DNA from: Pontiellaceae bacterium B12219 | GTDB lineage: Bacteria; Verrucomicrobiota; Kiritimatiellia; Kiritimatiellales; Pontiellaceae | Direction of reading: 5' to 3' | DNA length: 35,483 bases | NCBI GenBank assembly: GCA_029432795.1 | Contig: JARNMJ010000047.1 | Coordinates: 1 to 35,483 of the forward strand | Shown here: piece after piece, positions 1-35,483 of the stretch | How positions within the stretch are numbered: the first letter of the stretch is position 1 | Layout: the number at the start of each line of letters is the position of its first letter | Notes under the pieces: generated by a model | Databases searched by the model: none | What the model was told of the DNA's origin: nothing | Seen by the model: the letters and a program-made list of their open reading frames with translations, nothing else | Made by a program: the position numbers and the translations under genes

Positions 1-18
1 TATCTTTCTCTCGGGCAT
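1..18 (-). CDS. first codons of a leftward phage gene cut by the window edge
   Basis: An ATG at 18-16 reads Met-Pro-Glu-Arg-Lys-Ile before leaving the window. It is preceded by a strong Shine-Dalgarno (AAAGGAG) whose GGAG lies about 5 bases before the ATG. The gene follows the tape-measure gene, so a tail or baseplate protein is expected by position only. The ribosome-binding site lies inside a perfect inverted repeat (19-69), described separately. Confidence 0.5.
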
Positions 19-69
19 GGCGATCTCCTTTACTTAATCCAACTGCTATCGTAGCAGTCGGAGATCGCC
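19..69 (-). promoter_or_regulatory. hairpin sequestering the ribosome-binding site
   Basis: In the leftward transcript GGCGATCTCC (69-60) pairs perfectly over 10 bases with GGAGATCGCC (28-19). The second arm contains the Shine-Dalgarno of the gene starting at 18 and ends directly before its ATG. A second perfect hairpin (ACTGCTA/TAGCAGT, 42-58) sits inside. The stop codon of the 45-codon upstream ORF lies in this inner hairpin, so a ribosome finishing that ORF would open the outer stem. That mechanism is inferred; the pairing is seen. Confidence 0.6.
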
Positions 70-183
70 CTCGCCCCCGTATTTGATGGAGAGCCAGTTT
101 TTACACCTTTCCTGCAAACCATCTACATAGCGAGTGCAGAGACCCTGCAGGCTACGAACGCCCGTTTCTGATCTGGCTAGCAT
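46..183 (-). CDS. small phage ORF, 45 aa, unknown function
   Basis: The ATG at 183-181 overlaps the 3' end of the tape-measure gene by 32 bases in another frame and reads 45 codons to TAG at 48-46. I recognise no family. The product is basic and mixed in composition, with a central YVDGLQERCKNWLSIKYGG stretch that looks like real protein. There is no obvious Shine-Dalgarno, so it would depend on coupling to the tape-measure gene. Its stop lies within the hairpin that hides the next gene's ribosome-binding site, which suggests a coupling or leader-peptide role. It could also be a chance open frame. Confidence 0.4.
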   Translation of the reverse strand: MLARSETGVRSLQGLCTRYVDGLQERCKNWLSIKYGGEGDLRLLR

Positions 184-2218
184 TCGTTGCCGTTCTGTTT
201 GAAAGATTTTCTATGGCCTGTTGTTGTGCCGCCATGTGCTGAATTGCCTGCCGAAGTGTTTGTTCGGATGCCGCAAGGTATGTCTTCAGCAATTCGTTCT
301 GTTTTTGAACTGCCGCTGTAACCCCGGAATCATCCAGACGCACATGACCCGGTTTCCAATCATCGGGCCCCACGTGCCCAGGTTTCCAGTCGTCAGATCC
401 AACATGACCCGGTTTCCAATCATCGGGCCCCACGTGCCCAGGTTTCCAATCATCGGATCCAACATGACCCGGCTTCCAGTTATCCGATCCAACCTGACCG
501 GGTTTCCAATCATCGGAACCGACGTGACCCGGTTTCCACTTTTTAGGCTGATCTTGAACAGATCCTAGACTAGAACTGCCGCCGTTTTCTCGCGAAGCTG
601 CTTGGTTCAATTGAGATGCTGCCTGCTCAAGATGACTGGCAGCATTATCCAATCGGCTACTGCTAGAACCTTCTCGTTTTTTAAGTTGCTCCTGTTCCAG
701 CTCTTGAAGCCTCTGTTCCCAGAGCTTCTTTTTATTCTGGTTGTAGCTTTCCTCAAAATTGAAATCTACGCCTGTAGTGTTCTTTACGGCCTCGCCTACC
801 TTCTCGAGATTCATATCCAGATCGCTCCGAAGATCGGAGACGGTGGATTTCATTCCATCGGCGAAATTCTTCAGCGCGCTTTCAACCATGCGCCCATCCA
901 TTTGTCCGGCGAGTTGCGCTTCCTTATCTTTTCCAAGGTCACCGTCATTGATGGCCCCCATTAGCAACCCCTTGAATTCATCGCCGGAAACATTGGGCAT
1001 ACCGTTCAGAAACTCATTTGAGTAGACGCCGTTATCCACCAGATATTTCCGGGCGTCCTCATTCGACATATTACCAACCGCATTAACTGCTGCCTTTTTT
1101 CGGGACTTGCCCATGCCCGGAATATCGAGTTTCAGCAACTCTTCCTTAATCACGGATACGATGGTGATGCCAACCAGCTTCCAGATCTCCAATGAAGCCT
1201 TGATGGCAGCAACCAGTCCTTTAAAAAGAGAATCCACGATATTCACGATCACTGCGTTGACGATTCGCCCGAAACCAGTGCCACCGGTCGCCAGATTATC
1301 CTGGATAATTTTCGATGCTTCCTGAGCGGTCTGGAACGCGGCAATAACTTTGATCCGGGCGCTCTCGACATGCTGATTGATCTTCTCACCAAACTTGGTC
1401 AGGTTGTTTCCGGTTAGAGCCTCGATCAGATCATCAATCACCCGCTTAACCGCTGGGAGGAACTTTTCGCCAAAGTCTGCCTTAAACAGATCGAAGGCAC
1501 CCTTAAGGGTAGAAAGCTTGCCATTGAACGTGGCGCTCATTTCCTCCAGGCCGCCGCCAAACTTTTCGATCATGATTTCCATCAACGCTGCCTGCGCCTG
1601 CTCGAAGCCGGTTGCAGAAATCTCCTGCGACTGCTTCATCTTGTCTTTGTATTTGAAGAGGAAGCTATCGCCCTGGCGTTCGAGCATGATTCCCAGACCC
1701 CGTAACGGCTCCGTTTCCAAGCTTTTTAGCGAGGATGCCACATCCAGGATATTCTTATTCAACGCCGCCGCTGTGGTGGCCACGGCCTCGACGGCTCCTT
1801 GCCCTTCGATACCAACACCTTCCAGGGCAACGCGGGTTTCAACAATCTCCTGGGGAGAAAACGGGGTTTTAGCCGAAAACTGCACGCTCTCTGCAAAAGC
1901 CTTGTCGGCCTCTTCCTTGGTGGCCATGACGGCCTTAAGTTGCGTTCGTAGCGTTTCCATTGAGGCAGCGGACTTGATGCTCGATGCAGCGAACGCCGCG
2001 AAGATCCCACCGCCCGCACCGATTACCGCCATGAATATTTTCAGCGGTCTCAGCAGCGCATCCAGTCCCTTCTTGAGTTTGGCAAAGGAGGCGACGCCGG
2101 TACTCCCCATCCCTTTAATAATAGAGGTCAGTTTTTTAAAGCCGACTGTAGCTTTGGTTAAGCCTGTTCGATCGAAAAGTGATTTCAGATAGATTCTGAT
2201 CTCATTTTTATTGCTCAT
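152..2218 (-). CDS. phage tail tape-measure protein
   Basis: 688 residues from the ATG at 2218, which has GGAG eight bases upstream; an in-frame ATG further upstream lies inside the preceding gene and has no such site. Tape-measure proteins span the tail lumen, set tail length and help DNA entry. Supporting features are an N-terminal helical region, a hydrophobic Gly/Ala segment (about residues 55-85, LLRPLKIFMAVIGAGGG), a motif region KTPFSPQEIVETRVALEGVG, a second long hydrophobic stretch (about 315-355, VNIVDSLFKGLVAAIKASLE), a coiled-coil region near 540-600, and then seven tandem 10-residue repeats (WKPGHVGSDD type) before a final helix. It is short for the family, as for Mu-like tails. 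It overlaps the upstream excisionase-like gene by 11 bases. Assignment rests on architecture and composition, not on a catalytic motif. Confidence 0.75.
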   Translation of the reverse strand: MSNKNEIRIYLKSLFDRTGLTKATVGFKKLTSIIKGMGSTGVASFAKLKKGLDALLRPLKIFMAVIGAGGGIFAAFAASSIKSAASMETLRTQLKAVMATKEEADKAFAESVQFSAKTPFSPQEIVETRVALEGVGIEGQGAVEAVATTAAALNKNILDVASSLKSLETEPLRGLGIMLERQGDSFLFKYKDKMKQSQEISATGFEQAQAALMEIMIEKFGGGLEEMSATFNGKLSTLKGAFDLFKADFGEKFLPAVKRVIDDLIEALTGNNLTKFGEKINQHVESARIKVIAAFQTAQEASKIIQDNLATGGTGFGRIVNAVIVNIVDSLFKGLVAAIKASLEIWKLVGITIVSVIKEELLKLDIPGMGKSRKKAAVNAVGNMSNEDARKYLVDNGVYSNEFLNGMPNVSGDEFKGLLMGAINDGDLGKDKEAQLAGQMDGRMVESALKNFADGMKSTVSDLRSDLDMNLEKVGEAVKNTTGVDFNFEESYNQNKKKLWEQRLQELEQEQLKKREGSSSSRLDNAASHLEQAASQLNQAASRENGGSSSLGSVQDQPKKWKPGHVGSDDWKPGQVGSDNWKPGHVGSDDWKPGHVGPDDWKPGHVGSDDWKPGHVGPDDWKPGHVRLDDSGVTAAVQKQNELLKTYLAASEQTLRQAIQHMAAQQQAIENLSNRTATNASQIRNGRS
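329..538 (-). repeat. seven tandem 30-bp repeats in the tape-measure gene
   Basis: Seven copies of a 30-bp unit encode Trp-Lys-Pro-Gly-His/Gln-Val-Gly/Arg-x-Asp-Asp/Asn. Trp codons recur exactly every 30 bases (538, 508, 478, 448, 418, 388, 358). Units alternate between Ser and Pro at position 8, which suggests duplication of two-unit blocks. The array lies between a coiled-coil region and the terminal helix. Confidence 0.9.
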
Positions 2219-2447
2219 GTGTATTTCTCCATCTATGGCCGAACGTTTTCTGCACGAAGGCTGAGGAAACCGGAAGAATGCGCCAATACGCCCGAGGTGC
2301 GGTTGGAGTTGCAATATTAACCGCTGCCAAGGTCCCGTTCTGGCAAAACTCTAAAACAAGCTTTCTCTCGGTCCTTAGTAAAGAAGTTGCCTGGCTGACC
2401 GTTAAAAGCTTCTTATGTTGCTTAAAACGCCGATCACCCTTTCGCAT
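2208..2447 (-). CDS. excisionase/AlpA-like helix-turn-helix protein
   Basis: 79 residues with a very good Shine-Dalgarno (AGGAGG, about 8 bases before the ATG). The pattern LLTVSQATSLLRTERKLVLE, then FCQNGTLAAVNI, AYWRI and a final helix fits the winged helix-turn-helix seen in excisionases and AlpA-type regulators (x-L-T-hxxAxxLL...G-x-L-x-A...WRI). This kind of domain binds DNA and usually acts as a directionality factor or transcription activator. The end overlaps the tape-measure start by 11 bases, implying translational coupling. Finding it next to a tail gene is unusual and suggests mosaic assembly. Similar domains occur in the early operon (6063-6796), so it may be a paralogue of those. 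Its DNA target is unknown. Confidence 0.6.
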   Translation of the reverse strand: MRKGDRRFKQHKKLLTVSQATSLLRTERKLVLEFCQNGTLAAVNIATPTAPRAYWRILPVSSAFVQKTFGHRWRNTHEQ

Positions 2448-2528
2448 TCTTTTTCCTCCTGAAAACCATGCTGATTAAAGTGAAGGAAGACTATTGCAAG
2501 TCCGGAGGCTATATTGCGTTCGGTGGGT

Positions 2529-2774
2529 TCAGTTCGAATTTTTCAAGAGTTGCCCTGTAAGCAACGTACAGAAGCACAGAAGCTGCACACCGTGCATATT
2601 TCTTGGCCTATGAATCGGGATAGTAATCCGACTTCTCAAATCGCCAACGTGATAGCTATTTTTCGGATCGGACATCTCTCCCGGATCCAAAAAGCAACCG
2701 CGCTTGCTTTTTGAAAAAGGCCACACGTGGCGGATTTGATATTGCTCACACTGTGGGCATTTTAAAAGTGACAT
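2529..2774 (-). CDS. small zinc-ribbon-like protein, paralogue of the gene at 3223
   Basis: 81 residues from ATG 2774. The N-terminus MSLLKCPQCEQY is shared with the 3223-3453 protein, as is a later GCF-hydrophobic-D motif, so the two are paralogues. A single CPQC knuckle is visible. Later cysteines (LLCFC) could complete a metal site, but this is not clear. The C-terminal half differs from the paralogue and may have been replaced or shifted in frame. An upstream ATG (2783) is in frame but lies in the palindrome. No Shine-Dalgarno is seen; the start codon lies inside an inverted repeat (2764-2787). No function can be assigned. Confidence 0.5.
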   Translation of the reverse strand: MSLLKCPQCEQYQIRHVWPFSKSKRGCFLDPGEMSDPKNSYHVGDLRSRITIPIHRPRNMHGVQLLCFCTLLTGQLLKNSN

Positions 2775-2832
2775 GCGTGTCACTTTTGGTGCTGGCTGAA
2801 TAAATGTTCAGCTGCTGAACTTTTCGCTACTG
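2733..2832 (-). repeat. duplicated regulatory/start module, copy 1
   Basis: About 100 bp closely match 3412-3513. Read leftwards, each copy starts at the CAGTAG ending the upstream reading frame, passes a palindrome and a conserved TTATTCAGCCAGCACCAAA stretch, then a GTGACA/TGTCAC inverted repeat overlapping the ATG, and runs through the first 14 or so codons of a zinc-ribbon gene. It looks like a cassette carrying promoter, operator and gene start. Confidence 0.8.
2764..2787. promoter_or_regulatory. perfect inverted repeat over the start codon of the 2529 gene
   Basis: AAAAGTGACA (2764-2773) and TGTCACTTTT (2778-2787) form 10-bp perfect arms around four bases; the leftward ATG is at 2774-2772. 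The other copy (3443-3468) keeps the first arm and a near-perfect second one. A half-site also occurs inside the paralogue gene at about 3361-3370. A second perfect palindrome with 7-bp arms (GTTCAGC/GCTGAAC) is at 2806-2820. It may be an operator, or an RNA hairpin occluding translation. Confidence 0.55.
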
Positions 2833-2991
2833 CCCGCCCTGCATATGAAGCGTCTTATAAAGCTCTGCATAGGTGGTTTCCTTTTCCCGGTCGATATCTT
2901 TCAGGTGCAGCAGTACTGTCCGTTTAAGCTCATCGATAGGAATTGGAGGGGGTGGTTTAGTCCTCGGAGGACCCCCTCTCTTCGGATCTAT
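2827..2991 (-). CDS. coding-like frame without a clear start, overlapping the membrane-protein gene
   Basis: After the membrane gene at 2957-3220, a different frame stays open for 54 codons to TAG at 2829. Its last 35 or so residues read convincingly as helical protein (IDELKRTVLLHLKDIDREKE, then TTYAELYKTLHMQGGQ). There is no ATG, GTG or TTG start and no Shine-Dalgarno. It is +1 (equivalently -2) to the membrane gene, and the shared region includes AGGGGGT. So it could be reached by frameshifting, be the tail of a gene broken by mutation, or be a remnant. The stop codon coincides with the start of the duplicated 100-bp module. Confidence 0.35.
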   Translation of the reverse strand: MDPKRGGPPRTKPPPPIPIDELKRTVLLHLKDIDREKETTYAELYKTLHMQGGQ

Positions 2992-3220
2992 TCACAAAAG
3001 AAACCTCTATTAAGGCCCCAGCCATCACGCCTACAACACCTCCTGCAAGGCACTTGCGAAGGGTATGCGAATGAAAAAGCACCTCTAAATCAATGAAGTC
3101 GCCATTCAGAATACCATGCCAGAACATTTGCCACCCCATAACCTCGTATTCGTTGAGCCACAGCCACCGAACCAATAGAACCCCAATGACGCATCCAATG
3201 ATTGGAATAATGTATTTCAT
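2957..3220 (-). CDS. small membrane protein, two transmembrane helices
   Basis: 87 residues. The start at 3220 has AGGAGG seven bases upstream, and that site overlaps the stop of the preceding gene (TAG at 3225-3223), so the two are co-translated. There are two hydrophobic segments: about residues 3-22 (YIIPIIGCVIGVLLVRWLWL) and about 58-74 (CLAGGVVGVMAGALIEV). The linker contains VMGWQMFWHGILNGD. The C-terminus is charged (NRSEERGSSED). Small two-helix proteins of phages include holins, spanins and superinfection-exclusion proteins. Nothing in the sequence decides between them, and the gene lies beside the repressor rather than in a lysis cassette. An immunity or exclusion role expressed from the prophage is possible but only inferred from position. 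Confidence 0.6.
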   Translation of the reverse strand: MKYIIPIIGCVIGVLLVRWLWLNEYEVMGWQMFWHGILNGDFIDLEVLFHSHTLRKCLAGGVVGVMAGALIEVSFVNRSEERGSSED

Positions 3221-3222
3221 CG

Positions 3223-3453
3223 CTAGTCCTCCTCGCCCTCCAGGGGCATTGAAACATCAAACCCATATTCATCATCAATAGTCATTACCCGCTCGAAGGT
3301 ATCATTATCGAGTTGAGCATTATTCAACCAATCAAAAAAACAACCGGTGGTTGGTTTTTGAAAAGTGACACCGCTCCCTTTTTCAATCCATGGAAGGCGG
3401 CATGCGCGGAGGATTTTATATTGCTCACACTGTGGGCATTTTAAAAGTGACAT
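3223..3453 (-). CDS. small zinc-ribbon-like protein (CPQC), paralogue of the gene at 2529
   Basis: 76 residues with MSLLKCPQCEQYKI at the N-terminus, a middle part including EKGSGVTFQKPTTGCFFDWL, and a very acidic C-terminus (IDDEYGFDVSMPLEGEED). One CxxC pair and one further Cys are visible, so a metal site is plausible but incomplete. The start codon lies within a GTGACA/TGTCAC inverted repeat and lacks a good Shine-Dalgarno. It is the first gene after the repressor (stop at 3508) and is followed two bases after its own stop by the membrane-protein gene. The acidic tail could suggest a DNA-mimic or partner-binding role, which is speculation. Confidence 0.55.
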   Translation of the reverse strand: MSLLKCPQCEQYKILRACRLPWIEKGSGVTFQKPTTGCFFDWLNNAQLDNDTFERVMTIDDEYGFDVSMPLEGEED

Positions 3454-3513
3454 ACCTTGTCACTATTTGGTGCTGGCTGAATAAATATTCAACCGTCGAA
3501 CTTTTTTCTACTG
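3412..3513 (-). repeat. duplicated regulatory/start module, copy 2
   Basis: Partner of 2733-2832. It begins in the stop codon of the repressor gene (CAGTAG) and ends in the zinc-ribbon gene starting at 3453. The start-codon inverted repeat is AAAAGTGACA (3443-3452) against TGTCACTATTT (3458-3468). The upstream palindrome is degenerate here compared with copy 1. Confidence 0.8.
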
Positions 3514-4251
3514 GTCTTCCGACAATGATTCTGCCCCCTTCTCTAGTAGGTCCAGCATCCGCGCAACGTCTTCCGAGAAACCTTCCCTCGCCTTGTTTTT
3601 ATCAAGCCTATATTTGTCATAAGCTTCTTGTCCGCCCATACCATCAATCAAATGAAGGTAGCATGTATTGAGAAGTAATCTATATATCTTAATAAGCTCA
3701 GGGTCGCTTTGATCAGGAAACTCTGGTCGGGGGTCCAGCACCTTTAAAACATACTGGAGCATATTCCAGAGTTGCCAGGCATTCTGCCCATCTTGGTAAA
3801 GGACCATTTCTATGTTTTCAAAAAAATCCTGCCTTAAGGATGGAGATTGTTCCTTGGCCAAAAAAACTCCGAAATAGTCCCGGAATACATCTAAAAAACT
3901 GCGCGATTGATCTACATTAACCAATTCGGGTATTGAAGTCCAATTTTGGTAGCTTCGCAAACTTCCTTCACCCGTTGCCAACCACCATTCACTAATGATG
4001 AATACTCGCGCCATTTGAACGGCCATGCCAAAACTCAAAACAGTTCGCCCGGTTTCTAGGTTCGCCAATTTGCTACGAGAAATCCCCAATGGTATTGCAA
4101 AGTCAGGTTGCGTAAATCCGAGAAAGTCTCGCACTTTTTTTATTCTTTTCGCAACATCTAGACCTAATGGATTTAGATTTTCTATGAGTTTTGAACACAT
4201 GCTTTTATAAATAGCAGAATCACTAGACAAATAAAAAGTGATATTTATCAT
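3508..4251 (-). CDS. XRE-family helix-turn-helix repressor of the prophage
   Basis: Up to 247 residues. An XRE helix-turn-helix lies at about residues 33-85 (VAKRIKKVRDFLGFTQPDFA, then IPLGISRSKLANLETGRTVL), with the typical FTQ...LGIS...L..LE.GR pattern. The C-terminal 150 residues are helical, with no visible Ser-Lys LexA-type protease site, so induction would not be by simple autocleavage. The first ATG (4251) lacks a Shine-Dalgarno and is only six bases from the operator; an internal ATG at 4200 leaves the DNA-binding domain intact and may be the true start. It diverges from the Ner-like gene across a perfect palindrome, the arrangement of a lysogeny switch. The role as immunity repressor is inferred from domain and position. 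Confidence 0.75.
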   Translation of the reverse strand: MINITFYLSSDSAIYKSMCSKLIENLNPLGLDVAKRIKKVRDFLGFTQPDFAIPLGISRSKLANLETGRTVLSFGMAVQMARVFIISEWWLATGEGSLRSYQNWTSIPELVNVDQSRSFLDVFRDYFGVFLAKEQSPSLRQDFFENIEMVLYQDGQNAWQLWNMLQYVLKVLDPRPEFPDQSDPELIKIYRLLLNTCYLHLIDGMGGQEAYDKYRLDKNKAREGFSEDVARMLDLLEKGAESLSEDQ

Positions 4252-4256
4252 GTTGC

Positions 4257-4277
4257 ATTACACGTCTAACGTGTAAT
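4257..4277. promoter_or_regulatory. operator palindrome between repressor and early operon
   Basis: Perfect 9-bp arms ATTACACGT and ACGTGTAAT flank CTA in the 38-bp gap between divergent repressor and Ner-like genes. A rightward promoter may overlap it: TTGCAT at 4254 and TAATAT at 4275 (15-bp spacing, short). This would place transcription start almost at the ATG at 4290. Binding by one or both neighbouring proteins is inferred. Confidence 0.75.
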
Positions 4278-4289
4278 ATAAACCTTCTT

Positions 4290-4511
4290 ATGAGCAATTC
4301 ATTAAAGATTATGCTGGCTGCTAATGGATTATCCCTAAAGGGGCTTGCCGAAAGAACGGGCTATAGCTATGGGCACATCCTGAATATAAGCAGCGGATCG
4401 CAAAAATCGCCGAAAGCTCGCCGAAAAATCGCCGCAGCACTCGGAACGAAACCTAGCTCGATCTGGACCGATCTCGAAACCGAAACCTCAACAACGAAGA
4501 GCAAAGTATGA
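4290..4511 (+). CDS. Ner-like helix-turn-helix regulator
   Basis: 73 residues, mostly one helix-turn-helix domain: LKIMLAANGLSLKGLAERTG, YSYGHILNISSGSQKSP, ARRKIAAALGTKPSSIW. This fits small XRE/Ner-type proteins, which in Mu turn down early and repressor transcription by binding the intergenic operator. It is the first gene of the early operon and starts 12 bases after the operator. No Shine-Dalgarno is present, so translation may be leaderless. Its ATGA overlap with the next gene (start 4508) shows coupling. Function is inferred from fold, size and position. Confidence 0.65.
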   Translation: MSNSLKIMLAANGLSLKGLAERTGYSYGHILNISSGSQKSPKARRKIAAALGTKPSSIWTDLETETSTTKSKV

Positions 4512-5041
4512 ACGTATGTAATCGCACTCTCCCCCCATTGGATACATGCATAGCCGATATGGTTATTTTGGATGCCGCTGATGTGGCTCAACTATTCCGT
4601 CTGGAAGCAGACATCCAAGAGGAATCATTCTATGCTCTTCTACTGGATGACGAATTCAACGCATTGCAGCTATTTCCTATTTCCGTAGACATCGCGATGG
4701 AAGTCGCCGATCACGATTGCGCCAAACTTGGACTTACTGCGCCATCCAACGTCGCAGCCATTATTCTTGTACACAACAAGCCTTCCGGAGATTTGGAGCC
4801 GACAAAATTAGATAGTTATTTCGCAGGTAATCTAGCGAGGTATGCCCATTGGCGGACGAATTCGCCTGTCTTGGATCATGTCATAATTGGCCCGAACCCC
4901 ACCGGAAACACAGGCTATCGCAGCCTAAGGCGGGATAACTTCGATTGGATCTTTGGGAGCAAAAAGGCAGCAACAAACTACCTAGGAATCCCCTGGGATA
5001 CTTTTGAATCAACAGATGAAATAACCAATAAGGAGCAATAA
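4508..5041 (+). CDS. RadC-like JAB/MPN-domain protein with degraded metal site
   Basis: 177 residues. The C-terminal half matches the RadC signature: IILVHNKPSGDLEPTKLDSY for the usual HNHPSG...PS..D, followed by SPVLDHVIIGPNPTG for LLDHIIIG. RadC-family proteins have a JAMM-type zinc site (HxH and Asp). Here the second His is Lys (HNK), while the first His, the PSG turn and Asp remain. Hydrolytic activity is therefore doubtful and a binding role is possible. The N-terminal 80 residues are unlike standard RadC. RadC-like genes are common on mobile elements, with unknown role. It overlaps the Ner-like gene (ATGA). Confidence 0.65.
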   Translation: MNVCNRTLPPLDTCIADMVILDAADVAQLFRLEADIQEESFYALLLDDEFNALQLFPISVDIAMEVADHDCAKLGLTAPSNVAAIILVHNKPSGDLEPTKLDSYFAGNLARYAHWRTNSPVLDHVIIGPNPTGNTGYRSLRRDNFDWIFGSKKAATNYLGIPWDTFESTDEITNKEQ

Positions 5042-5043
5042 TA

Positions 5044-5205
5044 GTGAGCGATAAATATATGATTGCGGTGTCAACAAACTACGCAGAGCTATCCGGCAAT
5101 GTGAACCGCCTGATTAATCAGGGGTGGACCCCGTTAGGCGGGGTCAGTGTAATTTCGACGGGGAGTGGAGCGCTCCAGGTAGCTCAGGCCCTCTCTCGGA
5201 AATAA
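5044..5205 (+). CDS. DUF1737-like small protein (GTG start)
   Basis: 53 residues from GTG at 5044, two bases after the RadC-like stop, with AAGGAG eight bases upstream; an internal Met at residue 6 is a less likely start. The pattern YMIAVSTNYAELSGNVNRLI, NQGWTPLGGVSV, then an Ala/Gln-rich end fits DUF1737 (x-V-x-x-L-I-x-x-G-W-x-P-x-G-G-V), a short domain of unknown function often found in phage and accessory genes. Two perfect DNA hairpins (5109-5122 and 5127-5145) lie inside the gene, over the most conserved codons. Confidence 0.65.
   Translation: MSDKYMIAVSTNYAELSGNVNRLINQGWTPLGGVSVISTGSGALQVAQALSRK
5109..5145 (+). promoter_or_regulatory. two adjacent perfect inverted repeats within the DUF1737-like gene
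   Basis: CCTGATTAATCAGG (5109-5122) is a 14-bp perfect palindrome. Four bases later GACCCCG (5127-5133) and CGGGGTC (5139-5145) form a 7-bp GC-rich stem with a five-base loop. As RNA the second is a stable hairpin in the middle of a coding sequence; no U-run follows. It may be a binding site, an attenuator or chance. Confidence 0.4.
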
Positions 5206-5230
5206 CCAAACAAACGTAAGGAGATAGATC

Positions 5231-5854
5231 ATGCCCAATAAACGGCTGAATGGACGCCTAGATGCCGTCAAGGTGTTCATAAAAAAATCAAATGCGGAAA
5301 AGTCTAAGCTGACGGAGTGGCTAAATAAATACAATGAACTGTTGGTTGAGTTGGATGAGCTGGAGCAAATGAAAGGAACGCTGCCTCAGGAAATCGATGC
5401 CTTGCTCTCTTCAGGAAAAATGGACAATACAACCATCGAGTTATTAGCGAAAAAACGCGCCCACCTGGATCTTCTTCCTGCAAGGGAGGATAAAGTCTGC
5501 GAGGCCATTGAGGTGCTCGATGGAGAGTTTGAAGAGGCCTCTGCGGTTATTGAGAACACCATTCGGTCCGCCTGCACATATTATTATGATCTCCAGATGG
5601 AGGCTGCCATAAATGACCTTAAGCAACTTGGCGTATCTGAAGAAGTTGCAAAAAATCAGGCGCTCTTACGGGATGATATTCGTAGTATAGATCCCTATTG
5701 TGCCAATGCCTATTGCGCTTCAGGCGTCGGTTTTGGGGGAAGTGCTGAAAGGGCCCGCCGTCTCCTCTGGGTATTCGAATCCTTTGAAGCGGGATATCAC
5801 CCGCGCTCGAAAGAGTCGGAAAAGTTCCAGAAAAACTGGGTGCCCGCTTCCTAG
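5231..5854 (+). CDS. coiled-coil phage protein, unknown function
   Basis: 207 residues with a good Shine-Dalgarno (AAGGAG, seven bases before the ATG). Residues 1-115 are strongly helical and charged (LTEWLNKYNELLVELDELEQ, KKRAHLDLLPAREDKVCEAI), consistent with a coiled coil. The C-terminal part has YCANAYCASGVGFGGSAERA, with two Cys and a Gly-rich stretch, then RRLLWVFESFEAGYHP. I do not recognise a family. Position in the early operon between the DUF1737-like gene and a structured RNA suggests an accessory early function. It is the last coding sequence before the putative RNA and terminator at 5902-6050. Confidence 0.7.
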   Translation: MPNKRLNGRLDAVKVFIKKSNAEKSKLTEWLNKYNELLVELDELEQMKGTLPQEIDALLSSGKMDNTTIELLAKKRAHLDLLPAREDKVCEAIEVLDGEFEEASAVIENTIRSACTYYYDLQMEAAINDLKQLGVSEEVAKNQALLRDDIRSIDPYCANAYCASGVGFGGSAERARRLLWVFESFEAGYHPRSKESEKFQKNWVPAS

Positions 5855-5901
5855 TCTAAACGCTCACAATGCTCTATCTAAATTTAATTGGTAAATAATT
5901 T

Positions 5902-6050
5902 ATGGTTGGCCGGGGACCCCTCCCGCCTTCGAACAGCAGCGATCTCCTGGTAATTTGTCACTGTTGTAGGGTGGCCGGTTTCCACCCCGGAGGAAGGCTC
6001 AGAGCTTTGCATCTTTCGGCTGAGCTGTTCCCGGCCAACCATTTTTTCTT
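5902..6050 (+). ncRNA. candidate structured small RNA with intrinsic terminator
   Basis: In the 208-bp gap between two early genes, ATGGTTGGCCGGG (5902-5914) pairs perfectly with CCCGGCCAACCAT (6030-6042), extendable to 16 pairs with one G-U, and TTTTTTCTTTT follows at once. Inside are GCCTTC/GAAGGC (5925-5930 with 5993-5998), AACAG/CTGTT (5932-5936 with 5961-5965), GGGTGG/CCACCC (5969-5974 with 5982-5987) and CTCAG/CTGAG (5998-6002 with 6020-6024). Closing stem, nested branches and terminal U-run make a compact RNA of about 145 nt. The layout does not match 6S RNA (single long hairpin), and no reverse transcriptase suggests a retron. Alternatives are an elaborate terminator/attenuator in the operon or a tiny inverted-repeat element. 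There is no protein-coding potential of note. Confidence 0.65.
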
Positions 6051-6062
6051 TTCTACTAGGCT

Positions 6063-6536
6063 ATGCTTAAACCAAAACAAAACATACACGGCTTTATTAT
6101 TCCGAATTCGGATAAGATTTCTCCGCTTACTGCAGCCGGTGTATTAGACTGTTCGCGCGATCATGTCTGCCACTTGATTCATCACGGCGAGCTTAAAGCG
6201 GACAACGCCTCAACTACCCAAATTTCACGATGGGAAATTTCCCGAACCGCACTGATTGATTTTATCATTGCGCGCACCACGATTGCTGAAGAAAATATAG
6301 ATACTTCGAACAGGGCAAGGTTTGATGGTCTTTTGCCTGAGTTCCGCATCATGGATGCACACGTGGTCGCAGACTTTCTGCAGTGTTCGCACTCACACAT
6401 ACTCAACCTTATTCAGAGTCGTAAAATTACCGCAACTGATCTTGCTGTGCGCTGCAACAGTAAACGTAAGTGGTTAAGAATCACCAAAGACTCCCTTACA
6501 GCCTTTATTGTATCAAATCTTGAGGGGGATTATTGA
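6063..6536 (+). CDS. double excisionase-like helix-turn-helix protein
   Basis: 157 residues containing two similar DNA-binding units: about 19-70 (ISPLTAAGVLDCSRDHVCHL, IHHGELKAD, SRWEISRTALIDFI) and about 97-152 (MDAHVVADFLQCSHSHILNL, IQSRKITATDL, KRKWLRITKDSLTAFI). Each matches the excisionase/AlpA pattern: helix-turn-helix, a short hairpin and a W-x-I wing. Such tandem proteins may bridge two DNA sites. The gene begins 12 bases after the U-run of the candidate RNA and overlaps the next gene (TGATG). Role in transposition control or early regulation is inferred from domain and operon. Confidence 0.65.
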   Translation: MLKPKQNIHGFIIPNSDKISPLTAAGVLDCSRDHVCHLIHHGELKADNASTTQISRWEISRTALIDFIIARTTIAEENIDTSNRARFDGLLPEFRIMDAHVVADFLQCSHSHILNLIQSRKITATDLAVRCNSKRKWLRITKDSLTAFIVSNLEGDY

Positions 6537-6796
6537 TGAACGCGAAAACTGTTTTCCGGCCATCCAAGCCTTCTGCATGCCGGGGCAATATGCTGAGCGT
6601 GCATAGGATTGCGCAGCTCCTTGATCTGCCTTCAACAGAAATACGCTATGCCATTGAGTCTGGGAAACTGATTGCCATCGATATTCGAGGCATTGCTTCC
6701 TCCCGTCCAGAATACCGTGTGTTCAAATTCAGTTATACCGCCTGGCAGCAAAGCATGCAGGCTTCCGACAATTTCCAACCCGCAGAGGTCGCATAA
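6536..6796 (+). CDS. excisionase-like helix-turn-helix protein
   Basis: 86 residues from ATG 6536, which shares its A with the upstream TGA; GAGGGGG lies nine bases upstream. A TTG at 6533 would add one residue. The pattern MLSVHRIAQLLDLPSTEIRY, AIESGKLIAIDI, EYRVFKFSYTAWQQ resembles the units of the preceding gene, suggesting duplication. It is probably a DNA-binding accessory factor. The stop TAA overlaps the next ATG (TAATG). Confidence 0.6.
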   Translation: MNAKTVFRPSKPSACRGNMLSVHRIAQLLDLPSTEIRYAIESGKLIAIDIRGIASSRPEYRVFKFSYTAWQQSMQASDNFQPAEVA

Positions 6797-7299
6797 TGGC
6801 AAACCGAAAAACATGGCAGCAGCGTCAGGCAGAACTGAAAAAAGATGCGATTGTTGAAATTCTGAACCGTCCTAAAGGTGAATCGGTCCTGGCTTCCATA
6901 AGGCGCATATCTGCGGCGTATAATGGCAAGCGCCTGCCGGATAACAAACGCCTCCGCCTTTCTGTCAGAAGCCTGATCAGGATTTGGTATTTGTGGAAGA
7001 AAAATCCCGTCGATTCCGTTTTTGATGTAAATTATGCAGGCCCTGAAGTTCAGCCCAGCATTGCCCCGTGGGCAAAGCTACTGATTGTTGAATTTGCAGT
7101 AACGCACGGCTTTACCATTCCCCAGGCCCATGCACGACTCAGCAAAGCCGTTCCTGATCTCCCTTTTTGTGAACGCACCCTGCGCCGCCATATATCCGAA
7201 GCGGACCGAAAACGAATTGCCAAAGCGATCAAACTTAAAAAAGGGAAAGCGGCCCTGGTCCGGGAAGAAGAAGTGTTGAATGCGGGAGGCTTGCAGTGA
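6796..7299 (+). CDS. DNA-binding protein resembling a transposase N-terminal region
   Basis: 167 basic residues: ILNRPKGESVLASIRRISAA, LRLSVRSLIRIWYLWKKNP, then PWAKLLIVEFAVTHGFTIPQ, ERTLRRHISEADRKRIAKAI and a Lys-rich end. The layout of two helical DNA-binding regions with a Trp-rich linker is reminiscent of the site-binding domains of Mu-type transposases without the DDE core, but I cannot name a family. It overlaps neighbours on both sides (TAATG and GTGA). It may bind element ends or act as a regulator. Confidence 0.5.
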   Translation: MANRKTWQQRQAELKKDAIVEILNRPKGESVLASIRRISAAYNGKRLPDNKRLRLSVRSLIRIWYLWKKNPVDSVFDVNYAGPEVQPSIAPWAKLLIVEFAVTHGFTIPQAHARLSKAVPDLPFCERTLRRHISEADRKRIAKAIKLKKGKAALVREEEVLNAGGLQ

Positions 7300-7556
7300 G
7301 TTTTGCAGCCAAACTTAAAAACGCTCAAATTTTGCCTGTGTGGCCCTTTTTGTTTTTATGCACCTCAATGATCGCTGAAAACCAGAAAAGAGGTTTGCAG
7401 AAAATTGCAGGGCGTGCAGGAGGTATCCTGAAGCCGATGGCCGTGCGCTTGTTGGCCGGGTGCACCAATACCCCTCGATTGTTTGAACTACCTACCAAGA
7501 CGGCGGCTCTATATAAGGAAAAGAAAAAGCAGGGAGGATATATCCATGACCGATAA
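7296..7556 (+). CDS. small phage protein, unknown function
   Basis: 86 residues from GTG 7296 (GTGA overlap with the previous stop), with GGGAGG about eight bases upstream. There is one short hydrophobic stretch near residues 12-26 (ILPVWPFLFLCTSMI), then a basic region (KRGLQKIAGRAGG, KEKKKQGG). It overlaps the next gene by 11 bases. It is not recognised. The hydrophobic plus basic layout could fit a small membrane-associated protein. It could also be a read-through of little meaning, although the coupling signals favour a gene. Confidence 0.45.
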   Translation: MSFAAKLKNAQILPVWPFLFLCTSMIAENQKRGLQKIAGRAGGILKPMAVRLLAGCTNTPRLFELPTKTAALYKEKKKQGGYIHDR

Positions 7557-7848
7557 CGCACCTCCGGTACATTTTAACAGTCCCATCATCCAACGGGCCG
7601 CCGAGAAGGCCGGGCTTCCGATCACCGAATTTATTGAATATTGCGTACTGCAAATGATCCGTATTCAGGAAGTTGAACCCGCTGAATTTTTGATGCTTGA
7701 TGGTTCAACGCCCTGGGAGCGGCTGCAAAACGTGCGATTCTCTATCAACTTCTTCGAACGCTATAAAAAGCTCTGTCCGGAAAATCAGGCCACTATGCGT
7801 GAGCAGTTTCCTGAGACCATTTTCCCCGCCACAGAGGAGCAGTCATGA
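7546..7848 (+). CDS. small early protein, unknown function
   Basis: 100 residues from ATG 7546, chosen over an upstream in-frame ATG (7483) because GGAGG stands eight bases before it. N-terminal helices (IIQRAAEKAGLPITEFIEYC, VLQMIRIQEVEPAEFLMLD) are followed by WERLQNVRFSINFFERYKKL. There is no recognisable catalytic motif; the first 40 residues have a weak ribbon-helix-helix flavour. The stop overlaps an ATG (ATGA at 7845) that opens a doubtful frame in the structured RNA region. Confidence 0.6.
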   Translation: MTDNAPPVHFNSPIIQRAAEKAGLPITEFIEYCVLQMIRIQEVEPAEFLMLDGSTPWERLQNVRFSINFFERYKKLCPENQATMREQFPETIFPATEEQS

Positions 7849-8087
7849 AAATAAGAGACGGTTCCATCCTTGACTTTTTCGCCCATTTTGAAATCTTAAA
7901 AAACGTCTCCGCAAAAGACCCACATAGAAATTCCAAACACACGCCTTTTGGCCTGTGCTCATTTGCGCCCTCGGGCGCAGCACTCCTATGTAGTGTCTTT
8001 TGCGGGGATGAGTGCAGGCCTCTTTTTGTAGCTGGACCGCAAACCAGCGAAGTGGCCTGCGAGACTAAACATAGGAGAGTCTCATGA
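7845..8087 (+). CDS. doubtful 80-codon ORF over a structured RNA region
   Basis: ATGA overlap with the upstream gene supports initiation here, and the first 25 or so codons look protein-like (MKIRDGSILDFFAHFEILKN). The remainder (Cys- and Pro-rich, ending CETKHRRVS) coincides base for base with several perfect stems at 7904-8083, so its sequence is better explained by RNA structure. A short leader peptide followed by structure is another option. It overlaps the next start by four bases. Confidence 0.25.
   Translation: MKIRDGSILDFFAHFEILKNVSAKDPHRNSKHTPFGLCSFAPSGAALLCSVFCGDECRPLFVAGPQTSEVACETKHRRVS
7904..8083 (+). ncRNA. candidate structured RNA or leader before the 8084 gene
   Basis: A 16-pair stem (two G-U) joins 7904-7919 to 7995-8010, with CCGCAAAAGAC/GTCTTTTGCGG perfect at its core, and continues inward as ACATAG/CTATGT (7922-7927 with 7986-7991). 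It encloses a bulged hairpin: GTGCT/AGCAC (7955-7959 with 7979-7983) plus GCGCCC/GGGCGC (7965-7970 with 7973-7978). A second domain is GCAGGCC/GGCCTGC (8014-8020 with 8054-8060) around GCTGG/CCAGC (8031-8035 with 8044-8048). Finally GAGACT/AGTCTC (8061-8066 with 8078-8083) loops out the AGGAG of the gene at 8084. It could be a stand-alone RNA or a cis-acting translational control leader. No U-run terminator follows the main stem. Confidence 0.55.
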
Positions 8088-8461
8088 AGCATGACACGGA
8101 AGCAGCAATACCGAAAACCTTCGACAGACCGTCAATGAAATCGCCTGAATGTTCCGGCAAGAAGCATAGCACATTATATCTTTCATTCCCGGGAGAGGAG
8201 TATTCAGTCGAGTTCCCGGAAGCAAAGGCCGCTGCATACCTATTTGTAGCCGACATTATCGACAAGCAAATCAACTGCCGTGGTCTGGGCAATGCTTTTT
8301 CTAACATTAATGCCCTTGCCGAATTGATAGAACACCACCCCCATTTGCAGGAAGAGGCAAAGGTATTCAGGCAGTTATTTGAGGCATCAAAAACCCTAAT
8401 GGCGATTCCCGAAATTGCAGATAAACTTATTTCATACAGAAAAGAGGAGGAAGCGTCATGA
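8084..8461 (+). CDS. small early protein, first of a paralogue pair
   Basis: 125 residues; AGGAG six bases upstream lies in the loop of a six-pair hairpin. The N-terminal half (LYLSFPGEEYSVEFPEAKAA) looks beta-rich, the C-terminal half helical (NAFSNINALAELIEHHPHLQ, KVFRQLFEASKTLMAIPEIA). The helical half resembles that of the next protein, including spacing, so these are diverged tandem duplicates. The ATGA overlap with the next gene implies coupling. There is no known family. By position, just before the transposase, one may think of transposition accessory or immunity functions, but nothing shows this. Confidence 0.6.
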   Translation: MKHDTEAAIPKTFDRPSMKSPECSGKKHSTLYLSFPGEEYSVEFPEAKAAAYLFVADIIDKQINCRGLGNAFSNINALAELIEHHPHLQEEAKVFRQLFEASKTLMAIPEIADKLISYRKEEEAS

Positions 8462-8847
8462 GCACTCAGCCTAATAAACAGCAAAAAGAACGTGGTAAGA
8501 ATGACCGTCAGGAAAAGGCCCTCGAAACCTCTTCATTGCCGAAAAAGGAAACCGTAGTTCATCCCTTTATGGAACGCCTTTTCTCAGCAGATCTAAGGGC
8601 TGTCCATGGACCAACCTTCGGCGATTTATGCAGCGACTCTGTTGAGGGAGAACATCATTTCCTCACATTAAACCTTGATCGCATATTCGCCTTGAATGAT
8701 TGGGACCACATCTTCTGCAGTCTGATGGACCTTGAGTCTGTCATCCGCTATTGCCCGAAACTTAAAAACGAAGCCGGTGCTATTCGCGCCCTGATCGAAG
8801 CCGAAAAGGTTCTCGGCGATTTCTGCCGCGCCGTTAAAGCCTGCTAA
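8458..8847 (+). CDS. small early protein, second of a paralogue pair
   Basis: 129 residues with a hydrophilic, Lys-rich N-terminus (about 1-35) and a C-terminal helical region, DHIFCSLMDLESVIRYCPKL then EAGAIRALIEAEKVLGDFCR, comparable to the end of the preceding protein (aspects: F-x-x-L-x-x-L-x-x-x-I, P-x-L-x-x-E-A, L-x-E-A-x-K-x-L). It ends five bases before the transposase ATG. Unknown function; probably acts with its paralogue. Confidence 0.6.
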   Translation: MSTQPNKQQKERGKNDRQEKALETSSLPKKETVVHPFMERLFSADLRAVHGPTFGDLCSDSVEGEHHFLTLNLDRIFALNDWDHIFCSLMDLESVIRYCPKLKNEAGAIRALIEAEKVLGDFCRAVKAC

Positions 8848-8852
8848 TTAAA

Positions 8853-11243
8853 ATGACTACCCACCGCCAAAACCAAACTATGTACACCGCGTCTGAAATT
8901 GCTTCAGCTGCAGGAATGTCGCGGCGGTGGGCATTCAAGGCGCTGGAGGGCATTACGCCCTCCGGCCAGGTGCTGCAGGGCGGCAAGCCCGTTAATGCCT
9001 GGGCCTTCATGGATCTGCCCGGCGATATCCGCGCCCGGCTCGATGCCCAAGCGCAAAAGTTCTGCTTCAAGGATGCAGAGCAGCTGCTGGACCGTGGCAA
9101 GACGCCATGGCAACCGGAAATCCCCTTGCGCGAAATTGCTGATCGCCATATTCAAAAAGCGCACGATCTCAAACGGGCACTGTTGCCGATCCTTGAAAAG
9201 CTGAGCGATCTCGATTCCCTGGCATCGGTTGAGAAACAGGGACTTCAGCTCTATAAAGAAATCTTTGGCCACGCCGTTTCTTCCAGACATTGGAACCGCC
9301 TGATCATGCGGACCTTTAACCGCGATGCCGGGCGCGATGAATTCCAACGGTTGGAAATCTATTTAGACGATAAACTGACCCGCCGCCCGCAAGATAAATC
9401 CAAAGCCACGAAAGCGGCGAAGGATGCTTTTATCGATGCACGGGCCGCCATCGACATGATTGCCAACATCAATAAGCCCACGCCTAAAGAAAAGCTGATC
9501 ATCTGGACCTACGTCCTTTCCGCCGTCGAAGAGCTTATCCAGGGCGGAACACCGGAAAAGGCAGCGAATAAAGCTGCTCTGGAATTCCTAAATGCGGAAG
9601 CCCTATTTATTGCCAAGTCTGCCGATGCGCTTCGGGCAGCTTTTTATCGAAAAGCCAAGGCCTGGAAAAAGAGCGGCGGCAAGCCTTCGGCAATTAAAGA
9701 CCGCAGAAACGAACGATCCGGCAACCATAAACCCGCCCCTTTATCTGAGGAAGATGAAAACACGATCCTGGCCTATACAACCATTGCAGGCGGGCGACTT
9801 TCCCAAGGATGGCGCGAAGCCCGCCGCGCTGGCGCTCTCAGCCCGGAGCTTATGCAGCGCTACATCCTGAATGAACGCGAGAATAAAAGTTATGTCCCCA
9901 ACCCGATCCGCGCGGCCCTGCAGCATAAAGTGAAGATGGTAGATGATCACCACCACGGCCCGCACCGCGCTAAAATGCAAGGCGCATTCCTGGAGCGCGA
10001 TCCGAGCTCCATCCATTCCGGGGACTGGTTCCAAGGCGATGATACGACTTTGCCGATATATATCCACAACGAGAAAGATCCGCGTAAGCCCACCCGTGGA
10101 CAGTTCCTTATGATGGTGGACGTGCGCACCGGCTTCATTCTCTCTTACGTCATGATTGCCGATAAGGCTTACAATGGTCGCGATGTTCGCAACCTCATCA
10201 CCGTTACGCATGACCGGTGGGGATTGCCCCGAAAGGGATTTTATTTCGAGAACGGAATTTGGCGGGCAAAGACCGTGAAGGGCGGCATTGCCTGGGCCGA
10301 AACGGAGGCGGGCCTAATGTCGGAACTGAACCTTCGTTTTCAACATGCCCGCGAAGCCCGCGCCAAGATTGTGGAACGAGCTTTCGGTTTGCTGCAAAAC
10401 TACTGCGAACGCATTCAGGGCTATGTTGGCCGCGATGAACGTCACGATCACTACGAGAAGATCCAGAAGCAGCTTCAGTCCGTGCGCGGTGGGAAAGTGC
10501 CAAGCGTCGAAATGCTTTTGACACAGGAAGAACTTTGCCAGGCACTGGACTGGATTATCGATCAGGTAAATAATGATGTCCAGAATGGTAAGCTTTGCCC
10601 CGGCCTGACGCCCGAAGAAGCCTACACGAAATACTTCAACTTTAACGACCCGTTGACCCAGCTAGGCCGTACCACCCGCTATCTGTTGGCTGATTCCGTC
10701 GAAAAGGTAACCGTTGGCCGGAATGGAATCAGCCTGCTACGCGGCAAGGATCGCTTCACCTATAAGAGCGAGGAAACCGGGAAACGGCAGGGCATGGAAG
10801 TACTGGCCTGGTTCAGCCCCGAAAATCCGGAAATCCTTTGCGTAACTGATTTAAAGAAAAAGAACCCCTTCACGGTCGAACGCGCCCAGGCCGTTCCGCT
10901 TATGGATGCCGACCCCGACTTGCTCGATCAGGAGAACAGCCGGAACGCAACGCACAACAATTATGGAAAGCGCCTCTATAAGGCCGTCAAACAACGCTTC
11001 CCGGATGAACTACGCGACCGCATGTTCCGACCGACCTACGTCGATGAGCAAACCGCCGAACTTGGCCTGGAAATGGAACACCAACGCGCAGAAGCCGAGA
11101 AATCGAAAAAGAAAACGACCAACCAGAAAAAGAAAATTGCCAAGGGCGGATTCAAACCCTCCCCCATCGCCGAACGCCGTAAAGAACAGGAAAAAGCCGC
11201 ATCCAAGGACAGCGAAGTCCTGGAAATGTTGAGGAACCTATGA
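8853..11243 (+). CDS. MuA-like DDE transposase
   Basis: 796 residues. Residues 10-62 (YTASEIASAAGMSRRWAFKA ... PVNAWAFMDLP) match the Mu-type winged-helix DNA-binding domain. A helical site-binding region follows to about 380. The RNase H-like core has the first acid in GDWFQGDDTTLP (Asp391 or Asp396/397), MMVDVRTGFILSYVMI as the second strand, FYFENG (Glu466) where most members have DNG, and KIVERAFGLLQNY (Glu508) as the last acid. The beta-barrel region and a Lys-rich tail, probably for ATPase contact, complete the protein. It cuts element ends and joins them to target DNA. The Shine-Dalgarno is weak. The next gene overlaps by four bases. Glu in place of Asp in the second motif deserves an alignment check. 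Confidence 0.9.
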   Translation: MTTHRQNQTMYTASEIASAAGMSRRWAFKALEGITPSGQVLQGGKPVNAWAFMDLPGDIRARLDAQAQKFCFKDAEQLLDRGKTPWQPEIPLREIADRHIQKAHDLKRALLPILEKLSDLDSLASVEKQGLQLYKEIFGHAVSSRHWNRLIMRTFNRDAGRDEFQRLEIYLDDKLTRRPQDKSKATKAAKDAFIDARAAIDMIANINKPTPKEKLIIWTYVLSAVEELIQGGTPEKAANKAALEFLNAEALFIAKSADALRAAFYRKAKAWKKSGGKPSAIKDRRNERSGNHKPAPLSEEDENTILAYTTIAGGRLSQGWREARRAGALSPELMQRYILNERENKSYVPNPIRAALQHKVKMVDDHHHGPHRAKMQGAFLERDPSSIHSGDWFQGDDTTLPIYIHNEKDPRKPTRGQFLMMVDVRTGFILSYVMIADKAYNGRDVRNLITVTHDRWGLPRKGFYFENGIWRAKTVKGGIAWAETEAGLMSELNLRFQHAREARAKIVERAFGLLQNYCERIQGYVGRDERHDHYEKIQKQLQSVRGGKVPSVEMLLTQEELCQALDWIIDQVNNDVQNGKLCPGLTPEEAYTKYFNFNDPLTQLGRTTRYLLADSVEKVTVGRNGISLLRGKDRFTYKSEETGKRQGMEVLAWFSPENPEILCVTDLKKKNPFTVERAQAVPLMDADPDLLDQENSRNATHNNYGKRLYKAVKQRFPDELRDRMFRPTYVDEQTAELGLEMEHQRAEAEKSKKKTTNQKKKIAKGGFKPSPIAERRKEQEKAASKDSEVLEMLRNL
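9342..9356. repeat. iterated palindrome TTCCAANNNTTGGAA, prophage copy
   Basis: Exact copy inside the transposase gene (codons for Phe-Gln-Arg-Leu-Glu). A one-mismatch copy lies 61 bases upstream (9281-9295). The same palindrome occurs eight more times, exactly, in the chromosomal part of the window. Confidence 0.8.
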
Positions 11244-12763
11244 GCAGCACACGTAAAGCCGACGGCAGCCGCCCGCTCCGACAAGAACGCTACGCTTCTG
11301 ACCCGGCCTTTAACGAAGGCCTGAAAGCCAGTACCGTGGCGCGAAAATGCGGAGTATTCTCCAATCCAGTCCATAAGGAACTTGCGCTGCATCTCCAATT
11401 CATTTCAATGCAACCGGGTGGCCTATCCGTCTTTGTTTCTGATTTTCTGACCCGCTACGGCGACCGAATCGGCAGCAAAGCTATGCGCCGGAACCTTCAC
11501 ATTAAAACGTTTAATGCGGATCAGGTGCGCCAAGTACGGGATGAACTCGGGTGCGCCAAAGATCAGTTCCCCCTGAAAGGGGAATGGATCGGATCGCTTT
11601 GGGAAGGCCCAATTCAAGATAATTGGGAGGACGACAACGACTTTGAATACCGGATGGATAATTGGCGGAAAGAAAAGAACCGTGAGGCAGCCAATAACCC
11701 CACGAGCTATCCCGCCCAAGCCATTATTGATCACTGTATGGATCAGGCTGAGTCCTGGCTTGAACAATGGTTCATAGATTTTTGCCTGGATCCAGCAGTA
11801 AGCCTTGATTTCCCGCCCGGCTGGTTCCATGAAATTGAAAGCTCTCTGACTGACTACTTCAATGACCGGCGCATCGACACGTTGGCCGGGAAGGTAGTGA
11901 CCTCTATAGGGGAAGAAATCAATGACGCCCTTGATTATGCCTGGGAAGAAAAAGTTCTGGTCCATATCAACGGAGTTGCCCGCATGGGCAAGACCTATCA
12001 GGTAAAGCAATGGTGCAACGCCCATCCGGGCCGCGTGCGTTATGTCCAGGTCCCTTCCGGAAATGATGACATAAGTTTTCTTCGCGCTATCGCCCGCGCC
12101 CTGGGCACCGCTTCAGGCAGTGCCATGAAAACAACACAGATCAAACGACAAATTGAAGATGCCATTCAGGATTCAGGCATCATGCTTGTTTTTGATGAGG
12201 CACATTATCTATTCCCCCAATATAAAGACGTTCGCAGCTCTCCGCGCCGGATTAACTGGCTGCTGACCGAAGTGGTCAACAAAGGAATTCCCGTTGCAAT
12301 CATCACCACCCCGCAATTTGATATGTCGCAAAAAGCCATTGTGAACGGATCTGGATGGGCAGATGAGCAGCTCACAGGCCGCATTGCGTTCCGCCTTGAT
12401 CTTCCGCCTGTACTGCCAGCTGAAGACCTGACAGATATAGCAAAACACTATTTTCCGGAAGCATCCAAAGAAGTATCAGGAATCCTTAGTTGGTACGCCC
12501 ACCGATCCGGCAAATATCTGGCAGGCCTTGAAGCCGTTTCCAAACGCGCCCGTTTTCTGGCCCGCAAAACAGGAAGAAGCTCCCCGAACGGGTCAGACCT
12601 GAAGGCGGCAATGACTCAGGTTGATCCGGCCATTGCAGAAATTTTTAAACAGAATAAAGAACCTCAGAAACAGATTAAACAACCGGCAATAGAAAAGCCG
12701 GTTTACAAACCCTCTGCACGACCAGTGCAGGCCACTTGCGAGAAGACTGCAGTAACCGCGTAA
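11240..12763 (+). CDS. MuB-like AAA+ transposition ATPase
   Basis: 507 residues. Walker A at 245-252 (GVARMGKT) and Walker B at 316-320 (VFDEA) followed by HYLFPQ identify a MuB/TnsC-type AAA ATPase, which selects target DNA and activates the transposase. Arg-rich sensor regions follow (SSPRRINWLLTEVVNKG, TGRIAFRLDLPPVLP). A Lys/Pro-rich tail ends the protein. MuB is 312 residues; here about 230 residues precede the ATPase core. Residues 23-45 (AFNEGLKASTVARKCG) could be the usual small helix-turn-helix, but much of the remaining N-terminus is new to me. The start overlaps the transposase stop (ATGA), and the gene ends the operon. Confidence 0.85.
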   Translation: MSSTRKADGSRPLRQERYASDPAFNEGLKASTVARKCGVFSNPVHKELALHLQFISMQPGGLSVFVSDFLTRYGDRIGSKAMRRNLHIKTFNADQVRQVRDELGCAKDQFPLKGEWIGSLWEGPIQDNWEDDNDFEYRMDNWRKEKNREAANNPTSYPAQAIIDHCMDQAESWLEQWFIDFCLDPAVSLDFPPGWFHEIESSLTDYFNDRRIDTLAGKVVTSIGEEINDALDYAWEEKVLVHINGVARMGKTYQVKQWCNAHPGRVRYVQVPSGNDDISFLRAIARALGTASGSAMKTTQIKRQIEDAIQDSGIMLVFDEAHYLFPQYKDVRSSPRRINWLLTEVVNKGIPVAIITTPQFDMSQKAIVNGSGWADEQLTGRIAFRLDLPPVLPAEDLTDIAKHYFPEASKEVSGILSWYAHRSGKYLAGLEAVSKRARFLARKTGRSSPNGSDLKAAMTQVDPAIAEIFKQNKEPQKQIKQPAIEKPVYKPSARPVQATCEKTAVTA

Positions 12764-12790
12764 GGCGGAAGACAGGATAAATTTTGAACT

Positions 12791-12815
12791 CCGCTCTCTG
12801 AGCGGGGGCTTTTTT
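12791..12815 (+). terminator. intrinsic terminator of the early operon
   Basis: CCGCTC (12791-12796) pairs with GAGCGG (12800-12805) across TCT, followed by GGGC and six T. It lies 28 bases after the ATPase stop. Confidence 0.75.
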
Positions 12816-12832
12816 GTGCCCAAAGGTTTCGG

Positions 12833-12865
12833 ACATTTCGCCGCTCATTCTGTTACATTTTATCG
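12833..12865 (-). promoter_or_regulatory. paired direct repeats, likely transposase sites at the right end
   Basis: ACATTTCGCCG (12833-12843) and ACATTTTATCG (12855-12865) match at 8 of 11 bases and are exactly 22 bp apart, two helical turns. Read on the minus strand, CGATAAAATGT resembles the CGATAAATG part of a Mu end site. They lie between the operon terminator and the first host gene, where the element end must be. No left end is available for comparison, so the exact terminus and target duplication cannot be fixed. Confidence 0.45.
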
Positions 12866-12897
12866 ACTTAGATACAGCTCTCTACTCAACACTTCAT

Positions 12898-13227
12898 TTA
12901 AGGATGAATGAGCGCATCCAGTTTGGCGGCACAGATGAAGTCGTTTTCTGAAAGCCCGCCGATGGCATGGGTGGTGTAAATAACCCTGCAGGTTTTATAC
13001 CCCACCAACAGATCCGGATGATGATCCTCCTGATGCGAGATATAGGCCGAAGCATTCACGAAAGCCATGGTCTGATAATAATTCCGAAATTCGAAGGTCT
13101 TCTCAATTTCTGAACCGGTGCGTGCCCATCCATCAAGCTCGCTCAGCATACGATCGGCTTCATCCGCAGACAGCGGCTTCACACCGCCTTCGCACGGTTT
13201 GCATTTTTTATCGGTCAGACTGCTCAT
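12898..13227 (-). CDS. phhB: pterin-4a-carbinolamine dehydratase
   Basis: 109 residues; ATG 13227 chosen because AAGGAG lies seven bases upstream, while a GTG at 13233 is too close. The family signature is clear: ISHQEDHHPDLLVGYKTCRV, with the HxxDHHP active-site motif, and VIYTTHAIGGLSENDFICAA at the end. The enzyme dehydrates 4a-hydroxytetrahydropterin, recycling the cofactor of aromatic hydroxylases. No hydroxylase gene is nearby, so it may act in general pterin repair. The N-terminus carries a small Cys pair (KKCKPCEGG) seen in several bacterial members. It is the first host gene after the prophage and shares its strand with the hydrolase upstream (44-bp gap). Confidence 0.9.
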   Translation of the reverse strand: MSSLTDKKCKPCEGGVKPLSADEADRMLSELDGWARTGSEIEKTFEFRNYYQTMAFVNASAYISHQEDHHPDLLVGYKTCRVIYTTHAIGGLSENDFICAAKLDALIHP

Positions 13228-13271
13228 TGCCACTCTCCTTATTCCGCCCGCAGGCGGCTCTCTGCTCAGGT

Positions 13272-13811
13272 TTATTTTATAAGCTTAAGAAGCGACCTGA
13301 AAGCCGGATCGGCCGCATCGCGCAACAGCGCAAACAGCAACGTTTCGGTCGGCAGAATTTTTGCCCCGGCATCGCGCATGGCCTCCAGAGCCAACACCCT
13401 GTTCTCCGGCGCCCGGGAAGACACGGCATCGGCCGCAACAAAAACGTCAACCCCCTGCTCCAGCAGATCGATCGCCGTCTGATAAACACAAACGTGCGTT
13501 TCAATCCCGACCAGAATCGCCTGTTTTTTTTCCAATGATTGGAACTGCGCGGCAAAGGCCGCATCGCCACAACAACTGAACGCGGTTTTTCCAAGCATTG
13601 GAACCTCCCCGAGCAGAGTTTTGAACGGCTCACTGGTGGCCCCGAGTTTTTCAGGAATCTGTTCGGTTCCAACGATTGGAACATTCAGCAGCTGCGCACA
13701 GCGGATCAGTTTTTCAAGATTGGTATCAAGCACCTCTTTTTCGTGCATAATTTCATGCAGCCGGCCCTGTACATCGATAAAGATTAAAACAGCTTCGTTT
13801 CGGTTTAACAT
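13272..13811 (-). CDS. isochorismatase-family cysteine hydrolase
   Basis: 179 residues with GGAGGAG before the ATG. The catalytic triad of the family is visible: Asp13 (LIFIDVQ), Lys75 (MLGKTAFSC) and Cys108 (GIETHVCVYQTA). The product is cytosolic, with a Rossmann-like alpha/beta fold. It is closest in layout to YcaC-like hydrolases, whose substrates are often unknown amides; nicotinamidase or true isochorismatase activity is not indicated. Upstream is a ten-copy heptanucleotide array ending only 11 bp from the start codon, so array length may affect expression. The gene holds three exact copies of the TTCCAANNNTTGGAA palindrome. Confidence 0.85.
   Translation of the reverse strand: MLNRNEAVLIFIDVQGRLHEIMHEKEVLDTNLEKLIRCAQLLNVPIVGTEQIPEKLGATSEPFKTLLGEVPMLGKTAFSCCGDAAFAAQFQSLEKKQAILVGIETHVCVYQTAIDLLEQGVDVFVAADAVSSRAPENRVLALEAMRDAGAKILPTETLLFALLRDAADPAFRSLLKLIK
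13530..13681. repeat. three iterated palindromes TTCCAANNNTTGGAA
   Basis: Exact copies at 13530-13544 (core TGA), 13589-13603 (GCA) and 13667-13681 (CGA), all within the isochorismatase-family gene but in two different reading frames. The density of three in 152 bp is the highest in the window. Confidence 0.85.
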
Positions 13812-13822
13812 CGTTTCTCCTC

Positions 13823-13897
13823 CGTAATTCGTAATTCGTAATTCGTAATTCGTAATTCGTAATTCGTAATTCGTAATTCGTAATTCGTAATTCGTAA
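13823..13897. repeat. tandem heptanucleotide array (CGTAATT)10
   Basis: Ten perfect copies of CGTAATT from 13823 to 13892 plus CGTAA. A related degenerate stretch follows at about 13935-13965. It lies directly upstream of the ribosome-binding site of the leftward hydrolase gene. Perfect short repeats of this length expand and contract by slippage, so strain-to-strain length variation is likely. Confidence 0.9.
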
Positions 13898-13957
13898 AAA
13901 TTTTCTGTCCCTATCTTTTTTGCTGTCGAGCGGATATTACGTATTACTCGTTACGCA

Positions 13958-15307
13958 TTAACTTATCCCATACTGATTCAATTTGCGGTGTAACGTGCGG
14001 CGGCTGATGCCCAGTTTTTCCGCCGCCTTCGTACGATTCCCGCCGGTTTTTTCCAAGGCCTGAATCACCATTCGTTTTTCCATTTCATCAACAGTTAATT
14101 CAGCATCAAGCTGAATGCTACCTCCGCCAAGTGCTTTCTCGCAAACCTGTGCAGGCACATCCCCTACATCCAGCACACTGCCATGAGCCAGTACCACCAT
14201 GCGTTCCACCAGATTCCGCAACTCACGGATATTTCCGGGCCATTCGTATCGTGACAGCAAGTCATAGGCCGCGGGCGTAAAACCATTAATCTGCTTGCCA
14301 TTCTCTTCGTTAAATACAGCGAGATAGTGATTCAGCAACAGCAGAATATCATCCTGTCGCTCACGGAGAGGCGGCAGCGTGATCACTACGACGTAGAGCC
14401 GATAAAACAGGTCTTCGCGGAAATCGCCGTCATCGACCATACCACGCAGATCGCGGTTCGTTGCCGCAATCAGACGCGCATCCACATCCACCGGGGTATC
14501 TCCGCCCACGCGCTCGATCTGACGCTCTTCCAAGGTTCGGAGAATTTTCACCTGAACCGATGCATCAATCTCTGAAATTTCATCCAGAAAGAGCGAACCG
14601 CTATCGGCCTTTTCGAAGCGCCCGATCCGGCGTTCCATCGCTCCAGTAAAGGCCCCCTTTTCATGGCCGAATAACTCGCTCTCCAACAGGTTCTGGGAAA
14701 GCGCGGCACAGTGCACCGCCACAAAGGGCCCTTTGGATCGCGGACTGAGCTGATGAATCGCCTTGGCCACGAGCTCCTTCCCTGTTCCGCTTTCGCCCTG
14801 AATCAGCACGGTAGCGCGGGAACTGGCCACCTGCCGAATCGTATCGAACACCTCCTGCATCGGAGCAGACCGGCCGATGATATTTTCCAACCCGTATTTA
14901 TCATCAAGCTGCACCTTGAGCTGCTCGTTTTCCAACTGGATTTTTTTGGCCTTCAACAGCCGCTCCAACACCAACTCAAGCTTATCGAGGTTAATCGGCT
15001 TGGTCATGAAATCGGTGGCCCCGTATTTCATGGCCTGAACGGCCAGTTCCACATCGCCATAGGCCGTGAGAATGATCACCGTCAAATCCGGATACTTACC
15101 CAGCGCCCGCTGCATCAAAGCCATACCATCCATCCCCGGCATACGCACATCGCTCAGCAGCACATCGATGGTCTGACTGTCCAGAATCTCCAGCGCAGAG
15201 ACCCCGTCTTCCGCAGCAAATACATGGTAGTCGCGCCGCAACGCCCGCACCAGCCCATCCCGCGCGCTCTTTTCGTCATCAACAATTAACAAGGTCGGTT
15301 TATTCAT
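13958..15307 (-). CDS. NtrC-family sigma54-dependent response regulator
   Basis: 449 residues from ATG 15307; longer forms read through intergenic repeats. The receiver domain (about 1-120) has DDE at 10-12, phospho-acceptor Asp53 (LLSDVRMPG), LTAYGD and TKP. The AAA+ domain (about 140-370) has Walker A GESGTGKE and the sigma54-contact motif GAFTGA (in GHEKGAFTGAMERR). A Fis-type helix-turn-helix ends the protein (KTGGNRTKAAEKLGISRRTL). It activates RNA polymerase with sigma54 when phosphorylated, presumably by the histidine kinase at 15827. No Shine-Dalgarno is visible. Kinase and regulator are separated by a four-helix-bundle gene whose 3' end overlaps this start by eight bases. Confidence 0.9.
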   Translation of the reverse strand: MNKPTLLIVDDEKSARDGLVRALRRDYHVFAAEDGVSALEILDSQTIDVLLSDVRMPGMDGMALMQRALGKYPDLTVIILTAYGDVELAVQAMKYGATDFMTKPINLDKLELVLERLLKAKKIQLENEQLKVQLDDKYGLENIIGRSAPMQEVFDTIRQVASSRATVLIQGESGTGKELVAKAIHQLSPRSKGPFVAVHCAALSQNLLESELFGHEKGAFTGAMERRIGRFEKADSGSLFLDEISEIDASVQVKILRTLEERQIERVGGDTPVDVDARLIAATNRDLRGMVDDGDFREDLFYRLYVVVITLPPLRERQDDILLLLNHYLAVFNEENGKQINGFTPAAYDLLSRYEWPGNIRELRNLVERMVVLAHGSVLDVGDVPAQVCEKALGGGSIQLDAELTVDEMEKRMVIQALEKTGGNRTKAAEKLGISRRTLHRKLNQYGIS

Positions 15308-15800
15308 AATTGTAATCCATAATACGTAATCCGTAATTGAACGGCACTTTCTTATCCAGCATGCCAAATACCGTATATTCAGAAGTGTCTTCACAAACGG
15401 CAGCGTTTTTTCTTTGATCTGGAACCATAGTGAGCAGCAATTTGATGATCTCGGTAGAAATTGCTAAACGGTGCGCAGCCACGTCTTCGCCGATGACATG
15501 CCGGGCTCGATAAAACCAACCTCGCGATTCTCTGGCGGATCCCAGAGAGTATTCATAGAAGCGTGCACGGTCTTTTGAGCTTTGTTTAGAATACCCCTCT
15601 TCAATATTCGCGCAAATAGATCCAACGGAGCGATAGAGCTGATCTGATAAAGAGCACATACCTGAGGTCGCGAACAGCTTCACCACATCGCGCCATGCAA
15701 TATCCACGAGGAATAACGAAAGCTGATACGCTTTTAACTTCCATAGCGCATCCTCACGAATGACAAGGGGAACACTCTCCTTCCATCCCGAAAATGTCAT
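15300..15800 (-). CDS. four-helix-bundle protein (S23 rRNA-intervening-sequence family)
   Basis: 166 residues from ATG 15800 (GGAG six bases upstream; TTG 15812 would lengthen it). LSDQLYRSVGSICANIEEGY then SKQSSKDRARFYEYSLGSAR carry the hallmark of this family (Q-L-x-R-A-x-x-S-I-x-x-N-I-A-E-G-Y). Members form pentameric helical bundles; many lie in rRNA intervening sequences, others are free-standing with unknown role. The last dozen residues (NYGLRIMDYNYE) are encoded by the TAAT-rich repeat that also occurs beyond the gene's 5' end. The gene thus looks like a unit bounded by repeats and placed between a kinase and its regulator. Confidence 0.8.
   Translation of the reverse strand: MTFSGWKESVPLVIREDALWKLKAYQLSLFLVDIAWRDVVKLFATSGMCSLSDQLYRSVGSICANIEEGYSKQSSKDRARFYEYSLGSARESRGWFYRARHVIGEDVAAHRLAISTEIIKLLLTMVPDQRKNAAVCEDTSEYTVFGMLDKKVPFNYGLRIMDYNYE
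15301..15342. repeat. TAAT/CGTAAT-rich repeat at the 3' edge of the four-helix-bundle gene
   Basis: Contains CATAATACGTAATCCGTAAT. It is related to the heptanucleotide array at 13823 and to the stretch at 15808-15836. It encodes the last codons of the four-helix-bundle protein and contains the start codon of the response regulator. Confidence 0.55.
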
Positions 15801-15807
15801 AGCACAC

Positions 15808-15836
15808 TCCAATTACGAATTACGCGTTACTCATTA
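15808..15836. repeat. ATTACGAATTACG repeat at the 5' edge of the four-helix-bundle gene
   Basis: CAATTACGAATTACGCGTTA and the following CTCATTA closely match the degenerate stretch at 13937-13963 (ATTACGTATTACTCGTTACG). It covers the last codons of the kinase gene. Confidence 0.6.
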
Positions 15837-17005
15837 TCTCGAAGCGGAGCTCCGAGCAGGTTCATCCGCGCATCTTCTCGCGGAAAACGCAGGGTCATCC
15901 GGGTGCCGCGGTTGGGTTCGGAGTTAATCTCAATTTCGCCGCCGTGGTCCCGCATAATGCGCTGAACGATCATCATGCCCAATCCGGTGCCTTCGAGTTT
16001 GGTGGTATGATACGGCTCATAAATAGCGCCCAGTTGATCGGGATCAATACCGGAACCGTTATCTTCGAACACCACCCCGATATAGCGATCGCCCAACTGG
16101 GTTTCGATTTTAAGAATTCCGCCGTCATTCATGGCCTGCAGTGCATTTTTAATGACGTTGAAAAAGACCTGTTTCACCTGCGTGTCATCCACCGCCACCG
16201 GCGGAATATTTTCAGCATAGTCCATTTCCACCAGCATTCGCCGGTCGCGGATTTCGTGTTGCATAACTTCCAGCGTTTCTTCAATAAGCTGATTGATATG
16301 ATGCGGTTTCCGCTCGGGCAGCGACGGCCGAAGCGCTTTCAGAAACTGACGGATAATCGTGTCCAGCCGGCCGACCTCCTTGCGGGAAACATCCACCAGT
16401 TCTTTTAATTCCTGCTTCGCCGTTTCGTCGGCGAGATAACCGATTTCACGATCCAGCAACTGAAGGTGAATATTGATCGAATTGAGCGGGTTCCCAATTT
16501 CGTGTGCCACGCCGGCCGCCAACAGACTGAGCGCATGCAGCCGCTCCGATTCTATCGATGCCGCCGTGGTCTGCCGTTCGCTGGTGACATCGCGAAAGAT
16601 GACCACCGCTCCCTCTTCTTTCTCATCCACTGCAGCAAGCGGGACAACATAAAACTCCATGAAACGGTGCTGCGGATAAGTGATCTCAATTTCACGCCGA
16701 ACCAGCTGGCTCCACTCATATTCGTCCAGATCCAGCACCAGATCCCAATGGATATCTTTCAGATAGCGACCAATCTTCACGCCCTGGGCATCGTCGAGTT
16801 TGAATCCCAGAAACTGCTCCGCAGCACGGTTTGCATAGCTGATCTGCGCCGCGGGATCCAAAACAATGATCCCCTCTTCCAAGGCCTGAAAAATGGTTTC
16901 CATCAACCCTTTTTCACGCGCCAGCCGGAGAAAGTAGGTTTGAAGACTGCCCTTATCCAGATGGTCCAGCCGATCTACAAGCTTATCAAAAAATCCAGAT
17001 TTCAT
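15827..17005 (-). CDS. cytosolic PAS sensor histidine kinase (NtrB-like)
   Basis: 392 residues, no transmembrane segment. A PAS domain at about 35-140 (TIFQALEEGIIVLDPAAQIS, NRAAEQFLGF) is followed by the H-box with His168 (AAGVAHEIGNPLNSI), then a HATPase domain: N-box NVIKNALQAM, G1 FEDNGSGI, G2 GTGLGM and a final region with GGEIEINSEPNRGTRMTLRF. It should phosphorylate the NtrC-type regulator encoded downstream. The signal is unknown; the PAS shows no haem or flavin residues I can identify. A sigma54-type promoter lies about 30 bp upstream, suggesting that the pair controls its own expression. No ribosome-binding site is evident. Confidence 0.9.
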   Translation of the reverse strand: MKSGFFDKLVDRLDHLDKGSLQTYFLRLAREKGLMETIFQALEEGIIVLDPAAQISYANRAAEQFLGFKLDDAQGVKIGRYLKDIHWDLVLDLDEYEWSQLVRREIEITYPQHRFMEFYVVPLAAVDEKEEGAVVIFRDVTSERQTTAASIESERLHALSLLAAGVAHEIGNPLNSINIHLQLLDREIGYLADETAKQELKELVDVSRKEVGRLDTIIRQFLKALRPSLPERKPHHINQLIEETLEVMQHEIRDRRMLVEMDYAENIPPVAVDDTQVKQVFFNVIKNALQAMNDGGILKIETQLGDRYIGVVFEDNGSGIDPDQLGAIYEPYHTTKLEGTGLGMMIVQRIMRDHGGEIEINSEPNRGTRMTLRFPREDARMNLLGAPLRDNE

Positions 17006-17035
17006 GCGCCGACTGTGCCATTAAGACGCAGTTTA

Positions 17036-17051
17036 TGCAAACGAATTTCCA
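17036..17051 (-). promoter_or_regulatory. sigma54 promoter before the kinase gene
   Basis: On the minus strand TGGAAATTCGTTTGCA has GG and GC with exactly the -24/-12 spacing and matches TGGCACNNNNNTTGCA at all but two defined positions. Transcription would begin near 17025, about 20 bases before the kinase ATG. The operon encodes a sigma54 activator, so the site fits autoregulation. Confidence 0.6.
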
Positions 17052-17137
17052 ACCTCCGAAAATGCGCCAAAACGGCACGAAACATATTCCGCGATCAGTA
17101 TATTCTGAATATCATGGAGTCACCGGCCTCGGCGACC

Positions 17138-17156
17138 GGGCGGCGGACCGCCGCCC
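17138..17156. other. GC-rich perfect hairpin downstream of ccsA
   Basis: GGGCGGCGG and CCGCCGCCC pair around one A, 17 bases past the ccsA stop. There is no U-run after it in the direction of transcription, so it may act as an RNA 3'-end stabiliser or a weak terminator. A second small palindrome (ATATTC/GAATAT) lies at 17099-17111. Confidence 0.4.
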
Positions 17157-17172
17157 TTCCCGATGAAAAAAT

Positions 17173-18948
17173 CTACTGCGTGGCACCGGACTTCCAACGC
17201 CCGGGAGAAATCATGCCCATACCGCAGATCACCGCCTGCGAAAGGCAGAACATCACGAGCCAGAAGCTGGCGGAATCGGTGAAGCCATAGGAGTGCAAAC
17301 CGACGCCGAGTTGGTTTACGCCGAACCACGACCAGGCCGTAACCACATTCCCGAAGACCGCCATAACGGCGAGCCCGCGATGCTTCACCATACCGCCGTA
17401 TTTCGCATGAAGCATGATGGAATTCCAGATCACGATCAAAAGTGCGCCGTTTTCTTTCGGGTCCCAGCCCCAGAACCGGCCCCATGAATCATCGGCCCAA
17501 AGACCGCCGAGTACGGTGCCCACAAAACTGAGCAGCAGCGCAAAACAGGTGGTTCCATAGAGCATACGAAACATGCCGTCTTCAGTTTCTGCATCAAGCC
17601 GGCGGGTGAACAGGCCGGAAATAATGTAAAAAACACCGATGGTTCCGGCCACAAAGGTCGCCATATACCCCAGCGTTACGGTAATCACATGCGTAGCCAA
17701 CCAGAAACGCGTATCGAGCACGGCTCGCATTTGTTCCATGGTATCGCCGTCACCGGCCAGGAAGTATGCAATCAGCAGCGTTGAAAACCCGGCAATGCCG
17801 CCGACAAGATTTCCAATGCCGCCGGCCTTTTTACGAAAACCGAGTTCCAGCAGAATCCCGGCCGCCACCGCACCCCAGCCGATAAAAATGGCCGAAGAAT
17901 AGAGATTGGTCACCGGCGGGTAGCCCGAAAGGAATACGCGCGCAATAATGGCAAAAGTATGCGGAATAAAGGCAACAATCAGCAGCGTGCGTGCAGCCGA
18001 CAGCAACCCCTCTTTTCGGAAGAGCCAGCCAAAACAGCTCAGCACAAATACCAGCAGATAGAGCTGGGCGGATTTCATGAAGGCATTAAAGCGATTATAG
18101 AACACCTCGAAGGAAATCTTTTCAAACGCCGCCGGATTTTCTTCCTGAATCGTAGCCCCGAATTCCATCAGTTGCTGATTAAAGACATCCACACTGCCCT
18201 CCCGATAGGCCGCGAGCATGACGCCCATATGAATGGCCAGCGGATCAACCGTCAGTTCATGATCATGCGCCATACCGCTCATGGCGGGGTGCGCCGTCAG
18301 CAGCGAACTCATCAACGGACGCCAACGGCCGTTTTCCGCGGATGGAGGAATAATTAATGGAATGGAATAGTTCTCGAGCTGCATATAGCGCTGCGCGGCG
18401 GCCATAAGCTGCTCTCCGGGAATGCCGGACGGATCCTCAAACGAGCCGAGCACATTCTGGAACATGTAGAGCTTGTTTGCCAGCTTGATCACCTGCCGGT
18501 CGTAGAGATCCCGGTCGCGATCCTCTTTCGAAAAAGCGGAGCGGGAAGCGGCATCGAGCTTTCCAAGGCCAGGAAGAATCTCACGATAGGAATAACGGAA
18601 GCGCTTGGTCTCCTCCAAACCCAGACTGGTCAGCACATCCAGGTTTTCAATGCGGATCACTTTATAATCCATCGCCTTCGGGGTTCCGGCAATATTATCC
18701 AGCAACCATTGAGTTGCCTCGATCTTTTCGCCATCAGCGTTACGAACAGACTGCTTACCGGAAAGTATGGTCAGAAGATTCCGGGCCATTGTATCGACCG
18801 GCTTTTTGCGACCTTCATATTTTACAGGCAGATGCGCAAAGGCATTGATCTGAAATTCATCAGCCGTCTCTTTAGGCGGCTTGACTCCACTCTGATAAAA
18901 CCAGAGCGCAAACAGAACAACTAAACTATTGGAAATGATGCGTTTCAT
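17173..18948 (-). CDS. ccsA: cytochrome c biogenesis protein CcsA
   Basis: 591 residues from ATG 18948, which overlaps the resB stop (TAATG) and has AGGGG upstream. An N-terminal membrane anchor (MKRIISNSLVVLFALWFYQS) and about 250 exported residues precede a multi-helix CcsA domain. That domain has the haem-handling WWD motif (WGRFWGWDPKENGALL, about residue 500) and conserved His residues (ATHVITVTLGYM, MLHAKYGG). With ResB it forms the System II synthase that exports haem and attaches it to apocytochrome c. The large N-terminal extracytoplasmic part is longer than in plastid CcsA and resembles fused or extended forms of several non-model phyla. The enzyme needs haem, made by the divergent operon at 21146. 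Confidence 0.85.
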   Translation of the reverse strand: MKRIISNSLVVLFALWFYQSGVKPPKETADEFQINAFAHLPVKYEGRKKPVDTMARNLLTILSGKQSVRNADGEKIEATQWLLDNIAGTPKAMDYKVIRIENLDVLTSLGLEETKRFRYSYREILPGLGKLDAASRSAFSKEDRDRDLYDRQVIKLANKLYMFQNVLGSFEDPSGIPGEQLMAAAQRYMQLENYSIPLIIPPSAENGRWRPLMSSLLTAHPAMSGMAHDHELTVDPLAIHMGVMLAAYREGSVDVFNQQLMEFGATIQEENPAAFEKISFEVFYNRFNAFMKSAQLYLLVFVLSCFGWLFRKEGLLSAARTLLIVAFIPHTFAIIARVFLSGYPPVTNLYSSAIFIGWGAVAAGILLELGFRKKAGGIGNLVGGIAGFSTLLIAYFLAGDGDTMEQMRAVLDTRFWLATHVITVTLGYMATFVAGTIGVFYIISGLFTRRLDAETEDGMFRMLYGTTCFALLLSFVGTVLGGLWADDSWGRFWGWDPKENGALLIVIWNSIMLHAKYGGMVKHRGLAVMAVFGNVVTAWSWFGVNQLGVGLHSYGFTDSASFWLVMFCLSQAVICGMGMISPGRWKSGATQ

Positions 18949-20366
18949 TAGGCGCCCCTCCGAAGGTAGCGATTGAACGACTGAATGAATTGGGCGGCCA
19001 TTCCTACAAAAACAATCATGCAGGCAAGATAGGGAATCATCCATGTATCATTCCGAACAACCTGCAGCACGGTGCCGCCGTCGTCGGGCAGATAACCCGA
19101 TTGATAAAAAGTACGGCGGGCATAACGCAACGGATTGTTCATCCAGATCCGCAGCTCACGCTCCACTCCGTCGCCCTCGTTCACCAGCAGGATCTTCGAG
19201 GCAAAATCCTTCGGCATCTGCGTTCCTTCATATTTTTCGTGCACAAAATCCAGCAATTGAATGGAGTACGGATTCCCGCTAGGCGCTTTGGCATACTCGC
19301 GACCGAATCGGAAATAAGCCGTGTAGTTTTTTCCATCCACCGTAAAATTCGTGGGCATGTCCCAGGAACGGTTTACAAAGTTCGGATACATCCAGAGGCT
19401 GAGAATATAGCGGCCCAGCGATTCCCCCGTGTCTGAATCCAGCAGCTCCACATCAACAGCCTGCGCATTGCGCGTTCCGCTGGTTCCGCTCACCTCCCGC
19501 GTTTCCGCCACATAAAGCCGCGAGCCGAACCCTTCGTATTGCGGATAATCCGCTTTGAACTGATCCGGCACATTCTGCAACGGCTGCGGGCGGGTGGAGT
19601 TATGCATAAAGCGATGCACTTTCACATCAAACGGAAGCGCATCGGCTTCAACAACAGCCCCGTCCTTAAGCAGCCTTGCCGGAATCACAGTGACCGTGTC
19701 GTAATCCGGATTCGAGGTTTCCGTAAAGGAAAGTTCAAGCTGCTGGGAACGATCGAGAAAATTGACCGTTTCCCCCTCCTTGATCGTCATCGTGGCTTCC
19801 ACCGCAAAAATCGCAGTCATGAATTCACCGATCAGCAGAAACAGAATTCCGCCGTGCAGCAGCACCATTCCGGCACGCTGGCGATAAAGCAGTACGCACG
19901 CCGCATAAAGCACGATGGCTGCCAGAGTTCCTCGGCCCAACCGGAGGAATACACGCCAGAATGCATCATCTTCCGTTGCCGCAACCGGGGCAGTGCCCCA
20001 GCCGAACATCACACCGACCACCACCAGAATACCGATCAGCAGCGCAATCAGCCCCGCCACCCGGCGGCCGCCTTTCGCCAGCACCTTAAAGGTCTGCGAA
20101 TGCACCGCAATCAGATTAATGGTCAGCAGCCAACCGATCAGAAAACCGCCGGGAAACGGAATCTGAATAGCGGGGATATTAAGGTTCCGCGGAAAAAAAA
20201 CCGGCAGATCAATCATGGCGATGTAGCAGCGGAAATACTGATCCATCACATTCCAGATGCCCTTGTCCACCTGCGCCAGCGTACCGGCAAAAACAAGCAC
20301 CATGCTCAGGGACAGCAGCCAAACCGTCAGTTTCAGGGATTGGAAAAAATCGAATAGTTTATTCAT
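18948..20366 (-). CDS. resB: cytochrome c biogenesis protein ResB/Ccs1
   Basis: 472 residues. N-terminal helices (LKLTVWLLSLSMVLVFAGTL, and a GGFLIGWLLTINLIAV segment) are followed by two more helices, a large periplasmic domain (about 190-430) and a final helix (YLACMIVFVGMAAQFI), the usual ResB layout. A PVFFPRNL-type loop follows the first helix. It pairs with CcsA for haem delivery to apocytochromes c. It overlaps the lipoprotein gene upstream (TAATG) and ccsA downstream (TAATG), so all three are one translationally coupled operon. Confidence 0.85.
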   Translation of the reverse strand: MNKLFDFFQSLKLTVWLLSLSMVLVFAGTLAQVDKGIWNVMDQYFRCYIAMIDLPVFFPRNLNIPAIQIPFPGGFLIGWLLTINLIAVHSQTFKVLAKGGRRVAGLIALLIGILVVVGVMFGWGTAPVAATEDDAFWRVFLRLGRGTLAAIVLYAACVLLYRQRAGMVLLHGGILFLLIGEFMTAIFAVEATMTIKEGETVNFLDRSQQLELSFTETSNPDYDTVTVIPARLLKDGAVVEADALPFDVKVHRFMHNSTRPQPLQNVPDQFKADYPQYEGFGSRLYVAETREVSGTSGTRNAQAVDVELLDSDTGESLGRYILSLWMYPNFVNRSWDMPTNFTVDGKNYTAYFRFGREYAKAPSGNPYSIQLLDFVHEKYEGTQMPKDFASKILLVNEGDGVERELRIWMNNPLRYARRTFYQSGYLPDDGGTVLQVVRNDTWMIPYLACMIVFVGMAAQFIQSFNRYLRRGA

Positions 20367-20947
20367 TAATGGTTGTGGCCTTCAAATTGAATGGATTTCA
20401 GGAACGCCTGCATTCCCTCGGCATTGGCCCGCAATTCTTCCACAGAACCTTTTCCCGTGAAATACCAATAGGTCGGAGCAAGATCAACGATGGCGGCAAT
20501 GATGCCTTTTCCGCCCTCTTCATTATAAATTTCAATGTATTTAATCTCGTGCCCGTCAGCCTCGAACGCCTCAATATCCGCTTCGATTTCTTCCGGCGTG
20601 GCATTCGGGAGTCCCACCTGTCCGCGCCAGCGGTTTACGTTGCTGGGAACATCGCCCATCGAAAGCGAAATGAGATAAAAATCAATATCCGTTCCTTCAA
20701 TACTGTAACTGGCTTTACGCATGGCCGAACTGGACGGGACTTCTTTCCACCCTTCCGGCAGATCCGCGGTAAAGCCGGCGGAAGAAACAGGAGCGGCCGC
20801 CTGCATGGCCGGAGCAGCCGCCTGCTGAGCCATCTGTATGGCCGGAGTTTCAGCTTTTTCTTTCGGCACCCGATAGGTCTCAACGCCCTCATTTCCGCAG
20901 GAAGCCAGCAACACGGCTAAAGGTAGTAAATAAACTGTATTTCTCAT
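20366..20947 (-). CDS. lipoprotein of the cytochrome c biogenesis operon
   Basis: 193 residues with a signal peptide and lipobox (LLPLAVLLASC, Cys17), an Ala/Gln/Pro-rich linker (about 30-58) and a globular domain from FTADLPEGWKEVPSSSAMRK to FLKSIQFEGHNH. Good Shine-Dalgarno (GGGAG). It is probably membrane-anchored and extracytoplasmic. The globular part is reminiscent of domains in proteins linked to respiratory or secreted systems, but I cannot name its function. Translational coupling to resB suggests a helper role in cytochrome maturation or in handling its substrates. The C-terminal HNH is only a His-containing tail, not an HNH nuclease. Confidence 0.75.
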   Translation of the reverse strand: MRNTVYLLPLAVLLASCGNEGVETYRVPKEKAETPAIQMAQQAAAPAMQAAAPVSSAGFTADLPEGWKEVPSSSAMRKASYSIEGTDIDFYLISLSMGDVPSNVNRWRGQVGLPNATPEEIEADIEAFEADGHEIKYIEIYNEEGGKGIIAAIVDLAPTYWYFTGKGSVEELRANAEGMQAFLKSIQFEGHNH

Positions 20948-20978
20948 AACATTCTCCCGTTAGTAAAATGACCGACAA

Positions 20979-21006
20979 CTTATAAGTCCAATCCGTTCAA
21001 TGTCGA
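20979..21006 (-). promoter_or_regulatory. possible sigma70 promoter of the lipoprotein-resB-ccsA operon
   Basis: On the minus strand TCGACA (21006-21001) and TATAAG (20984-20979) are separated by 16 bases, about 30 bases before the ATG at 20947. It is a match of moderate quality within the 198-bp divergent gap, where I see no clear promoter for the rightward gene. Confidence 0.35.
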
Positions 21007-21145
21007 TTAATATTATAATCTTTGGGGCCTATCCCCCTTGCATTTCATCCCTTCGTTGCCTATGTTTTCGCGCTTCAACGGAAAGCGGAAATCCGGCCTA
21101 GCCAAATAATACAGGCTTTGTTCTACTGATTTTCAAAAGTGACTT

Positions 21146-22642
21146 ATGACAGAAAACGAAAAATTTGAAAACGGCCTTCATATCAATCTGTTCCTGAAGG
21201 GACGACCCTGCCTCGTGGTCGGCGGCGGAAAAGTTGCGCTTCGGAAAATCCAGCTGCTTCTTGATGCGGCCGCCGATATCACGGTTGTCAGCCCCGAGGT
21301 TTGCGGGGATCTTGCGGAACTGACCCGCCAAGACAAGGTCAAATGGATTGAACGCCGCTTTGAAGCGCAGGACGCTCAAGGCTACACGCTAGTTTACGCA
21401 GCCACCAACAGCCGGGGCGCGAACCGCGGCGTGCTCGAAGCCAGCCGTGCGCAGGGCACTTTATGCTGTTGTGTTGACGGCAATTGGGCCGATAGCGATT
21501 TCACCACTCCGGCTCTGACCCGGCACAATCAGCTCACGCTGTCTGTTTCATCCGGCGGCAAAAACTGCCGCCAGTCCAAGATGGTTAAAAACAGCCTGGC
21601 GCGGCATCTGAAAATGATGGAAGCCGCACGCCTGGTTGTGGTGGGAACCGACCACAACCACCTGAACGTCGAAGAACGCGAGGCCTTCCACCTGACCGGG
21701 CACCGCTTCGAGCGGGCCGGTTTCATGATTATGCAGCTGTGGGGCATTCATGAGTTCATGATTCTGAACACCTGCAACCGCGTCGAAATTATTGCCGTCG
21801 TTTCGCAGGAAACCGCGGAGAACGGCATCCTCCGCCACATCATGGGCTTCACCAATCTGAAGGAAGACAAGTTCTATATTAAGAACGATTGGATGGCCTT
21901 CAAACACCTCTGTCTCGTCACGGCAGGCATGCTCTCGCAAACGCCCGGCGAAAATCACATCACCGCGCAAATGAAAGAGGCGCTGGAGTCCGCCAAGCAC
22001 CGCGGATGGGCCGGAAACATGACTCAGGAGTGGGTTAACTCCGCCCTTCACGTTTCAAAATCCATTAAAAACGAGGTTGCCCCTCTGCTTCACAACTACG
22101 AAATCGAAGACCTCGCCCTGCGCTACCTCGAAGCCAACGGTAAAAAACTTTCAAAATCCACCCTGATGGTCCTCGGTGCCGGCATGATCGGAAAAGGCCT
22201 CGTGAAAGACAGCCTTCCAAAGATTGGAAAAATCATCTGGTGCTACCACGTGAACAAACCGGAACTGCCGGAAGGGGCCGAAGGAAAAATCGAGCTCTGC
22301 ACGTTTAACGACATGAAAAACCGCATCACCGATGCCGACATTATTGCCAGCGCCACCGATGCCCCCGGCCATATTCTGCACATGGCACACGCCCCGTTTT
22401 TCAATCAGGAGCGCCCCGTGGTTGTAATCGACCTCGGAATGCCGCGGAATATCGATCCCGAACTCGACGACCTCTCCTCCGACGTTTCGGTGGTCGACCT
22501 CGACGGCCTGAAATACTGGTATCGCCGCGAACTCACCGATATGGAAGAAGTTCTGACGCGCAGCCGCGCCATTGCCACCGCCAACAAGGATCTCTATGAC
22601 AAGATCGCCAACAGTTTTAAAGGCGGGAACGCGGCCGAGTAG
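21146..22642 (+). CDS. hemA: fusion of precorrin-2 dehydrogenase and glutamyl-tRNA reductase
   Basis: 498 residues. Residues about 10-150 form a siroheme-synthase N-terminal (Met8/CysG-N) domain: VVGGGKVALRKIQLLLDAAA for NAD binding, then CVDGNWADSDFTTPA with the catalytic-type Asp, and SVSSGGKN. Residues about 158-498 are glutamyl-tRNA reductase: VVVGTDHNHLNVEEREAF, the active-site NTCNRVE, VLGAGMIGKGL for NADPH, and DLGMPRNIDPE. The C-terminal dimer domain is short. HemA makes glutamate-1-semialdehyde; the first domain oxidises precorrin-2 to sirohydrochlorin. The fusion links tetrapyrrole entry with the siroheme branch. The stop overlaps the next gene by 47 bases. Confidence 0.85.
   Translation: MTENEKFENGLHINLFLKGRPCLVVGGGKVALRKIQLLLDAAADITVVSPEVCGDLAELTRQDKVKWIERRFEAQDAQGYTLVYAATNSRGANRGVLEASRAQGTLCCCVDGNWADSDFTTPALTRHNQLTLSVSSGGKNCRQSKMVKNSLARHLKMMEAARLVVVGTDHNHLNVEEREAFHLTGHRFERAGFMIMQLWGIHEFMILNTCNRVEIIAVVSQETAENGILRHIMGFTNLKEDKFYIKNDWMAFKHLCLVTAGMLSQTPGENHITAQMKEALESAKHRGWAGNMTQEWVNSALHVSKSIKNEVAPLLHNYEIEDLALRYLEANGKKLSKSTLMVLGAGMIGKGLVKDSLPKIGKIIWCYHVNKPELPEGAEGKIELCTFNDMKNRITDADIIASATDAPGHILHMAHAPFFNQERPVVVIDLGMPRNIDPELDDLSSDVSVVDLDGLKYWYRRELTDMEEVLTRSRAIATANKDLYDKIANSFKGGNAAE
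22215..22229. repeat. iterated palindrome TTCCAANNNTTGGAA
   Basis: Exact copy in the hemA fusion gene (codons Leu-Pro-Lys-Ile-Gly-Lys). Confidence 0.8.
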
Positions 22643-24719
22643 CCTTGCGCTCACGCAAACCCGCGGAGCGCTCGACCGGATTGAAAGCATGCTCGAAGGC
22701 CTCACCTTCGAGATGGTGCCGATCACCTCCGGCGGCGATACCGACCGCACCACCGACCTGCGCGAAAGTCCGGCCGATTTCTTTACCCGCGAGCTCGACG
22801 AGGCCCTGCTCAAAGGCGAGGTCGATTTTGCCGTGCACAGCGCCAAGGATCTGCCGGTTCCCATGCCTGGAAAGATCGACTGGTTCTGGCTCCCCTGGCA
22901 GGAGGAACCGCGCGATGTCCTGATTCTTTCCAAAGGTCGGAAAATCGATGATCTTCCGGACAACCCTGTAATCGGCGTCAGCTCTGAGCGGCGCGAAGCC
23001 TATTGCCGGAACCGCTTCCCCTTTGCCATTCAGAAAAACATTCGCGGTAATATTGAAGAGCGCATTGCGCAGGTCGACAGGGGCGACTACGACATGCTTG
23101 TTATGGCCGGCGCGGCATTGAATCGCCTCAACCTGCAGGATCGGATTACGGAATGGATTCCGCTCGAAGAGCTCCAGGTGCCGGAAGCCCAGGGCTATCT
23201 CGCCATCACCTTCCGCGAAGGCGACGAACGGATGATTGCTCTGCGCAATCTATTCATGCACGCCGTCATCTTTGCCGGAGCGGGCGTGAGCAATAAAGAA
23301 CTCTGCACCATGGCAACACTGCGCGCCATCCGGCAGGCCGACATCTGCCTCTACGATTCTCTGATCGATAAATCCCTGCTCGCTGAACTCCCGCCGGGAG
23401 CCGAAGCCATCGACGTTGGAAAACGCTGCGGCGCGCACAGCAAAGAGCAGCACGAAACCACCAAGCTGATCTGCGAATGCGTTCGCCAGAGCAAACGGGT
23501 GGTTCGTTTAAAAGGCGGCGATCCCGGCATTTTCGGCCGGCTCGCCGAAGAAACCGAAGCGCTCGAAGCGCTGGGCATCCCCTTTCGCGTCATCCCCGGA
23601 ATCAGTGCCTTGCAGGCGGCCACAACCGGAACGGGCATGCTGCTGACCCGCCGAAATGTTTCCCGCGGATTTGTGGCGCTCACACCCCGCAAAAGCGGCG
23701 GCGCGCTCGCCCGGTGCGATGGCGAAATGAAAAATAAACTGCCGGTCATTTATTATATGTCGATCCGGGCTATGGAACCGATCGCACAGCAGATGATGGC
23801 CGACGGCCGCTCGCCGGACACCCCGGCGGCCATCATTTACAATGCCGGCGGCGAAGATGAACAGATCTTTAAAACCACACTCGGCTTTTTGCCGGACCAT
23901 GTCCAAAAGCACTGCATTAAACAGCCCGGACTCATCATGGTGGGCGAAACAACCGCATTCGGCTACCGCAGCGATCTGGGAGCCCTCCAGGGAAAAAAGG
24001 TTCTGCTCACCTGTTCCGAAGCCATCCAGCAGAAAGCCGCCGACCTGGTGCACGATCTGGGAGGGCGCCCGGTTCAAATGCCGCTGATTCGGCTGAAAAC
24101 CCGCTATAAAAAAATGGCGCGGCTCGCGCCGATCGGCTCCTACGACTGGGTGGTCCTCACCTCCCCGACGTCCGTCCGCTGCTTCATCGAACTCCTAAAG
24201 AAAACAGAAACCGATCTGCGCACCATTCCGCGCCTGATGGTTTGCGGCAAAGGCACCGCCGACGAACTCAAACCGCACGGACTCTATGTGGATGCACTGC
24301 CCGAAACGGGCTACAGCGCCGAGGGGCTGCTGGAAACCGCGCGCAACGAAATTGAACCCGACGATCAGATTCTGCGCCTGCGTGCCGACAAAGCCGGGCC
24401 GCAACTCGCCGAAGATCTCCGGAAGCTGGGCGCGGAAGTGGACGACTACATCATCTACGAAAACGAACCGATTACCTACGACGAACAACCTGATTTCGAG
24501 ATCGTCTTTTTTGCCAGCGCGTCCGGCGTTGAATCCTTCATCGCGCAATGGGGTTTCCAAACCTTGGAAGACAAAACCATTGTCGTCATCGGGAAACCGA
24601 CGGCCCAGGCTCTGGAAAAATATAATCTTGTCCCGGATGTGACGGCCAAAGAAGCCACCATTCCCGGTGCCATCCAGTCCCTGGCGGAGCATCTGTGCGC
24701 TGTGCGCATTTGCAGCTGA
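22596..24719 (+). CDS. hemC/cobA/hemD: triple fusion HemC (truncated) - SUMT - HemD
   Basis: 707 residues from ATG 22596 (AAGGA just upstream). Residues 1-215 are porphobilinogen deaminase: LKAGTRPSSLALTQ, HSAKDLPVPMP with the catalytic Asp, SSERREAY and RGN, ending at PEAQGYLAITFREGD. The third HemC domain, with the Gly-Gly-Cys loop holding the dipyrromethane cofactor, is absent. About 217-460 is uroporphyrinogen-III C-methyltransferase (FAGAGVSNKELCTMATLRAI, RLKGGDPGIFGRLAEE). About 465-707 is uroporphyrinogen-III synthase (VLTSPTSVRCFIELLKK, FFASASGVESFIAQWG). Together with the preceding fusion it covers several steps to uroporphyrinogen III and siroheme. How the deaminase works without its cofactor domain is unclear. 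A second hemC elsewhere would explain it. Confidence 0.85.
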   Translation: MTRSPTVLKAGTRPSSLALTQTRGALDRIESMLEGLTFEMVPITSGGDTDRTTDLRESPADFFTRELDEALLKGEVDFAVHSAKDLPVPMPGKIDWFWLPWQEEPRDVLILSKGRKIDDLPDNPVIGVSSERREAYCRNRFPFAIQKNIRGNIEERIAQVDRGDYDMLVMAGAALNRLNLQDRITEWIPLEELQVPEAQGYLAITFREGDERMIALRNLFMHAVIFAGAGVSNKELCTMATLRAIRQADICLYDSLIDKSLLAELPPGAEAIDVGKRCGAHSKEQHETTKLICECVRQSKRVVRLKGGDPGIFGRLAEETEALEALGIPFRVIPGISALQAATTGTGMLLTRRNVSRGFVALTPRKSGGALARCDGEMKNKLPVIYYMSIRAMEPIAQQMMADGRSPDTPAAIIYNAGGEDEQIFKTTLGFLPDHVQKHCIKQPGLIMVGETTAFGYRSDLGALQGKKVLLTCSEAIQQKAADLVHDLGGRPVQMPLIRLKTRYKKMARLAPIGSYDWVVLTSPTSVRCFIELLKKTETDLRTIPRLMVCGKGTADELKPHGLYVDALPETGYSAEGLLETARNEIEPDDQILRLRADKAGPQLAEDLRKLGAEVDDYIIYENEPITYDEQPDFEIVFFASASGVESFIAQWGFQTLEDKTIVVIGKPTAQALEKYNLVPDVTAKEATIPGAIQSLAEHLCAVRICS
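24555..24569. repeat. iterated palindrome TTCCAANNNTTGGAA
   Basis: Exact copy in the HemD part of the fusion gene (Phe-Gln-Thr-Leu-Glu). Confidence 0.8.
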
Positions 24720-24878
24720 TTGAACCCGGTCTTTTATCCGCTGCGGAAGAAAATGACGGTTTGCAGTTTTCAGAGCAGAATCAACAGTGCGGGCAATTGA
24801 ATCGATGCAAGACATGCCCTCACCATTTTATGGCTAAAGGACGTTTGTTCCTCACAACTGATCCTATACGATCCGCCC

Positions 24879-26879
24879 ATGATTTCTCTCGATCCAGTGC
24901 CGACTCCGCAAGCGGCGGAAATGACCGACCGTTTCTTTGAACCGGGCGGCCTGCTGGAACAGCATTGCACCGAGGACGGCATCGATTTCGAGCTCCGGCC
25001 CCAGCAGCAGAAAATGGGGCGGGCCGTGGCCGACGCCGGCGGGTTTGGTCATCATCTGGCCGTCGAGGCCGGGACTGGCGTTGGGAAAAGCTTTGCCTAT
25101 CTGGTTCCCCAGATCCTCACCGCGCTCGAGCACGACACCCGCTGCGTAATCGCCACCTATACCATCACGCTGCAGGAACAGCTGATGCACAAGGATATTC
25201 CGTTTGTGCGCAAAGCCCTCGGGCGCGATTTCAAGGCCGTGATGGTGAAAGGGCGCTCTAACTATCTATGCCTGCTGCGCCTCCAGCGCGCGCGCCGCTC
25301 CAGCGGCGATCTTTTCGATGCTTCCCGATCGCAGCAGCTGGATGATATTTACGCCCTCGCACAGGCTCGCAAACTGAACGACGGCAGTTTCCAGGAATTG
25401 GAAGAACAGCCCGATCATGAAGTCTGGGGCTCGATCTGTGCCGAGCACGGAAACTGCACCGGCAAACGCTGCCCGTTTTATAAAGAGTGCTACTACATCA
25501 ACGCACGTCAGGATATGATGGATGCCCAGGTGCTGGTCGTGAATCACTCCCTGTTTTTCTCCGAGCTTGCCCTGCGCGCGGAAGGCGCCGCCATGCTCCC
25601 GCCCTATGGCTATGTCGTTTTCGACGAAGCCCACCAGATGGAACAGGTGGCCTCGTCGCACCTCGGACTCCGCCTTTCACTCTATCAGATCGAATACTGG
25701 CTCCGCCGACTGCACAGCGAAAAACGGCGCGGTATTCTTTCCGTACTGAAAGATGGAAAAGGCACCTTTATGGCCGATCAGGTGCGCGACTCCGCCGATG
25801 CCTTTTTCGAAGCCGTTAAAAAACACTTTAAACTCGGCCCGCAAAAAACACAGCAGCGCATCTTTGATCCGCCGCCGATTGAAACCGACCTTCCGCTGAA
25901 AATGACCAATCTGTGTGGACATCTGAAGGGCGTCACCCAAACCACCGACAACGAAGACATTCAGGCGGAAATTAAATCGCTGCGAAATCGGGGGCTTGAA
26001 TTGCGCGATGCCATTGAGTCGTTCCTGAAGCAATCGCTGAAAGGCCACGTCTACTGGGTGGAAGTACAGGGTCAGCGGCGCCTTCCGGTTCTCTTCTCTG
26101 CCCCGGTGGATGTCGGGCCGATTCTGCGGGAAGTCCTTTTTGAAGAAATTCCGTGTGTGATCATGACCAGTGCCACACTCGCCGTTGGAAACAGTCTCGA
26201 ATATTTCCGGCACCGCGTGGGCGCCGACAACTGCGAAGAACTGCGCGTGGGATCGCCTTTCGATTATTCAAAACAGATGCAGGTGCAGCTTCCGGTCAAT
26301 ATGCCCCCGCCCTCCGCCAATAACTTTGAAGATCAGGCCTCTAAAGCCATTCAGCACTTTGTGAATGAAAGCCGCGGACGCGCATTTGTGCTCTTCACCA
26401 ACTCCCGCTTCATGCGCAAAGTCGCCGACGAGCTGCGCTTCGATTTTGAACTTGAGGGCTATGAATTTCTCGTTCAGGGAACCGGTATTCCTCCAAAACG
26501 GATGCTGGAAAAATTCCGCGCGCACGAAGCAGCGGTTCTTTTCGGACTCGACCGATTCTGGATGGGGGTCGACGTGCAGGGCGAAGCCTTGAGCAACGTC
26601 ATCATCACGCGCCTTCCCTTCGCCGTGCCGGACCATCCCCTGATCGAAGCACGCTTCGAAGCCATCGAGGCGCGCGGCGGAAACCCGTTCAAGGAATATT
26701 CTCTGCCCGAGGCCGTGCTCAAATTCAGGCAGGGCGTCGGCCGCCTGATCCGCAGCGGCAGCGACTACGGAACCGTCACGATTCTCGACAGCCGGATTTA
26801 CAATCAGTGGTACGGTCGTCTGTTCCTCGAATCGATCGAAAACTGCCCCGTCGAGCAAGTCGAAATTCCGGATCTCTAA
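24879..26879 (+). CDS. dinG: DinG/XPD-type iron-sulfur DNA helicase
   Basis: 666 residues. Helicase motif I is AGTGVGKS (64-71), motif II is FDEAH (in [11 protein letters not shown]), and late motifs include [16 protein letters not shown] and [14 protein letters not shown]. Four cysteines fit the iron-sulfur cluster: Cys131 (GRSNYLC), then Cys193, Cys198 and Cys204 with the spacing of E. coli DinG. It unwinds DNA 5' to 3', acting on R-loops, D-loops or stalled forks. No exonuclease domain is fused. There is no clear Shine-Dalgarno, and a 159-bp gap separates it from the haem operon. It holds one near-match to the iterated palindrome (25389-25403). Confidence 0.9.
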
Positions 26880-26881
26880 CC

Positions 26882-26925
26882 CGATGCGGCAAAAGTTTCC
26901 AAGCATTGGAACGTCAGCCGCATCG
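26882..26925. terminator. nested hairpin between convergent genes
   Basis: CGATGCGGC (26882-26890) and GCCGCATCG (26917-26925) are perfect arms around an inner TTCCAA-GCA-TTGGAA (26897-26911). It lies directly after the dinG stop and seven bases from the stop of the leftward gene. It is probably a bidirectional transcript end, although no U-run follows. The inner part is an exact copy of the iterated palindrome. Confidence 0.55.
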
Positions 26926-26932
26926 CGTTCGA

Positions 26933-27277
26933 CTAATTGAAGGGCGTTCCGTGCAGGGCTTCAACTTCAAAAAGCATGGCATCACCGCGCTGTTCCCAGT
27001 TTTGCACCGGCTCAACAGCAGGTATTTCCACGACTTCTTCGACCTCAGAAACCTGTGCCGTTTCCACAGGAGGCTCCATCACCACTTCCCGGGAAACTGC
27101 GGTTTCCAAGGGTTGGACTTTTATATCCGGCTCAATCGGCTGAACTTCAGGAATGGGCGCGGAAACGGGCGCGCTTTCTGGAGCAGGAACGGTTTCTGAA
27201 CGTTCAAACAGCCCGAGCCCGGCGATCGATCCCGCCAGCACAACACCAATCCAGACTATAGAGCGTACTTTCATCAT
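26933..27277 (-). CDS. small membrane-anchored or secreted Pro/Glu/Val-rich protein
   Basis: 114 residues (two adjacent ATGs, 27277 or 27274). A hydrophobic N-terminal segment (VWIGVVLAGSIAGLGLF) is followed by a long low-complexity region rich in Pro, Glu, Val and Ala (PAPESAPVSAPIPEVQPIEP), then a short C-terminal part (NWEQRGDAMLFEVEALHGTP). It is likely anchored by the N-terminus with an extended extracytoplasmic stalk, as in TonB-like or spacer proteins, but no functional domain is visible. There is no strong Shine-Dalgarno. It is convergent with dinG and 79 bases upstream of it begins the S8 protease 3' end. Confidence 0.55.
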   Translation of the reverse strand: MMKVRSIVWIGVVLAGSIAGLGLFERSETVPAPESAPVSAPIPEVQPIEPDIKVQPLETAVSREVVMEPPVETAQVSEVEEVVEIPAVEPVQNWEQRGDAMLFEVEALHGTPFN

Positions 27278-27355
27278 TTATGGGGGCAACGGGAAAATCC
27301 TGAACCGTACCGGAATTAGAAAAAGCATTTTTCATGCTCAATCTAATCCATACTG

Positions 27356-29356
27356 CTAAGGAGCCAGTTTCACATCCACACGGTAATACCCGCGGTCCTG
27401 AGCATGATTCACTGTATCCGTGTAGCTGTTGACGGTATACGGGAGATCGATTGCATCCGGGAACTCGACAAAGTCGATATACTGAAGGTTCGGTGTGCGG
27501 CTCACACTGTATACCCGTCCCTCAACGGTGGACCAATTAATAATCGTGCCGGAAGATGAAGAAAAATCATGGGTGGTAATCTGGAACACTGAATCGGCAT
27601 TATTCGGCAATGTTCCGGCAATATATTCTGAATAGTTGCTGGAGCCATCGTCATCAAGATCGGCGGACGCCACCGCTCCCGTCAAACTGGAAAAGTAAAG
27701 CGACTCCCAGGAATCGGGCATCCCGTCGTCGTCGGAATCGCCGGAATCGCCCGACACCAGCAGCGAATACCACTGACTCCCGCCCGAAAGAGTTCCATCA
27801 TAATCGATGATGACCGTATATGTACCGGCCAGTGGGGATTCAATATAGACCTGCTCCACGTTATCGACATTGTTTTCACCGGTAGCCGTCGCATTGGCGG
27901 ATGGCGAGACGTAACTGAGTTTGTACGGATAATAGGTACCGCCCGGACCGGTAACTCTTAAATCAAGGTCATTCACAAGGTCTGCAACCCGGTCATCCGA
28001 CCCAGAATCCACGGTACCGGCCGGATCGGTCCAGCATAGGGTCACCCGAATTGGATCAACGCCGTTCCATTGAAACTCGTAGGATGCTGAAGATTCTCCT
28101 GTGCTCACCGCGGCTTCCGTTAATTTAATCACTGATCCGTTCGCATAGTCCGAAAGCAGTTCGGCAGCAGCCCATGTATTCATCAGCCCCCACCCGTATT
28201 TATAGTCCGGCCCGGGATTTCCCAAATCATCGGCCGTATGAATGATGAGCCCCTTAAGCGTACTCGCCCGCATGGCCCCACCGGAAAACAATTCTTTATA
28301 GAGCTCCACCAGCAAAGCCGCCGAGCCACAGGCATTGGGAGTAGCCATGCTCGTGCCGGACCAGGTTTCCTTCAAATACTGCGCGTCAGATACTGCAGAT
28401 GCCGATTCCAGTTCATAGCCATTTGCGACAATATCCGGCTTAATCCGACCGTCATCAACAGGCCCCCAACTACTGAAACCCGTCATATATGCATTGGCAA
28501 GCGACCGGGAAGAACCGGAAACCGCATCGTACACCGCTCCAATAGTCATCACATTTTTGGCAACTCCGAAATAGGCAATGGTGTCATACCCGGAAGAAGA
28601 TTCATCCTGATCATTTCCCGCAGCAATAAAGGGCAGATAATATTCGTTGCCGTAAACAAGTCCATCAAGGTCATCCACATCGATCATGTACTGCCCGAAA
28701 TAGTCCGCCGAATTTAAAATCCCATAGGAGTGATTTGAGATATAGATCTTTGTCGACTGTCCCGGTGCATTTGCCGCGGCAGCGGCCATTTCCAACAAAT
28801 CCGTCTCCCAGCCATAACTGTGAATGGTTGCAGCCGGAGCCATCCCTTTTGCGGCGGCATTCACGCCCGAAGCCCCGAGCGTTCCGCCCACATGCGTGGC
28901 ATGGAGATCCGCTCCGGTTGAATCCGAATCTGTATCCTTCGTACTGACGCGCGAACCGAATTCAACATGAGTTGAACGAACCCAGCCCCCATCCCAGATA
29001 CCGATTATGATCCCGTCCCCATCCAAACCGTAGCCCGAGGATATCTGCTGAACCTGGTCAGTTGCCGTGGAAATGGCCGCCTGTTTATTCAATGTTGTTA
29101 AATAGAGCGGCTTTCCATCGACAATGGATCTCAACTGAACAACCTGATGTCCCTGTCTGTAGCGAATCGGAACGCCCTTTTGGGCTGCCCAACGCTTAAC
29201 CTCTTCGCGATCCTGCAGAGCCCGCGTTTCCAGTTTTTCCTGAAACTGCTCCTTTCGGACCACATCCTGCGCAAAGCGGGATTCATTCCGGGCAGCCGAA
29301 GCAATACCTGCAACTAGAAACAAAAGAAGGACGGATTCGAGTTTTGATAGGTTCAT
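27356..29356 (-). CDS. secreted S8 (subtilisin-like) serine protease
   Basis: 666 residues. Signal peptide about 1-21 (LLLFLVAGIASA). The catalytic triad is Asp122 (GIWDGG), His155 (HATHVGG) and Ser336 (SGTSMATP), with oxyanion Asn248 (AAGNDQ). A beta-rich domain follows the protease (about 410-530, with CWTDPAG and TYTVIIDYDG), as in P-domain-like extensions. Next are an acidic calcium-type linker (SDDDGMPDSWE, DLDDDGSSNYSEYIAGT) and a C-terminal module of about 100 residues closely matching the end of the metalloprotease at 29692. That module may serve secretion, sorting or surface attachment. The pro-region is about 22-95. The start lacks a Shine-Dalgarno. Confidence 0.85.
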   Translation of the reverse strand: MNLSKLESVLLLFLVAGIASAARNESRFAQDVVRKEQFQEKLETRALQDREEVKRWAAQKGVPIRYRQGHQVVQLRSIVDGKPLYLTTLNKQAAISTATDQVQQISSGYGLDGDGIIIGIWDGGWVRSTHVEFGSRVSTKDTDSDSTGADLHATHVGGTLGASGVNAAAKGMAPAATIHSYGWETDLLEMAAAAANAPGQSTKIYISNHSYGILNSADYFGQYMIDVDDLDGLVYGNEYYLPFIAAGNDQDESSSGYDTIAYFGVAKNVMTIGAVYDAVSGSSRSLANAYMTGFSSWGPVDDGRIKPDIVANGYELESASAVSDAQYLKETWSGTSMATPNACGSAALLVELYKELFSGGAMRASTLKGLIIHTADDLGNPGPDYKYGWGLMNTWAAAELLSDYANGSVIKLTEAAVSTGESSASYEFQWNGVDPIRVTLCWTDPAGTVDSGSDDRVADLVNDLDLRVTGPGGTYYPYKLSYVSPSANATATGENNVDNVEQVYIESPLAGTYTVIIDYDGTLSGGSQWYSLLVSGDSGDSDDDGMPDSWESLYFSSLTGAVASADLDDDGSSNYSEYIAGTLPNNADSVFQITTHDFSSSSGTIINWSTVEGRVYSVSRTPNLQYIDFVEFPDAIDLPYTVNSYTDTVNHAQDRGYYRVDVKLAP

Positions 29357-29519
29357 GTTTCTATAAGTATATTCGAGTCGCCAGAAATACGATTACAAAA
29401 CAATAAAACCTTTATAGTCTTCGCAATCAGAAGCACCCAGTTGCTTCCGGAGAATCCCGGGCCAGTTTCCGGAGCACTTATACCAATCGTACTACCTTTT
29501 ACGGTATGAATTTAATTCC

Positions 29520-29699
29520 TCACAGTTTGGCCCAGTACGTTAAGACTTCGGCCTGACTCTTTCGGCCATAGACATCGTATCGCCCAAACGATTTCCGGTC
29601 GTTGGGGTTGGCTGCAGATTTACAGCTTAACCTCGCCGTCCCCACCGGTCCTATCACACGCGCATGTCTAGAAAGTCTGAACAGGTGCGTCTTATTGTT
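29520..29699 (-). pseudogene. coding-like open frame without start, possible gene remnant or dispersed repeat
   Basis: Fills most of the 335-bp gap between the two protease genes. One minus-strand frame is open for 59 codons and reads like protein (VIGPVGTARLSCKSAANPND, then RKSFGRYDVYGRKSQAEVLT, ending YWAKL and TGA). It begins only just inside the metalloprotease 3' end, with no ATG and no ribosome-binding site. The family is not recognised. It may be a remnant of a longer gene, or a repeat carried in several places. The rest of the gap (29357-29519) holds two TTCCGGAG direct repeats and nothing else I can name. Confidence 0.3.
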
Positions 29700-31701
29700 C
29701 TAACGTAACTTCCACCCGATAAAAATGCAGCACCCCGTCGTGCTCTGAGGTATCGGTGTAGGTATTCTGTGTGGGAGGAAGATCAACGGCATCAGGAAAC
29801 ACCTCAAAATCCACATATTTAAGATCGTGAGTGTGTCCAACGCTATAGACACGCCCCGGCTTGGTTGACCAGTTAATCACAACCGGATCTCCAGTCGTGG
29901 AAGGCAAACTGTAGGAGGTCATTTTGAAAACCGAATCCGCGTCATTCGGCACCGTCCCGGCAACATATTCTGAATAGTTGTCAGAACCATCCCCATCCGG
30001 ATCTGCAGTCGCCACAGCATTGGTAAAGCCATTGAAATACTGGATTTCCCACTGATTTGGAATACCATCAGCATCGGCATCGCTGGCTACCGTGCCCGAC
30101 AAGGTGTACTGCCCAAGACTTCCGTATGCCGTATACCCCGAAGCCGAACTGTTCATCGGATTCCCGACTCCGGTCGGTTTCACATGGATGAAATAGGAGC
30201 CCGCAGGCACATACCGCGTAATGCCGGCTTTTACTTCCAGTGTCGGATTGTTCGTCTCCAGCAGATTCCCGGAGCTGTCATACAGCTCCAATATAATATC
30301 AAGATTATTACCCCAGGTCTGAGATGCTGCCCGGTAAGGACTGGCTGAAATGGTGATCTCCCCTGCGCCTGTAGCAAATGAAAAAACGTCCGGATCACCG
30401 GTTGTTTCAATCACTCCGGATTGTGCAACTGCTCCGGATGCATCAAACCCAAGTGATGAGGCTGAAGCATTATTATCACCGTGATCATCAACACGATACC
30501 CCAGTTTCCCCTGAATAATTGCGAGATCATCCTGACTCTGATTCGCATCGTAGTACTCCCCTTTGCTCCACTGGGAAACATCAACACCGTAGCCGGTTCC
30601 CATGATCGGGCCCCATGTTATGCTGCCGTTCTCATGGCCGGGATAGTAGCCCTGACTGCTTGTTCCATCATGGCTGAGCCCCATATTATGACCCAGTTCG
30701 TGCGAAATCACTTCGGCGGCATTAGCAGAATCGTAATCAATGCACCAGGCAGGCGAACGGGCTTCGCCCGTCGTATTATACGAATAGGTTCCGTTCCCGA
30801 ATGTTCCCACGTATGCCACTCCTCCATATCCGTAATGGGGACATTTGTTGTTGTTTTTATCCGTCGTCGGAGTAATCAGCGCATGGCCGGTTGTCGAGGT
30901 CCATACCGTTGGCTGCTCAGTCGTCACATCCACATTAAACGGAGCATAATCCTCTGCCACCCGCTCCCAAATCTGAATAATTTTCGCCTGTTCAGAAGCA
31001 CTGAACGTCGTTTCATCGTTATCAAAGTCATACGGGCGGCAGTCCCAGGATTCCCGGGGACCTTGATAGTCCTCATTACTGTTCCATACAGTACCGGTAA
31101 TAATGTGCCCGTTAAAATCGAGAAACAACACGTTGCTCGCACCGGGACGGCTGTGGCGAATCGGTGGAGATGAAATAGGAACACTCGTCCCCTCCACATC
31201 TAAGGCTGCCCTCCTTAATACCTCTTCAGGAGCTTCCGGCATTCCTTCGGCTTTTGCATCAGGCTTGTCGGAAATGAAACTGCAAACGAAGAAAACACCC
31301 CCTTCATCATCCACCCGCAAAGAATCCACATCTTGCGGGTTAAAGTTCATTTCGCTCAGAATCCTAAATGCTTCCTTGCGAGCTGATTCAGAAAGGTCTT
31401 TCAATTGCTCATGAAAGACGCCCGGAGGTATTTCCGCCAAAGTGATAACAGCCTTGCCAGGAGCCCTCCGCGCAGGCGCAATGTGTTCATGACCGTGCCC
31501 GATCACGGCCGAGTCCGGTATAATTTCAGTCGTCTGACTCCCCGAGACAGATTCTGTCGTCTCTGCTCTTCGTGCAGAAACACCTGCGATCTCAGGATTT
31601 TCATCCGATGAACGCAGAAGATATCGCGATGTTATCGCACAGAGAATTAATCCCGAAAGGAAGGCGGCAATAGATATTTTAGTTTTCAGCGAACTCAACA
31701 T
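29692..31701 (-). CDS. secreted zinc metalloprotease (reprolysin-like)
   Basis: 669 residues. An N-terminal signal or anchor (about 8-24, ISIAAFLSGLILCAITS) and a pro-region to about 185 precede a metzincin-type domain: HELGHNMGLSHD gives zinc ligands His334, His338 and His344 with Glu335, and GPIMGTGYG is the Met-turn. A beta-sandwich domain follows (about 420-530, PDVFSFATGAGEITISASPY), like pre-peptidase C-terminal domains. Then come an acidic linker (DADADGIPNQWE, DPDGDGSDNYSEYVAGT) and the C-terminal module shared with the S8 protease. It likely degrades extracellular protein. The gap to pheT upstream is only 55 bases. Confidence 0.85.
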   Translation of the reverse strand: MLSSLKTKISIAAFLSGLILCAITSRYLLRSSDENPEIAGVSARRAETTESVSGSQTTEIIPDSAVIGHGHEHIAPARRAPGKAVITLAEIPPGVFHEQLKDLSESARKEAFRILSEMNFNPQDVDSLRVDDEGGVFFVCSFISDKPDAKAEGMPEAPEEVLRRAALDVEGTSVPISSPPIRHSRPGASNVLFLDFNGHIITGTVWNSNEDYQGPRESWDCRPYDFDNDETTFSASEQAKIIQIWERVAEDYAPFNVDVTTEQPTVWTSTTGHALITPTTDKNNNKCPHYGYGGVAYVGTFGNGTYSYNTTGEARSPAWCIDYDSANAAEVISHELGHNMGLSHDGTSSQGYYPGHENGSITWGPIMGTGYGVDVSQWSKGEYYDANQSQDDLAIIQGKLGYRVDDHGDNNASASSLGFDASGAVAQSGVIETTGDPDVFSFATGAGEITISASPYRAASQTWGNNLDIILELYDSSGNLLETNNPTLEVKAGITRYVPAGSYFIHVKPTGVGNPMNSSASGYTAYGSLGQYTLSGTVASDADADGIPNQWEIQYFNGFTNAVATADPDGDGSDNYSEYVAGTVPNDADSVFKMTSYSLPSTTGDPVVINWSTKPGRVYSVGHTHDLKYVDFEVFPDAVDLPPTQNTYTDTSEHDGVLHFYRVEVTLEQ

Positions 31702-31756
31702 TTCAGCAAAGTATTACAGCCGAAACAGAAGTCCGAGCTAAAACACGCCCTATAAA

Positions 31757-34159
31757 TTAACCCTCCCGCAAACTTGCTCCAAGCTGCTTGCAAAGAAAAT
31801 CACTCAGTTTCTGATGCACTTTATTAACCTTTTTATCGGTCAGCGTTTGACGGGCGGAACGATAGACAAAGGTGTAGGCCAAACTCTTTTTGCCCTTCTC
31901 AATGCCCTTTCCCTGGTAGACATCGAACAGTCCGAACGATTCCAGATCTTTGGGATTGGCTTTACGAATCAGTGCCAGCACGTCCTCGTGCTTCACCGAT
32001 TCATCCAGCACCAATGCAATATCGCGGCTCATCGAAGGGAAGGTTGTGAGCTCTTCCGTCTTCGAAATAACGAAAGCCTTTTTCAGCAGCGCTTCCAGCT
32101 TAATTTCGGCGGCAGCCACCGGCCCGTTTAAACGCCATTCAGCACGGGCGGTCTTATTCACCAGCCCCATGCAACCGACGTTCTCGCCGTCGAGCAGAAT
32201 GGACACTGCTTTGCCGGGTTCAAATTCAGGCGCATCCTGCGCGTCGAATTCCGCAGTTATATTCTGCGCAGCAAACAGGTTTTCAACCGCCCCCTTCATC
32301 CAGACAAACATTTCTTCGTCCTTAACCGGCGCACGCTTTTCGAGCAGACCGCGGCCGACCGGCCCCATCATCCCCAGCGACACCATCTCCGTCTGAACAG
32401 TTCCGCCCTTAACCCGATTGAAGGTGCGGCCCAGTTCATAGAAACACGCTTCGCTTACCTGACGCGAATGGTTACGGCCCAGACTTTCAACCAGCTGCGG
32501 AATCAATGAAGTACGCATTACCGACTGATCCATCGAAATCGGATGCGGCAGTTCTTCGCGCGCTTCCTTGTTTTCTTTATTAAAGAGATCGAGCAACGGA
32601 TTGTTCACCAACGTGTAGTTCATGATTTCGCTGATGCCCAGTCCCTGCAGTTTGTTCCGAAGGTTGGAAATTGCACGCACGCGGGAGTCATCAGCAGTCG
32701 GGATCACTTTGGCCAGCGGTGTTTTGGCGGGGATATTATCCACGCCATGGATGCGGGCAATTTCCTCCACCAGATCCACTTCGCGTTCCAGATCCAGGCG
32801 GAAACCGGGAACCACGGCAACAGCTGTTTCACCCGTATCCTCTTCCAACCCGATTTCCAGGGTCTGGAAAATTCCGCGCATTTTATCCACACTGATTGCT
32901 GCACCAATCCAGTTTTCGATGCGTTGGTAACTGAACGGAATCTTAATGGTTGATTTCGGTTGCGGATAAACATCCACAACGCCGGCACAAAGTTTTGCAC
33001 CGGCCAGTTCGCACATCAAACCTGCCGCACGCCGGCTGGCCCAATCGACCGAGTCGGTATTGACGCCCCGCTGAAAACGATAGGAAGAATCGGTGCTCAG
33101 TCCGAGCTGCTTCGCGGTGTGACGAATAGACGAGGTTTCGAAAGCGGCCGCTTCGAGCAGAATGGTTGAAGTCCCTTCTGTGATCTCAGAGGCTGAACCG
33201 CCCATGACCCCGCCGATGGCAGACGCTTTTTCCGCATCGGCAATCACCAGCATCGCCGGAGTCAGCTCGCGCTCGACACCATCGAGCGTGGTCATCTTTT
33301 CACCGGCCTGCGCCGTGCGGACGATAATCTGATTTCCGGCCACGGTGGTTTTATCAAAAGCGTGCAGCGGGTGTCCGGTTTCGAGCATCACATAGTTTGT
33401 GATATCGACCACGTTACTGATCGGGCGAATGCCCGCCGCTTCCAGACGCTGCTGCATCCAGTCCGGCGACGGACCAACCCGGGCCCCTTTCAAAACGCGC
33501 GCAGTGTAGCGCGGGCAAATTGCGGAATCCTGAACCTCAACGGAAATTTCTTCGGTCACATCATTTTCAGTTTCGGAAATTCCAAGGGTTGGAAGTTTCA
33601 GCTCTGAACCGTAAAGCACCGCCATTTCGCGGGCCACACCGATCATTGAAAGACAGTCGGGACGGTTCGGGGTAATTTCGAGTTCGATGACGGTTTCGGG
33701 CTGGCCCCAAACATCCACAAACGGCGTTCCCGGTTTTAACTCGGCATCCAGCACCAACAGGCCGGAATGGTCTTCACCCAGCCCCAGCTCATCTTTGGCA
33801 CAGAGCATTCCCATGGAAACTTCGCCACGGATTTTTGCTTTTTTCAGCGTGAAACCGCCAGGCAGAGTGGTCCCGACGGGCGCGAAGGGATATTTCCCGC
33901 CGACTTCCACATTCGGCGCGCCGCAGACCACACGCATCGTTTCTTCCTGCCCGTATTCCACCGTGCAAAGGCGCAATTTGTCAGCACCGGGGTGCGGTTC
34001 AATTTCAAGAATTTCACCCACAACCACACCGGCAAAATCGGAGCCTATGGTTTCAATGGCTTCCACTTCCAGACCCGCAAAGGTCAGCTTATCCGACAGG
34101 CCTTCAATGGTGTCTTCAAAATCAACGTATTCTTTCAGCCAACTGACTGGTACTTTCAT
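31757..34159 (-). CDS. pheT: phenylalanine-tRNA ligase beta subunit
   Basis: 800 residues, full length. The N-terminal MKVPVSWLKEYVDF is typical, followed by the EMAP-like tRNA-binding domain (about 40-150, VVVGEILEIEPHPGADKLRL), the B3/B4 editing region (about 210-380, ARVLKGARVGPSPDWMQQRL), B5 (about 400-475), the core-like domain (about 485-690) and the C-terminal anticodon-binding FDX-ACB domain (FPSMSRDIALVLDESVKHED). It pairs with PheS to charge tRNA-Phe. GGAG lies seven bases before the ATG. pheS is not next to it in this window, which is unusual since pheST are often together. One iterated palindrome lies in the gene (33580). The tRNA-Phe gene is about 900 bp away on the same strand. 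Confidence 0.95.
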   Translation of the reverse strand: MKVPVSWLKEYVDFEDTIEGLSDKLTFAGLEVEAIETIGSDFAGVVVGEILEIEPHPGADKLRLCTVEYGQEETMRVVCGAPNVEVGGKYPFAPVGTTLPGGFTLKKAKIRGEVSMGMLCAKDELGLGEDHSGLLVLDAELKPGTPFVDVWGQPETVIELEITPNRPDCLSMIGVAREMAVLYGSELKLPTLGISETENDVTEEISVEVQDSAICPRYTARVLKGARVGPSPDWMQQRLEAAGIRPISNVVDITNYVMLETGHPLHAFDKTTVAGNQIIVRTAQAGEKMTTLDGVERELTPAMLVIADAEKASAIGGVMGGSASEITEGTSTILLEAAAFETSSIRHTAKQLGLSTDSSYRFQRGVNTDSVDWASRRAAGLMCELAGAKLCAGVVDVYPQPKSTIKIPFSYQRIENWIGAAISVDKMRGIFQTLEIGLEEDTGETAVAVVPGFRLDLEREVDLVEEIARIHGVDNIPAKTPLAKVIPTADDSRVRAISNLRNKLQGLGISEIMNYTLVNNPLLDLFNKENKEAREELPHPISMDQSVMRTSLIPQLVESLGRNHSRQVSEACFYELGRTFNRVKGGTVQTEMVSLGMMGPVGRGLLEKRAPVKDEEMFVWMKGAVENLFAAQNITAEFDAQDAPEFEPGKAVSILLDGENVGCMGLVNKTARAEWRLNGPVAAAEIKLEALLKKAFVISKTEELTTFPSMSRDIALVLDESVKHEDVLALIRKANPKDLESFGLFDVYQGKGIEKGKKSLAYTFVYRSARQTLTDKKVNKVHQKLSDFLCKQLGASLREG
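33580..33594. repeat. iterated palindrome TTCCAANNNTTGGAA
   Basis: Exact copy in pheT (codons Leu-Pro-Thr-Leu-Gly-Ile on the minus strand). Confidence 0.8.
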
Positions 34160-34304
34160 AAACTCGCTCCGCTTGGAAAAAATGAGCGTTGTTTATATAG
34201 TTTGGCGGGTTAGGGCTCAAGCACAGAGGCATCCCGTTTATTTCTCGATTTTGAACATTTTCCGATGGAATCCCTCCAAGCAGAAAGAACGCCCGAGGAA
34301 CATT

Positions 34305-35015
34305 ATGAAAATCCCAATCCTTCTCGCCATATTATCCGGCACCGGCAGCCTGCTGGCGGCCCCGCAAACCTTTACCAGTTCCGATCGGCAAACCAGCCTG
34401 ATCGAGCTCTACACCTCGGAAGGATGCAGCAGCTGTCCGCCCGCAGAACAGAAAATGAACCATCTGGAAAATCACCCCGGCCTATGGACCGAATTAGTTC
34501 CCGTCGCCTTTCACGTTGACTACTGGAACTACATTGGGTGGCCCGACCGTTTTTCCAGGCCGGAATACACCGCCCGCCAACGGCAGTATTCCAAACATTG
34601 GAAATCCCGCACCGTCTACACCCCCTGTTTTGTGGAGAACGGAAAGCCCGTACGCTCATGCCTTCCAAAGCATCGTAAGGCATCAGCCGGCATTTTAACG
34701 GCCACCCTTCATGAAAATCAGATCGAGATTCGCTTTTCTCCCGACGTCCAACCTTCGGAAAAGCTGAGCGTCTGGGTTACCCCTTTAAGCGGCAGCGAAA
34801 TCACGAAAGTCAAATCAGGCGAAAACCGGGGGCGCACACTGAAACACTGCTTTGTTGCACTCGACCTTTCTCAAACTCCACTGACTCTTCAGGGAGAAGA
34901 TCTCGTGGCAACCGTCCCGTATAATTCCGGCCTCAATGCCAAAGCCCTTGCCGTCTGGGTGGAAGCCCCAAACCGTCAAAAGCCCATTCAGGCCACAGGT
35001 GGCTGGCTCAAATAG
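34305..35015 (+). CDS. DUF1223 exported thioredoxin-fold protein
   Basis: 236 residues from ATG 34305 (GAGGA upstream); a longer open frame upstream overlaps pheT and is not coding. Signal peptide about 1-18 (ILLAILSGTGSLLAA). The family motif is LYTSEGCSSCPPAEQ with a CxxC at 41-44, then VPVAFHVDYWNYIGWPDRFS and VYTPCFVENGKPV. DUF1223 proteins are periplasmic, thioredoxin-like and of unknown substrate. A thiol-disulfide role is plausible. It diverges from pheT and converges on the tRNA-Phe gene. One iterated palindrome (34589-34603) lies within it. Confidence 0.85.
   Translation: MKIPILLAILSGTGSLLAAPQTFTSSDRQTSLIELYTSEGCSSCPPAEQKMNHLENHPGLWTELVPVAFHVDYWNYIGWPDRFSRPEYTARQRQYSKHWKSRTVYTPCFVENGKPVRSCLPKHRKASAGILTATLHENQIEIRFSPDVQPSEKLSVWVTPLSGSEITKVKSGENRGRTLKHCFVALDLSQTPLTLQGEDLVATVPYNSGLNAKALAVWVEAPNRQKPIQATGGWLK
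34589..34603. repeat. iterated palindrome TTCCAANNNTTGGAA
   Basis: Exact copy in the DUF1223 gene (codons Ser-Lys-His-Trp-Lys, a third reading frame). Confidence 0.8.
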
Positions 35016-35036
35016 ATTGGCAACGCCGTGTCGGCA

Positions 35037-35070
35037 CAAAAAAACCTCCGACCAGAACTGATCGGAGGTT
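35037..35070 (-). terminator. intrinsic terminator after tRNA-Phe
   Basis: On the minus strand AACCTCCGA pairs with TCGGAGGTT (with further pairs TCA/TGG inside) and is followed by a T-run. It lies five bases past the tRNA 3' end and could also end the convergent DUF1223 transcript. Confidence 0.8.
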
Positions 35071-35075
35071 TAAGG

Positions 35076-35151
35076 TGGTGGCGAGTCCCAGAATTGAACT
35101 GGGGACACGCGGATTTTCAATCCGCTGCTCTACCGACTGAGCTAACTCGCC
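35076..35151 (-). tRNA. tRNA-Phe (GAA)
   Basis: 76 nt. The acceptor stem is GGCGAGT with ACTCGCC, discriminator A and encoded CCA (35078-35076). The D-arm has AGCTCAGTCGGTAGAGC, the anticodon stem is GCGGA/TCCGC with loop TTGAAAA (anticodon GAA), and the T-arm has GTTCAATTC. All stems close. Confidence 0.97.
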
Positions 35152-35158
35152 GTTTGGG

Positions 35159-35197
35159 GACCTCGGGCAGGTCTCCGTGCAGATCCGTAAATCTGCA
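35159..35197. other. two small perfect hairpins in the tRNA-Phe leader
   Basis: GACCT/AGGTC (35159-35163 with 35169-35173) and TGCAGAT/ATCTGCA (35178-35184 with 35191-35197) lie directly upstream of the tRNA. They are possibly processing signals in the leader. Otherwise I see nothing coding in the 249 bp between tRNA and IS end. Confidence 0.3.
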
Positions 35198-35313
35198 TAA
35201 AAATGGTCGACCGATCTGGATGGATTTACGAACCGATTCGCATTCCTTCTTATCCAGAAAAGTGTCGATATGGGCGGTGATACTAACCAGTTCGCTTTTT
35301 GGTGCAAGCCCAT

Positions 35314-35341
35314 TTAATAAACTTTTTCATCACCTTGTCAA
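35314..35341 (-). promoter_or_regulatory. sigma70-type promoter upstream of tRNA-Phe
   Basis: On the minus strand TTGACA (35341-35336) and TATTAA (35319-35314) are separated by 16 bases. It would give a leader of roughly 150 nt before the tRNA 5' end. A promoter reading out near an IS end is a less likely reading, because it lies about 50 bp outside the putative IS tip. Confidence 0.5.
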
Positions 35342-35394
35342 AATGCTCCGTTTACATGTGTTTCCTTTTGAGATGGCCAACCTTTGGTATCTAG

Positions 35395-35483
35395 GGCGTG
35401 TTAACACAACGGGAGCATGTCCACGGTGAGCGCAAAGTGAATAAAGGCGCAGAACATTACGTCGAGTTTCTCGAAGCGTGAAA
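35395..35483 (-). mobile_element. end of an IS5-family-like insertion sequence
   Basis: The transposase C-terminus runs off the right edge, and its stop codon lies within a likely terminal inverted repeat (GGCGTGTTAACAC from about 35395) bordered by CTAG, a target type favoured by IS5 relatives. The other end is outside the window. Confidence 0.55.
35401..35483 (-). CDS. IS5-family-like transposase, C-terminal end only
   Basis: The last 26 residues are visible (SRFEKLDVMFCAFIHFAL then TVDMLPLC), stop TAA at 35403-35401. The R-x-E-K-L-D-V-x-x-x-x-F-I-H-F-A pattern matches the extreme C-terminus of many IS5-group DDE transposases. The DDE core is outside the window, so activity cannot be judged. 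Confidence 0.6.
   Translation of the reverse strand, partial: SRFEKLDVMFCAFIHFALTVDMLPLC

Follow-up and report, generated by a model that had tools for sequence, protein, structure and literature searches.

A predicted hairpin, conserved in structure, over the transposase start at the left end of an ISL3-family insertion sequence

The insertion sequences (IS) IS10 and IS50 (Tn10, Tn5), whose transposases belong to families other than ISL3, are reportedly protected from external promoters, as Davis, Simons and Kleckner are said to have described in 1985.

The passages of PMC3196728 that deal with IS200 describe a stem-loop that occludes the transposase ribosome-binding site and a second stem-loop that ends impinging transcripts, and those of PMC8450116 describe an antisense RNA of the same element. 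Antisense and Hfq control of other IS appears in sections of PMC8450116, PMC4265352, PMC5006887, and PMC10266640. In portions of PMC2965389, 5′ terminators of IS including ISL3, mainly from Firmicutes, are presented as 'mobile attenuators' that block expression in transcribed regions. No report of a translation-start hairpin in ISL3 was found at the title and abstract level, which is weak evidence of absence, with subscription papers outside the scope of the search.

The locus described here resembles some of these systems in that the Shine-Dalgarno (SD) sequence and the start codon lie in the 3′ arm of a hairpin whose 5′ arm lies near the IS end, as in hairpins of the IS10/IS50/IS200 kind. 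As in IS10 and IS50, read-through transcripts would have their transposase start closed by an inverted repeat near the IS end; in this element, part of the 5′ arm comes from the terminal repeat and the stem includes codon 2. Like IS200, it has a stem-loop over the transposase ribosome-binding site, but no terminator-like site was found in window 1–200, and the element is bounded by terminal inverted repeats and encodes a DDE transposase. The 'mobile attenuators', as the portions of PMC2965389 define them, are predicted transcription terminators, whereas the hairpin of this locus has no T-run; since its arm covers the SD and the start codon, its action would be on translation, unlike that of the ISL3 5′ terminators.

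An ISL3-family insertion sequence at the contig end

The window, by which we mean the whole 35,483-nt stretch analysed, is contig C215 of genome G000 (Pontiellaceae bacterium B12219), and the window start is the contig end. Positions 1–95 are the left end of an ISL3-family IS, non-phage DNA cut by the contig end. The features are as follows.

1–95, minus strand: left end of the ISL3-family IS; its 95 bp also terminate contigs C243 and C2
1–18, minus strand: first six codons (MPERKI...) of the transposase gene, ATG at 18–16
13–17, minus strand: last two start-codon bases (UG) and codon 2, paired with 76–72 in the minimum-free-energy (MFE) structure
19–28, minus strand: 3′ arm of the outer stem, GGAGATCGCC, containing the SD GGAG at 28–25
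41–59, minus strand: inner hairpin GACTGCTA-CGA-TAGCAGTT, stem 59–52 / 48–41
60–69, minus strand: 5′ arm of the outer stem, GGCGATCTCC, from inverted-repeat and fold analysis
66–95, minus strand: left terminal inverted repeat of about 30 bp, GGCTCTCCATCAAATACGGGGGCGAGGGCG
72–76, minus strand: part of the terminal repeat that lengthens the outer stem, paired with 17–13 in the MFE structure
96–103, minus strand: 8-bp target-site duplication TAAAAACT, the same 8 bp as past the right end on C221
46–183, minus strand: 45-codon ORF that runs from phage sequence into the IS end and stops at TAG (48–46)
152–2314, minus strand: 720-aa tape-measure-like phage ORF (tblastn), reading towards the IS

Window 1–95 matches the contig ends of C243 and C2 with zero mismatches, the flanks being unrelated right up to GGCTCTCC, and shares 93% identity with the left end of a complete element (1289 bp) in G027, a genome of the same genus in which copies 1289 and 1290 bp long are flanked by exact 8-bp duplications. 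An inverted copy of about 30 bp of the left repeat is present at the right ends in C209, C198, and C221 and in complete relatives, so that both ends share about 30 bp beginning with GGCTCTCC; ISL3 terminal inverted repeats typically start with GG[CT]TCT. The ends of C209, C198, and C221 are identical over the 84 bases compared and encode GFKNFENYRLRVIVLCG followed by a stop, resembling the C-terminus of P0001 and P0002, the complete 391-aa transposases of G027. The six contig ends are read as belonging to a single IS, three of them left and three right, with an interior that was unassembled or unbinned. Specifically, the target duplication TAAAAACT links the window flank with the C221 flank and AAAAGCGG links C2 with C209, while the flanks of C243 (GCGAAGCC) and C198 (AAATATAC) show no duplication, so two of the three end pairs match. 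Exact 8-bp duplications were found in 10 of 28 relatives, and 8 bp is the length typical of the ISL3 family.

The gene with its ATG at 18, which the sequence-only reading took for a phage gene, is, judged by sequence, an ISL3-family transposase. MPERKI also begins the complete 391-aa transposase P0001 of G027, which matches PF01610 (Pfam, 1.3e-58) and NF033550 (NCBIfam, 8.6e-79); the ISL3 match is that of P0001, the window itself holding codons 1–6. A search of G000 returned no full transposase gene and one 97-residue match with 64% identity (E ≤ 1e-30).

On the other side of the junction, the co-oriented 720-aa ORF ends 56 bp short of the IS. Its best tblastn match to annotated tape measure proteins has an E value of 2e-8 (~27% identity over 26% of the query), and Pfam and PHROG gave no match at 1e-3. 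Near the C-terminus of this tape-measure-like protein, window 331–540 encodes seven tandem copies of a WKPGHVGSDD-type decapeptide. Joining the two flanks without the IS would give, from the start of the 45-codon ORF, an ORF of 55 codons. The last 10 kb of C221, past the IS, contain a tRNA-Leu gene and bacterial housekeeping genes, the five ORFs tested matching ThiC, a biotin/thiamin-type radical SAM enzyme, a dihydrouridine synthase, thiamine phosphate synthase, and an enoyl-ACP-reductase-like enzyme; no tail gene was recognised in the 10 kb examined. What lies beyond the IS is thus chromosome, not tail genes.

These neighbours bear on an earlier proposal that translational coupling at the hairpin sets the ratio of two tail proteins. 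The stop of the 45-codon ORF does fall in the inner hairpin (TAG at 48–46), as had been pointed out, and a ribosome there would cover the 5′ arm, so translation of an upstream phage ORF might open the hairpin and activate the downstream gene. As a phage device, such coupling is nevertheless extremely improbable: the hairpin is part of an IS and recurs at unrelated sites, the gene downstream is a transposase, and chromosome with a tRNA-Leu gene follows. The pair of tail proteins dissolves as well, since the 45-codon ORF consists of phage sequence joined to the IS end, and a second tail protein was not found. Coupling would be real only as an accident of the frame of this insertion, in which a ribosome could open the hairpin of this copy.

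A phage regulatory device was ruled out, as the 95 bp recur at unrelated sites, and a search of phage and plasmid collections with these 95 bp gave no match. Further into the window (3508–12763), a repressor-like ORF on the minus strand is followed by plus-strand genes including a RadC-like, a 796-aa, and a 507-aa ORF, the last matching AAA_22 and phrog_296 'DNA transposition protein'; this gene set suggests a Mu-like transposable phage.

Three other loci carry ends of this element or its subfamily. A 58-bp left-end remnant of the same IS, in which the outer 3′ arm and the start codon are missing, lies at 1501–1558 of locus L004 (G000:C223), directly beside a tRNA-Arg gene (1420–1496). In L053 (G016:C38:16600-20300), ISL3 ends of the same subfamily enclose, at 903–2786, a flavodoxin ORF (1695–2201; PF12641, 2.3e-43) and transposase remnants; this element is an IS derivative with a passenger gene. 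In L057 (G019:C44:116900-118300), a MITE-like 280-bp stretch (529–808), too short for a transposase, lies between the same inverted repeats.

Fold and conservation of the left-end hairpin

On the minus strand, the outer arms (69–60 and 28–19) are perfect 10-nt inverted repeats with a spacing of 31 nt, and the 3′ arm, including its GGAG, abuts the ATG (18–16), exactly where the sequence-only reading had placed them. The second hairpin inside, which that reading called perfect, is present but not quite perfect, because one G-U pair stands among seven Watson-Crick pairs. The 55-nt hairpin has an MFE of −27.2 kcal/mol (z −6.4), which was equalled by 0 of 200 shuffles. In a 120-nt context, the outer stem gains five pairs (76–72 with 17–13) and reaches codon 2 and the last two bases of the AUG, leaving its A unpaired. 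Perfect 10-bp inverted repeats are in themselves not rare, seven such pairs (loop 3–40) being present in the window against a mean of 1.5 and a maximum of 4 in 30 shuffles; what exceeds chance at the hairpin is its fold energy, its placement, and its conservation with covariation in relatives. Rfam at gathering thresholds identified one tRNA in the window and none of its families at the hairpin.

Relatives were collected by DNA within the genus (9 of 28 genomes) and by protein, the latter giving 26 loci on genome contigs, matches in 6 of 29 genomes of the own family, in 7 of 387 of the phylum, in 9 of 12 chosen genomes, and in 45 of 143 genomes of the family of Legionella rowbothamii, and 4 viral-contig loci. 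Of the 87 5′ ends, 53 were distinct; 47 of these were kept and analysed with the window as 48; the six left out were L102, L103, L156, L123, and the second starts of L084 and L079.

Relatives with transposases of about 40% identity (Legionellaceae, an Arenicellales MAG, and others) share the hairpin, with compensatory changes, and in them the IS end pairs with the SD, the start codon, and codon 2. The arms read GGCGATCTCC/GGAGATCGCC in Pontiella, GGCATCTTAACC/GGTTAAGATGCC in the Arenicellales MAG, and GGCACTTTAATC/GATTAAAGTGCC or GGCATTTTAATC/GATTAAAATGCC in Legionellaceae. In most relatives, the stem takes up at least two of the three start-codon bases, and the weakest pairing is that of L077 and L159. 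The covariation check that had been suggested for the hairpin shows changing arms and retained pairing: among 36 distinct arm pairs, the number that keep a standard pair is 21 at +6, 35 at +5, 35 at +4, 36 at +3, 34 at +2, 26 at +1, 32 at −1, and 33 to 35 at −2 to −7, and only 4 to 10 at −8 to −10. The inner hairpin occupies the same place in relatives with unrelated sequences. By these comparisons, the predicted structure of the hairpin is conserved across changes of sequence.

Covariation extends to the start codon. In Legionellaceae, GTG starts have C opposite G1 in 28 of 28 distinct 5′ ends, whereas of the 8 with ATG starts 6 have T opposite and 2 have C, a pattern that would fit a change of the start codon followed by one of the IS end, although the counts include shared descent. 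Furthermore, the ends of L079 and L159 (ATGTCC or TTGTCC) have A opposite T+4. When arms were swapped among 11 representatives, not all independent, swapped arms formed 4.26 of 7 pairs at −1 to −7 and own arms 6.27, the latter value being reached by 0 of 20,000 random pairings; L077 pairs better with the 3′ arm of another element. Ranked by duplex energy, 7 of 9 groups have their own 3′ arm as the best partner, the exceptions being L079 and the Legionellaceae ATG group. Fold and covariation together support the earlier suggestion that the hairpin would hide the ribosome-binding site of the downstream gene.

The same data bear on a role at the DNA level, in which the inverted repeats would be a subterminal site for transposase or a repressor and the RNA fold would be incidental. 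The strong inner palindrome, perfect over 16 bp (GTTAGTCTAGACTAAC) in some Legionellaceae copies, and the location of the 5′ arm partly inside the terminal repeat would fit such a site. Arm sequences that vary among relatives with pairing kept, G-U pairs at +2, +3, −1, and −6, and the presence of the SD and start codon within the arms argue against it. So does a comparison of the two ends in the 28 elements with a located right end, in which the fold z averages −4.0 at left ends versus −0.15 at right ends, the right end of L100 being exceptional (z −3.1). The hairpin is a left-end feature, which speaks against a transposase site common to both ends, and we regard a DNA-level role as very unlikely.

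Predicted accessibility of the transposase start in read-through RNA

We consider it likely that the hairpin is a 5′ regulatory structure of the IS that protects transposase translation against read-through transcripts. A transcript entering from a neighbouring gene, in this copy the co-oriented tape-measure-like gene ending 56 bp upstream, would carry both arms; the inner end of the left terminal repeat would then pair with the SD, start codon, and codon 2 of the transposase, and the folded mRNA would be poorly translated. The element's own transcript would start past the 5′ arm and escape the hairpin. The hairpin thus probably keeps the transposase unmade when neighbouring genes are read through into the IS, and, because folded read-through RNA would be poorly translated, insertion in a transcribed region would not switch on transposition.

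Consistent with this reading, the predicted probability that the SD and start are unpaired, calculated for the 40 of 48 5′ ends with complete left ends, is 0.19 in read-through RNA versus 0.46 with a shuffled leader, and 0.62 in an RNA beginning 25 nt before the start codon (n = 40 for each). L101 and L077 lie near their shuffled leaders (0.47 versus 0.51 and 0.41 versus 0.48). In five Legionellaceae ends (L084, L124, L134, L137, L140), removal of the 5′ arm gives no or only slight opening, and the start stays largely closed.

A transcription-level device was also considered. An intrinsic terminator or transcription attenuator, with a GC-rich stem and a T-run, was rejected, as window 1–200 contains 0 terminator-like sites. 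A promoter scan was made with σ70 frequencies, which may not be those of the host. The best σ70-like site in the window leader is no better than chance (p 0.65), and a −10-like TANNAT in the inner loop was discarded as a promoter since the scan gave nothing above chance in the window. Among the 40 ends, six have a shuffle fraction of 0.05 or less; all six are from Legionellaceae, in whose ends the best site overlaps the start codon in every case, and these six sites could not yield useful mRNA. Because no internal promoter was found, the escape of the native transcript from the hairpin is argued from the IS10/IS50 precedent.

The lack of a detected promoter downstream of the 5′ arm would also fit a general attenuator, in which the element's own transcript carries the whole hairpin as well and the transposase is low always, perhaps until relieved by a factor such as an sRNA. 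A precedent is ISPpu9, whose transposase is under 5′-UTR structure and sRNA control according to the passages of PMC8450116 on that element. The 5′ arm overlaps the terminal repeat, however, leaving little element DNA upstream for a promoter, although flanking DNA might possibly complete one. We regard a general attenuator as unlikely, though less so than the other alternatives, and favour protection against read-through.

Of the frames entering from upstream in the window, one reaches its stop within the inner hairpin and another just beyond it. It is doubtful, but conceivable, that the IS senses translation as well as transcription, with ribosomes that come in some frames from a disrupted gene melting the 5′ arm, and that pairing with the terminal repeat dictates the GTG/ATG start and residue 2 (Pro/Ser) of the transposase. 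The IS would then respond to landing in a translated gene, while untranslated read-through would stay silent.

Start hairpins in other insertion sequences

Individual distant ISL3 elements, e.g. L161, L222, and L225, also have the start codon in a similar stem. When inverted repeats were required, 22 of 61 ISL3 loci were analysable, including the subfamily members L170 and L187, and had a mean unpaired probability of 0.31 versus 0.41 when shuffled, 5 of 22 being at 0.05 or below and 12 of 22 at 0.2 or below. Without that requirement, 8 of 46 analysable loci (of 59) were at p ≤ 0.05, and in the IS256 control 8 of 20 analysable loci (of 30 given). Start codons in the broad ISL3 sample were chosen automatically and are doubtful for some loci (L163 received differing starts in the two analyses). 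Because of this doubt, and because the broad sample does not exceed IS256, we make no ISL3-wide claim; start hairpins are at least as frequent in IS256 as in broad ISL3, so the feature is not peculiar to ISL3.

The start hairpin therefore seems to be a strategy common among IS rather than a novel type of system. It is documented here, with strong covariation, in one ISL3 subfamily, which, with its start-codon covariation, offers a clean comparative case for translational protection of ISL3 transposases, and whose relatives supply natural compensatory pairs. An annotation trap is also corrected, in that a contig ending in an IS resembles a phage operon with a regulatory hairpin.

Finally, in three IS256-type loci from the phylum of G410 (L241, L233, and L254), the transposase starts lie in upstream stems, the arms of the L241 stem being GGCCACTGCGTCATTCTTCT and AGGAGGATGACGCAATGGCC.

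Follow-up and report, generated by a model that had tools for sequence, protein, structure and literature searches.

A structured orphan element and a neighbouring covariation-supported RNA family in the early operon of a Mu-like phage from Kiritimatiellota

The early operon of a Mu-like phage in the window (35,483 nucleotides of contig JARNMJ010000047.1 from Pontiellaceae bacterium B12219, analysed as a whole) holds a new covariation-supported RNA family, E2/E3, at 7904-8065, and, 2 kb upstream of it in the same operon, another structured element, E1. E2/E3 is a new RNA family whose covariation is specific though drawn from few sequences; E1 is a real non-coding, intergenic structured element but an orphan, since the sequences searched contain no homologue with compensating changes, and on its own it is a fold of modest interest. 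As E1 and the shared, covarying E2/E3 lie in one operon, these phages probably use RNA switches for early-gene control. No regulatory RNA of Kiritimatiellota phages was found described in literature searches.

The setting had been predicted as the early operon of a transposable phage, with the structure between two early genes, and the repressor, Ner-like, MuA-like and MuB-like genes bear this out. The c-type repressor gene (3508-4251, minus strand) is followed by a Cro/Ner-like gene (4290), a RadC-like gene (4508), the gene at 5231 and E1; after E1 come an excisionase-type HTH gene (6063), a further HTH gene (6533), genes at 6796 and 7546, and E2/E3; and after E2/E3 come the genes at 8084 and 8458, a MuA-like gene (8853) and a MuB-like gene (11240). 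The neighbours of the two elements and the transposition genes are:

5231..5854, plus strand: early gene upstream of E1, coiled-coil-like, of no family, with a homologue in the Kiritimatiellales MAG G028
6063..6536, plus strand: excisionase-type HTH gene downstream of E1
8084..8461, plus strand: gene right downstream of E2/E3, its ATG overlapping the stop of ORF 7845-8087 (ATGA)
8853..11243, plus strand: MuA-like transposase, towards the operon end
11240..12763, plus strand: MuB-like AAA ATPase (PHROG 296)

The MuB-like protein matches the PHROG entry "DNA transposition protein"; the MuA-like transposase matched no Pfam model, but three other Kiritimatiellia genomes encode relatives of it, full-length or nearly so, at 82, 43 and 39% identity. 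The early regions of Mu, D3112 and B3 share the order of repressor, Ner-like gene, early genes, and A and B, but their annotated genes lie nearly end to end, and gene A is preceded by no non-coding gap comparable to those of the window operon. Such a gap does not always carry a long stem: two of the four in the window operon have none. Similarity to G028 ends near 12876, just past MuB, and host-type genes come next (window 12700-12900), which places the transposition genes at one prophage end and the tail genes on the repressor's other side. A tape-measure-like protein is encoded at 152-2314 (minus strand); close to its C-terminus, a 10-residue repeat (WKPGHVGSDD) occurs about seven times in tandem. 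Two small paralogous ORFs between this gene and the repressor, at 2529-2783 and 3223-3453 (minus strand), carry a CPxC motif (MSLLKCPQCEQY).

E1 itself comprises the following parts:

5902..5917, plus strand: 5' arm of the closing stem (sequence, fold, inverted-repeat scan)
6027..6042, plus strand: 3' arm of the closing stem (sequence, fold, inverted-repeat scan)
6043..6053, plus strand: T-rich tract right behind the stem, TTTTTCTTTTC (sequence)
5933..5967, plus strand: internal hairpin H1, ACAGCAG/CTGTTGT, arms 5933-5939/5961-5967 (centroid fold)
5969..5987, plus strand: internal hairpin H2, GGGTGG/CCACCC, arms 5969-5974/5982-5987 (centroid fold; paired differently in the MFE structure)
5997..6025, plus strand: internal hairpin H3, GCTCAG/CTGAGC, arms 5997-6002/6020-6025 (sequence; fold in part)

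The long closing stem predicted at 5902 stands: ATGGTTGGCCGGGGAC (5902-5917) pairs with GTTCCCGGCCAACCAT (6027-6042) in 16 pairs, one of them G-U, around a loop of 109 nt. When the gap 5855-6062 was shuffled 1000 times in a strand-symmetric inverted-repeat test, no shuffle scored as high, and the stem is the top inverted repeat of 3300-12850, the 9.5-kb phage early region. The predicted U-run, TTTTTCTTTT, follows directly 3' of the stem, the final arm base T6042 lying already in the T-run. The stretch 5890-6065 (176 nt) has an MFE of -65.9 kcal/mol (z -3.0), a stability equalled by 0 of 200 dinucleotide shuffles, and the folding energy of the E1 DNA is almost the same on either strand. A multi-branched core with three hairpins, as originally predicted, is the centroid-type fold, whereas the MFE structure pairs the interior otherwise; thus, only the closing stem is firm, and the three hairpins are plausible. 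The element is non-coding as expected, the spurious ORF 5902-6147 that crosses it matching no protein family. It also fits no small-RNA class in Rfam, which gave no match to E1 at the gathering threshold, no credible weak match and none at E<=10; at the gathering threshold the whole window yielded a single tRNA, with no 6S RNA, retron msr-msd or Mu-gpT-DE. No second copy was found in the host genome.

Relatives of E1 were sought widely. No DNA match occurred among 96 related genomes, no instance of the exact-stem pattern in IMG/VR, and no homologue of E1 or E2 in phage and plasmid records. For the phage as a whole, searches of IMG/VR via MuA, the MuA pair and the repressor found no homologues, and the only relatives in GTDB 220 contigs were G028, G064 and G094. 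As these searches gave no homologue to examine for compensating changes, the predicted new RNA class is unproven at the E1 coordinates, while a fold absent from Rfam and a positional, not sequence, equivalent in G028 are confirmed. In G028, the gap between homologues of E1's two flanking genes holds a 14-bp perfect stem, TGGTGGCGGGCAGG/CCTGCCCGCCACCA (L013 4428-4441/4496-4509; z -3.95, 0/1000 shuffles), with a second stem-loop upstream of it. The two sequences are not alignable, so the likeness is positional and architectural and homology is unproven; the U-run behind the G028 stem is much weaker than that of E1, being only UCUUUAAG, and a terminator role is thus not conserved there. A possible P1-like abutting partner of the G028 stem (4355-4364/4486-4495) had p 0.014 before correction as one of eight tests, and is a hint only. 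An internal segment of the same L013 gap, UUUCCGGGC (4482-4490), is complementary to GCCCGGAGG (4517-4525), where the HTH gene that follows has its ribosome site (p 0.06).

More distant Mu-like phages also carry long stems in early non-coding gaps, at 9817-9894 in G064 (6/1000 shuffles) and at 6900-6972 (57/1000) and 9849-9908 (1/1000) in G094; U-rich tracts lie behind both of these G094 stems, as behind E1 and E2. Tandem long-stem elements occur in the early-operon gaps of G064 (L015 9641-10106) and G094 (L016 6620-7125 and 9797-9924), the arm CGGCATCCGGC is common to two G094 stems, and the G064 arm 10052-10066 can alternatively pair with a ribosome-site-like stretch at 9931-9945. At four Mu-like loci from other Verrucomicrobiota classes, where gene calling is crude, no comparable clean non-coding stem was recognised.

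The strongest evidence for RNA in this operon comes from E2/E3, which the original prediction missed: the covariance check proposed for E1 found no homologue there and is clearly passed by 7904-8065. Its features are:

7904..8010, plus strand: E2, closing stem P1 (7907-7919/7995-8007) around P2 and P3
7950..7962, plus strand: S2a, 5' strand of the covarying helix Palt
7964..7979, plus strand: P3 hairpin, loop CUCG in the window and UUCG in both homologues
8008..8020, plus strand: S2b, 3' strand of Palt, adjoining P1 without a gap
8021..8030, plus strand: invariant TCTTTTTGTA behind Palt
8014..8060, plus strand: E3 stem-loop (GCAGGCC/GGCCTGC, inner GCTGG/CCAGC), Palt's rival for S2b

In a sliding fold scan with 25 shuffles, 7881-8010 reached z -6.9; for the fold of 7845-8095, z is -6.2. 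Searching DNA across the class turned up a stretch 74% identical to E2/E3 in the same-genus genome G004, where it sits in an unrelated, tailless-phage-like element that encodes a PM2-type coat-protein domain. A further copy, on the IMG/VR contig L076, was reached through the invariant word GGCCTCTTTTTGTA...GCAA; it is flanked by a tyrosine integrase and by a BRO-N domain whose first half is missing. The RNA directly adjoins this truncated domain (L076 1670-1881, profile positions 58-96 only), as though an antirepressor gene had received the RNA module by insertion or fusion. A further 16 IMG/VR matches to the GCRGGCCTCTTTTTGT motif lack the closing stem and were discarded as chance. The copies lie at window 7904-8065, L070 8256-8412 and L076 1575-1745, and each folds as a P1 closing stem with P2 and the P3 hairpin inside. 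The genes flanking E2/E3 in the window and in G004 are unrelated to each other, and the downstream ones are not recognisable antirepressors; the RNA thus moves independently of its neighbours. Neither the window nor the G004 copy matched Rfam at E<=5.

Searching the three sequences jointly for pairings revealed a further helix of 13-14 bp, Palt (7950-7962/8008-8020). On alignment A10, which holds these three sequences only, all 42 cells of its 14 columns are paired (100%), with double-sided changes in 6 of 14 pairs, or 5 once one gap-shifted column is dropped. Across the whole structure, 12 of 39 pairs show double-sided changes, a count reached by 0 of 500 shuffles, and 89% of cells are paired, a share that falls to 41-53% once the pairing is slid by 1-3 columns. 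The 3' strand of Palt begins in every copy at the base after P1 (10-13 bp), with neither gap nor overlap, and is followed at once by UCUUUUUGUA; this family layout was found at window 7905-8030, L070 8256-8379 and L076 1575-1701, and with the covariance model R1 the three members score 118-140 bits. Nested folding favours P1 over Palt by 7-20 kcal/mol, so Palt would be a pseudoknot with P1, an intermolecular antisense-target pair or a transient terminator. Both Palt strands have other partners, in P2 and in the E3 stem, which suggests that E2/E3 may be a switch between alternative pairings.

An open frame runs through the element (7845-8087), with an ATGA overlap with the upstream gene at its start and with the downstream gene at its end, recalling orf45/icd. 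A coding reading was rejected: the G004 substitutions are spread over codon positions (17/13/15), the gaps break the frame, and no protein family matches. The layout of E2/E3 recalls the C4 antisense RNA of P1/P7 (c4-icd-ant) and IsrK of Gifsy-1 (isrK-orf45-anrP), although membership is not claimed (PMC4825925; PMC12197685; PMC8201110). All are phage-borne structured RNAs with a U-tract and a segment (S2a in E2/E3, kept by covariation) complementary to one just downstream (S2b); shared too is a small frame, variable in its protein sequence, that overlaps the following start with its stop (ATGA), as reported for orf45/anrP (PMC4825925). An antirepressor-type BRO-N domain lies directly downstream in one of the three E2/E3 copies, the IMG/VR one only. 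Unlike these RNAs, E2/E3 has no Rfam match, and its 13-14-nt complementary segment adjoins a closing stem of 10-13 bp. E1 has only the stem and U-run in common with C4 and IsrK, with no covarying complementary segment.

For E1, the explanation preferred, tentatively and at somewhat less than even confidence, is a cis element of the phage early transcript acting in attenuation or processing. The GC-rich 16-bp stem would fold as RNA polymerase leaves it; together with the U-rich tract, it would slow a fraction of the transcripts, end them or mark them for cleavage ahead of the excisionase-type and transposition genes, and the regulatory genes upstream and the transposition genes downstream would thereby be expressed at different levels. 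On this view the operon holds several structured intercistronic RNAs, E1 among them; its neighbour E2/E3 may be an attenuator/pseudoknot or an antisense module of the C4/IsrK kind. We infer that E1 is transcribed, that transcripts are terminated or processed there and that downstream genes are affected. In favour of such a cis element are the stem beyond chance, the equivalent gap stem of G028, the gap stems of G064 and G094, the covariation of E2 and the RNase III encoded by the host; against it stand the missing E1 homologue, the weak G028 U-run and the two stemless gaps. Intrinsic terminators and attenuators likewise combine a GC-rich stem with a U-run immediately behind, but the 109-nt loop of E1 is far longer than the short loop of an ordinary intrinsic terminator, the U-run is not conserved in G028, and a terminator scan of 5700-6200 returned no intrinsic terminator, though stem and U-tract adjoin. 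Because E1 lies mid-operon, terminator action would be conditional or partial.

Of the two main rivals, the slightly likelier one, still unlikely, is that E1 supplies the 3' portion of a discrete small RNA acting in trans, a decoy or antisense, whose 3' end is formed by stem and U-run. Phages use C4, IsrK and sar against antirepressor mRNAs (PMC12197685; PMC4825925), the sequence upstream of E1 is AT-rich, and the neighbouring E2 has a conserved complementary segment; but no sigma-70-like promoter was found in 5700-6200, no Hfq gene was found in the host, and the complementarity of E1 or E2 to the rest of their own phage was not above shuffles (E1 p 0.63). That of the G064 E3 to its own phage was marginal (p 0.04, uncorrected).

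Rather unlikely, too, is an RNase III processing stem that divides the early message, as in T7 early mRNA, whose RNase III sites are located in intergenic regions (PMC9135205). E1 resembles such sites as a 16-bp duplex between early genes with position conserved and sequence not, in a host that encodes the enzyme; it differs in its large multibranched interior where the usual sites have short apical loops, and 16 bp is less than two helical turns.

More improbable is that E1 acts or once acted as DNA, as the relic of a small inverted-repeat element or as a protein-binding palindrome. Inverted repeats with T-rich flanks, a single G-U and near-equal folding energies of the strands would fit; against this, E1 is single-copy and without relatives, and the sense strand folds 10-14 kcal/mol better in G064 9970-10075 and in G094 6892-6985, 6976-7060 and 9838-9920. 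Also against it, the clean gap stems, which were selected after the fact, contain G-U and no A-C mismatches. E1 as a mobile repeat or MITE was rejected, being single-copy in its own genome and without relatives. Finally, E1 does not belong to the E2/E3 family, and even a divergent membership is very improbable and already largely refuted: despite the same operon, a long stem then a U-run, and the possible abutting P1-like partner of the G028 stem, model R1 scores <=1.2 bits on the E1 interval, and no second helix abuts E1 on either side (p 0.22 and 0.36).

For the phages themselves, a wider picture is proposed that we regard as doubtful: Kiritimatiellota phages may carry modular, horizontally exchanged early-operon RNA switches, with E2/E3 as a new pseudoknot/antisense family that travels among Mu-like, tailless and integrase-bearing elements, and with E1 as a fast-evolving module in slot-like gaps; the two would jointly form an RNA layer of lysis-lysogeny control. 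If true, E2/E3 would be a covariation-supported regulatory RNA of Kiritimatiellota phages, common to three unrelated mobile elements and with a well-defined helix pair, and E1 would be one of several RNA modules between early genes. The RNA control of antirepressors known from P1 and Salmonella prophages may then have analogues far beyond Proteobacteria.
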